NCBI RefSeq assembly: GCF_014696345.1
Contig: NZ_JACJPY010000045.1
Span: 1-35,166 of the forward strand
Reading direction: 5' to 3'
DNA from: Pseudanabaena cinerea FACHB-1277
GTDB lineage: Bacteria; Cyanobacteriota; Cyanobacteriia; Pseudanabaenales; Pseudanabaenaceae
Length of the DNA stretch: 35,166 bases
Shown: positions 1 to 35,166 of the stretch, one piece after another
Position numbering within the stretch: the stretch's first letter is position 1
Layout of the letters: the number at the start of each line of letters is the position of its first letter
Program-made: the position numbers and the translations under genes
Notes under the pieces: generated by a model
Seen by the model: the letters and a program-made list of their open reading frames with translations, nothing else
Database searches by the model: none
Told to the model about the DNA's origin: nothing

Positions 1-2
1 CT

Positions 3-41
3 AGATAGGTCATACTTACTATGACTTGACCTATCTTTTTT
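3..41 (+). terminator. Rho-independent terminator of a gene left of the window
   Basis: A 10-bp perfect inverted repeat (AGATAGGTCA at 3-12, TGACCTATCT at 27-36) is followed by a run of six T (36-41). It would end a plus-strand transcript entering from the left. No gene of that transcript lies in the window. Confidence 0.6.
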
Positions 42-163
42 ATCTTAAATCCTCAAATCCCCATCTACTCATACTTCCCATATCTTTTGTCGCCCCGTCA
101 GCCTTGAAAGTATGGCCTTATGACATTTTCAAGGTTTTTCCTATAATGCTTCCCATCTTCTAA

Positions 164-472
164 TTAGGAAAGATTCTGCCCATCCAAAAAATCTTCAATG
201 GCTTCCTTTGCCTCTCGCAAGGTGCAATTGCTCTCTTCTCGGTAAACTTTAATTGCTTCTATCCTGCGATAAGGATCGCGAGCCAAATATTTGACGCGCT
301 CTGATAGTTGTGATGTTGGCTCAATCTCTAGTTTGGTGAGGATCAAAGCTAAGCTGTTTTCCACACGCCTAATGCGCTTCTCAATACGTTTAACCCGCGC
401 TTCAGTGCTAAAAATTGTAATTAAGACGGTTAGAAATAGGCTGCCATAGATAATGCCATCAAGAATAGTCAT
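164..472 (-). CDS. Membrane-anchored protein with ribosomal L7/L12 C-terminal-like domain
   Basis: A 102-residue protein. The start is taken at ATG 470-472, because the 34 residues upstream of it lack domain character and the protein then opens with a hydrophobic segment (about residues 3-22, MTILDGIIYGSLFLTVLITI). A basic, probably coiled-coil stretch follows (RVKRIEKRIRRVENSLALIL). The C-terminal third (RRIEAIKVYREESNCTLREA and on) resembles the helix-turn-helix face of the L7/L12 C-terminal domain, which binds translation factors. It is far shorter than L7/L12 and lacks the L7/L12 dimerisation domain, so it is not the ribosomal stalk protein. Small proteins joining one membrane helix to such a domain occur in cyanobacteria with no assigned role that I can name. 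It is transcribed away from the FemAB-like gene. Function unknown. Confidence 0.7.
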   Translation of the reverse strand: MTILDGIIYGSLFLTVLITIFSTEARVKRIEKRIRRVENSLALILTKLEIEPTSQLSERVKYLARDPYRRIEAIKVYREESNCTLREAKEAIEDFLDGQNLS

Positions 473-659
473 AGGTTTGTGTAAGTGATGGTTGTATTTC
501 TCGCCAGTGGATTTGCAGATGAGTAGCGATGGTTTGATCTTTACATACATTCTTCCTTGCGTTGCGATCGACAATATCTGTACATCGGGTTCACTGCGTT
601 TGGTGAATTAGAATTGTTGTGTGTTCAAAATTTTAATTAATATTGCTAAGTTATCAACT

Positions 660-1859
660 ATGCTGCAACAATTTTCCCGTTATACGACAACTTGGGTGGA
701 TACGGTAAATAAGGTCAAGGCTGAGGCATGGAATAATTTGGCTAAGCCCTTGGCTACTCCTTTTTTTGAATGGGAATGGTTGGCAAATCTGGAGTCATCG
801 GGTTGTGCGATCGCGCAGCAAGGGTGGCTACCTAGTCATTTATTGGTATGGCAAGGTGATGTTTTGGTGGCGGCGGCTCCTTTGTATATCAAAGGGCATA
901 GTCAAGGCGAGTTTGTATTTGATCATCAATGGGCGGATTTATCCTATCGGTTGGGAATTGAATATTATCCCAAATTATTGGGAATGGTCCCGTTTACGCC
1001 TGCGGTGGGCTATCGCTTCTTGGTGCATCCTGAGCTTGGCAACAACCCATGGGAACTGTCTAAAATCTATGATTTGATGCTGGCGGAAATTGACAAGCTT
1101 TGCGATCGCCACAAAATGTCTGGTTGCAACTTTTTGTATGTTGACCCCAATTGGAAGCATGAGTTAGAGTCGCGAGGTTTTACGACTTGGATGCACCATA
1201 GCTATATTTGGGAAAATCAAGAGTTTACAGATTTTGATGATTATTTAAAAAATTTCAATGCCAATCAACGCCGCAACATCAAGCGAGAGCGTAAATCAGT
1301 AGAAAGTACGGGCATCAAGATGCGGGTTTATATTGGTGAAGAGATTCCCCATTATTTCTATGGCTATATGTATGAGCTATATAGTGATCATTGCAACAAG
1401 TTTTGGGGTGGCAGTAAGTATCTCAACCGTAAGTTTTTTGAACATTTAGCCTCTAGTTTTCGCGATCGCCTTGTATTTGTGGCAGGGGAAGTCGCCGATT
1501 ATCCCCAACCCGTAGGGATGTCGTTTTGTATTCGCAAGGATGATTTGCTATTCGGACGCTATTGGGGCTGTGTGCAGGAAATTGATTGCTTACATTTTAA
1601 TGCTTGCTATTACACCCCGATTGAGTGGGCGATCGCGCAAGGGATTAAGCGCTTTGACCCAGGGGCAGGAGGACAACATAAAAAGCGACGTGGTTTCCCC
1701 GCAACCCCCAACTACAGCTTGCATCGCTTTTATCGCGATCGCCTCAGACAGATCTTGGTTCCCTATATCCACGAGGTCAATGCTTACGAAGCACAGCAGA
1801 TTCAGGCAATTAATAATGAGCTGCCCTTTGATTTTGCCGAGCCAGAGCTACATATCTAG
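660..1859 (+). CDS. FemAB-like / GNAT-fold peptidogalycan biosynthesis-type protein (PF04339 family)
   Basis: About 399 residues from ATG 660; a GTG at 621 would add 13 residues. I prefer 660 because relatives begin shortly before the conserved block seen here as PLATPFFEWEWLANLE. Other family marks are the central RNIKRERKSV block, the GRYWG segment and the late FDPGAGGQHKKRRGF block. Members have the double-GNAT fold of FemABX enzymes, which add amino acids to peptidoglycan precursors from aminoacyl-tRNA. For this branch the substrate is unknown, and the family name only records the resemblance. No signal peptide or membrane helix is visible, so it is probably cytoplasmic. It stands alone, with no cell-wall genes beside it. 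Family assignment is fairly sure; the reaction is not. Confidence 0.85.
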   Translation: MLQQFSRYTTTWVDTVNKVKAEAWNNLAKPLATPFFEWEWLANLESSGCAIAQQGWLPSHLLVWQGDVLVAAAPLYIKGHSQGEFVFDHQWADLSYRLGIEYYPKLLGMVPFTPAVGYRFLVHPELGNNPWELSKIYDLMLAEIDKLCDRHKMSGCNFLYVDPNWKHELESRGFTTWMHHSYIWENQEFTDFDDYLKNFNANQRRNIKRERKSVESTGIKMRVYIGEEIPHYFYGYMYELYSDHCNKFWGGSKYLNRKFFEHLASSFRDRLVFVAGEVADYPQPVGMSFCIRKDDLLFGRYWGCVQEIDCLHFNACYYTPIEWAIAQGIKRFDPGAGGQHKKRRGFPATPNYSLHRFYRDRLRQILVPYIHEVNAYEAQQIQAINNELPFDFAEPELHI

Positions 1860-2090
1860 CTACCTTGGGTTGGTCACAGGAGGTTTTGAATAGGCTAAGC
1901 CCTTGCAGAATCTTCTGGGGCTTGCGGATGGGGCTTTCGGAAAGGACAGTAATCTGTAATAAAGTATGACAACACTTTGGCGAATTGGTATTACGCTATA
2001 TTCTGGGTTTAGTTAAGTCTGCAAGCATTAATTTAAATTGACTACTCTCAGGTCTGAAGACACTGAGTTTTCCACTTATCGTATTATTTT

Positions 2091-3032
2091 ATGAAAATTT
2101 TAGTAATGGGCGGCACAAGGTTTATTGGTGTGTCCCTAGTTAAACTTTTGGTATCGCAAGGACATGATGTCACCTTATTTAATCGCGGTAAAAAGCCTTC
2201 GCCCGTAGCAGGATTGCGGACGATTATTGGCGATCGCACCGATGCCCAACAATTGCAGGATAAGCTCAGTGGCGAAACCTTTGATGTGGTTTTTGATAAC
2301 AACGGCAGAGAGTTGAGTGATACCCAGCCCCTAGTCGAAATCTTTAGCGATCGCCTCCAGCATTTTGTCTATATGAGTTCGGCGGGCGTTTATCTCGACA
2401 GTGATGTGCTGCCCTATGGTGAAACCGATGCCACCGATCCTAAAAGTCGGCACAAGGGCAAGTTAGACACAGAGGCATATTTGCAGTCAATGGCAGGATT
2501 TCCCTTCACCTCAATTCGCCCAACCTATATCTATGGTCCGCAAAATTATAATGATGTGGAAGCATGGTTTTTTGATCGGATCGTGCGCGATCGCCCCATC
2601 CCGATTCCTGGCAATGGCAAGTTTATTACCCAACTTGGTCATGTAGATGACCTTGCGGCGGCGATGGTGGCGGTATTGGGCAACCAAAAAGCGATCGGCT
2701 CAATTTACAATGTTTCCGATTCGCGCTACGTCACCTTTACAGGTTTAGCCAAACAATGCGCGATCGCCGCAGGCAAAGATCCCGCCCAACTGCAATTTGT
2801 TTATTACAATCCCAAAGACTTTGACTTCGGCAAAAAGAAGGCTTTCCCCTTCCGCTTGCAACATTTTTTTGCCTCTGTTGATAAGGCGATCGCTGATTTG
2901 CAATGGCAGCCCCAATATGATCTACTGTCAGGCTTAAAAACATCCTTCGAGCAGGATTATCTGCCCTCTCAGCGTGGTCAATCGGAAATAGATTTTTCCA
3001 CTGACGATCAGATTTTAGCCAATGCTAAATAA
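2091..3032 (+). CDS. CSP41-like atypical short-chain dehydrogenase/reductase (NAD-dependent epimerase family)
   Basis: A 313-residue Rossmann protein. The N-terminus MKILVMGGTRFIG carries the GGTxFIG dinucleotide motif, and VTLFNRGKK follows the second strand. Mid-protein FVYMSSAGVY and TSIRPTYIYGP are typical of extended SDRs, but the usual catalytic YxxxK is not evident at its expected place, where SRHKGKLDTEAYL is found instead. This fits the atypical SDR group that includes the chloroplast stem-loop binding proteins CSP41a/b, which bind RNA and affect plastid RNA stability; cyanobacteria have homologues. An RNA role here is inferred from the family only. The gene faces gltA and the two share a strong hairpin between their 3' ends. 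The 231 bases upstream (1860-2090) show no gene. Confidence 0.85.
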   Translation: MKILVMGGTRFIGVSLVKLLVSQGHDVTLFNRGKKPSPVAGLRTIIGDRTDAQQLQDKLSGETFDVVFDNNGRELSDTQPLVEIFSDRLQHFVYMSSAGVYLDSDVLPYGETDATDPKSRHKGKLDTEAYLQSMAGFPFTSIRPTYIYGPQNYNDVEAWFFDRIVRDRPIPIPGNGKFITQLGHVDDLAAAMVAVLGNQKAIGSIYNVSDSRYVTFTGLAKQCAIAAGKDPAQLQFVYYNPKDFDFGKKKAFPFRLQHFFASVDKAIADLQWQPQYDLLSGLKTSFEQDYLPSQRGQSEIDFSTDDQILANAK

Positions 3033-3052
3033 ATCGCTTGTGCAGGTAAATA

Positions 3053-3087
3053 GACTTAAAAGCATTGCTATGCAATGCTTTTAAGTC
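3053..3087. terminator. Bidirectional hairpin terminator between convergent genes
   Basis: A perfect 16-bp inverted repeat (3053-3068 and 3072-3087) with a 3-nt loop (TAT) lies 20 bp after the CSP41-like stop codon and 28 bp from the gltA stop. Each arm contains an A/T-rich run (CTTAAAA / TTTTAAG), so it can act in both directions. Confidence 0.7.
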
Positions 3088-3115
3088 CTTAGTTACAGCC
3101 CCCAGCAATTGCTAA

Positions 3116-4252
3116 CTAGCGCTCATGAATTGGTAAATAGGTGACATCATGCAAACCTGTATAAACCTGCGTGGGACGGAAAAGGCGATTGTCAGAAAGC
3201 TGCTCTTTCCAATGGGCTAACCAACCAGGCACACGGGCGATCGCAAAAATAGTCGTAAACAAATTACTAGGAATGCCCAACTTTTTGTAAACCAAGCCAG
3301 AATAAAAATCAACATTCGGATGAATACCTTTACTAGCGAGGCGATCGTAAGCCTGCCGCTCTAGCTCCAGCGCAATATCGTAATAGGGATCATGCCCAAA
3401 TTCATCAAACAACTTATGGACGAGATCCTGCAAAACGATTGCCCTAGGATCTTTCACCTTATAGATGCGATGCCCAAAGCCCATTAACTTTTCCTTACGC
3501 TCAATCTTGCGCTCTAAATAAGCAGTTACATTGTCGATCGAGCCAATCTCTGCGAGCATCATCATCACCTGCTCATTTGCCCCGCCATGCAATGGTCCTG
3601 CCAAAGTCCCGATCGCCGAAGTGATCACTGCATAGGGATCGGTCAGCGTTGAAGCGGTGACGAGGGCGGCAAAGGTCGAAGCATTTACCGTATGCTCAGC
3701 ATGGAGAGTCAAACACACATCAAATATATGAGCCGCCATCGGATCAGGCACTTGCTCATTGAGCATATATAAAAAATTAGAAGCATAGTCCAGATCGTCA
3801 CGGGGCATCACAGGATCATTCCCCTGACGCATCATATGAAAGGCGGCCACCATCGTTGGCACTTTTGCCAACAGGCGCACCGTTGCCTGATAGATATAAT
3901 CTACATCATGGAAATTGCCCAGGGGATAAAACATCCCCAAGGCTGCCACACTAGTTTGCAACGCATCCATCGGATGGGCATTATCGGGAAACGACTTAAT
4001 CATGTCGCGAATCCGATACTTGATCCTGCGTCTGTGGGTAATGTCGCTTTCAAAATCTTCTAATTGATTGGCCTTTGGCAATTCACCGAAAATAAGCAGA
4101 TAACTGGTCTCAAGGAAATTGCTGTGAACACAAAGATCCTCAATGCGAATACCGCGATATTCCAACAAGCCTTTTTGTCCATCAACATAACTTATGTTTG
4201 ATTGAGTTGCGGGAACACCTTCTAAACCAGGCTTATATTCTCCGACTGCCAT
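3116..4252 (-). CDS. gltA: Citrate synthase
   Basis: A 378-residue, full-length short-type bacterial citrate synthase, condensing acetyl-CoA and oxaloacetate to citrate and CoA in the cytoplasm. The catalytic residues are present: His222 (GPLHGG), His261 (GFGHRIYK) and Asp315 (NVDFYSG). LHAEHTVNASTF at 183-194 is the conserved substrate-binding segment. In cyanobacteria this step feeds 2-oxoglutarate to nitrogen assimilation, and a glutamate synthase is encoded about 20 kb away in the same window. 2-Methylcitrate synthases share the family, but no propionate genes are nearby, so citrate synthase is preferred. The start at 4252 (MAVGEYKPGLEGVPA) matches the usual N-terminus. It is a single-gene unit; psbY ends 243 bp upstream. 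Confidence 0.95.
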   Translation of the reverse strand: MAVGEYKPGLEGVPATQSNISYVDGQKGLLEYRGIRIEDLCVHSNFLETSYLLIFGELPKANQLEDFESDITHRRRIKYRIRDMIKSFPDNAHPMDALQTSVAALGMFYPLGNFHDVDYIYQATVRLLAKVPTMVAAFHMMRQGNDPVMPRDDLDYASNFLYMLNEQVPDPMAAHIFDVCLTLHAEHTVNASTFAALVTASTLTDPYAVITSAIGTLAGPLHGGANEQVMMMLAEIGSIDNVTAYLERKIERKEKLMGFGHRIYKVKDPRAIVLQDLVHKLFDEFGHDPYYDIALELERQAYDRLASKGIHPNVDFYSGLVYKKLGIPSNLFTTIFAIARVPGWLAHWKEQLSDNRLFRPTQVYTGLHDVTYLPIHER

Positions 4253-4416
4253 ATATTTCGATACCTTACAAGATTAGTTTTGCTGGTCTATTTTATCGCG
4301 ATGCACGTTGGTGACTGTGCATCTACAACATTAAAATGCCAACAAGTGCAGATATTTGTCCAGTTGAGCGCCATATAAAATCAAGATGCTTTGCGCTGTT
4401 TTAAAACCCAGATAAA

Positions 4417-4453
4417 TTTTTGAGCATCGGCGAAGACTGCCAATGCTCAAAAA
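4417..4453 (-). terminator. Hairpin downstream of psbY
   Basis: An 11-bp perfect inverted repeat (TTTTTGAGCAT at 4417-4427, ATGCTCAAAAA at 4443-4453), with an inner GGC/GCC pairing, lies 41 bp past the psbY stop codon. The following T-run on the minus strand is weak (ATTTATC), so termination is likely but not certain. Confidence 0.5.
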
Positions 4454-4494
4454 CTTTAATCTTTGATTACGCTTTTGCTTGCAAAAGTGGAAAT

Positions 4495-4629
4495 TTATTG
4501 GAAAGGGTTGTTACCTTGCTTGCCAAAAAGTGAAGCTTCACCTTTAATTACGGCTTTGCCAAGGTTAAACGCAGCCCAAAGCACTACTAACGCAATTGGT
4601 CCTAAGACCACTAAAACTCGAAGATCCAT
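4495..4629 (-). CDS. psbY: Photosystem II protein Y
   Basis: A 44-residue gene. Translation from ATG 4627-4629 gives MDLRVLVVLGPIALVVLWAA at the N-terminus, then FNLGKAVIKGEASLFGKQGN and NPFQ. The opening MDxRVLVVLxP, followed by one hydrophobic helix ending near a W and then FN, is the PsbY pattern. PsbY is a single-span thylakoid protein at the edge of photosystem II near cytochrome b559; it is dispensable but affects the redox state of that cytochrome. The polar tail after the helix (about 18 residues) is somewhat longer than I expect for the family. It is monocistronic, divergent from uppP, and followed by a hairpin. The identification rests on the N-terminal motif and size. Confidence 0.8.
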   Translation of the reverse strand: MDLRVLVVLGPIALVVLWAAFNLGKAVIKGEASLFGKQGNNPFQ

Positions 4630-4741
4630 GTATTTATGCCCTAATTTTTATCTGAATATATGTGATTAGTAATTGATAACAGATGCAATTTTGCTTTTGC
4701 ATCACTCTCAATAATATGCTAATCGATCTAATCAAGTTGCA

Positions 4742-4787
4742 AAAAAGTTTTTAAAAGCCCTGCAAAGCAACACTTTAAAAACTTTTT
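4742..4787. repeat. 14-bp inverted repeat in the psbY-uppP divergent spacer
   Basis: Arms 4742-4755 and 4774-4787 are perfect complements (AAAAAGTTTTTAAA / TTTAAAAACTTTTT) around an 18-nt loop. A smaller hairpin lies nearby (GATGCAA 4682-4688, TTGCATC 4697-4703). Both lie between two divergent gene starts, so they are not ordinary 3'-end terminators. A leader attenuator or an unannotated short RNA is possible. Confidence 0.5.
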
Positions 4788-4812
4788 CTGATTTGGGCTT
4801 GGAGACAAGGAG

Positions 4813-4844
4813 CTGTAACATATAGATTACAGTTAGATTACAGT
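4813..4844. promoter_or_regulatory. Operator-like palindrome with an extra half site upstream of uppP
   Basis: CTGTAA (4813-4818), an 8-bp gap and TTACAG (4827-4832) form a dyad. The right half recurs as TTACAG at 4838-4843, exactly 11 bp on, within a tandem copy of TAGATTACAGT (4823-4833 and 4834-4844). One helical turn between half sites suggests a dimeric regulator binding 37-67 bp before the uppP start. The regulator is unknown. It is not the NtcA spacing, which is GTA-N8-TAC; here the gap is ten. Confidence 0.35.
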
Positions 4845-4879
4845 GCATTCTTATCAAATAATCATCAGTTATCATTAAT

Positions 4880-5728
4880 ATGGAATACTGGCAGGCTTTT
4901 GTTTTAGGGGTTGTTCAAGGATTAACAGAATTTTTACCAATTAGTAGCACTGCCCATTTAAAAGTGGTTCCTGCGATTTTGGGGTGGCAAGATGCGGGTT
5001 TGTCTTTTGACGCAGTGATCCAACTGGGTAGCATTGTGGCGGTGGTGAGCTATTTCTGGAAGGATCTGCGCCATATTACTCTAGGCAGCATGAAGGCGAT
5101 CGCCACCAAAAATTACAAAGCCCATGAGTTTAAACTGGCGATCGCCATTGTTCTTGGTACATTGCCAATTGTATTTGCTGGCTTACTGATTAAAATCTTG
5201 GTGCCAGACTATGACAAATCACCCCTCCGCAGCCTAGCCGCGATCGCGATCGCCTCAATAGTTATGTCGCTCCTGCTGGCGATCGCCGAAATATTAGGAC
5301 AAAAAAGAACGGATCAGAAAATAATTAGTCGCCAATTTCCTAAAATCTCGATTATTGACGGTATTTTCATGGGTTTAGCCCAAACTATGGCTTTAATCCC
5401 TGGAGTATCGCGCTCTGGCTCCACCCTCACCGCAGGGCTATTTATGGGCTTAGATCGGGTGGCTGCCACGAGATTCTCCTTTTTACTGGGCATTCCTGCC
5501 ATTACCCTCGGCGGCATTGTGGAATTGATCGGACTAATCAAAAATGGCTTTGATATGGGCATAGGACAGTTGGCGATCGGGCTACTTTCCTCAATGATTT
5601 TTTCCTATGTAGCGATCGCTTGGCTGCTCAAATTTTTTCAAACCCATAGTACATGGGTATTTGTTGGCTATCGTTTAGTATTTGGGGCTTTGCTTTTAAC
5701 GGGTTTGGGGCTAGGTTGGCTAAAATAG
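4880..5728 (+). CDS. uppP: Undecaprenyl-diphosphatase
   Basis: A 282-residue polytopic membrane protein of the BacA/UppP family. It dephosphorylates undecaprenyl diphosphate at the cytoplasmic membrane so the lipid carrier can be reused for peptidoglycan and other glycans. Both signature motifs are present: EFLPISSTAHL (residues 17-27, with the catalytic Glu and Ser residues) and PGVSRSGS (residues 174-181, with the conserved Arg). About seven or eight hydrophobic segments follow the family pattern, and the length is usual. It is a single gene between psbY and rplU. A dyad in its upstream region may be regulatory. Confidence 0.95.
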   Translation: MEYWQAFVLGVVQGLTEFLPISSTAHLKVVPAILGWQDAGLSFDAVIQLGSIVAVVSYFWKDLRHITLGSMKAIATKNYKAHEFKLAIAIVLGTLPIVFAGLLIKILVPDYDKSPLRSLAAIAIASIVMSLLLAIAEILGQKRTDQKIISRQFPKISIIDGIFMGLAQTMALIPGVSRSGSTLTAGLFMGLDRVAATRFSFLLGIPAITLGGIVELIGLIKNGFDMGIGQLAIGLLSSMIFSYVAIAWLLKFFQTHSTWVFVGYRLVFGALLLTGLGLGWLK

Positions 5729-5889
5729 ATGCTAGCAATACTTACATTTCTTGTATCATTTCGTGTATATTTATAGATCGCGCCATCGCGCCATTATCCA
5801 TGCTCGGATCGGGTTATTCCATAAATTGGGAATAGCTGTATATTCGCAGCCCCCATACCTGTACGGCATTTATTAAAACAGCACAAATC

Positions 5890-6225
5890 ATGAGTTACGC
5901 AATCATTGAAACAGGCGGTAAACAATATCGCGTTGAAGTTGGTAGATTTTATGACGTTGAATTACTACCAGTCGAGCCAGACAGCAAACTAACCATCGAC
6001 AAAGTTTTATTTGTTAACATGGATGGCGACATATCTATTGGTCAGCCTCTAGTCGACAGCGCCACTGTAGAAGTTACTGTAATGAGCCATCTCAAGGCAA
6101 AAAAAGTAATTGTTTACAAAATGCGTCCTAAGAAAAAGACCCGCAGAAAGAATGGTCATCGTCAGCCATTGACAAGGATCATGGTTGAAGCGATTAATCT
6201 AAGCGAACAGGCTCAGGCGGCGTAA
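5890..6225 (+). CDS. rplU: 50S ribosomal protein L21
   Basis: A 111-residue protein of normal length starting MSYAIIETGGKQYRVEVG, the universal L21 N-terminus, with the basic KKKTRRKNGHRQPLT block near the C-terminus that contacts 23S rRNA. It is first in the usual rplU-rpmA pair. The 161-base upstream leader (5729-5889) has no further gene. The 151-bp gap to rpmA holds competing hairpins listed separately. Confidence 0.97.
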   Translation: MSYAIIETGGKQYRVEVGRFYDVELLPVEPDSKLTIDKVLFVNMDGDISIGQPLVDSATVEVTVMSHLKAKKVIVYKMRPKKKTRRKNGHRQPLTRIMVEAINLSEQAQAA

Positions 6226-6234
6226 TCATAGATC

Positions 6235-6322
6235 TTCTGGGTCTTTTACAGCAATTTCGCTAACTGAAAACCCAGAAATCCTTTGACCATTGGCGCTTTG
6301 CCTCGATAGTTAAAGGATTTCT
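6235..6322 (+). promoter_or_regulatory. Mutually exclusive hairpins between rplU and rpmA
   Basis: Hairpin 1 pairs TTCTGGGT (6235-6242) with ACCCAGAA (6270-6277). Hairpin 2 pairs AGAAATCCTTT (6274-6284) with AAAGGATTTCT (6312-6322). The shared bases AGAA (6274-6277) mean only one can form fully. No T-run follows hairpin 2, so it could be a processing or translation-control element rather than a terminator. Confidence 0.35.
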
Positions 6323-6376
6323 GTACTACTTAAAGCCTCAACAGGCTGTAATTATTTTTAAGAGGATAGAAAATCA

Positions 6377-6673
6377 ATGGCACATAAGAAGGGTACAGGT
6401 AGTACAAGAAACGGGCGTGACTCAAACGCTAAACGCCTTGGCGTTAAGCGCTATGGTGGTCAAGTCGTGACCGCAGGTAGCATTATCGTGCGCCAACGTG
6501 GTACAAAGTTTCACCCAGGCAACAATGTGGGGCGTGGTAGTGATGATACTTTGTATGCCACCATCGATGGTGTGGTCGCTTTTGAACGTTTTGGTAAAAC
6601 CCGCAAGAAGATTAGTGTATATGCCCCTGCAATTGTAGAAGTACCTGCGATTATCGAAACAGAAGTTGCATAA
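6377..6673 (+). CDS. rpmA: 50S ribosomal protein L27
   Basis: A 98-residue protein. [20 protein letters not shown] is the classic L27 N-terminal arm that reaches the peptidyl-transferase centre, followed by the [20 protein letters not shown] core. It starts directly with MAHKKG, so no N-terminal extension of the kind cleaved in Firmicutes is present. The purine-rich AAGAGGA (6360-6366) ten bases before the ATG is a reasonable ribosome-binding site. Two hairpins follow the stop codon. Confidence 0.97.
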
Positions 6674-6684
6674 GAGCTATACAA

Positions 6685-6751
6685 GGAGCCAATTATTGGC
6701 TCCAAAAACAAGAAAGCCCAACAAAAAAGCCCTGCTAGTCGGGGCTTTTTT
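6685..6751. terminator. Tandem hairpins between rpmA and the receiver gene
   Basis: Hairpin A has GGAGCCAA (6685-6692) and TTGGCTCC (6696-6703) around TTA. Hairpin B has AAAAAAGCCC (6723-6732) and GGGCTTTTTT (6742-6751). B has an A-run before and a T-run after, so it can terminate rpmA and, from the other side, the convergent receiver gene that ends at 6757. Confidence 0.75.
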
Positions 6752-6756
6752 GTGCG

Positions 6757-7170
6757 CTAGGTAGTACGCGGGGAAAAGGATTGCAAAATTGCTTTGAGCT
6801 TATCAATTTGAATTGGCTTCGTGAGGTAATCATCCATCCCTGCTTTACGGCAAAGCTCCCGATCTTCATCAGTGGCATTGGCGGTCATGGCAATGATGGT
6901 AATTGGGGCTGAATGACTAGTTACTTCTAGTTGCCGAATATGCTGGGCTGCCATCAAGCCATCCATCTCAGGCATTTGAATATCCATCAAAATTAAGTCA
7001 TAAAATTTGTTAGCGATCGCGATAATTGCTTCTCGTCCATTTGCTACCACGTCAGCCTGATGTCCCAAATGACTTAATATCCGCGTAGCCACCTTTTGAT
7101 TAATAGGGTTATCTTCAGCTAGAAGGATTTTTAACTGAAGCGGTGGATGCGGAATATTGGGGCTATTCAT
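6757..7170 (-). CDS. Single-domain response regulator (CheY-like receiver)
   Basis: A 137-residue protein that is one receiver domain with no output domain. The acidic pair is Glu19-Asp20 (LLAEDNPINQ), the phospho-acceptor is Asp63 (LILMDIQMPEMDG), the switch residue is Thr96 (AMTAN) and Lys118 lies in LTKPI. The sequence style (AEDNPINQKVA, MDGLMAAQHIR) is that of receivers attached to hybrid histidine kinases, so it may have arisen from one or may serve as a phosphorelay shuttle. No kinase is encoded nearby, so its partner cannot be named. It lies upstream of no other minus-strand gene, and gatC starts 358 bp behind it on the same strand. Confidence 0.9.
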   Translation of the reverse strand: MNSPNIPHPPLQLKILLAEDNPINQKVATRILSHLGHQADVVANGREAIIAIANKFYDLILMDIQMPEMDGLMAAQHIRQLEVTSHSAPITIIAMTANATDEDRELCRKAGMDDYLTKPIQIDKLKAILQSFSPRTT

Positions 7171-7234
7171 ATTTTTGGGGTTGACATTGAGGTTATGGAG
7201 ATGATGGCGATAGTCAACAAAATGATACTTTTAC

Positions 7235-7528
7235 CTATGCCATGATTTGCGGTACGCGGAAAAAGTCTTCTTCGCGATCGGGCGCACAGTCTAGCAAAAT
7301 TTCACGATTGCCAAAGGGTTGCAGAAGATCAGGGCGGGTGATATTGACGGTATTAACAGCGCGGGTTGTGGGTTCCACCCCTTCTAATAAAGGATCAAGC
7401 TCATTAAGCTGTTGGAAATAATCCAAAATGCCATCTAATTGCTTAGTAAAGGCAATTTCTTCATTTTCTGTTAGCTGCAATCGCCCCAAACGAGCAACAT
7501 GGCGTACTTGTTCTCTGTCAATCATCAA
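7235..7528 (-). CDS. gatC: Asp-tRNA(Asn)/Glu-tRNA(Gln) amidotransferase subunit C
   Basis: A 97-residue protein of usual length. IDREQVRHVARLGRLQLTEN and the C-terminal DCAPDREEDFFRVPQIMA are the recognised GatC ends. GatC acts as a belt joining GatA and GatB in the complex that converts mischarged Glu-tRNA(Gln) to Gln-tRNA(Gln); cyanobacteria lack glutaminyl-tRNA synthetase and need it. gatA and gatB are not in the window, as is common in cyanobacteria. The upstream spacer holds a 10-bp tandem repeat, TAGGCGTTAA, at 7581-7600, with no obvious role. Confidence 0.95.
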   Translation of the reverse strand: MMIDREQVRHVARLGRLQLTENEEIAFTKQLDGILDYFQQLNELDPLLEGVEPTTRAVNTVNITRPDLLQPFGNREILLDCAPDREEDFFRVPQIMA

Positions 7529-7628
7529 TTTACTCTAAGTTTAGTTTGTCAAAATTATTACAAAATTATTAATATATTAATAGGCGTTAATAGGCGTTAA
7601 GTGATACTTCGAGCCGTCACCTAATTTC

Positions 7629-8141
7629 CTAGAAAAATAGATTAATATCAGCACGACCAGTGGTTTTGAGCCAATTTTGCGCCTCAATGTAATTATTGGG
7701 TGCTAGGCGGATGGCGCGAACCCAATGCTCGGCGGCGGTGTTGAAATATTCTTCAGCTTGCTCTTCATCTTGAGCGTTTTCACCCTTATGGTGATAGATC
7801 ACGGCGACATTATTGAGGGCTTGAGGCATTCTTGGGTTGAGTTCGATCGCCTGTGAATATTGTTCTAGCGCTTTGTCATGATCGCCATTACTGGCATAGA
7901 TTAACCCCATGTTGTAAAAGATGTAGCTGCGATCGTAAGCATTTTCTTCAAGGTTAAGCGCTTCTTCATAGTTGGCTAAGGCTTCGGCATATTCGCCATC
8001 ACCTTGGGCAGACATGCCATCGCGATAGTAGGCAAAGGCCTCTTTTTCTTTCTGACTGGCAGGAAAGAGTTTCAAAATTGTGTCAGCAATAACGGTAAAG
8101 GTCTGGTCAACAAAGTTGTCATTGCGTTGCGATCTAGCCAT
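7629..8141 (-). CDS. ycf3: Photosystem I assembly protein Ycf3
   Basis: A 170-residue tetratricopeptide protein. The opening [20 protein letters not shown], and three TPR units at about residues 38-67 ([14 protein letters not shown]...), 72-105 ([20 protein letters not shown]...) and 120-152 (ending [12 protein letters not shown]), match Ycf3, including the 10-residue insert between repeats two and three ([14 protein letters not shown]). Ycf3 is a thylakoid-associated chaperone for assembling the PsaA/PsaB core. The length equals that of cyanobacterial and plastid homologues. It follows the ABC permease and a possible 37-codon ORF on the same strand. Confidence 0.95.
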
Positions 8142-8173
8142 AGTTCTTTAATAAATTTGCAGTCAGTTAATAT

Positions 8174-8287
8174 CTAGCATATCAAAGGTGCGATATATTC
8201 ATGGCGGTTTTCTTGGTTTGATTGCCAAGCGAGATATTTTGCGTAGCTCATGACGAGGCGATCGGTTAAGGCAACTATGGCAATCAT
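8174..8287 (-). CDS. Possible 37-codon small protein behind the ABC permease
   Basis: Reading from ATG 8285-8287 to TAG 8174-8176 gives MIAIVALTDRLVMSYAKYLA, then WQSNQENRHEYIAPLIC. A good Shine-Dalgarno AGGAG (minus strand of 8293-8297) overlaps the permease stop codon, with five bases before the ATG. That is translational-coupling geometry and the main reason for listing it. I recognise no family. It lies between two firmly called genes on the same strand. It could be chance, since 114 bp open is not unusual. Confidence 0.35.
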   Translation of the reverse strand: MIAIVALTDRLVMSYAKYLAWQSNQENRHEYIAPLIC

Positions 8288-8295
8288 AAGATCTC

Positions 8296-9093
8296 CTAGC
8301 TAGAGGCACTGGTGTAAAATCTGAGGGCGAACTGCCAAAATTTATTTGCAGTATAAAGCAAGGCGATCGCCAAAAATATTGAGCTTAAAATCCAAACTGG
8401 TTCACTGCGTCCGAGTAAGACCTCCGCAGGCACGGTAGTTAAAAAGGCGATCGGCACAATAAATGTAAAAAAGAAACGGTAGGCGGCGGGATAAGCTGCC
8501 ATCGGATAGCGCCCTGCCTCCATTAACCCCCTCAAGACTTCTGTAACGTTGTAAATCTTGACAAACCATATACTAGTGGCTCCAAGCATAAACCAAATGC
8601 TATAGAGACTGACGCAACCACACATTAGGGGTACTAGCCCAAGGGCATAATCACTAAGTCCGACACCTAGTTTGTTGCCCGCATACAACAGAAGACCGCC
8701 GCCGAAAGTAACATTAGGAATGCCCCAAGGGGAAATCACTCTCGCAGATAGCCAAAATTGACTACTAATCGGCTTGAGCAGAACAAAGTCTAACGTGCCT
8801 TGTTGAACATGGATCACGATTTTATTGAGATTTGGCAGAAGCAAGGTACTAGAAAATCCTTCGAGGATTGTAAATATACCCAGCACCAAAATCGATTCTT
8901 CCCATTGCCAGCCAGAGAAGGTATAGCCATTGCGGTAAAACAAAAATAGCCCAAACAAACTGCCAACTAGATTGCCAATACTGCTAAGGGCGGCGATCGC
9001 AAAGTTAATACGGTATTCCAACTCGGCAGCGATCGCCGTTGACCAAAATAATTTAAGGGTTCTGAGGTATTTGGAGATGGAATTCATGGGCAT
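8296..9093 (-). CDS. ABC-2 type transporter permease (DUF990/ABC2_membrane_6 type)
   Basis: A 265-residue membrane protein with about six hydrophobic segments. The motif VQQGTLDFVLLKPISSQFWL is the hallmark of this permease family: a loop after helix two containing GxLDxxLLxPxxxxF. Such permeases usually work as pairs with a partner permease and an ATPase to move unknown substrates, possibly lipids or peptides. Neither partner is encoded here, so the transporter is split or they are elsewhere. The start could be 9093 (MPMNS) or the ATG two codons later at 9087 (MNSISKYLR); nothing in the sequence decides. A small ORF with a good ribosome-binding site starts just past its stop codon. Confidence 0.88.
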   Translation of the reverse strand: MPMNSISKYLRTLKLFWSTAIAAELEYRINFAIAALSSIGNLVGSLFGLFLFYRNGYTFSGWQWEESILVLGIFTILEGFSSTLLLPNLNKIVIHVQQGTLDFVLLKPISSQFWLSARVISPWGIPNVTFGGGLLLYAGNKLGVGLSDYALGLVPLMCGCVSLYSIWFMLGATSIWFVKIYNVTEVLRGLMEAGRYPMAAYPAAYRFFFTFIVPIAFLTTVPAEVLLGRSEPVWILSSIFLAIALLYTANKFWQFALRFYTSASS

Positions 9094-9219
9094 GGCTTAG
9101 GTTTTTACAAGAGCCGCTAAGCAGCGCTCATAAACAAACTACGAATCAAGGCTTTGGTTGAGACTGCTACAAAATATCAGTGCCAACTAAAACCTTGATA
9201 TTGACTCATAACACAGCAA

Positions 9220-9238
9220 AGCATGGCTTCGCCATGCT
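9220..9238 (-). terminator. Hairpin downstream of the RRM protein gene
   Basis: An 8-bp perfect stem (AGCATGGC 9220-9227, GCCATGCT 9231-9238) with loop TTC starts 20 bp after the RRM gene's stop codon. On the minus strand it is followed by the short T-rich CTTTGCTG, so it is a modest terminator. Confidence 0.5.
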
Positions 9239-9258
9239 CTGCCATACCTACGGTTAAT

Positions 9259-9543
9259 CTAGTAACGAGGGCCTCTGCTGTTGCGAGCGTTAGGACGCTC
9301 TTCACGGGGCTTTGCTTTATTAACACGCAGGGTTCGTCCCATCCATTCGGCTTCGTTAAGCGCTACGATTGCCGCTTCTTCTTGAGCATCATCCTCCATA
9401 TCCACAAAGGCGAAGCCCCGAACTCGACCAGTTTCTTGGTCTGTGGGCAATTGCACGCGCTTTACCGTGCCATAGTCTGAAAAGACGGCTGTTAAGTCTT
9501 CCTTAACAGCTTGATAAGACAAATTTCCAACGTAAATAGTCAC
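9259..9543 (-). CDS. RNA-binding protein with one RRM domain (cyanobacterial Rbp type)
   Basis: A 94-residue protein that is a single RNA-recognition motif. RNP2 is IYVGNL (residues 3-8) and RNP1 is RGFAFVDM (residues 43-50), with the aromatic residues that stack on RNA. The tail after the domain is short and basic, rich in Arg, Asn and Gly (KPREERPNARNSRGPRY), rather than long and glycine-rich as in the most strongly cold-induced members. Cyanobacterial Rbp proteins bind mRNA; some are cold-regulated and some help place photosystem mRNAs at thylakoids. Which subtype this is cannot be settled from sequence alone. Monocistronic, with a hairpin after the stop codon. Confidence 0.93.
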   Translation of the reverse strand: MTIYVGNLSYQAVKEDLTAVFSDYGTVKRVQLPTDQETGRVRGFAFVDMEDDAQEEAAIVALNEAEWMGRTLRVNKAKPREERPNARNSRGPRY

Positions 9544-10004
9544 AGTCAGTTCGCTCCAAAAAGAGATCGATATAATAATTTAGCTAGTCTTCGGAAAAGA
9601 CCCGCTCGATACGAGATCTCACAAATCCAACCTAAATTTCAGCTTTGGTATAAGTTTACCGTCTAGCCGTAACAATTTGCGTAGGCTGTATTACAAAGCT
9701 CTAGAAAAAACATGGTACAGCTACGCACTATTTATGTTGCATATGCCATAAATTCCTTGCTGTCAGCGCCATTGTTCGAGATTCAGGATAGATTTGTGAC
9801 GCGCCTCTTAAAATTTAGATCAAAATTTCTATCTAAAGACATAGGCAAAAGCTCTTAAGATAAAGTTCTTAGGATAATATGTATAAAATTGGAGACTCAA
9901 AAAGTTTTGGTGTCCTAATGAATTCGTCATATATAAAAATTCCCCTAGGCTACGCGCTGTAAGTTATGATCTGTTGCTACGAATAAGTTTTTTGCATAAA
10001 CATT
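9544..10004. other. 461-bp divergent spacer between the RRM gene and secD
   Basis: Both flanking genes are read outward, so their promoters and any leaders must lie here. I find no tRNA or conserved RNA. AT-rich -10-like hexamers sit at 9873-9878 (GATAAT) and 9882-9887 (TATAAA), without a convincing -35. One 48-codon ORF (ATG 9712 to TAA 9856-9858, plus strand, starting MVQLRTIYVAYAINSLLSAP) has no ribosome-binding site and no recognisable family; I do not call it a gene. Confidence 0.6.
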
Positions 10005-11501
10005 ATGGGTAAACAAAGTCGCCTGCTTGCCTTGGTTTTGGCTGTTTTAGTGGGCGCTGTGTATTTGATCATCAACGTCCCGCCTAAATTAGGGTTGGAT
10101 CTACGCGGTGGCGCACAGCTAACACTGCAAGCAAAGCTCAATCCTGAACAGGGAATTAACGAAATTACGCCAAAGTTAATGGAAACGGCTCGGTTTGTTG
10201 TGGAGCAACGGATCAATGGTTTGGGAGTATCCGAAGCAACTATTTTGTTGTCGGGTAATAATCAATTGATTGTGCAGTTGCCTGGGGTGAATGATCCTGC
10301 CCAAGCAGAGCGGGTGATCGGTACTACGGCACAGCTTGATTTTCGCAAACAAAAAAAAGGTACAGAAAGCGAGCTAAGGGCAAGGTTGCAAATTCAACAG
10401 GCGGCGACGATTCAGCGCGAGGTGCTGAAAAATGGTGGTGATGCTAAGGCGATCGCCGAAAATGAAGCCGCCTATAAAAAAAGCATCGAAGACCTTAAGG
10501 GAATCTTTGAGACTACGGGTTTCACGGGGAATATGCTGAAGGATGCGGTGGCAGCGCCCACGGGCAATGGCGGCAATGACACATGGCAAGTTGCCCTCAC
10601 CTTTGATGATAAGGGTGGTGAATTATTTGCCAAAACCACAGCCGAATTAGGCGGCACTGGTCGCGTATTAGGAATTTTTCTGGATGATAAATTAATTAGC
10701 TATCCTTCGGTGGGACCTGAATTTCAAGGCAAGGGGATCACGGGTGGACGGGCGGTAATCACGGGCAACTTCACGTTAGATACCGCCAATGAATTGGCAT
10801 TGCAATTACGCGCTGGCGCTTTACCTGTGCCTGTGGAGATTGTGGAAAATCGCACCGTGGGCGCAACCCTTGGGGCAGATAGTATTCTCAGTAGCATTTA
10901 TGCAGGGGCGGCAGGATTAGCACTGGTCTTAATCTTCATGGTGCTTTACTACCGCATTTTGGGAGTGGTTGCCGATATTGCCCTAATTACCTATGCAATT
11001 ATTACCTTCTCTCTATTTGGCTTATTGGGAGTGGTGTTGACTCTGCCAGGTATTGCAGGATTTATTTTGAGTATTGGCATGGCTGTGGATGCCAATGTGC
11101 TGATTTTTGAGCGGACGATGGAGGAGTTGAGAGCAAGCCGTACTCTTTATAAGTCAGTTGAAGCGGGATTTTATCGGGCTTGGTCAAGTATTCTCGATAG
11201 TAACGTGACCACCTTGATCTCTTGCGTGGCACTTTTTTGGCTAGGTTCAGGGTTTGTAAAAGGTTTTGCCGTTACTTTAGGCGTGGGGGTCATCACCAGT
11301 ATGTTTACCGCGATTACCCTCAGCCGATCGCTGTTACTCGCGATGATTAGCAATCCTGCTTTTCGTAAACCTGCTTACTATGGGGTAAAGTCCTTTGGCA
11401 AAATTAGTGCCGCGACCACAGAAGCGATCGCCGTCGAGCCTGACAGTAGCAATAAACCAAATGACACAACTAATGACACAACTTCGGGTGCAGTTTTATG
11501 A
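10005..11501 (+). CDS. secD: Protein translocase subunit SecD
   Basis: A 498-residue RND-fold membrane protein that, with SecF, uses the proton-motive force to help pull proteins through SecYEG. After the first helix (LLALVLAVLVGAVYLIINVP) comes the P1 motif GLDLRGGAQLTLQ. The periplasmic region spans roughly residues 60-290, followed by five C-terminal helices. The proton-path motif is GMAVDANVLIFERTMEEL, where the Asp is the conserved one. The length is normal for cyanobacteria. The stop codon overlaps the secF start (ATGA at 11498-11501), so the two are translationally coupled. Confidence 0.96.
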   Translation: MGKQSRLLALVLAVLVGAVYLIINVPPKLGLDLRGGAQLTLQAKLNPEQGINEITPKLMETARFVVEQRINGLGVSEATILLSGNNQLIVQLPGVNDPAQAERVIGTTAQLDFRKQKKGTESELRARLQIQQAATIQREVLKNGGDAKAIAENEAAYKKSIEDLKGIFETTGFTGNMLKDAVAAPTGNGGNDTWQVALTFDDKGGELFAKTTAELGGTGRVLGIFLDDKLISYPSVGPEFQGKGITGGRAVITGNFTLDTANELALQLRAGALPVPVEIVENRTVGATLGADSILSSIYAGAAGLALVLIFMVLYYRILGVVADIALITYAIITFSLFGLLGVVLTLPGIAGFILSIGMAVDANVLIFERTMEELRASRTLYKSVEAGFYRAWSSILDSNVTTLISCVALFWLGSGFVKGFAVTLGVGVITSMFTAITLSRSLLLAMISNPAFRKPAYYGVKSFGKISAATTEAIAVEPDSSNKPNDTTNDTTSGAVL

Positions 11502-12469
11502 ATGGAATCAAGTTAGATGTAATTAAAAACGCTCGTCTCTATGTTGGTATTTCCAGCGCGATCATTTTGGCGGGTATAGTTGCCATGGTGATTTCCTTTC
11601 AGCAACTAGGTTCGCCACTGCGGCTAGGCATAGACTTTACGGGTGGCTCTAGTGTGACTTTGAGTTTAGCTTGTGGTGGTGGTAATAGTTGCCAAAAAAT
11701 TGATGTGAGTATAGTGCGCCAAGCCCTGTCTAACAAAGGTTTTGGCAATAGCGTGATCCAATTGGTGGAAGGTAAGGATCTCCAAGGTGTATCGGTCAGA
11801 ACCGCAAGGCTATCGGTGGAGCAAAGAGAGGATCTCAAAAATGCGATCGCGGATGTGCTGAAACAATATGGTCAGGTCGACCCACAAAAGTCCCAAATTG
11901 ATGACGTTGGACCAGCGATCGGACAGCAGACCCTTAACAATGGCTTATTAGCGATCGCATTATCTCTGAGTGGCATTGGTATTTTCTTGGCTTTCCGTTT
12001 TCAGTTAGACTATGCCAGCTTTGCGATCGTCGCCCTGCTCCATGACATCCTCGTGACCGTTGGTGCATTCTCGATTTTAGGCTTGACTTTGGGTGTGGAA
12101 ATCGACAGTTTATTTATCGTAGCGATGCTGACAATCTGCGGTTTCTCAGTTAACGATACGGTTGTTATTTACGATCGCATCCGTGAAACTCTCAAACTAG
12201 ATGGCGGTGTCACGAAGTTTAATGATTTAGTAAATGCTGCCGTCAATCAAACTTTGGGTCGTTCAATCAATACGACTTTAACTTCCACTCTGCCTCTAGT
12301 TGCCATTTTTCTGTTTGGTGGTGCGACCCTGCGTTATTTTGCCCTTGCCTTGATTATTGGCTTCCTATCAGGATCTTATTCCAGCATCTTTAATGCTTGT
12401 ATTTTCCTTGCTTGGTGGCGCGATCGGCAGGTTTCTAAAATTAGTCAACCACCCCTTGAGGCAAACTAA
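11498..12469 (+). CDS. secF: Protein translocase subunit SecF
   Basis: A 323-residue partner of SecD. LGIDFTGGSSVTL is the SecF counterpart of the P1 motif, and GFSVNDTVVIYDRIRETL near the C-terminus is the SecF signature in transmembrane segment 4. Six membrane helices are expected. The periplasmic domain contains two cysteines close together (ACGGGNSC) that could form a disulfide, which is not a standard SecF feature. It overlaps secD by four bases. A Uma2-family gene begins 20 bp after its stop codon and may be cotranscribed. Confidence 0.96.
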   Translation: MNGIKLDVIKNARLYVGISSAIILAGIVAMVISFQQLGSPLRLGIDFTGGSSVTLSLACGGGNSCQKIDVSIVRQALSNKGFGNSVIQLVEGKDLQGVSVRTARLSVEQREDLKNAIADVLKQYGQVDPQKSQIDDVGPAIGQQTLNNGLLAIALSLSGIGIFLAFRFQLDYASFAIVALLHDILVTVGAFSILGLTLGVEIDSLFIVAMLTICGFSVNDTVVIYDRIRETLKLDGGVTKFNDLVNAAVNQTLGRSINTTLTSTLPLVAIFLFGGATLRYFALALIIGFLSGSYSSIFNACIFLAWWRDRQVSKISQPPLEAN

Positions 12470-12488
12470 GACATTTAGGGCTAAAACC

Positions 12489-13052
12489 ATGACCATAACC
12501 ACAGTTCGCAAACTCACTTTTGAAGAGTACTTAAACTATGACGATGGTACTGACAAGCGCTATGAATTTAATGATGGGGAATTGGTTGAAATGACACCGC
12601 CAATTGGCTTGCATGAAAGAATTGTTGCTTTTTTATGTTTTTGTTTAACCTTGGAGACAAAGCAAAAAGCCTATACTTACCGTGTGAGATCAAATGGCGT
12701 TGAGATCTGGACTGGCAAGCGCACCCGCCGTCCTGATGTTTGCGTATTGAGTAAACAGCAAGAGCTAGATATTTTAAGAAAAGCGGCAATTTTATTTGCA
12801 CCGCCATTGCTGGTGATTGAGGTGGTTAGCCCCGACTATCGCCATGTCGATCGCCAAGAAAAATTGCATGAATATCAAAATATGGGTATTCAGGAATATT
12901 GGATTGTGGATGCTGAGCTAGGCAAAGTTTCGATTTTCTCAATGGTACAAGGAACTTATCAAGAGGCTGTTTTTGATTTAGGACAGAAAATTATTTCACC
13001 GACATTTGTTGATATGCAGCTTACCGTTGACGACATCTTAAATGCGGATTAA
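12489..13052 (+). CDS. Uma2-family (DUF820) putative PD-(D/E)XK endonuclease
   Basis: A 187-residue protein from ATG 12489; the open frame extends upstream into secF, but MTITTVRKLTFEEYLNYDDG is the usual Uma2 start. The conserved order is: the first acidic position in RYEFNDGELVEMTPP; the catalytic Asp in RRPDVCVL; the Glu in PPLLVIEVVSPDYR; and Lys in DRQEKLHEYQNMGIQEYWIVD. These proteins are greatly expanded in cyanobacteria, have a restriction-endonuclease-like fold and mostly have no known target. Its last bases carry a 12-bp repeat that continues into the next gene. It has no toxin-antitoxin partner beside it. Confidence 0.9.
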   Translation: MTITTVRKLTFEEYLNYDDGTDKRYEFNDGELVEMTPPIGLHERIVAFLCFCLTLETKQKAYTYRVRSNGVEIWTGKRTRRPDVCVLSKQQELDILRKAAILFAPPLLVIEVVSPDYRHVDRQEKLHEYQNMGIQEYWIVDAELGKVSIFSMVQGTYQEAVFDLGQKIISPTFVDMQLTVDDILNAD

Positions 13053-13074
13053 ATGCGGATATTTAAATGCGGAT
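13038..13074 (+). repeat. Three copies of a 12-bp direct repeat at the Uma2 stop codon
   Basis: TTAAATGCGGAT occurs at 13038-13049, 13049-13060 and 13063-13074. The repeat carries both a potential stop (TAA) and start (ATG) in the order TAAATG, so copy-number change moves the end of the Uma2 frame and the start choices of the next gene. Confidence 0.85.
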
Positions 13075-13076
13075 AT

Positions 13077-13505
13077 ATGAGTCTTGATAATAGTGAGTCT
13101 ATGCCTAGCGGATCTGACAATGAGTCATTGCCAGATCCTTTACTAGATCGCCAAGTCCAAAGATTGATCGAAGTACAAACCTATTTGCGCTGGATTTTTG
13201 ATGTATTTATTTGGCTGACCGTTGGTACTGCCAGCGCTTGGGCGTTGCGATCGGATATTGAACTGTGGGTTGCCAGTTTTACATGGGCGGCAGTGCGAAT
13301 TAGCCTCACCTATAATCGCTTGCCAATGATGGGACTAGGCTTATGTGTGGCGATGACCCTAGCAACCCTAGTTTGGCAAAGCTGCATTATTTTGTTTGGA
13401 ATTAGCCCCAGTGAGCGGCGATCGCTGACTAATCAAGTAAAAAGGATTAAGGAAAAAGGAAAAAGTCATCTGCTGTGGCGATGGGTATGTGAGGAGAAGG
13501 TTTAG
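13077..13505 (+). CDS. Small two-helix membrane protein of unknown function
   Basis: A 142-residue protein from ATG 13077 (MSLDNSESMPSGSDNESLPD). An in-frame ATG at 13053 lies inside the triplicated 12-mer and would add MRIFKCGY; I prefer 13077 because the acidic, Ser-rich opening looks like a normal soluble N-terminus. Two hydrophobic stretches follow (about residues 37-54, WIFDVFIWLTVGTASAWA, and 78-107, LTYNRLPMMGLGLCVAMTLA onward), then a basic tail. I do not recognise the family. It probably shares the secDF-Uma2 transcript. Confidence 0.65.
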   Translation: MSLDNSESMPSGSDNESLPDPLLDRQVQRLIEVQTYLRWIFDVFIWLTVGTASAWALRSDIELWVASFTWAAVRISLTYNRLPMMGLGLCVAMTLATLVWQSCIILFGISPSERRSLTNQVKRIKEKGKSHLLWRWVCEEKV

Positions 13506-13522
13506 GGCTAAGGCTTGCCATT

Positions 13523-13903
13523 CTATTGCTGGAGGCGGCGTAACTCGTCCTGTAATGCTTGGACTTTGCTTTTGAGGGCATCTACATCATTGGGGCTTTT
13601 AGCGGTTGATGTGGTTGGTTCATCGTCTTCATCATCGATCGCGATCGCACGGGGTTGATCGTTGCTGCTAGGATTGGGGCTAGGGTTTTCGCCAATGGGC
13701 TTTTGAGCATTACGCACTAGGTCATCCACAAACTTCTTTGCTTCTTCTGTGGTCATTTCACCACGTTCCACCAACTCATCGGCTAACTTGCTGGCTTGGG
13801 TACGCAGTTCGCTGAGGGTCGAGCTTGCCTTTTCGCTGGCAACTGTGGCTAGACCCATGCCAAGATAAAATGCTTTCTGAACGATGCCACCAAAGGGATT
13901 CAT
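13523..13903 (-). CDS. Phasin-like / coiled-coil protein
   Basis: A 126-residue protein. I start at ATG 13901-13903 (MNPFGGIVQKAFYLGMGLAT) because the 15 residues before it look unlike coding sequence and this N-terminus is typical for the family. A short hydrophobic segment (residues 5-19) precedes an amphipathic region (ASSTLSELRTQASKLADELV) and EEAKKFVDDLV. An acidic, Ser/Pro-rich linker follows, then a C-terminal coiled coil (DVDALKSKVQALQDELRRLQ). Annotation pipelines call similar cyanobacterial proteins 'phasin family'. True phasins coat polyhydroxyalkanoate granules; no PHA gene is near, so that role is only suggested. It is convergent with the membrane-protein gene. Confidence 0.75.
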   Translation of the reverse strand: MNPFGGIVQKAFYLGMGLATVASEKASSTLSELRTQASKLADELVERGEMTTEEAKKFVDDLVRNAQKPIGENPSPNPSSNDQPRAIAIDDEDDEPTTSTAKSPNDVDALKSKVQALQDELRRLQQ

Positions 13904-14000
13904 AGTTATATTGCTATATGTGAATTGAAATTTTAGGAATAGTGGCACTTTGCACCATCATCCCTAAGCTAGTTGAAGAATATTATATCGATTATTTTGT

Positions 14001-15575
14001 ATGAAATTTCTGAACTGGCTGTCACAAGCTGCGATTTCCCATCCAGAGGCGATCGCTCTATCTTTTAAGTCAAATCTCATTGATCAAGAGATTGATCAAG
14101 GGCTTAATCAACGTGATTTAAATTGGAGCTACGCGCAGTTAGAAACATTGGCGCGGCATTGGGCTTGGCAATTACAAAAATTGGGGCTGAAAACGGGCGA
14201 TCGCTTGGGCATATTGTTAAACAATCATCCCCGTTATTTGATCTTGATCCATGCCTTAGCTAAGTGTGGTGCAATTGGCGTTTTTTTGAATACGCGCCTA
14301 ACGGATTTAGAAATAATTTGGCAATTAAGGGATAGCGGCACGGATTATCTGGTTTACGATGGGGCGACAACAATAACGGCGATCGCAGTCACTAAACAGA
14401 TTGAAAACTTAAATATTATCGATCTTTCCCATTGGTCAATCACTTCGTTAGCAACAGAATCTATTGATTTACAGACTAATTCGCAAAGTGATTTACAAAA
14501 TAATTGGCTCGACTTTGAACAGATTCAAGGAATATTCTATACGTCAGGCACAACGGGTAAGCCCAAAGCCGTTCCTTTGACCTATGGCAATCATTACCAC
14601 AGCGCGATCGCCTCGACTATGCGAATTGCCAGTTATGTCGATGATAATTGGTTAGTCTGTATGCCGATGTTTCATGTGGGGGGCTTGGCGATCGCTTGGC
14701 GTAGCGTGATCAATGGCACGAAAATCACATTATTACCCAAGTTTGATGAGCAGTTAGTATTAGACGCGATCGCTGGTGAGCAAGTGACATTAATTTCCCT
14801 AGTCCCCACCATGCTGATCAGACTACTCAAGCATCCACAATGCCAGAAGTTGCAAAAATCGCAAAAATTACGCGGAATTTTATTGGGAGGGGCATCGGCA
14901 AATGCACAATTAATTTCGCAATGTTTAGAACTAAAGCTTCCCATTATGCCCACCTATGGCATGACGGAAACCGCTTCTCAAATTACAACCCTGTTACCGA
15001 CTGAACTAAATTTCAAAATAGGATCGGCGGGTTTGCCTTTATGGGGAATCGAGATCAAAATTGTGGATCTCCAAAATATCAAACAGGAATTGCCAACGGG
15101 GGCGATCGGTCAGATTTTGGTTAGAGGTGCAAATGTGATGGCTGGTTATTTTAATAGCATGGGAAATCGTTCCTCAAATCAGGAATGGTTTTCCACAGGG
15201 GATCTGGGATATCTAGACAGCGATCGCTATCTTTATGTGGTCAACCGCCGCCATGATCTCATTGTTAGCGGTGGTGAAAATATTTACCCTAGTGAGGTAG
15301 AAGCGGTTTTATGTCAGCATCCTGCGATCGCGGAAGTATGTGTGATTGGGCTGGATGATCAAGAATGGGGGGCGATCGTTGCCGCCGCGATCGTTTTAAA
15401 GCGATCGCAGGATCATCAATTGTCCCTCCATGCTATCAGATCCTTTTGTGAAGAGCAGGGATTAAGTCGCTATAAGTTACCCAAATCAGTTTACTTTGTA
15501 GATGATTTGCCTAAGTCTGCATCTGGCAAAATCCTACGCCAAGAATTAATACGGGGCTTAAGAGATGTATGCTAG
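14001..15575 (+). CDS. menE: 2-succinylbenzoate--CoA ligase
   Basis: A 524-residue acyl-adenylating enzyme of the ANL superfamily. The P-loop is YTSGTTGKPKA (residues 180-190), and PTYGMTETASQ is the A5 motif. STGDLGYLD is the hinge motif with the ATP-ribose Asp, NRRHDLIVSGGENIYPSEVE the A8 hinge, and PKSASGKILRQ the catalytic Lys motif at the C-terminus. The overall match is to MenE, which activates o-succinylbenzoate for phylloquinone (photosystem I quinone) synthesis in cyanobacteria. No other men genes lie beside it, so the substrate call rests on overall similarity; another ANL ligase cannot be fully excluded. The restriction enzyme gene begins 28 bp downstream. Confidence 0.88.
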   Translation: MKFLNWLSQAAISHPEAIALSFKSNLIDQEIDQGLNQRDLNWSYAQLETLARHWAWQLQKLGLKTGDRLGILLNNHPRYLILIHALAKCGAIGVFLNTRLTDLEIIWQLRDSGTDYLVYDGATTITAIAVTKQIENLNIIDLSHWSITSLATESIDLQTNSQSDLQNNWLDFEQIQGIFYTSGTTGKPKAVPLTYGNHYHSAIASTMRIASYVDDNWLVCMPMFHVGGLAIAWRSVINGTKITLLPKFDEQLVLDAIAGEQVTLISLVPTMLIRLLKHPQCQKLQKSQKLRGILLGGASANAQLISQCLELKLPIMPTYGMTETASQITTLLPTELNFKIGSAGLPLWGIEIKIVDLQNIKQELPTGAIGQILVRGANVMAGYFNSMGNRSSNQEWFSTGDLGYLDSDRYLYVVNRRHDLIVSGGENIYPSEVEAVLCQHPAIAEVCVIGLDDQEWGAIVAAAIVLKRSQDHQLSLHAIRSFCEEQGLSRYKLPKSVYFVDDLPKSASGKILRQELIRGLRDVC

Positions 15576-15603
15576 TATTTGCTAAAAATATACAGAAGCT
15601 AAA

Positions 15604-18600
15604 ATGACTGTCACCATTCACCATATTCTTGAGCAGTTTCGCCAAGAGGCAACCTCAACCCGTGATTTGGGCGATAAGTTTGAGCATTTGGTATTTGCCT
15701 ATTTGCGAACCGATCCGCAATATCTCGCACTGTTTGAACGGGTGTGGTTTTGGATGGATTTCCCGTTGCGTGGCAAGAAGGGAGATTTGGGGATTGATTT
15801 GGTGGCTCAGGAGAGGGCAACGGGTGACTATTGGGCGATTCAGTGTAAGTGCTATCAGCCCGATCATTCGTTGGATAAAGGAGATATTGATTCATTTTTT
15901 ACGGCTTCAGGTAAAAAACCGTTTAAGCATCGCTTGATTGTCGCTACTTGCGAATGGGGTAAAAATGCCGAAGATGCACTAAAAAATCAGCAAATTCCTG
16001 TCGATCGCCTAACCCTATACGATCTCGATCAAAGTCCTGTGGATTGGAGTCAGGTGAGTTCGCAAAATTTGCGCTATGCGGTGCAGAGTGTTTCTACGAG
16101 TATTAATGATAATGATGATGAGTTAGAAACTAGATCGCCCGTTTTACCGTTAAAGCCGAAGAAATCCATTAGACCGCATCAGGTTACTGCTTTGGAAAAG
16201 GTGATGGCGGGATTTGAGACAGGCGATCGCGGTAAGTTGATCATGGCTTGCGGGACGGGTAAGACCTATACGGCTTTGCAGATTGCGGAGAGGTTTGCGA
16301 TCGCTAAAGGTAGCGCGACTGTTTTATTTTTAGTGCCTTCGATTTCGCTCTTGTCGCAGACTTTGCGGGAATGGTCGGCGGAGGCAACGGTGAAGTTGCA
16401 GAGTATTGCGGTTTGTTCGGATGCAAAGGTGTCGAAAAAGTCGGATATGGAAGATATGAGCGCCCGTGATTTGGCTTTTCCTGCAACTACGGATGTCGAT
16501 GTAATTGTGGGGAGGTATCAGGCGCTTTGCCCTCACCCCCCAGCCCCCTCTCCCAGAACGGGAGAAGGGGAGCAAGAAAAAGAGTCTTTAAGTCCCTCTC
16601 CCCCCTTGGGAGAGGGATTTAGGGTGAGGGCAGAACCTCAGCTTACGGTGATCTTTTCCACTTATCAATCAATTCAGGCGATCGCCGATGCACAGAAAAA
16701 AGGATTACCAGAGTTTGATTTGATTACTTGCGATGAGGCGCATCGGACTACGGGCGTGACTTTGGCGGGGGAAGATGATTCGCATTTTGTGAAGGTGCAT
16801 GATCAGGACTTTATTAAGGCGAAAAAACGGCTGTATATGACGGCTACGCCTCGACTTTATGCGGATTCGGCTAAGAGTAAGGCTAAGGAAAATGAGGCGA
16901 TCGTCTGTTCGATGGACGATGAGAAAATCTATGGTCAAGAGTTCCATCGCTTAGGATTTGCGGAAGCGGTGGCGACGGGGTTATTGACGGATTATAAGGT
17001 GATGGTGTTGGCTGTGGATGAGAAGTATGTCAGCGCTACTTTTCAGCGTCAGTTAGCCGATGACAATAACGAACTCAGGCTAGAGGACGCAGTGAAGATC
17101 ACGGGTTGTTGGAATGGATTATCAAAGCGATTTGCGGCGGAAAGTGATCGCGAAGATGTGCAGGGAGATATTGCACCGATGCGCCGTGCTGTGGCTTTTG
17201 CAGGGACGATCGCTGCTTCTGAGAAAAGATTTACGGAGATGTTTTCGCAAATCATTGAGGAATATCAAAAGACCCATCCCGATGAGGAGATTCTGCCCTG
17301 TGAGGTGCAGCACGTTGATGGGAAGCAGAATGTGATGGTTCGTAATCAGAAGCTAGATTGGCTGAAGGCGGATACGAGCAGTCAAGGTAATCTTTGTCGG
17401 ATTCTCTCTAATGCGCGATGCCTGTCGGAAGGGGTGGATGTACCTGCGTTGGATGCTGTGATTTTCCTGTCGCCGCGTAACTCGGTGGTGGATGTGGTGC
17501 AGTCGGTGGGGCGGGTGATGCGAAGGGCTGAGGGCAAGAAGTACGGTTATATTATTTTGCCGATTGGGATTCCTGCGGATATGACTCCAGAGGAGGCGCT
17601 GAAGGATCATGAGAAATATAAGGTGGTCTGGCAGGTGCTGCAAGCCTTACGCGCCCATGACGATCGCTTTAATGCGATTATCAACAAAATCGAGTTGAAT
17701 GAAACTAGACCGACGCAAGTGGATGTGATTGGTGTCGGTGGCGGCGCGTCCGATGATGGGTCAAAGGTCGGGAATGGTCAGCCGAAAGCGAAACAAATGA
17801 CGCTAAATTTTCCGCAATTGGATGAGTGGCGCGATGCGATCTATGCCAAGATTGTCGTTAAATGTGGCGATCGCCGTTATTGGGAAGATTGGGCGAAGGA
17901 TGTGGCGCAAATTGCCGATCGCCATACATCACGGATTAGAGCTTTGTTGTCTAGTTCGGAAGCTACGCACCGTCAAGCTTTTGATAGTTTTTTGGAGGGT
18001 TTGCGCTGTAATCTCAATCCCAGTATTAGTGAGTCCGATGCGATCGAGATGTTGTCACAGCATTTGATCACTAAGCCTGTGTTTGATGCGTTGTTTGAGG
18101 ATTATCAGTTTACGCAATTAAATCCTGTTTCGATTGCGATGCAAAAGATGCTGGATGCTTTGGAGGGGCAGTCTTTGGGTAAGGAGATTGCGACTTTGGA
18201 TAAGTTTTATGCGAGTGTGAAGACGCGAGCGAGTGGGATTGATAATGCTGAGGGTAAGCAGAAGATAATTATTGAGCTTTACGATAAGTTTTTTAAGAAT
18301 GCTTTTCCTCGCATGGCGGAACGGTTGGGAATTGTGTATACGCCTGTGGAGGTGGTGGATTTTATTGTGCGAAGTGCGGATGATGCGCTGCGTCTGGAGT
18401 TTGGGGTGGGCTTGACGGATGAAAATGTGCATATTCTCGATCCGTTTACGGGGACGGGGACTTTTATGGTGCGGTTGTTGCAGAATGGTTTGATTGCGCC
18501 GCAGGATTTGGAACGGAAGTATCATCAGGAGCTTCACGCGAATGAGATTGTGTTGTTGGCGTATTACATCGCGGCGATTAATATTGAGGCGGCGTTTCAT

Positions 18601-20778
18601 GATCTTCTCCCTCACCCCCCAGCCCCCTCTCCCAAGGGGCGAGGGGGAGCAAATTCAGATTCTTTTTCTGGTTCCCCTCTCCCTCTGGGAGAGGGGCTAG
18701 GGGTGAGGGCTAATCTCTCAAGTTCAGAAGTTGACCCTCACCCCCCAGCCCCCTCTCCCAAGGGGCGAGGGGGAGCAAATTCGGATTCTTTTTCTGGTTC
18801 CCCTTTCCCTTTGGGAGAGGGGCTAGGGGTGAGGGCTTACCAACCCTTTAACGGCATTGTCCTTACTGATACATTTCAGATGTTTGAGAGTCAGGGAACT
18901 TTGAATGAAGTGATGTTTCCTGAAAATAATCAGCGTGTGGTGAGGCAGCGAAATAATGATATTCGCGTCATTATTGGCAATCCGCCTTATTCGGCAGGGC
19001 AGACTAGCCAAAATGATGGAAATCAAAATTTAGAATACACAGAACTAGATAAGACAATACGCAACACTTACGCAAAAAATTCTTCTGCTTCGTCAGTAAG
19101 AAATTTATACGATTCATATATTAGAGCGATTCGATGGGCAAGCGATCGCATCAAGAATAAAGGCATTGTCTGCTTCGTAACGAATGGCTCATTTATTGAC
19201 AGCAACAATATGGATGGATTGCGTAAATGTCTAACCGATGAGTTTACGAGCGTTTATTGTTTCAATTTGCGAGGGAATCAGCGCACATCTGGCGAAACTT
19301 CACGACAGGAAGGCGGTAAAATTTTCGGTTCAGGAAGTCGCGCCGCGATCGCCATAACTTTACTGATCAAAAATCCTGAAAAAACAGGAGAGCATCAACT
19401 TTTTTATCACGATATTGGCGATTATTTAAGCCGTGAAGAAAAGCTTGACAAAATTAAAAATTTTGGCAGTTTCACAAGTATTAACTGGGATTCACTGCTC
19501 CCCAACGACAGCCAAGACTGGATAAATCAACGTGATCCAGAATTTGATGAATTTATTTCATTAGGAGACAAAAAAGATAAATCAAATAAAACTATTTTTG
19601 ATGAATATTCTCTTGGTATAGCTACAGCGAGAGATATATGGACTTACAATTTTTCTCGTCATAGCTTAATTGAAAATATGACTGAAATGATTCACTTCTA
19701 CAATTCACAAGTTGAAGATTTTAAGATTTATTCACAAGGTAAAACCTTTAGTAATGTTGAAGCAAGACAAAAGCAAGTAGAAGTTTTTATTAATACAGAT
19801 CCCAAAAGCATAAGCTGGTCAAGAGGTCTAAAAAACGATCTTGGCAGGTTAGTTAATTATGAATTTAATAACGATTCAGTTGTGAAAGGAATGTATCGCC
19901 CCTATTGCAAACAATGGAGCTATTTCAATAAGCATTTTAACGACATGGTTTACCAAATACCGAAAATATTCCCAAATGAAAATCTGAGAAATTTGGTGAT
20001 TAGCGTAACTGGAATCGGTGCAAGCAAAGGATTTTCAGCACTTATTACCGATGCAATCCCCAACTTACACTTACACGATACTGGTCAATGCTTCCCACTT
20101 TATACCTATGAAAAACCCGAACCAACCGACCAAACATCACTCTTCCTAACCGAAACAGGCTACACCAAAAAAGAAAACATCCCCGACACCATCCTCAGCG
20201 ACTTCCAAACCACCTATCAAGACCAAACCATTACCAAAGAAGACATCTTCTATTATGTCTATGGCATCCTCCATAGCCCCGAATACAAACAACGCTTCGC
20301 CGCCGACCTCAAAAAAATGCTGCCCCGCATCCCCTACGCCGCCGACTTCCACAGCTTCAGCACCGCAGGACGCAACCTCGCCCAATGGCATCTCAACTAT
20401 GAAAATATAGAACCATATCCATTAGAAGAATTCAAAAGCGAACTCTATCTCGAAGACAAAGACTATCGCGTATCCAAAATGAAATTTGGAGTCAAAAACA
20501 AAGCGATCGACAAAACCACCATCATCTACAACAGCAAAATCACCCTCTCAGGCATCCCATTACAAGCCTACGAATACATCGTCAACGGCAAACCCGCCCT
20601 AGAATGGATCATGGAACGCTATCAACTCACCCGCGACAAAGATAGCGGCATTACCAATAATCCCAACGACTGGTCAGACGACCCGCACTACATCATCGAC
20701 CTAGTTAAACGCATCGTCCGCGTCAGTATCGAATCCGTTAAAATTGTGAATAGCCTGCCACCATTGAATGAGAGATAG
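15604..20778 (+). CDS. Single-chain type ISP restriction-modification enzyme (nuclease-helicase-methyltransferase)
   Basis: A 1,724-residue enzyme with the domain order of LlaBIII-like type ISP systems. The N-terminal Mrr-like PD-(D/E)XK nuclease has Glu27, Asp65 (GDLGIDLVAQ) and QCK at 80-82. The SF2 helicase has GTGKT at 217-221, DEAH at 377-380, MTATPR, and QSVGRVMRR. After a linker comes an adenine-N6 methyltransferase with motif I DPFTGTGTF (from 946) and motif IV NPPY (1126-1129), then a C-terminal target-recognition region. Such enzymes methylate one strand of an asymmetric site and cut after head-on collision of two translocating enzymes. All motifs are intact and the frame is open, so activity is possible. 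Three 34-codon repeat insertions sit at residues about 309-343, 1002-1036 and 1044-1078. Without them the length (about 1,620) is close to known members. Base composition changes sharply near 20,100. The recognition site cannot be read from sequence. Confidence 0.93.
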   Translation: MTVTIHHILEQFRQEATSTRDLGDKFEHLVFAYLRTDPQYLALFERVWFWMDFPLRGKKGDLGIDLVAQERATGDYWAIQCKCYQPDHSLDKGDIDSFFTASGKKPFKHRLIVATCEWGKNAEDALKNQQIPVDRLTLYDLDQSPVDWSQVSSQNLRYAVQSVSTSINDNDDELETRSPVLPLKPKKSIRPHQVTALEKVMAGFETGDRGKLIMACGTGKTYTALQIAERFAIAKGSATVLFLVPSISLLSQTLREWSAEATVKLQSIAVCSDAKVSKKSDMEDMSARDLAFPATTDVDVIVGRYQALCPHPPAPSPRTGEGEQEKESLSPSPPLGEGFRVRAEPQLTVIFSTYQSIQAIADAQKKGLPEFDLITCDEAHRTTGVTLAGEDDSHFVKVHDQDFIKAKKRLYMTATPRLYADSAKSKAKENEAIVCSMDDEKIYGQEFHRLGFAEAVATGLLTDYKVMVLAVDEKYVSATFQRQLADDNNELRLEDAVKITGCWNGLSKRFAAESDREDVQGDIAPMRRAVAFAGTIAASEKRFTEMFSQIIEEYQKTHPDEEILPCEVQHVDGKQNVMVRNQKLDWLKADTSSQGNLCRILSNARCLSEGVDVPALDAVIFLSPRNSVVDVVQSVGRVMRRAEGKKYGYIILPIGIPADMTPEEALKDHEKYKVVWQVLQALRAHDDRFNAIINKIELNETRPTQVDVIGVGGGASDDGSKVGNGQPKAKQMTLNFPQLDEWRDAIYAKIVVKCGDRRYWEDWAKDVAQIADRHTSRIRALLSSSEATHRQAFDSFLEGLRCNLNPSISESDAIEMLSQHLITKPVFDALFEDYQFTQLNPVSIAMQKMLDALEGQSLGKEIATLDKFYASVKTRASGIDNAEGKQKIIIELYDKFFKNAFPRMAERLGIVYTPVEVVDFIVRSADDALRLEFGVGLTDENVHILDPFTGTGTFMVRLLQNGLIAPQDLERKYHQELHANEIVLLAYYIAAINIEAAFHDLLPHPPAPSPKGRGGANSDSFSGSPLPLGEGLGVRANLSSSEVDPHPPAPSPKGRGGANSDSFSGSPFPLGEGLGVRAYQPFNGIVLTDTFQMFESQGTLNEVMFPENNQRVVRQRNNDIRVIIGNPPYSAGQTSQNDGNQNLEYTELDKTIRNTYAKNSSASSVRNLYDSYIRAIRWASDRIKNKGIVCFVTNGSFIDSNNMDGLRKCLTDEFTSVYCFNLRGNQRTSGETSRQEGGKIFGSGSRAAIAITLLIKNPEKTGEHQLFYHDIGDYLSREEKLDKIKNFGSFTSINWDSLLPNDSQDWINQRDPEFDEFISLGDKKDKSNKTIFDEYSLGIATARDIWTYNFSRHSLIENMTEMIHFYNSQVEDFKIYSQGKTFSNVEARQKQVEVFINTDPKSISWSRGLKNDLGRLVNYEFNNDSVVKGMYRPYCKQWSYFNKHFNDMVYQIPKIFPNENLRNLVISVTGIGASKGFSALITDAIPNLHLHDTGQCFPLYTYEKPEPTDQTSLFLTETGYTKKENIPDTILSDFQTTYQDQTITKEDIFYYVYGILHSPEYKQRFAADLKKMLPRIPYAADFHSFSTAGRNLAQWHLNYENIEPYPLEEFKSELYLEDKDYRVSKMKFGVKNKAIDKTTIIYNSKITLSGIPLQAYEYIVNGKPALEWIMERYQLTRDKDSGITNNPNDWSDDPHYIIDLVKRIVRVSIESVKIVNSLPPLNER
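16530..16631 (+). repeat. 102-bp palindromic repeat, copy 1, inside the helicase domain
   Basis: The ends are inverted repeats (CCCTCACCC ... GGGTGAGGG) with further inner C-rich/G-rich complementarity. The insertion is exactly 34 codons and is read as CPHPPAPSPRTGEGEQEKES and on, a Pro/Gly-rich stretch between helicase motifs Ia and Ib. It is the most diverged of the three copies (a different centre). Confidence 0.9.
18609..18710 (+). repeat. 102-bp palindromic repeat, copy 2, inside the methyltransferase domain
   Basis: Same length, orientation and reading phase as copy 1. It is read as PHPPAPSPKGRGGANSDSFS and on, and lies between methyltransferase motifs I (946) and IV (1126). It is nearly identical to copy 3, which follows after 24 bp. 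Confidence 0.9.
18735..18836 (+). repeat. 102-bp palindromic repeat, copy 3, inside the methyltransferase domain
   Basis: It differs from copy 2 at only a few bases (for example CAGAT to CGGAT, and CTCTCCCTCTGG to CTTTCCCTTTGG). Copies 2 and 3 form a tandem with a 126-bp period (42 codons), so one probably arose by local duplication of the other. Confidence 0.9.
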
Positions 20779-20852
20779 AAAAATTTGCTATGATCCACCG
20801 TAAGGGTAATTCATAAACTGCCCCCTATCATTACAAAAAACATTAATCCACC

Positions 20853-21026
20853 ATGAAAACTTCATTAATCAAAATCAAAAAACCTAGCAAAGAAGCCCTC
20901 CTTGCTTTCCGCCGATCTTCTCAAAAAATGGCTGAATTATTAAAAGCTCACGGCATTAGCGAAGACGAAATCATTGCCGAATTTAACGCTATGCGTAAAC
21001 AAGTTAGGAAAGATGAAGACAAATAA
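20853..21026 (+). CDS. Small antitoxin-like protein paired with a PIN toxin
   Basis: A 57-residue protein (MKTSLIKIKKPSKEALLAFR, then RSSQKMAELLKAHGISEDEI, then a charged tail). Its stop codon overlaps the ATG of a PIN-domain gene (TAATG at 21024-21028), the standard antitoxin-toxin arrangement. The size, the basic N-terminus and the helical, charged remainder suit a VapB-like antitoxin, but I do not recognise a specific DNA-binding family. The gene is intact while its partner is cut by an insertion sequence, so it is an orphan. Confidence 0.75.
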   Translation: MKTSLIKIKKPSKEALLAFRRSSQKMAELLKAHGISEDEIIAEFNAMRKQVRKDEDK

Positions 21027-21114
21027 TGTCAAAGACACTTGCCTTAGATACAAACATCTTGGTACGGGCTGTACTAGGTGACAAAGTTTCCAACCTCTTA
21101 GAAAAATACAATAA
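21026..21114 (+). pseudogene. 5' fragment of a PIN-domain (VapC-like) toxin gene, cut by an IS
   Basis: The remaining codons read MSKTLALDTNILVRAVLGDK, then VSNLLEKYN. LALDTNILVRAVLG is the first strand and helix of the PIN nuclease fold, with Asp8 the first metal-binding acid. The IS1634-family element begins at 21115. If the element and one ATAA copy are removed, the frame runs on only eight codons (to TAG at 22864-22866). About 100 residues are therefore missing and more than simple insertion has happened. On the same strand beyond the IS, bases near 22,883-22,918 can be read KALKDWTVIAR, vaguely like the DWPV-type segment late in PIN proteins; this is weak. The toxin is inactive. Confidence 0.8.
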
Positions 21115-22839
21115 CCCACATTCCGCTCGTAATGGAATGGGAAAAATAATTAAGAAACAGGCACAGGTAGGAGATAGTAGCGTTGGCAGGCAAGAGAAAA
21201 GAAATTTAAAATGCGAAGACGAAGAGCCGACAAATTAACAATTTGAGTAACACCATGAAAAGAGACTAAATGAACCGCCAAAAAACATTGAAACACCCAA
21301 CGCAAAGTTGGGGAATTAGTGGGTTTACCCAATTGGTTAGGAATCGTATCTTGAGCGATCGCCAAAGCCAGCCTGAGTTGTCGTTGAGCCAAATTATAAA
21401 CGAGCAAACAAAGCGCCATAATCATGCCCAGAGCCTCAATGCGTTTAGCAGACTTGAGAAAAACACTCGAAGTAAAAAACAAAGGGTCTTTAAGGAAACG
21501 AAAGCCACGCTCAGTAGCCTGTTGAGCCTTATATTCGCGCAAAGCATCATCGGAGGTGAATTCTACAGAATCAAGGATATTCGTGGCTAAAATAAATCTG
21601 CCACAGCGAACTCGTTGCGCGGCGATGTCTGAGTCTAGGGGAATCACAGTCGCCGTAATCCGATAAGTTATGTGGGTGGGGATAACATCAGGCTGTGGCT
21701 TACCCCGCTTGGCATAATGCGGTTTTTCCATTGTCTGAATATTCGTGAGTTTATGCCATTTCATCTTGGTTGATAGTTTCTCGGCAGCAGCGATCGCATC
21801 AGCAGGACAAGCAAAATCTTGCCCTGCTAGAACCTGTAATTCTTTCTGGCACTCCTTCTGCGTTTTTTCAATCTTTTTGTCTAATTTCTTGATATCTGAC
21901 TTACGCCTTGCATCGCTTTCAACTAACATCCATCTTTGGCTTACCCCTCCATACTCACTCAGCGATTCGGCGGTGCTATATCCCAGTAATTTACTGGGCT
22001 GTAAAGGCTCTGTACTTTCCACTAATTCAGATGCAGCTTTGATACTCAATGGCACTCTGGTTAGCCATTTCAGTCCTGTCATGGCTTTTAGGTTTTCTTC
22101 ACTGTATAGCGCGGCATCAGCTACGCATATCCCCTCAAATGTCCACTGTTGCTTGAATTCTTGTAATAATCCTGCTAATCTTGCCTTGTCAGCTTGGTTC
22201 CCACTTACCACCTCCATCATCACGGGAATATCCCCATCACCCACACAGATCAGATTCATCATAAATTGCTTCAAATCTGGTCGATGGTCGCGTGAATATC
22301 CATGGGTAATTTCGATATTCCCTTCTTCTTGCTTAGCATATTCTCCATGCACATGAAATGATGTCGAGTCTATATGTCCTGTTTCTACCTTTACTTCGTA
22401 CTTTTTTACTGCCTTCAGGCTGATTCCCACAAATGTTTCTGTTAGTCCGACTTCATGTAAGTCATCCAGTACATCCCCAATGCGGTCATCGTTAATTTGC
22501 TCGGCTGTTATTCCTTCCCCTAATAAATGTTCTGTTGCTTTCCCTTCAAAAAACTTACTATACATATACAATGGCGCGGATACAAACCCTAATCCATTCA
22601 GGATCATTGCTTTCACGATTATCCCTGCCCTTACTTTTTCCCTTGAGCTTCTCCCGATTCTTTCGTTTATCTGCCCTACGATTCCCAGATCGTCTATTAT
22701 CCCTGCTACGATTCCTAGATGGTCTAGGTTCGATACTTTTATCTCTGCTTTGTTTGTATTAATATGTTTTTCCTCCTTGTTGCCTTTCTCATTGCCTTTC
22801 GCTTATTATTTTACCATTCCATTACGAGCGGAATGTGGG
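21115..22839 (-). mobile_element. Complete IS1634-family insertion sequence (1,725 bp)
   Basis: Perfect 26-bp terminal inverted repeats lie at 21115-21140 (starting CCCACATTCCGCTCGTAATG) and 22814-22839 (ending GGAATGTGGG), with imperfect complementarity continuing inward. A 4-bp direct repeat, ATAA, flanks it (21111-21114, 22840-22843). Members of this family can also make much longer duplications; none is seen here. The element holds one transposase gene. The perfect ends suggest recent arrival. It interrupts a PIN toxin gene and lies just before the 3' end of the solute-binding protein gene. Confidence 0.93.
21150..22763 (-). CDS. IS1634-family transposase, apparent ATT start
   Basis: A DDE transposase of 537 residues if started at ATT 22761-22763. 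The first in-frame standard start is GTG at 22616, which would remove 49 residues of clear family sequence (NLDHLGIVAGIIDDLGIVGQ and REKVRAGIIVKAM, the DUF4277 N-terminal domain). No ATG, GTG or TTG lies between 22616 and the upstream stop. AAGGAGG (minus strand of 22772-22778), eight bases before the ATT, is a strong ribosome-binding site. ATT stands where relatives have Met. The core includes GHIDSTSFHVHGEY (first catalytic Asp), CVADAALYS (second Asp) and QQATERGFRFLKDPLFF (Glu). It catalyses transposition of this element. Confidence 0.9.
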   Translation of the reverse strand: MNTNKAEIKVSNLDHLGIVAGIIDDLGIVGQINERIGRSSREKVRAGIIVKAMILNGLGFVSAPLYMYSKFFEGKATEHLLGEGITAEQINDDRIGDVLDDLHEVGLTETFVGISLKAVKKYEVKVETGHIDSTSFHVHGEYAKQEEGNIEITHGYSRDHRPDLKQFMMNLICVGDGDIPVMMEVVSGNQADKARLAGLLQEFKQQWTFEGICVADAALYSEENLKAMTGLKWLTRVPLSIKAASELVESTEPLQPSKLLGYSTAESLSEYGGVSQRWMLVESDARRKSDIKKLDKKIEKTQKECQKELQVLAGQDFACPADAIAAAEKLSTKMKWHKLTNIQTMEKPHYAKRGKPQPDVIPTHITYRITATVIPLDSDIAAQRVRCGRFILATNILDSVEFTSDDALREYKAQQATERGFRFLKDPLFFTSSVFLKSAKRIEALGMIMALCLLVYNLAQRQLRLALAIAQDTIPNQLGKPTNSPTLRWVFQCFLAVHLVSFHGVTQIVNLSALRLRILNFFSLACQRYYLLPVPVS

Positions 22840-22917
22840 ATAAATTACTTGGTGTTGGTTATTAGTAGCCCAAATCAAGAGAAACCTTGAAAGCTTTAAA
22901 AGACTGGACGGTGATCG

Positions 22918-24198
22918 CTAGAGGGCATTCCATCTTTCGGCAGCCGAGGCGATCGCTTGATCGCTAGGCTTTTGCTTAAGCATGGCTGACTGTAGCTCTT
23001 CATAAATGATTTTACGCAGCTTCTCAATATCCTTTGCAGGGGGAATCAATACTTCCGATTGTGCTAACTGCGAAGCACTGATTACCCTAGCCCGATCTAG
23101 CAATGGCGCATCCTTGGGCGCTTCGGTAAAATAGCGATCGCTGGAACTGGCGATCGTGGAAGGCAATAGATTCTCAACCTTGGTAAAGGCTAATTGATTG
23201 GTGGCATTGGTGAGATAGAGCGCGAATTTTACCGCCAATTCTTGATTGGTAGAGGTGGTTGGCACTGCCACATTCATCACTGCCGCACTCTTTCTACCCG
23301 TTGAGCCTGTGATCTGCACACCCACATCTGTCACCTTGGCGATCGCTGGTGCATTTTGAGCCACTGACTGCAAAAACTGTGGTCCTGTCAACAACATTGC
23401 CAACTCTCCAGACTGATAAAGCTCTACAGCCTTGCGATGACCTTCCGTCAAAATCTCACGGGGAACTAACTGCTTCTCAAACAAATTCACCCAATAGCCA
23501 AATGCCGCTTTCCCATCTTGATCGTTAAAAGCCGCCTTGCCATTGGCATCTAGCAACTTCATGCCCATCTGCACCATCGACTCTAGCACCTGTCCGCCAT
23601 CCATGGTGAGCATGAAGGCATATTTACCTGTCTTTGCCTTGATCTGCTCTGCAACTTTTGTCAGCTCGGTATAGGTTTGAGGCGGCTTGGCAGGATCTAG
23701 CCCTGCTTTTTCAAATAAATCGCGGTTATAAATTGTGATATCCGTTGCCACATACCAAGGCAATCCGAAAACTATATTTTCTAGTTGATTTGCTTTCCAA
23801 ATATTCGGGAAATAAGCATTGCGATCGCTTGCTGATATAGCAGTTGCCATATCCACGAGCGCTTTCTTCTCCGCCAACTTAGAGGCAAACTGCGGATTGA
23901 GATTGACCACATCGGGCGCAGTTTTGGCAGCAACAGAACTTAAGATCTTAGCTTCCATTTCTCCCCAAGGAATATCCACCCATTCCACTTCTGCATTAGG
24001 ATTCTCTTTTACAAATCCTGCGATTAAGTCAGTCATGTATTTATCGAACTGGGGCTTTAACTGCATTGTCCAGAATACAATTTTATTGTTGTTAGAGCTA
24101 CTATCCACCACTTGAGAACCGCAGGCTCCCAATAGAAATAGTGTAGACATAGTCAAAAATTCACGGCGCTTGAGCTTAATCAAATATTGGGAAGTCAT
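22918..24198 (-). CDS. Extracellular solute-binding protein, family 1 (ABC sugar-type), lipoprotein
   Basis: A 426-residue periplasmic binding protein. The N-terminus has KRREFL (residues 10-15), a Tat-like twin Arg, then a hydrophobic stretch and lipobox LGAC with Cys26 as the lipid attachment site, so it is probably a lipoprotein on the cytoplasmic membrane. The mature part has the family 1 pattern (FWTMQLKPQFDKYMTDLIAG, WVDIPWGEMEAKI, GLPWYVATDITIYNRDLFEK), as in binding proteins for sugars, glucosylglycerol or glycerol phosphate. No permease or ATPase gene is adjacent, so the substrate cannot be inferred. The 3' end lies 78 bp from the IS right end. Confidence 0.9.
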   Translation of the reverse strand: MTSQYLIKLKRREFLTMSTLFLLGACGSQVVDSSSNNNKIVFWTMQLKPQFDKYMTDLIAGFVKENPNAEVEWVDIPWGEMEAKILSSVAAKTAPDVVNLNPQFASKLAEKKALVDMATAISASDRNAYFPNIWKANQLENIVFGLPWYVATDITIYNRDLFEKAGLDPAKPPQTYTELTKVAEQIKAKTGKYAFMLTMDGGQVLESMVQMGMKLLDANGKAAFNDQDGKAAFGYWVNLFEKQLVPREILTEGHRKAVELYQSGELAMLLTGPQFLQSVAQNAPAIAKVTDVGVQITGSTGRKSAAVMNVAVPTTSTNQELAVKFALYLTNATNQLAFTKVENLLPSTIASSSDRYFTEAPKDAPLLDRARVISASQLAQSEVLIPPAKDIEKLRKIIYEELQSAMLKQKPSDQAIASAAERWNAL

Positions 24199-24589
24199 GG
24201 AGATTAAGGAGAATTGTAAATAGAAGTCTAGACTTTAATCATCATACATGGCAATTACGCACTAATCGCGCATTAAATCAAGCAAACGAGCCACTAGGAT
24301 GTTTCTAAGCGCAAAGTATTGGCACTCAAAAATTTCTTTGGTTTTGGGTTTAAGGGCTATATGTTTAGGATTCTAAGTCTGTAACATTTTTAACAAAAAT
24401 TTTTAACAAAAAACAAGGGAATCCCGCAAAATATTGAGGAACTAGCGGCAAGATATGATCATTTCGTTAAGATCATTGGCATATTCTACCTAGATCATGG
24501 AGTTTGCTTTACAATCCAAGATAGCTATCGTAACTCTAAGCAAATTGCGATCGCCCTCATAATATCCTCTATTATCAACATCTCCGTCC
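24199..24589. other. 391-bp divergent spacer between the binding-protein gene and glutamate synthase
   Basis: Both genes are transcribed outward, so both promoters should lie here. I see no RNA gene and no convincing ORF. The only distinct structure is the 13-bp tandem repeat with an NtcA-like half-matching site, listed separately. The last 60 bases before the glutamate synthase start contain one HIP1 octamer. Confidence 0.6.
24380..24411 (+). promoter_or_regulatory. NtcA-like site and 13-bp tandem repeat upstream of glutamate synthase
   Basis: TGTA-N8-AACA at 24380-24395 differs by one base from the NtcA palindrome TGTA-N8-TACA. It overlaps a tandem repeat of ATTTTTAACAAAA (24386-24398, 24399-24411). 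NtcA activates nitrogen-assimilation genes in cyanobacteria, so the location makes sense. No good -10 hexamer is visible at the expected distance, so the call is weak. Confidence 0.25.
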
Positions 24590-27500
24590 ATGATGAATAG
24601 CAATGCAACGCCAGACAATCAAGGTTTGTACGATCCTCAATTTGAGCATGATGCCTGTGGAGTTGGCTTTATTGTTCATAAATTAGGTCAAAAATCCCAT
24701 GCGATCGTGGAGCAGGGATTAACAATTTTGGAAAATCTCGAACATCGCGGCGCGTGCGGCTGTGAGACAAATACAGGTGATGGTGCTGGGATTTTGATGC
24801 AGATTCCCCACAGGTTTTTGGTAAAGGCGGCGGCGGCAGTAAATATCGTGTTGCCTGAATCTGGACAGTATGGCGTGGGCATGATCTATACTTCCCCTAA
24901 TATGGAAGCGCGTCAACAGGGGCGCGGGATTTTTGAAAAATTAGTCGAAGCTGAAGGTCTGAAGGTGCTTGGTTGGCGCGACGTACCAACTGACAATTCC
25001 TCCTTGGGGGCGACCGCGCAATCCAGTGAACCATTCATGCAGCAGGTATTCATTGCCCGTTCTGCCGATCTTGCCGATGACCTCGCCTTCGATCGCAAAT
25101 TATTTGTGCTGCGTAAACTTGCCCATACCGCAATAAGAGCAACAAATGTTGATCCTTACTGGTATCCCTCTAGCCTTTCCTGTCGCACGATTGTTTATAA
25201 AGGAATGTTGATGACGGCGCAAGTCGGGCAGTATTACGCCCATGATTTGCATGATCCCGATATGGAGAGCGCTCTAGCTCTGGTTCACTCCCGCTTTAGT
25301 ACGAATACTTTCCCCAGTTGGGAGCGATCGCACCCTTATCGATACATTGCCCACAATGGCGAAATTAATACTTTGCGCGGCAATACTAACTGGATGATTG
25401 CCCGTCAGTCGATGTTTGAGTCAGATTTATTTGGCGATGATATTTCCAAAATCAAGCCTGTGATTAACATCGAAGGCAGTGACTCCACGATTTTTGATAA
25501 TGCTTTAGAATTGCTAGTACTGGCAGGGCGATCGCTACCCCATGCGGTAATGATGATGATTCCTGAGCCTTGGACAGCCCATGAGTCCATGAGTGATGAG
25601 AAGAAAGCCTTTTATGAATATCATTCCTGTTTGATGGAACCTTGGGATGGTCCTGCCTCGATCGCCTTCACCGACGGCACAATGATCGGCGCGATTCTCG
25701 ATCGCAACGGTTTGCGTCCTTCACGCTATTATGTCACTAAGGATGATTTGGTGATCTTCGCATCGGAAGCAGGTGTATTAGATATCGCACCTGAACTGAT
25801 TGAATCAAAAGGTCGCTTGCAACCAGGGCGAATGTTCTTGGTGAATATGGAAGAAGGTCGCATTGTTGCTGATGAAGAAATCAAGCATCAAATTGCCTCT
25901 GAACATCCCTACCGTGATTGGATTAATCAGCACATGGTGGAGATTGCCAATCTTAAGGATGGCGTAGCTAGTGAACCTGAAGCAACTCCTCTAACCCAGA
26001 AGCAAATGGCTTTTGGTTATTCCTTTGAAGATTTGCGCCTACTGTTAACACCAATGGCGCGTGATGGAGTGGAAGCCGTGGGCGCAATGGGAAATGATGC
26101 TCCTTTAGCCGTTCTTTCCAATCGTCCCAAACTTCTTTACGATTATTTCCAACAGCTATTTGCACAGGTAACTAATCCGCCGATTGACTCCATTCGTGAA
26201 GAGATTATTACTTCCGCCGAAACTACTATTGGGGCTGAACGGAATCTGCTCAAGCCTGAACCCGAAAGCTGTCATTTGATCGAGTTAAAGACTCCTATCC
26301 TTAGTGATGCTGAATTTGCCAAACTCAAGTATATTAATGAAGGTGGATTTCAATCAATTACACTTTCGACTTTGTTCAACCCTAAATCTGGTGTATCGGG
26401 ATTAGAATCAGCGATCGCCGAAATTTGCGCGAAGGCTGATCAAGCGATCGCTGAGGGTGTGAATATTTTGATACTTAGCGATCGGGGCGTGAATCCTGAC
26501 AATGCGCCAATTCCAGCTTTGCTTGCTGTATCGGGTTTACATCACCATCTGATCCGCACAGGCACAAGAACCAGAGTCGGTCTAGTCCTCGAATCGGGCG
26601 AACCCAGAGAAGTCCATCACTTTGCGCTCTTGATTGGCTATGGTTGCGGTGCGATCAATCCTTACCTCGCCTTTGAAAGCATCAACGACATGATCAAGCA
26701 AGGCTTGCTGGTGAATGTTGATTACAAAACTGCGGTTAAGAACTTCATCAAATCCGCCACTAAGGGCGTAACTAAAGTTGCTTCTAAAATTGGTATTTCC
26801 ACGATCCAAAGCTATCGCGGCGCTCAGATTTTTGAGGCAGTGGGACTCAATCAAGACGTGATTAAGAAATATTTCACTTGGACAGCCTCCCGCATTGAAG
26901 GCGCTGATTTGGAAGTTATCGCTAAAGAGGCGATCGCTCGTCATAGCCATGCCTTCCATGAGCGTAAGGATAATCTCACCCTTGATGTCGGCGGTGAATA
27001 CCAATGGCGGAAGGAAGGAGAAGCCCACCTCTTCAGTCCTGAGACTATCCATGCTCTCCAAAAGGCAGTCCGTGAGGGCAATTACGAGCAGTTCAAGAAG
27101 TATTCTACATTGGTGAATGAACAGAATCAGCAGCATTTCACCCTGCGTGGCTTGCTCGATTTCAAATCCCGTGAATCGATTCCCCTTGAAGAAGTAGAGC
27201 CCATTGAAAGCATTCTGCGCCGTTTTAAGACTGGCGCAATGAGCTATGGTTCCATTTCTAAGGAAGCCCACGAAGCTCTGGCGATCGCCATGAATCGCAT
27301 CGGCGGCAAGTCCAACACAGGCGAAGGCGGCGAAGACCCCGATCGCTACACATGGACAAACGAGCTAGGCGATTCCAAAAATAGCGCCATCAAACAGGTT
27401 GCTTCTGGACGTTTCGGTGTAACTAGCCTCTATCTCTCCCAAGCCAAAGAGATTCAAATCAAAATGGCGCAGGGCGCAAAACCAGGGGAAGGCGGTCAAC

Positions 27501-29179
27501 TCCCAGGCAAGAAAGTCTATCCTTGGATTGCCAAGGTGCGCCACTCTACCCCAGGGGTCGGTTTGATTTCGCCACCTCCTCACCATGACATCTATTCCAT
27601 CGAAGATCTCGCTGAGTTGATTCACGACCTCAAAAATGCTAACCGCGCCGCCCGCATCAGCGTCAAGTTAGTTTCAGAAGTCGGTGTCGGCACGATCGCC
27701 GCAGGGGTTTCTAAAGCCCACGCTGATGTAGTTCTCATCTCTGGCTACGATGGCGGCACTGGCGCATCACCCCAAACCTCGATCAAACACGCAGGCTTAC
27801 CTTGGGAATTGGGACTCGCAGAAACCCACCAAACTCTCGTTCTCAATAACCTCCGCAGCCGCATCGTTGTGGAAACCGATGGACAAATGAAAACAGGGCG
27901 TGATGTCGTCATCGCCGCTCTACTTGGTGCTGAAGAGTTCGGCTTTGCCACCGCTCCCCTCGTTACTTTGGGCTGTATCATGATGCGCGTCTGTCATCTC
28001 AACACCTGCCCCGTGGGTGTCGCTACCCAAGATCCACAATTGCGCGAGAAATTCACAGGCGATCCTGCCCACACCGTCAACTTCATGACCTTCATCGCCA
28101 TGGAAGTGCGTGAACTGATGGCGAAACTCGGTTTCCGTACCCTCGATGAAATGGTTGGTCGTACTGAAGTTCTCGAAGCAAAGCAAGCAGTCGAACATTG
28201 GAAAGCAAAGGGCTTAGACTTCTCGAAGATTCTCTATCAACCAGAAGTTGGTGCAGATGTCGGTCGCTATTGCCAAATTCCACAGGATCACGGTTTAGAC
28301 AAGTCCCTTGATATGACTGTGTTGCTAGACTTGTGTCAAGCAGCGATCGTGGATGGTGAACCCGTTCAAGAGACTATTCCGATCAAGAACATCAATCGTG
28401 CTGTCGGTACGATCCTTGGCAACGAAATCACCAAGCGCCATTGGGAAGGATTGCCCGATGACACCGTGCATCTGCATTTCCAAGGTACGGCTGGTCAAAG
28501 CTTCGGTGCATTCGTTCCCGCAGGTGTGACGATGGAACTGGAAGGCGACACCAACGACTATCTCGGCAAAGGTCTAAGTGGTGGCAAGATCATTCTCTAT
28601 CCCCACAAAGCTTCTACCTTTGTCGCCGAAGAAAACATCATCGCAGGTAACGTCGCCTTCTATGGTGCAACTAGTGGCGAAGCTTACATTCGCGGTATTG
28701 CTGGTGAACGATTCTGTGTGCGTAACTCTGGCGTAAATGCTGTAGTCGAAGGCATCGGCGATCATGGTTGCGAATATATGACTGGCGGTAAAGTAGTCGT
28801 TCTCGGTTTAACAGGACGGAACTTTGCGGCAGGTATGAGTGGCGGTGTTGCCTACATTCTCGATGAGTCAGGTGATTTCGCTACCCGTTGCAATACCTCG
28901 ATGGTCGGCTTAGAGAAACTCGAAGATCCCGAAGAAATCAAGGATTTGAAGCAGTTGATTCAACAGCACGTTGACTATACGGAAAGTGCGATCGGTGAGC
29001 GAGTTCTCGCTGATTGGAATGCAATGATTCCTAAATTCGTGAAGGTAATGCCCAAGGATTACAAGCGGGTATTGCAAGCGATTAAGGAAGCCTTAGAAGA
29101 TGGTTTGAGTGGTGATGATGCCCTCAATGCTGCTTTTGAAGCCAACTCCCGCGATGTCGCCCGTATCGGTGGCAGCTAG
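24590..29179 (+). CDS. Glutamate synthase large subunit (ferredoxin-dependent type likely)
   Basis: A 1,529-residue GOGAT, making two glutamates from glutamine and 2-oxoglutarate. Cys23 (EHDACGVGF) is the N-terminal glutamine amidotransferase nucleophile; cleavage before it would give the mature enzyme. The central and FMN domains follow ([52 protein letters not shown]). The 3Fe-4S cysteines are C1129, C1135 and C1140 ([15 protein letters not shown]). The C-terminal GXGXG beta-helix domain ends the protein. Cyanobacteria may hold both a ferredoxin (glsF) and an NAD(P)H (gltB) form. No gltD small subunit is adjacent, which favours the ferredoxin form, but I cannot prove it, so no symbol is given. 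Monocistronic with a strong terminator. Confidence 0.93.
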
Positions 29180-29190
29180 TTAACAAGAGG

Positions 29191-29219
29191 CAAGGGGCGC
29201 AAGCCCCTTGTTTGTTTAT
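29191..29219 (+). terminator. Terminator of the glutamate synthase gene
   Basis: A perfect 8-bp GC-rich stem (CAAGGGGC 29191-29198, GCCCCTTG 29203-29210) with the stable-type loop GCAA is followed by TTTGTTTAT. It lies 12 bp after the stop codon. Confidence 0.8.
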
Positions 29220-29264
29220 GTGATAACTTAGGTATAGAAAATTTGATCAAAAAACACGAAGTTT

Positions 29265-29834
29265 ATGAGTAGCCCTACAACTATTGATGACATCTATAAG
29301 CTGTTCCAAGCATCTCAAGAGCAATATGATCGCCGTATGGCTGAGGCTAGGGTCGAATCTGATCGCCGTATGGCAAAGTTAGAAAAAACAGTAGAAAGAA
29401 CCACTAAAGCTGTTGAAGCACTTACGACAAGATGGGGACGTTTTGTTGAGGAATTAGTGGAGCCTGCGGTATTGCGCTTATTCCAAGAAAAAGGAATTGA
29501 TGTAAAGGAAGTTTATCCTCGTGCGAGAACTAAGCGTCAAGGTTTTGCTATGGAAATAGATATTTTGGCTGTGGATGATACGGAATTAGTGTTAGTGGAA
29601 TGTAAGTCACGTTTATCAAAGGATGATGTGGATGAGTTTGTTGAGAAGTTAACGCGCTTTAAAGATTCCTTTCCTCATTACGGCAACTATAAAGCCTATG
29701 GTGCTGTGGCAGGAATTGAGATTAATGAGGGGATAGATCGTTATGCTTATCGTCAAGGTTTGTTTGTGATTAAGCCTTCGGGTGATGGTGTGGCGATCGC
29801 CAATGATGACGATTTTAAGCCTGTTGCATGGTAA
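29265..29834 (+). CDS. Coiled-coil plus PD-(D/E)XK nuclease-like protein (DUF3782-like)
   Basis: A 189-residue protein. Residues 10-55 form a charged coiled coil with an internal repeat (YDRRMAEAR / SDRRMAKLE). The rest has a restriction-endonuclease-like core: Glu62/63 in the helix before the core, Asp99 in FAMEIDILAVDD, and E112-C-K114 in LVLVECKSRL, followed by the helix KDDVDEFVEKLTRFKDSFP. Proteins of this design are common in cyanobacteria, often in several copies, and their function is unknown. The acidic pair and the Lys are intact, so nuclease activity is possible. It is followed within 40 bp by the HigBA pair on the same strand. Confidence 0.8.
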   Translation: MSSPTTIDDIYKLFQASQEQYDRRMAEARVESDRRMAKLEKTVERTTKAVEALTTRWGRFVEELVEPAVLRLFQEKGIDVKEVYPRARTKRQGFAMEIDILAVDDTELVLVECKSRLSKDDVDEFVEKLTRFKDSFPHYGNYKAYGAVAGIEINEGIDRYAYRQGLFVIKPSGDGVAIANDDDFKPVAW

Positions 29835-29872
29835 ATTTAGCGGTTTGTTATCGTTTAGGTGTCTAGGCTTCA

Positions 29873-30154
29873 ATGATTGTTTCGTTTGCTTGTAAAGAAA
29901 CCGAGAAGATTTGGCAAGGTGTGCGATCGCGTAAGCTACCATCAGACATACAGGAAAGGGCTTTACGCAAATTACGTCAACTTGATGTGTCCGCTAATCT
30001 GGAAGATCTCCGCGTACCACCTGCTAATCATCTAGAAGCATTGGTTGGCGATCGCACTGGACAATATAGTATCCGCATTACAAAGCAGTGGCGAATCTGT
30101 TTTGTTTGGCAAAATGGAAATGCCTATGATGTTGAAATTGTTGATTATCATTAG
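29873..30154 (+). CDS. higB: HigB-type toxin (RelE/ParE superfamily)
   Basis: A 93-residue protein of the HigB/plasmid-maintenance-killer group. Family marks are TEKIWQGVRSRKLPSDIQER, ALRKLRQLD, the central NHLEALVGDRTGQYSIRI, and the C-terminal WRICFVWQNGNAYDVEIVDY; the Arg and aromatic residues in the last two blocks form the mRNA-cleaving site in relatives. HigB toxins cut mRNA on the ribosome. The toxin gene comes first and the antitoxin 11 bp later, the order typical of higBA and opposite to most other modules here. Confidence 0.92.
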   Translation: MIVSFACKETEKIWQGVRSRKLPSDIQERALRKLRQLDVSANLEDLRVPPANHLEALVGDRTGQYSIRITKQWRICFVWQNGNAYDVEIVDYH

Positions 30155-30165
30155 GAGCAAAGGCA

Positions 30166-30468
30166 ATGGAAAATACTTTACTGCGTAATCCCCATGTTGG
30201 CGAAATCTTGCAATATGAGTTTTTAGAAGAGTTAGATATTAGTGCAGATAGCTTGGCTGAGAGTTTGCGGCTGCCTTATTTGAGTATGCAGCAAATTATT
30301 CAAGGTAAGGCTCCGATGACTGCGGATGTGGATTTGCGTTTATGTCGCTATTTTGGGTTATCGGATGGTTATTTTTTGCGGTTGCATTATGCCTATGAGT
30401 TGATGGAAGCAAAAAGGAATTTAGGTGATATTTTACGTCAAATAGTCCCGATCGCAGCGTTGCATTAG
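30166..30468 (+). CDS. higA: HigA-type antitoxin (XRE helix-turn-helix)
   Basis: A 100-residue protein with the HigA pattern: PHVGEILQYEFLEELDISAD, then a helix-turn-helix (DSLAESLRLPYLSMQQIIQG), and ADVDLRLCRYFGLSDGYFLR. It neutralises HigB and is expected to repress the operon by binding upstream of higB. A GGAGCAAAGGC stretch just before the ATG (30152-30162) supplies the ribosome-binding site. The end faces the convergent HTH-nuclease gene, only 24 bp away. Confidence 0.92.
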   Translation: MENTLLRNPHVGEILQYEFLEELDISADSLAESLRLPYLSMQQIIQGKAPMTADVDLRLCRYFGLSDGYFLRLHYAYELMEAKRNLGDILRQIVPIAALH

Positions 30469-30492
30469 ATCGCCTATCGAGTTACCGATTCC

Positions 30493-31503
30493 TCATGAAA
30501 AGTAGGATTGGAAAGGGTTAGATAAAATACCGAGTAATTTACCAATTTCTTTGATGAAGTAATCTTCTTGATCAATCCAGAGAATTTTATCTTCGAGGCG
30601 CAAAAATTTCCAAATCATGCCTGTCGTCACGACACCATAAATGGGAAACCTGTTTTCACTTCTAGCATTAAAGCGCTGAGCCGCGATCATTTCCGCGATG
30701 CATTGACCTAACCCTCCTTTAATATTTTCGTTTTTCGCTTCGACAAGGGTAATCACTGGACAGGAGATTTCATAGATTTCGCTGGAGGCTGTCAACAGAA
30801 AATCACAAAATCCATTTAAGCCAGATTCTACATCAACGTTAAATTCTGTACCTGAGAAAAAGCCTACCTTTTGATCAAATATTTGCCGAATTTCTAGCAG
30901 GATAGGCGCAATGAGAAGTTCCGATCGCGCTTTTTCAGTATTGATGGCATTGGCAATGGAGAGATTTCGTTTAAGGGTTTGTTGCAAATAGTCACTAATC
31001 GTCAAAGGTTGAATATCCACAAATAAGTTTTCCGATTCTTTGATCGTCAAGCCAAATTTTTCTTGTACTTGGGCTATCGTTTTAAATTCACTGTATGACA
31101 TCGGTTTAAACTCCAACTTCGTAAATTTACTAATATCTATTTTGTTGCCGCTATCCTTTCCAAAATGAATATTCCCTTCATTAGTTTTTACAAAATGTCC
31201 TTTGTTTATCTTTACACAGCCAAAGTTATCACCTTTAAATAATCGAAATTGTCTCTCTAAAACAGCTTGTAAATTATCCTTATTAACTTCCACTCCCAAT
31301 AAATTACTCAACCTTTTCCATAAACTAGCCGCCAACTTCTTAATATGCGACTCACTACAATGAAGTTCCTTTGATATCTGAGTATAATTCTTTCTTTCCC
31401 AAGCCCCCTTCAAAATCCCTTCTTCCAAAGATGTTAGATGTTCCTGTGTATCTTCCGACACTAAATCATCAATGTATTGCAAAACATTGTCTATGGTTTT
31501 CAT
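30493..31503 (-). CDS. VMAP-type N-terminal HTH fused to a PD-(D/E)XK nuclease domain
   Basis: A 336-residue two-part protein. Residues about 5-87 match the N-terminal helix-turn-helix domain of vWA-MoxR-associated proteins (TSLEEGILKGAWERKNYTQI, then ELHCSESHIKKLAASLWKRL). It is usually fused to NTPase, WD40 or peptidase modules of cyanobacterial conflict systems. Residues 90-135 are a Gly/Asn/Lys-rich link. From about 136 runs a domain also known alone in cyanobacteria (SYSEFKTIAQVQEKFGLTIK). It holds a restriction-like core: Glu195 (KARSELLIAPIL), Asp234 (GFCDFLL), E255-A-K257 (ITLVEAKNEN) and Gln267 (GLGQCIAEM). All catalytic positions are present. Pairing this HTH directly with a nuclease suggests a defence effector whose HTH is the sensing or recruiting part; that is inference. 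It is divergent from a small membrane-protein gene. Confidence 0.8.
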   Translation of the reverse strand: MKTIDNVLQYIDDLVSEDTQEHLTSLEEGILKGAWERKNYTQISKELHCSESHIKKLAASLWKRLSNLLGVEVNKDNLQAVLERQFRLFKGDNFGCVKINKGHFVKTNEGNIHFGKDSGNKIDISKFTKLEFKPMSYSEFKTIAQVQEKFGLTIKESENLFVDIQPLTISDYLQQTLKRNLSIANAINTEKARSELLIAPILLEIRQIFDQKVGFFSGTEFNVDVESGLNGFCDFLLTASSEIYEISCPVITLVEAKNENIKGGLGQCIAEMIAAQRFNARSENRFPIYGVVTTGMIWKFLRLEDKILWIDQEDYFIKEIGKLLGILSNPFQSYFS

Positions 31504-31655
31504 GGATATTGTGGAGTTTGGAGGGGAATATTGCAGTGATTATACCAAATCCAACTAACAGTGAACTAAATCCTAACTAAAAGTGTACCGAGTAAATACT
31601 TTGATTTAAGTGAAAAGATTTACAATTAGCCTGAATAAACACAGCGATAAGTTTT

Positions 31656-32012
31656 ATGAGACTTTTACTCCAGATTTTGGGTTTCTTAGTTGGTCTAGCT
31701 ATTTGTTTGTGGGTTCATTATATAGCAGGATTTATGGGGGGCAACCCGTCTTCTGTTATGAAGCTTAATCCTGGTCTAACAGGTTCTTTTTATGCTGTTT
31801 TATTGCTATACGCAGGAGGGTTAGGATTTGTTTTTATTCGGTCTATATTATTTGGTGGTGACGACTATTCGTTAAAATCAGGATTTTTCAGTGGTTTGGT
31901 GGGTGGATACTATCTGCCTCCAGCTTTCTATGCCTATGCTTTATTCTTAGTTTTTTCAATAGCTCTTGGCGCTCCTGTTCCACCTACAGTGATTTTGTTT
32001 ATATTCAAATAA
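31656..32012 (+). CDS. Small multi-helix membrane protein of unknown function
   Basis: A 118-residue hydrophobic protein with three or four likely membrane helices: residues about 3-27 (LLLQILGFLVGLAICLWVHY), 45-63 (SFYAVLLLYAGGLGFVFIRS), 76-86 (weak) and 90-117 (YAYALFLVFSIALGAPVPPT onward). There is no catalytic motif and I know no family. It starts 152 bp from the divergent HTH-nuclease gene and could share its regulation, which would be of interest because small membrane proteins accompany some defence effectors; nothing else supports that. Repeat copies begin 25 bp after its stop codon. Confidence 0.65.
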   Translation: MRLLLQILGFLVGLAICLWVHYIAGFMGGNPSSVMKLNPGLTGSFYAVLLLYAGGLGFVFIRSILFGGDDYSLKSGFFSGLVGGYYLPPAFYAYALFLVFSIALGAPVPPTVILFIFK

Positions 32013-32037
32013 TCTTTCGGGTAATTTCTACAGTTAA

Positions 32038-32152
32038 GCGATCGCTGCTTGTTGTTGTTGGTTTGTTGAGGGGGCGATCGCTTGTGTGGTGAGAGTATGG
32101 ATATTTGAAGCGATCGCTGTTTGGTGTTGTTAGTTTGTTGAGGGGCGATTGC
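32038..32152 (+). repeat. HIP1-bounded repeats, two type A copies
   Basis: The type A unit is about 43 bp: it begins GCGATCGCTGTTTGGTGTTG, continues TTGGTTTGTTGAGG, and ends GGCGATCGC. Copies lie at 32038-32081 and 32110-32152 (last octamer degenerate, GCGATTGC), joined by a linker TTGTGTGGTGAGAGTATGGA that recurs at other sites. They separate the membrane-protein gene from the YefM/YoeB module. Confidence 0.85.
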
Positions 32153-32167
32153 TTTAACAAAAAAAGT

Positions 32168-32186
32168 GGTACGATAAATTGTACGA
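32168..32186 (+). promoter_or_regulatory. Possible operator of the YefM/YoeB module
   Basis: GGTACGA (32168-32174) and TGTACGA (32180-32186) repeat at a 12-bp interval just before the antitoxin start. E. coli YefM binds repeats with a TGTACA core, so autoregulation through these GTAC cores is plausible. Only the core resembles it. Confidence 0.35.
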
Positions 32187-32200
32187 GTTTGGGTTTATTA

Positions 32201-32464
32201 ATGAAAATCCTTAATGCAAGTGAAGCGAGAGCCAACTTGTTCAGCTTAGTCGAACAGGTTAACAAAGATCATTTACCAAGATTTATTACCAGTCGGCAAG
32301 GTGACGCGGTACTTCTATCTAAAGCTGACTGGGAAAGTATACAGGAAACTCTCTATCTACAGTCTATTCCTAATTTAGTTGAGTCAATTAAAGCCGCCGA
32401 ACAAGCGAATGATTGGGTTTCTGAAGATGATTTCTTAGGAGCCTTGAATGGATTGGAAGATTGA
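32201..32464 (+). CDS. Phd/YefM-family antitoxin
   Basis: An 87-residue protein from ATG 32201; the open frame extends upstream into the repeat, but MKILNASEARANLFSLVEQV is the standard Phd/YefM start. The N-terminal domain (to about residue 52, ITSRQGDAVLLSKADWESIQ) binds DNA. The C-terminal, disordered, acidic part (EQANDWVSEDDFLGALNGLE) wraps the toxin. It overlaps the toxin gene by 17 bp, so translation is coupled. Confidence 0.92.
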   Translation: MKILNASEARANLFSLVEQVNKDHLPRFITSRQGDAVLLSKADWESIQETLYLQSIPNLVESIKAAEQANDWVSEDDFLGALNGLED

Positions 32465-32705
32465 ATTTAGTCGAAATGTGTTTAAGGATGCCAAAAAGCT
32501 AAAGTCTGCCAATTTAGACTCAAACCTCAAATCTCTACTAGAAATACTCAAACAGAATCCTTATGAACCTCCCTATGAAAAGCTTTCAGGCAACTTGCAA
32601 GGATATTTCTCAAGACGTATCAATATCAAACATCGATTGGTTTATGCCATCAACGAAGAAACTAAAACTATTAGAGTTGTTTCTGTGTGGTCACATTATG
32701 AATAG
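32448..32705 (+). CDS. YoeB/Txe-family mRNA interferase toxin
   Basis: An 85-residue RelE-fold toxin. By position, Glu44, Arg63, His83 and Tyr84 correspond to the catalytic Glu46, Arg65, His83 and Tyr84 of E. coli YoeB; the protein ends WSHYE as the family does. YoeB binds the ribosome A site and cuts mRNA behind start codons. All residues are present, so it should be active. It is followed 9 bp later by a type A repeat. Confidence 0.93.
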   Translation: MDWKIEFSRNVFKDAKKLKSANLDSNLKSLLEILKQNPYEPPYEKLSGNLQGYFSRRINIKHRLVYAINEETKTIRVVSVWSHYE

Positions 32706-32714
32706 CAAAATCTG

Positions 32715-32757
32715 GCGATCGCTGTTTGGTGTTGTTGGTTTGTTGAGAGGCGATCGC
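32715..32757 (+). repeat. HIP1-bounded repeat, one type A copy
   Basis: A single 43-bp type A unit with both GCGATCGC ends intact. It lies between the YoeB stop codon (9 bp) and the stop codon of the oppositely oriented DUF5615 gene (6 bp), so almost no other sequence separates the two modules. Confidence 0.88.
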
Positions 32758-32763
32758 ATATTT

Positions 32764-33126
32764 CTAAATTGGCAAACGCCTTACTCGATATCGTTCATCA
32801 GACACGATTATTACAGATCCCATATCTAAATCTTCTATGCAATTTTCTAGAATATTTTGCAATCGATTTAAAACAAACTGAGGCGATGTGTTTTTTAATC
32901 GAAAGATAATCACACTTGGCAAATCTGCTTTACTCACAGCCATCAGATCACCAAAATCTAAATCAAAAGTCAAAATGGTACGGTCTTCTAACTTAGCCTT
33001 CTCAACAATCAAAGGATCGGGTAAACATTGCAATCCCTCATCCCTAAGATGCTTTGCATCATGACCCATTTGACACAAAGCTTTCACAACTGTCTGTGAA
33101 ACTCCCATATCTGCTAAAAGCTTCAT
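32764..33126 (-). CDS. DUF5615 PIN-like toxin
   Basis: A 120-residue protein of the Mut7-C/PIN-like DUF5615 family. Marks are MKLLADMGVSQTVVKALCQM (Asp6, first acidic residue), GHDAKHLRDEGL, and TILTFDLDFGDLM (the acidic pair of the active site). Proteins of this family pair with DUF433 antitoxins and are presumed ribonucleases. The usual start is LLDEN rather than LADMG, so the second acidic residue of that motif is missing; activity may be altered. Its ATG overlaps the stop of the DUF433 gene (33123-33126). Confidence 0.88.
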   Translation of the reverse strand: MKLLADMGVSQTVVKALCQMGHDAKHLRDEGLQCLPDPLIVEKAKLEDRTILTFDLDFGDLMAVSKADLPSVIIFRLKNTSPQFVLNRLQNILENCIEDLDMGSVIIVSDERYRVRRLPI

Positions 33127-33362
33127 CCACTCATTCCAGCAAAACTACGCACTTCCTCATTTGCCAGAAAAGCAGCGTACAACAGGCTTGCCCGAATATC
33201 TTCAGCCTCAAGATCGGGATATTCACGCAGAATTTCTATTGTTGTTAAACCATTTGCAATTAGACTTAACACGAGTGAAACTGTGATTCGCATTCCCCTA
33301 ATGCAAGCCCGTCCACCCATGATCTGCGGGTTGAATGTGATGCGATCTAAAGTTTTTTGCAT
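33123..33362 (-). CDS. DUF433 antitoxin
   Basis: A 79-residue DUF433 protein: QKTLDRITFNPQIMGGRACI, RGMRITVSLVLSLIANGLTT, then EILREYPDLEAEDIRASLLY. The GGRACIRGMRI block and the following winged helix-like region are the family signature; members resemble VapB45-type antitoxins. It is first in the operon and overlaps the DUF5615 toxin by four bases (ATGA), so the two are coupled. Confidence 0.92.
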   Translation of the reverse strand: MQKTLDRITFNPQIMGGRACIRGMRITVSLVLSLIANGLTTIEILREYPDLEAEDIRASLLYAAFLANEEVRSFAGMSG

Positions 33363-33440
33363 ATATTAAATTTTTTAACTAAGCATACTTATTATCATCG
33401 CAATCAATACTTTTTGACAAAGACATCACCAATTTGTCAT

Positions 33441-33603
33441 GCGATCGCTGTTTGATGTTGTTGGTTTGTTGAGGGGTGATCGCTTTGTTGATTGAGATTA
33501 GGGGCGATCGCTGTTTGGTGTTGTTGGTTTGTTGAGGGGCGATCGCTCGTGGGTGAGAGTATTGATGATTGAGGCGATCGCTGTTTGATTGAGATTAGGG
33601 GCT
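33441..33603 (+). repeat. HIP1-bounded repeats, two type A and two type B copies
   Basis: Order: A 33441-33483, B 33476-33511, A 33504-33546, a linker (CGTGGGTGAGAGTATTGATG), then B from 33574, which ends at 33602-33603 without its second octamer. The type B unit is shorter: GCGATCGCTGTTTGATTGAG, then ATTAGGGGCGATCGC. Neighbouring units share the HIP1 octamer at their junction. The block separates the DUF433/DUF5615 module from the first BrnTA pair. Confidence 0.85.
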
Positions 33604-33617
33604 ATTACCAAGAAATT

Positions 33618-33902
33618 CTAATCGTTTGTCGTTGTGACATAAGATTTATGTGCTTCTGCGTAAATTTTTAAAGCGACTGACATTTGCTGCGATGCATTCT
33701 CACCTTGCGATTGAAACCATGCAAAAGTTTCAGAATCGATTTGAACTGATGCTGTAATTTGTTTAGGACTTCTCAATTTGGCTTTAGCCCAAAACTCTGC
33801 TGATAATGGAGGAATATCAGATGTATCAATATCCTCATCACCCATTGCGTCAATTCTCGCCCAATCAGTCTTCGATGTATTGTTCATAGTATCTGCGTTC
33901 AT
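33618..33902 (-). CDS. brnA: BrnA-family antitoxin, first copy
   Basis: A 94-residue protein if started at 33902; a second ATG at 33887 (MNNTSKTDWARIDAMGDEDI) is equally possible. DTSDIPPLSAEFWAKAKLR and the C-terminal ribbon-helix-helix (KQITASVQIDSETFAWFQSQ) match BrnA: an acidic N-terminal toxin-binding part and a DNA-binding C-terminus. The start region overlaps the 3' end of brnT by 23-38 bp, as is usual for brnTA. Confidence 0.9.
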   Translation of the reverse strand: MNADTMNNTSKTDWARIDAMGDEDIDTSDIPPLSAEFWAKAKLRSPKQITASVQIDSETFAWFQSQGENASQQMSVALKIYAEAHKSYVTTTND

Positions 33903-34143
33903 AAGATAGAGCCTTTCTTAATGAAATAATCCTAATTGTTTGTTCGTCAGGTTCTGTATAGACAACCACCACGAATCGACCTTGAAGTAAACCAATACCG
34001 ATATACCGATCCTCTCCATAGTTTTCTCTTGCGTCAAGTTCAACAACCATAGGCAAATTAAAAACTAGATAAGCGTCAGCAAAGTCAAATCCATGTTTAG
34101 CGAGGTTAATTTGTTTTTTACGTTCATCCCACTCAAATCTCAT
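33865..34143 (-). CDS. brnT: BrnT-family ribonuclease toxin, first copy
   Basis: A 92-residue RelE-like fold toxin. FEWDERKKQINLAKHGFDFA is the BrnT signature start, then NYGEDRYIGIGLLQGRFVVV and IRIISLRKALSYERRYYEQY, which carries the Arg residues expected at the active site. The toxin gene precedes the antitoxin gene, as in other brnTA operons. Confidence 0.93.
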   Translation of the reverse strand: MRFEWDERKKQINLAKHGFDFADAYLVFNLPMVVELDARENYGEDRYIGIGLLQGRFVVVVYTEPDEQTIRIISLRKALSYERRYYEQYIED

Positions 34144-34199
34144 TTTAAAGTTTAGTAGTTGTCTGTATTGGGATTTTCCTAATTTTAACTTGTATTTGA

Positions 34200-34459
34200 C
34201 GCTGTTTGATTGAGATTAGGGGCGATCGCTGTTTGGTGTTGTTAGTTTGTTGAGGGGCGATCGCTTGTGTTGTGAAAGTATGGATATTTTAGGCGATCGC
34301 TGTTTGATGAGATTAGGGGTGATCGCTGTTTGATGTTGTTGGTTTATTGGGGGCGATCGCTTGTGTGGTGGAAAGTATAGATATTTTAGGCGATCGCTTT
34401 TTGATTGAGATTAGGGGCGATCGCTGATTGATGTTGTGGGTGTGTTGAAGCGTGATCGT
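34200..34459 (+). repeat. HIP1-bounded repeats, about 97-bp higher-order tandem
   Basis: Type A copies start at 34222, 34319 and 34417 (period 97-98 bp). Each of the first two is followed by the conserved linker (TTGTGTGGTGGAAAGTATAG form) and a type B copy; a type B copy also precedes the first A (34200-34229). The last A is degenerate (ends near 34459). It looked CRISPR-like at first, but the intervening sequences are themselves conserved. It separates the two BrnTA modules. Confidence 0.85.
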
Positions 34460-34464
34460 TCTAC

Positions 34465-34725
34465 TCAATTTTCAGCTTGATGATCTGCCATGTATTTTTG
34501 TAGAACATTATTGATTAAAGTTTGATAACCGCGTGGAACTTGCTGTTTATACCAAGCTAAAACATTTGGATCAAGTCTCAAGGTTACAGGAACCTTGACA
34601 GGTGGAATATTAACCGTTGCATCTTCCCAAAAGTCAGTATCTGTCGCTGGAGCGTCCGTATAGTCAATATCAGAATCTCTCATCTGACCAAGGATTTTCA
34701 ATTGTTCTTCTCTCGATATAGCCAT
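34465..34725 (-). CDS. BrnA-family antitoxin, second copy
   Basis: About 86 residues from ATG 34723-34725 (MAISREEQLKILGQMRDSDI); the frame opens ten codons earlier. IDYTDAPATDTDFWEDATVN is the acidic part, and VPVTLRLDPNVLAWYKQQVP, then GYQTLINNVLQKYMADH, the ribbon-helix-helix. It differs clearly from the first BrnA copy, so this is not a recent duplication. It overlaps its toxin gene by 56 bp. Confidence 0.88.
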   Translation of the reverse strand: MAISREEQLKILGQMRDSDIDYTDAPATDTDFWEDATVNIPPVKVPVTLRLDPNVLAWYKQQVPRGYQTLINNVLQKYMADHQAEN

Positions 34726-34981
34726 AATAAATTCTCTTTTCCTCTTTATTTGCAAGCCTTACAGAAATGAGACGTATTCTTTGTCCTCGCAGAGTATAGA
34801 CAGCAAGGAGAACAAATTCTTCCAAGCCACCAATGGCAATAAAACGAGATTCGCCATAATCTTTACGATTGTCAGGTTTTGAAATCCAAATACCCGAAAA
34901 AATTTCCTTGGCAAACTCAAAATCAATTCCATGCTTGGCAATGTTGGCGTTGTTCTTTTTGTTGTCCCATTCAAAGTCCAT
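34670..34981 (-). CDS. BrnT-family ribonuclease toxin, second copy
   Basis: A 103-residue protein from ATG 34979-34981 (MDFEWDNKKNNANIAKHGID); the frame opens 12 codons earlier but BrnT proteins start at this motif. KDYGESRFIAIGGLEEFVLL and QRIRLISVRLANKEEKRIYY complete the family pattern. The C-terminus has an extra tail (ERRTIENPWSDERF) compared with the first copy, created by reading on over the antitoxin start. Toxin-first operon. Confidence 0.9.
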   Translation of the reverse strand: MDFEWDNKKNNANIAKHGIDFEFAKEIFSGIWISKPDNRKDYGESRFIAIGGLEEFVLLAVYTLRGQRIRLISVRLANKEEKRIYYGYIERRTIENPWSDERF

Positions 34982-35030
34982 GTCACTACTGTAAACAAGT
35001 GCAATACATGATGTCAATACATTAAATATA

Positions 35031-35061
35031 TCGCTATTTGATTGAGATTTGGGGCGATCGC
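35031..35061 (+). repeat. HIP1-bounded repeat, type B copy with decayed left end
   Basis: TCGCTATTTGATTGAGATTT followed by GGGGCGATCGC. The right octamer is intact and the left has only TCGC. It closes the array upstream of the second BrnT start. Confidence 0.75.
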
Positions 35062-35083
35062 TTTTGGGAGCATCCCAAGTTTG

Positions 35084-35105
35084 CGCTAAGTAGAAATACT
35101 TAGCG
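35084..35105. repeat. Perfect 9-bp hairpin with GAAA loop
   Basis: CGCTAAGTA (35084-35092), loop GAAA, TACTTAGCG (35097-35105). No T-run follows on either strand within 15 bases, so it is not a simple terminator. It may belong to a palindromic repeat or an element extending past the window end. The rest of 35,062-35,166 shows nothing I can name. Confidence 0.5.
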
Positions 35106-35166
35106 ATGGGGAATTATTAAGAAAAGCTGTACGCAAACGTAAGATCTTTGGAACATTGCATGGATT

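What the first reader, a model, noticed from the sequence alone, without database searches (positions are those of the whole stretch)
16530..18836. Three in-frame 102-bp palindromic repeats inside a type ISP restriction enzyme
All three copies are exactly 102 bp (34 codons), in the same orientation and the same reading phase, encoding PHPPAPSP...GxGVRA-type peptides. One sits in the helicase between motifs Ia and Ib, two in the methyltransferase between motifs I and IV. The frame stays open and all catalytic motifs survive. Palindromic repeats inserted in-frame into proteins are known elsewhere (for example Rickettsia RPE). Three within one gene, in enzymatic domains rather than termini, is unusual. 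They may be tolerated surface loops, or a sign that the enzyme is no longer under selection.
Basis: partly seen in the sequence, partly recalled or inferred. Interest (0 to 1): 0.78.

Follow-up and report, generated by a model that had tools for sequence, protein, structure and literature searches.

The report
Mobile palindromes inside a restriction enzyme
A cyanobacterial DNA-cutting defence enzyme carries three copies of a mobile palindromic DNA repeat in its reading frame, at two loops where related species carry quite different palindromes, and the same kinds of repeats elsewhere flank a small nuclease-like domain that may help them spread.

Summary
Three related palindromes (101 bp each, plus 1 nt) lie in frame in an intact Type ISP gene of a Pseudanabaena-type cyanobacterium. 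Each resembles an inverted pair of a known triplex-forming motif and is dispersed in the genome. They sit in two loops that are short linkers in most of 80 homologues. Unexpectedly, the same two loops hold unrelated palindromes in other species: three families in Pseudanabaena, others in Okeania, Cuspidothrix and a Cytophagales MAG. The gene is under purifying selection (dN/dS 0.155) and AlphaFold models the window's inserts as disordered, so decay is not supported. Following the repeat led to DUF559, a Vsr-like nuclease domain: 33 of 45 cyanobacterial DUF559 loci are flanked by inverted repeats (0 of 30 Uma2 controls), and 9 of 9 loci from six other genomes. 28 of 82 strong cyanobacterial matches lie in open frames of 500 aa or more; hosts across phyla include R-M enzymes, HsdR, UvrC, LeuRS, MetH. 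At one methyltransferase site one species has palindrome plus DUF559, another the palindrome alone. Best reading: solo copies of selfish palindromes tolerated in reusable loops, probably the mini-form of a DUF559 element. Insertion and association are shown; mobilisation by DUF559 is inferred.

The parts
15604..20778 (+). Type ISP restriction-modification gene (Mrr nuclease, SF2 motor, coupler, N6-MTase, Type_ISP_C), one open frame, 1724 aa
16530..16630 (+). Site 1: solo family-A palindrome, 101 bp, encodes PHPPAPSP...GFRVRA; motor domain between motif Ia and STYQS
   Evidence: LlaBIII has 12 residues where this protein has 42
18609..18709 (+). Site 2, first family-A palindrome, 101 bp; MTase between motifs I and IV
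18710..18734 (+). 25-bp spacer between the two site-2 palindromes
18735..18835 (+). Site 2, second family-A palindrome, 101 bp, 97% identical to the first
16594..16630 (+). 3' half of copy 1: triplex-motif-like unit CCCTCTCCC-GGGAGAGGG-GGGTGAGGG
18675..18709 (+). 3' half of copy 2: triplex-motif-like unit
18801..18835 (+). 3' half of copy 3: triplex-motif-like unit with one substitution
16252..16266 (+). Walker A GTGKT of the motor; last G, K and T invariant in the 37-sequence alignment
16732..16743 (+). DEAH box of the motor
18439..18465 (+). MTase motif I DPFTGTGTF
18979..18990 (+). MTase motif IV NPPY

Best explanation
The three repeats are solo copies of a selfish palindromic element: an inverted pair of a G/C-rich triplex-type motif, open in several reading frames. 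It inserted in frame into two surface loops of a working Type ISP enzyme and persists because the loops tolerate it. These loops are reusable sites: unrelated palindrome families have occupied them in other species. Palindromes of the same kinds flank DUF559, a Vsr-like endonuclease domain, in several phyla, often in frame inside R-M proteins. I infer that arms plus DUF559 are the full mobile unit and the solo palindromes its endonuclease-less form. Shown: the insertions, the open frame, selection on the enzyme, reuse of sites by unrelated families, the DUF559-palindrome association, one full-versus-solo pair at one site. Inferred: the transposition route, that DUF559 cuts DNA to drive it, that the ISP enzyme is active.
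For: Short linkers in LlaBIII, LlaGI and most homologues. Site 1 holds A, A, A, B, B in five Pseudanabaena-group genomes and site 2 holds A, B, C in three; other palindromes in Cuspidothrix (z -9.0, -7.0), a Cytophagales MAG (z -5.5), Okeania (z -2.5). Families A, B and F are dispersed repeats. Swapping also at sites of two other R-M enzyme groups, with one unoccupied site (protein reading; nucleotides for one group). Purifying selection. Disordered inserts in the model. DUF559 flanks: 33/45 versus 0/30 Uma2 and 12/354 random windows; 9/9 outside cyanobacteria versus 8/321. G011 has palindrome + DUF559 + arm, G022 palindrome only, at one IIG site with matching flanks.
Against: No transposition was observed and no target duplication was established. 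12 of 45 cyanobacterial DUF559 loci in the first set and 4 of 9 in the second show no inverted repeat at the threshold; the threshold of 30 was set by me above the 95% point of the null (24), not beforehand. The G020 copy of the IIG site, with DUF559, appears to lose the frame after the insert. Family C is rare (5 hits, 2 of them in this gene) and family E has 3 hits in Cuspidothrix. Several expansions at the two sites are not palindromic by folding (L104, L116, L119, L142, L159, site 1 of L098 and L100, and shorter ones). The backwards-read control of the family-A pattern also gave hits (11, 14, 51, 1 in G000, G021, G022, G023). DUF559 may have inserted into pre-existing palindromes rather than moved with them.
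Confidence: 0.66

Rival explanations
1. Purely passive selection filter: several independent palindromic repeats insert at random by mechanisms of their own; only in-frame insertions in flexible loops survive, so the same loops recur. DUF559 has no causal role.
For: Loops short and variable in homologues; inserts disordered; intragenic copies use both strands and several phases, as expected of unspecific insertion followed by selection.
Against: DUF559 is flanked by inverted repeats far above controls, and one site is seen with and without DUF559.
Confidence: 0.3
2. Succession at one safe site: a first palindrome made the loop dispensable, later elements (other palindromes, IS, DUF559) landed in it and earlier ones were lost, helped by hairpin or triplex instability.
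For: An IS-like sequence (named by eye) interrupts the site-1 element of G002; tandem expansion of family B at site 1 of G022 with 102-bp period; triplex motifs are linked to rearranged loci in E. coli (PMC4666352, abstract, passages and sections 16 and 18 read).
Against: Same loops are expanded in distant genera with no sign of a shared first insertion.
Confidence: 0.25
3. The gene is a decaying pseudogene that accumulates junk.
For: G021 copy is split by an IS5-like element; G023 matches only about the first 209 residues before the frame is lost.
Against: dN/dS 0.155, 0.041 in the motor; open frame of 1724 aa here and 1857 aa in G022; catalytic motifs kept.
Confidence: 0.07
4. The inserts are functional: added loops or RNA hairpins that regulate or diversify R-M enzymes and were selected for that.
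For: Host genes are often DNA-acting or defence proteins (no genome background computed); very stable hairpins.
Against: Unrelated peptides at one site; inserts or DUF559 also in MetH, LeuRS, CobN-type and AMP-ligase proteins.
Confidence: 0.08

Closest known systems
Rickettsia palindromic elements (RPE)
   Same: About 100-150 bp palindromes, dispersed, in frame in unrelated protein genes, several families per genome (PMC10969869 and PMC2229807, passages read)
   Different: Different organism; here unrelated families share one exact site across species, and such palindromes flank a nuclease domain. Sequence not compared with RPEs
GTAG/CGTC-tagged REPs (intragenic)
   Same: Palindromes inside coding regions, many in DNA repair and replication proteins (PMC3733652, passages read)
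   Different: No GTAG or CGTC tag at the element ends; unit about 100 bp
TM-ECO intrastrand triplex motif
   Same: Same core CCCTCNCCC-GGGNGAGGG-GGGNGAGGG, sometimes in inverted pairs; G/C-rich triplex motifs frequent in cyanobacteria (PMC4666352, abstract, passages, sections 16 and 18 read)
   Different: In E. coli K-12 always intergenic; here in frame in genes; second loop 5 nt with 9-nt stems, so the published pattern is not matched
EDxHD/Vsr-like homing endonucleases; DUF559 near inteins
   Same: DUF559 is called Vsr-like (PMC12907096, one passage) and assigned to the EDxHD homing family in a section on inteins (PMC9403480, passages)
   Different: No intein family was reported by Pfam in the 19 DUF559 host ORFs scanned; palindromic arms surround the domain and the host frame mostly continues
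REP/RAYT (REPtron) systems
   Same: A DNA-processing gene flanked by the palindromes it may mobilise (PMC3733652, passage, and recall)
   Different: DUF559 nuclease instead of a tyrosine transposase; presence of RAYT not tested

Membership tests
Type ISP restriction-modification enzyme | Single chain: Mrr nuclease, SF2 motor, coupler, MTase, ISP C-terminal domain | tested here: met
   Pfam PF13156, PF04851, PF00271, PF22240, PF07669, PF18135; PDB LlaGI 5ffj and LlaBIII 4xqk; Foldseek best hit 4xqk for residues 165-1290
Type ISP restriction-modification enzyme | ATP-driven translocation, cleavage and methylation | not testable with these tools
   sequence only
Coding palindromes of RPE type (behaviour) | Dispersed palindrome, in frame inside several unrelated protein genes, absent in homologues | tested here: met
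   dispersed, in frame in unrelated genes; absence in homologues tested for this enzyme only
RPE proper | Sequence of a Rickettsia RPE family | not tested
   no RPE sequence compared
TM-ECO triplex motif | Published pattern with 3-nt second loop, at most one mismatch | tested here: not met
   0 matches in the window; with second loop 3-5 nt all three 3' halves match, 5' halves only a looser pattern
GTAG/CGTC REP | GTAG or CGTC at one end of the unit | tested here: not met
   element ends read CCCTCA and TGAGGG
MITE with terminal inverted repeats | TIR (ACTGATGTTACGTGGAA-type, <=3 mismatches) outside the palindrome | tested here: not met
   0 of 35 in-frame copies have it on either side; 66 of 102 other copies have it on at least one side, 46 on both
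Intein | Splicing domain around the endonuclease | tested here: not met
   no intein family among Pfam hits (E <= 1e-5) of 19 DUF559 host ORFs; one of them (L372) looks intein-like by eye; Pfam reports neither an intein family nor DUF559 in the window protein
Homing endonuclease element | Site-specific cleavage of the empty allele | not testable with these tools
   needs biochemistry

The most novel reading that the evidence does not exclude
DUF559 nucleases framed by palindromic arms are a widespread class of mobile element that homes into conserved sites of protein genes, above all R-M enzymes, and stays in the host reading frame without splicing. Solo palindromes such as the three in this window are its endonuclease-less mini-forms, as mini-inteins are to inteins, and different arm families compete for the same protein loops.
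Probability: 0.4. Interest if true: 0.92.

Novelty: new variant of a known kind. Interest (0 to 1): 0.82.

Why it matters
How REP-like and RPE-like palindromes spread, and why they end up inside protein genes, is to my knowledge largely open. Here one enzyme loop is occupied by several unrelated palindromes, and a nuclease-like family is found between such palindromes in several phyla, inside enzymes as basic as LeuRS, MetH and UvrC. That makes the mobilisation question directly testable with a small nuclease and a defined DNA site. It also marks natural insertion-tolerant loops in R-M enzymes and warns that many odd DUF559 fusion proteins may be mobile-element insertions rather than adaptive domain fusions.

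Tried and rejected
Rejected: a conserved domain at these places (linkers are short and variable). Rejected: Rfam RNA family (0 matches at gathering score). Rejected: codon-sized element keeping the frame by its own length. Rejected: insertion restricted to R-M genes (AMP-ligase, CobN-type, MutL, PriA, mannosyltransferase also hit). Not established: target-site duplication; a statistical excess of defence genes among hosts (no genome background was computed). Recombination near site 2: synonymous divergence differs between regions, but by eye the protein differences start further downstream, so I did not tie it to the palindromes. Family searches for C and E gave few copies. A nucleotide comparison of the second enzyme group's site failed because my anchors did not match; that comparison rests on the protein reading. 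One genome search went to a small phylum sample without loci and added little. A first homologue alignment held 29 of 83 sequences through a too strict motif filter and was redone with 64 (19 shorter or split ORFs left out). A first DUF559 flank scan placed 10 of 18 loci and was redone for 45; that script crashed only when saving its table, after printing. Sampling limits: the search for related loci kept the best 80 of 171 relatives; of 35 G021 family-A hits 10 were looked at and none counted; of 42 G023 hits 39 were counted; the DUF559 flank test used 45 cyanobacterial loci (15 of the 21 loci and all 30 loci, whose search listed many more matches) and 18 of the 30 loci, weak matches left out; the Uma2 control is 30 loci from 20 genomes, a different genome draw. 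Pfam was run on 18 of the 23 in-frame family-A host ORFs.

Full report
What is there. The window holds one gene, 15604-20778, of 1724 codons. Pfam gives Mrr nuclease, ResIII and Helicase_C motor, ISP coupler, Eco57I-type MTase and Type_ISP_C, and the best solved relatives are LlaGI and LlaBIII. Inside it are three 101-bp palindromes at 16530, 18609 and 18735. They fold with z of -6 to -7 against shuffles; copy 3 is 97% and copy 1 68% identical to copy 2.

They are insertions. LlaBIII aligns without them: 12 residues against 42 at site 1, 5 against 76 at site 2. Of 80 named homologues (the best 80 of 171 found) the two places could be read in 78 and 79. Site 1 is 5-9 residues long in 71 of 78 and site 2 is 4-12 residues long in 63 of 79; every length is a whole number of codons. 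In an alignment of 64 full-length sequences (62 of these homologues plus G000 and G022), insertions of 15 or more residues occur at site 1 in 5 sequences and at site 2 in 6. Elsewhere an expansion near residue 733 occurs in 7 sequences, and the rest are in one or two sequences each.

The surprise is who else is there. Orthologues in the same genus carry other palindromes at the same two places, in frame. At site 1: family A in G000, G021 and G012 (cut by a contig end), family B in G022 (tandem, 102-bp period) and in G002 (interrupted by what looks by eye like an IS). At site 2: A twice in G000, a B-like element in G021, family C twice in G022. Beyond the genus, Cuspidothrix has two further palindromes (z -9.0 and -7.0), a Cytophagales MAG one (z -5.5), one Okeania one with z -2.5 and the other one with z -1.7. 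Not every expansion is palindromic: L104, L116, L119, L142, L159 and site 1 of L098 and L100 are not significant. Families A, B and F are dispersed repeats: A 17, 35, 81 and 42 hits in G000, G021, G022, G023 (the same pattern read backwards gave 11, 14, 51 and 1, presumably in the same C-rich elements, which I did not check); B 40, 6 and 118 in G000, G021, G022 with 0 in the backwards control, five of the G022 hits being in this gene; F 157 strand hits in Cuspidothrix, a palindrome being mostly counted on both strands. C is rare, 5 hits in G022 only, 2 of them in this gene; E has 3, 9 and 40 hits in Cuspidothrix and two Okeania.

It is not one gene. In another R-M enzyme group of the genus one site holds A (G012, G016) or B (G018, G019) by protein reading. 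In a IIG/DISARM-type MTase the site before motif IV holds B (G025), a C-like repeat by eye (G023) or a four-residue linker (G022), and a further site holds another repeat (G025, G023) or A (G022). Counting family-A copies, those in frame with at least 60 residues of open frame on both sides are 22 of 81 in G022, 4 of 39 in G023 and 9 of 17 in G000; these 35 copies lie in 23 listed ORFs, some of them parts of one gene. Hosts by Pfam and PADLOC include two UvrD helicases, HmaB, PriA, MutL, PglZ, HsdR, IIG enzymes, a PLD/SNF2 helicase, an nSTAND1 and a WD40 protein, and also an AMP-ligase, a mannosyltransferase, a CobB-type and a CobN-type protein. None of the 35 has the terminal inverted repeats that 66 of 102 other copies carry on at least one side. 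G022 contig 4 has the length of plasmid pPg_03 of Pseudanabaena galeata CCNP1313, where the MTase spanning several elements is annotated as one CDS.

Is the enzyme alive? Outside the inserts dN/dS is 0.155 (G000-G022, 1605 codons) and 0.145 (G000-G021, 1265 codons); motor residues 345-700 give 0.041 and 0.018. AlphaFold2 of residues 165-1290 (mean pLDDT 76.5, pTM 0.68) gives pLDDT about 41-49 over model residues 151-180 (insert 1 is 144-181) and about 27-42 over 841-910 (insert 2 is 838-914), coil, between ordered elements; the best PDB match is LlaBIII. The G022 version, with its other inserts, gives about 25-36 for insert 1, while its site-2 insert is drawn partly as an extension of a helix at low confidence. 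So the loop reading is supported for the window protein and only partly for site 2 of G022. Activity itself is untested.

What the element is. The 3' half of each copy matches a motif known as TM-ECO, a purine-motif intrastrand triplex, if the second loop may be 3-5 nt; with the published 3-nt loop none matches. The 5' halves match only a looser pattern. Holder et al. report TM-ECO as always intergenic in E. coli K-12, in five cases as inverted pairs, with many G/C-rich triplex motifs in cyanobacteria and a link to genome instability (PMC4666352; abstract, passages and sections 16 and 18 read).

The lead to DUF559. In G022 HmaB and in a G011 IIG enzyme DUF559 (PF04480) lies in frame between family-A arms. 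At that IIG site G022 has only the palindrome; the flanking DNA matches. A test on 45 cyanobacterial DUF559 loci gave an inverted repeat between the two 250-bp flanks (score >=30) in 33, against 0 of 30 loci of Uma2, another small family abundant in cyanobacteria, and 12 of 354 random windows of the DUF559 and Uma2 loci (Fisher P about 1e-11 and 3e-28; the loci are not fully independent and the threshold was not fixed beforehand). Of the 45, 18 of 20 in open frames of 400 aa or more pass and 15 of 25 in shorter ones. In another 18 loci, 9 of 9 outside cyanobacteria (six MAGs: Ignavibacteria, Cytophagales, Verrucomicrobia) and 5 of 9 cyanobacterial ones pass, against 8 of 321 windows. Of 82 strong matches (E <= 7.3e-25) in 116 cyanobacterial genomes, 28 lie in open frames of 500 aa or more; the longest frame among the Uma2 matches listed is 500 (list cut). 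Hosts read by Pfam: LeuRS, MetH, UvrC, HsdR, DUF1156 methylases, IIG and MmeI enzymes, and Type_ISP_C split by DUF559 in L295; two of the 19 ORFs gave no host family besides the nuclease. L260 and L285 show the same ISP-type split by reading. In HsdR the insertion lies just before HTQGSGKS in two Pseudanabaena-group genomes and in a Verrucomicrobia MAG. DUF559 is described as Vsr-like (PMC12907096, one passage) and as an EDxHD homing family in a section on inteins (PMC9403480, passages).

Mechanism. Shown: in-frame insertion, reuse of the same loops by unrelated families, selection on the host gene, DUF559 between inverted repeats, one full/solo pair. Inferred: that the palindromes move as a unit with DUF559 and that solo copies derive from it; that cleavage by DUF559 and repair deliver the element; that only loops tolerate it, which makes the same sites recur. 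A passive filter without DUF559, or succession at a safe site, explains the window's gene nearly as well; what they do not explain is the DUF559 association.

Compared with what is known. Coding palindromes are a known kind (RPE; intragenic REPs). In the library searched the listings showed no report of different palindrome families at one protein site or of DUF559 framed by palindromes; only the listed titles, abstracts and the passages named here were seen, most subscription papers are not in the library, and one original RPE paper that I tried was not held, so this is a limited statement.

Noticed in passing
L274, L264, L273, L262, L268, L272, L260, L285, L295: DUF559 nuclease domains in frame between palindromic arms inside IIG, HmaB, HsdR and Type ISP-like proteins.
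   Followed up: yes
L348 475-3324, L346 1-2688, L343 778-3324: DUF559 with inverted-repeat flanks in frame inside leucyl-tRNA synthetase, methionine synthase and UvrC of Cytophagales and Ignavibacteria MAGs.
   Followed up: partly
L372: Planktothrix DNA methylase where DUF559 sits in a segment that looks intein-like by eye, without inverted-repeat flanks at the threshold.
   Followed up: no
L048 (G021): The orthologous Type ISP gene is split by an IS5-like transposase gene (named by eye).
   Followed up: partly
L049 (G022): The Type ISP gene and an ATPase-like gene lie between two psbA-like copies (named by eye); fragments of the enzyme's last 70 residues recur downstream in G021 and G022.
   Followed up: no
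window 32033-34461: Seven or eight copies of a 41-64 bp repeat containing GCGATCGC at irregular spacing.
   Followed up: no
G023 and G022 loci such as L069, L072, L083, L087: Many family-A copies outside reading frames are wrapped in a MITE-like unit with ends ACTGATGTTACGTGGAA; many near-identical copies suggest a recent burst in G023.
   Followed up: partly
L258 (NZ_CP112877.1 150000-165500), L200: A plasmid region with MTase, helicase and exonuclease genes where two genes carry six in-frame family-A hits each, some as 54-bp tandem arm repeats.
   Followed up: partly
L076 (G021): A family-A copy in frame in what looks by eye like the MnmE GTPase, between its NKxD motif and the C-terminal part.
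   Followed up: no
L111: Cytophagales Type ISP gene with repeat-like inserts at four separate places.
   Followed up: no
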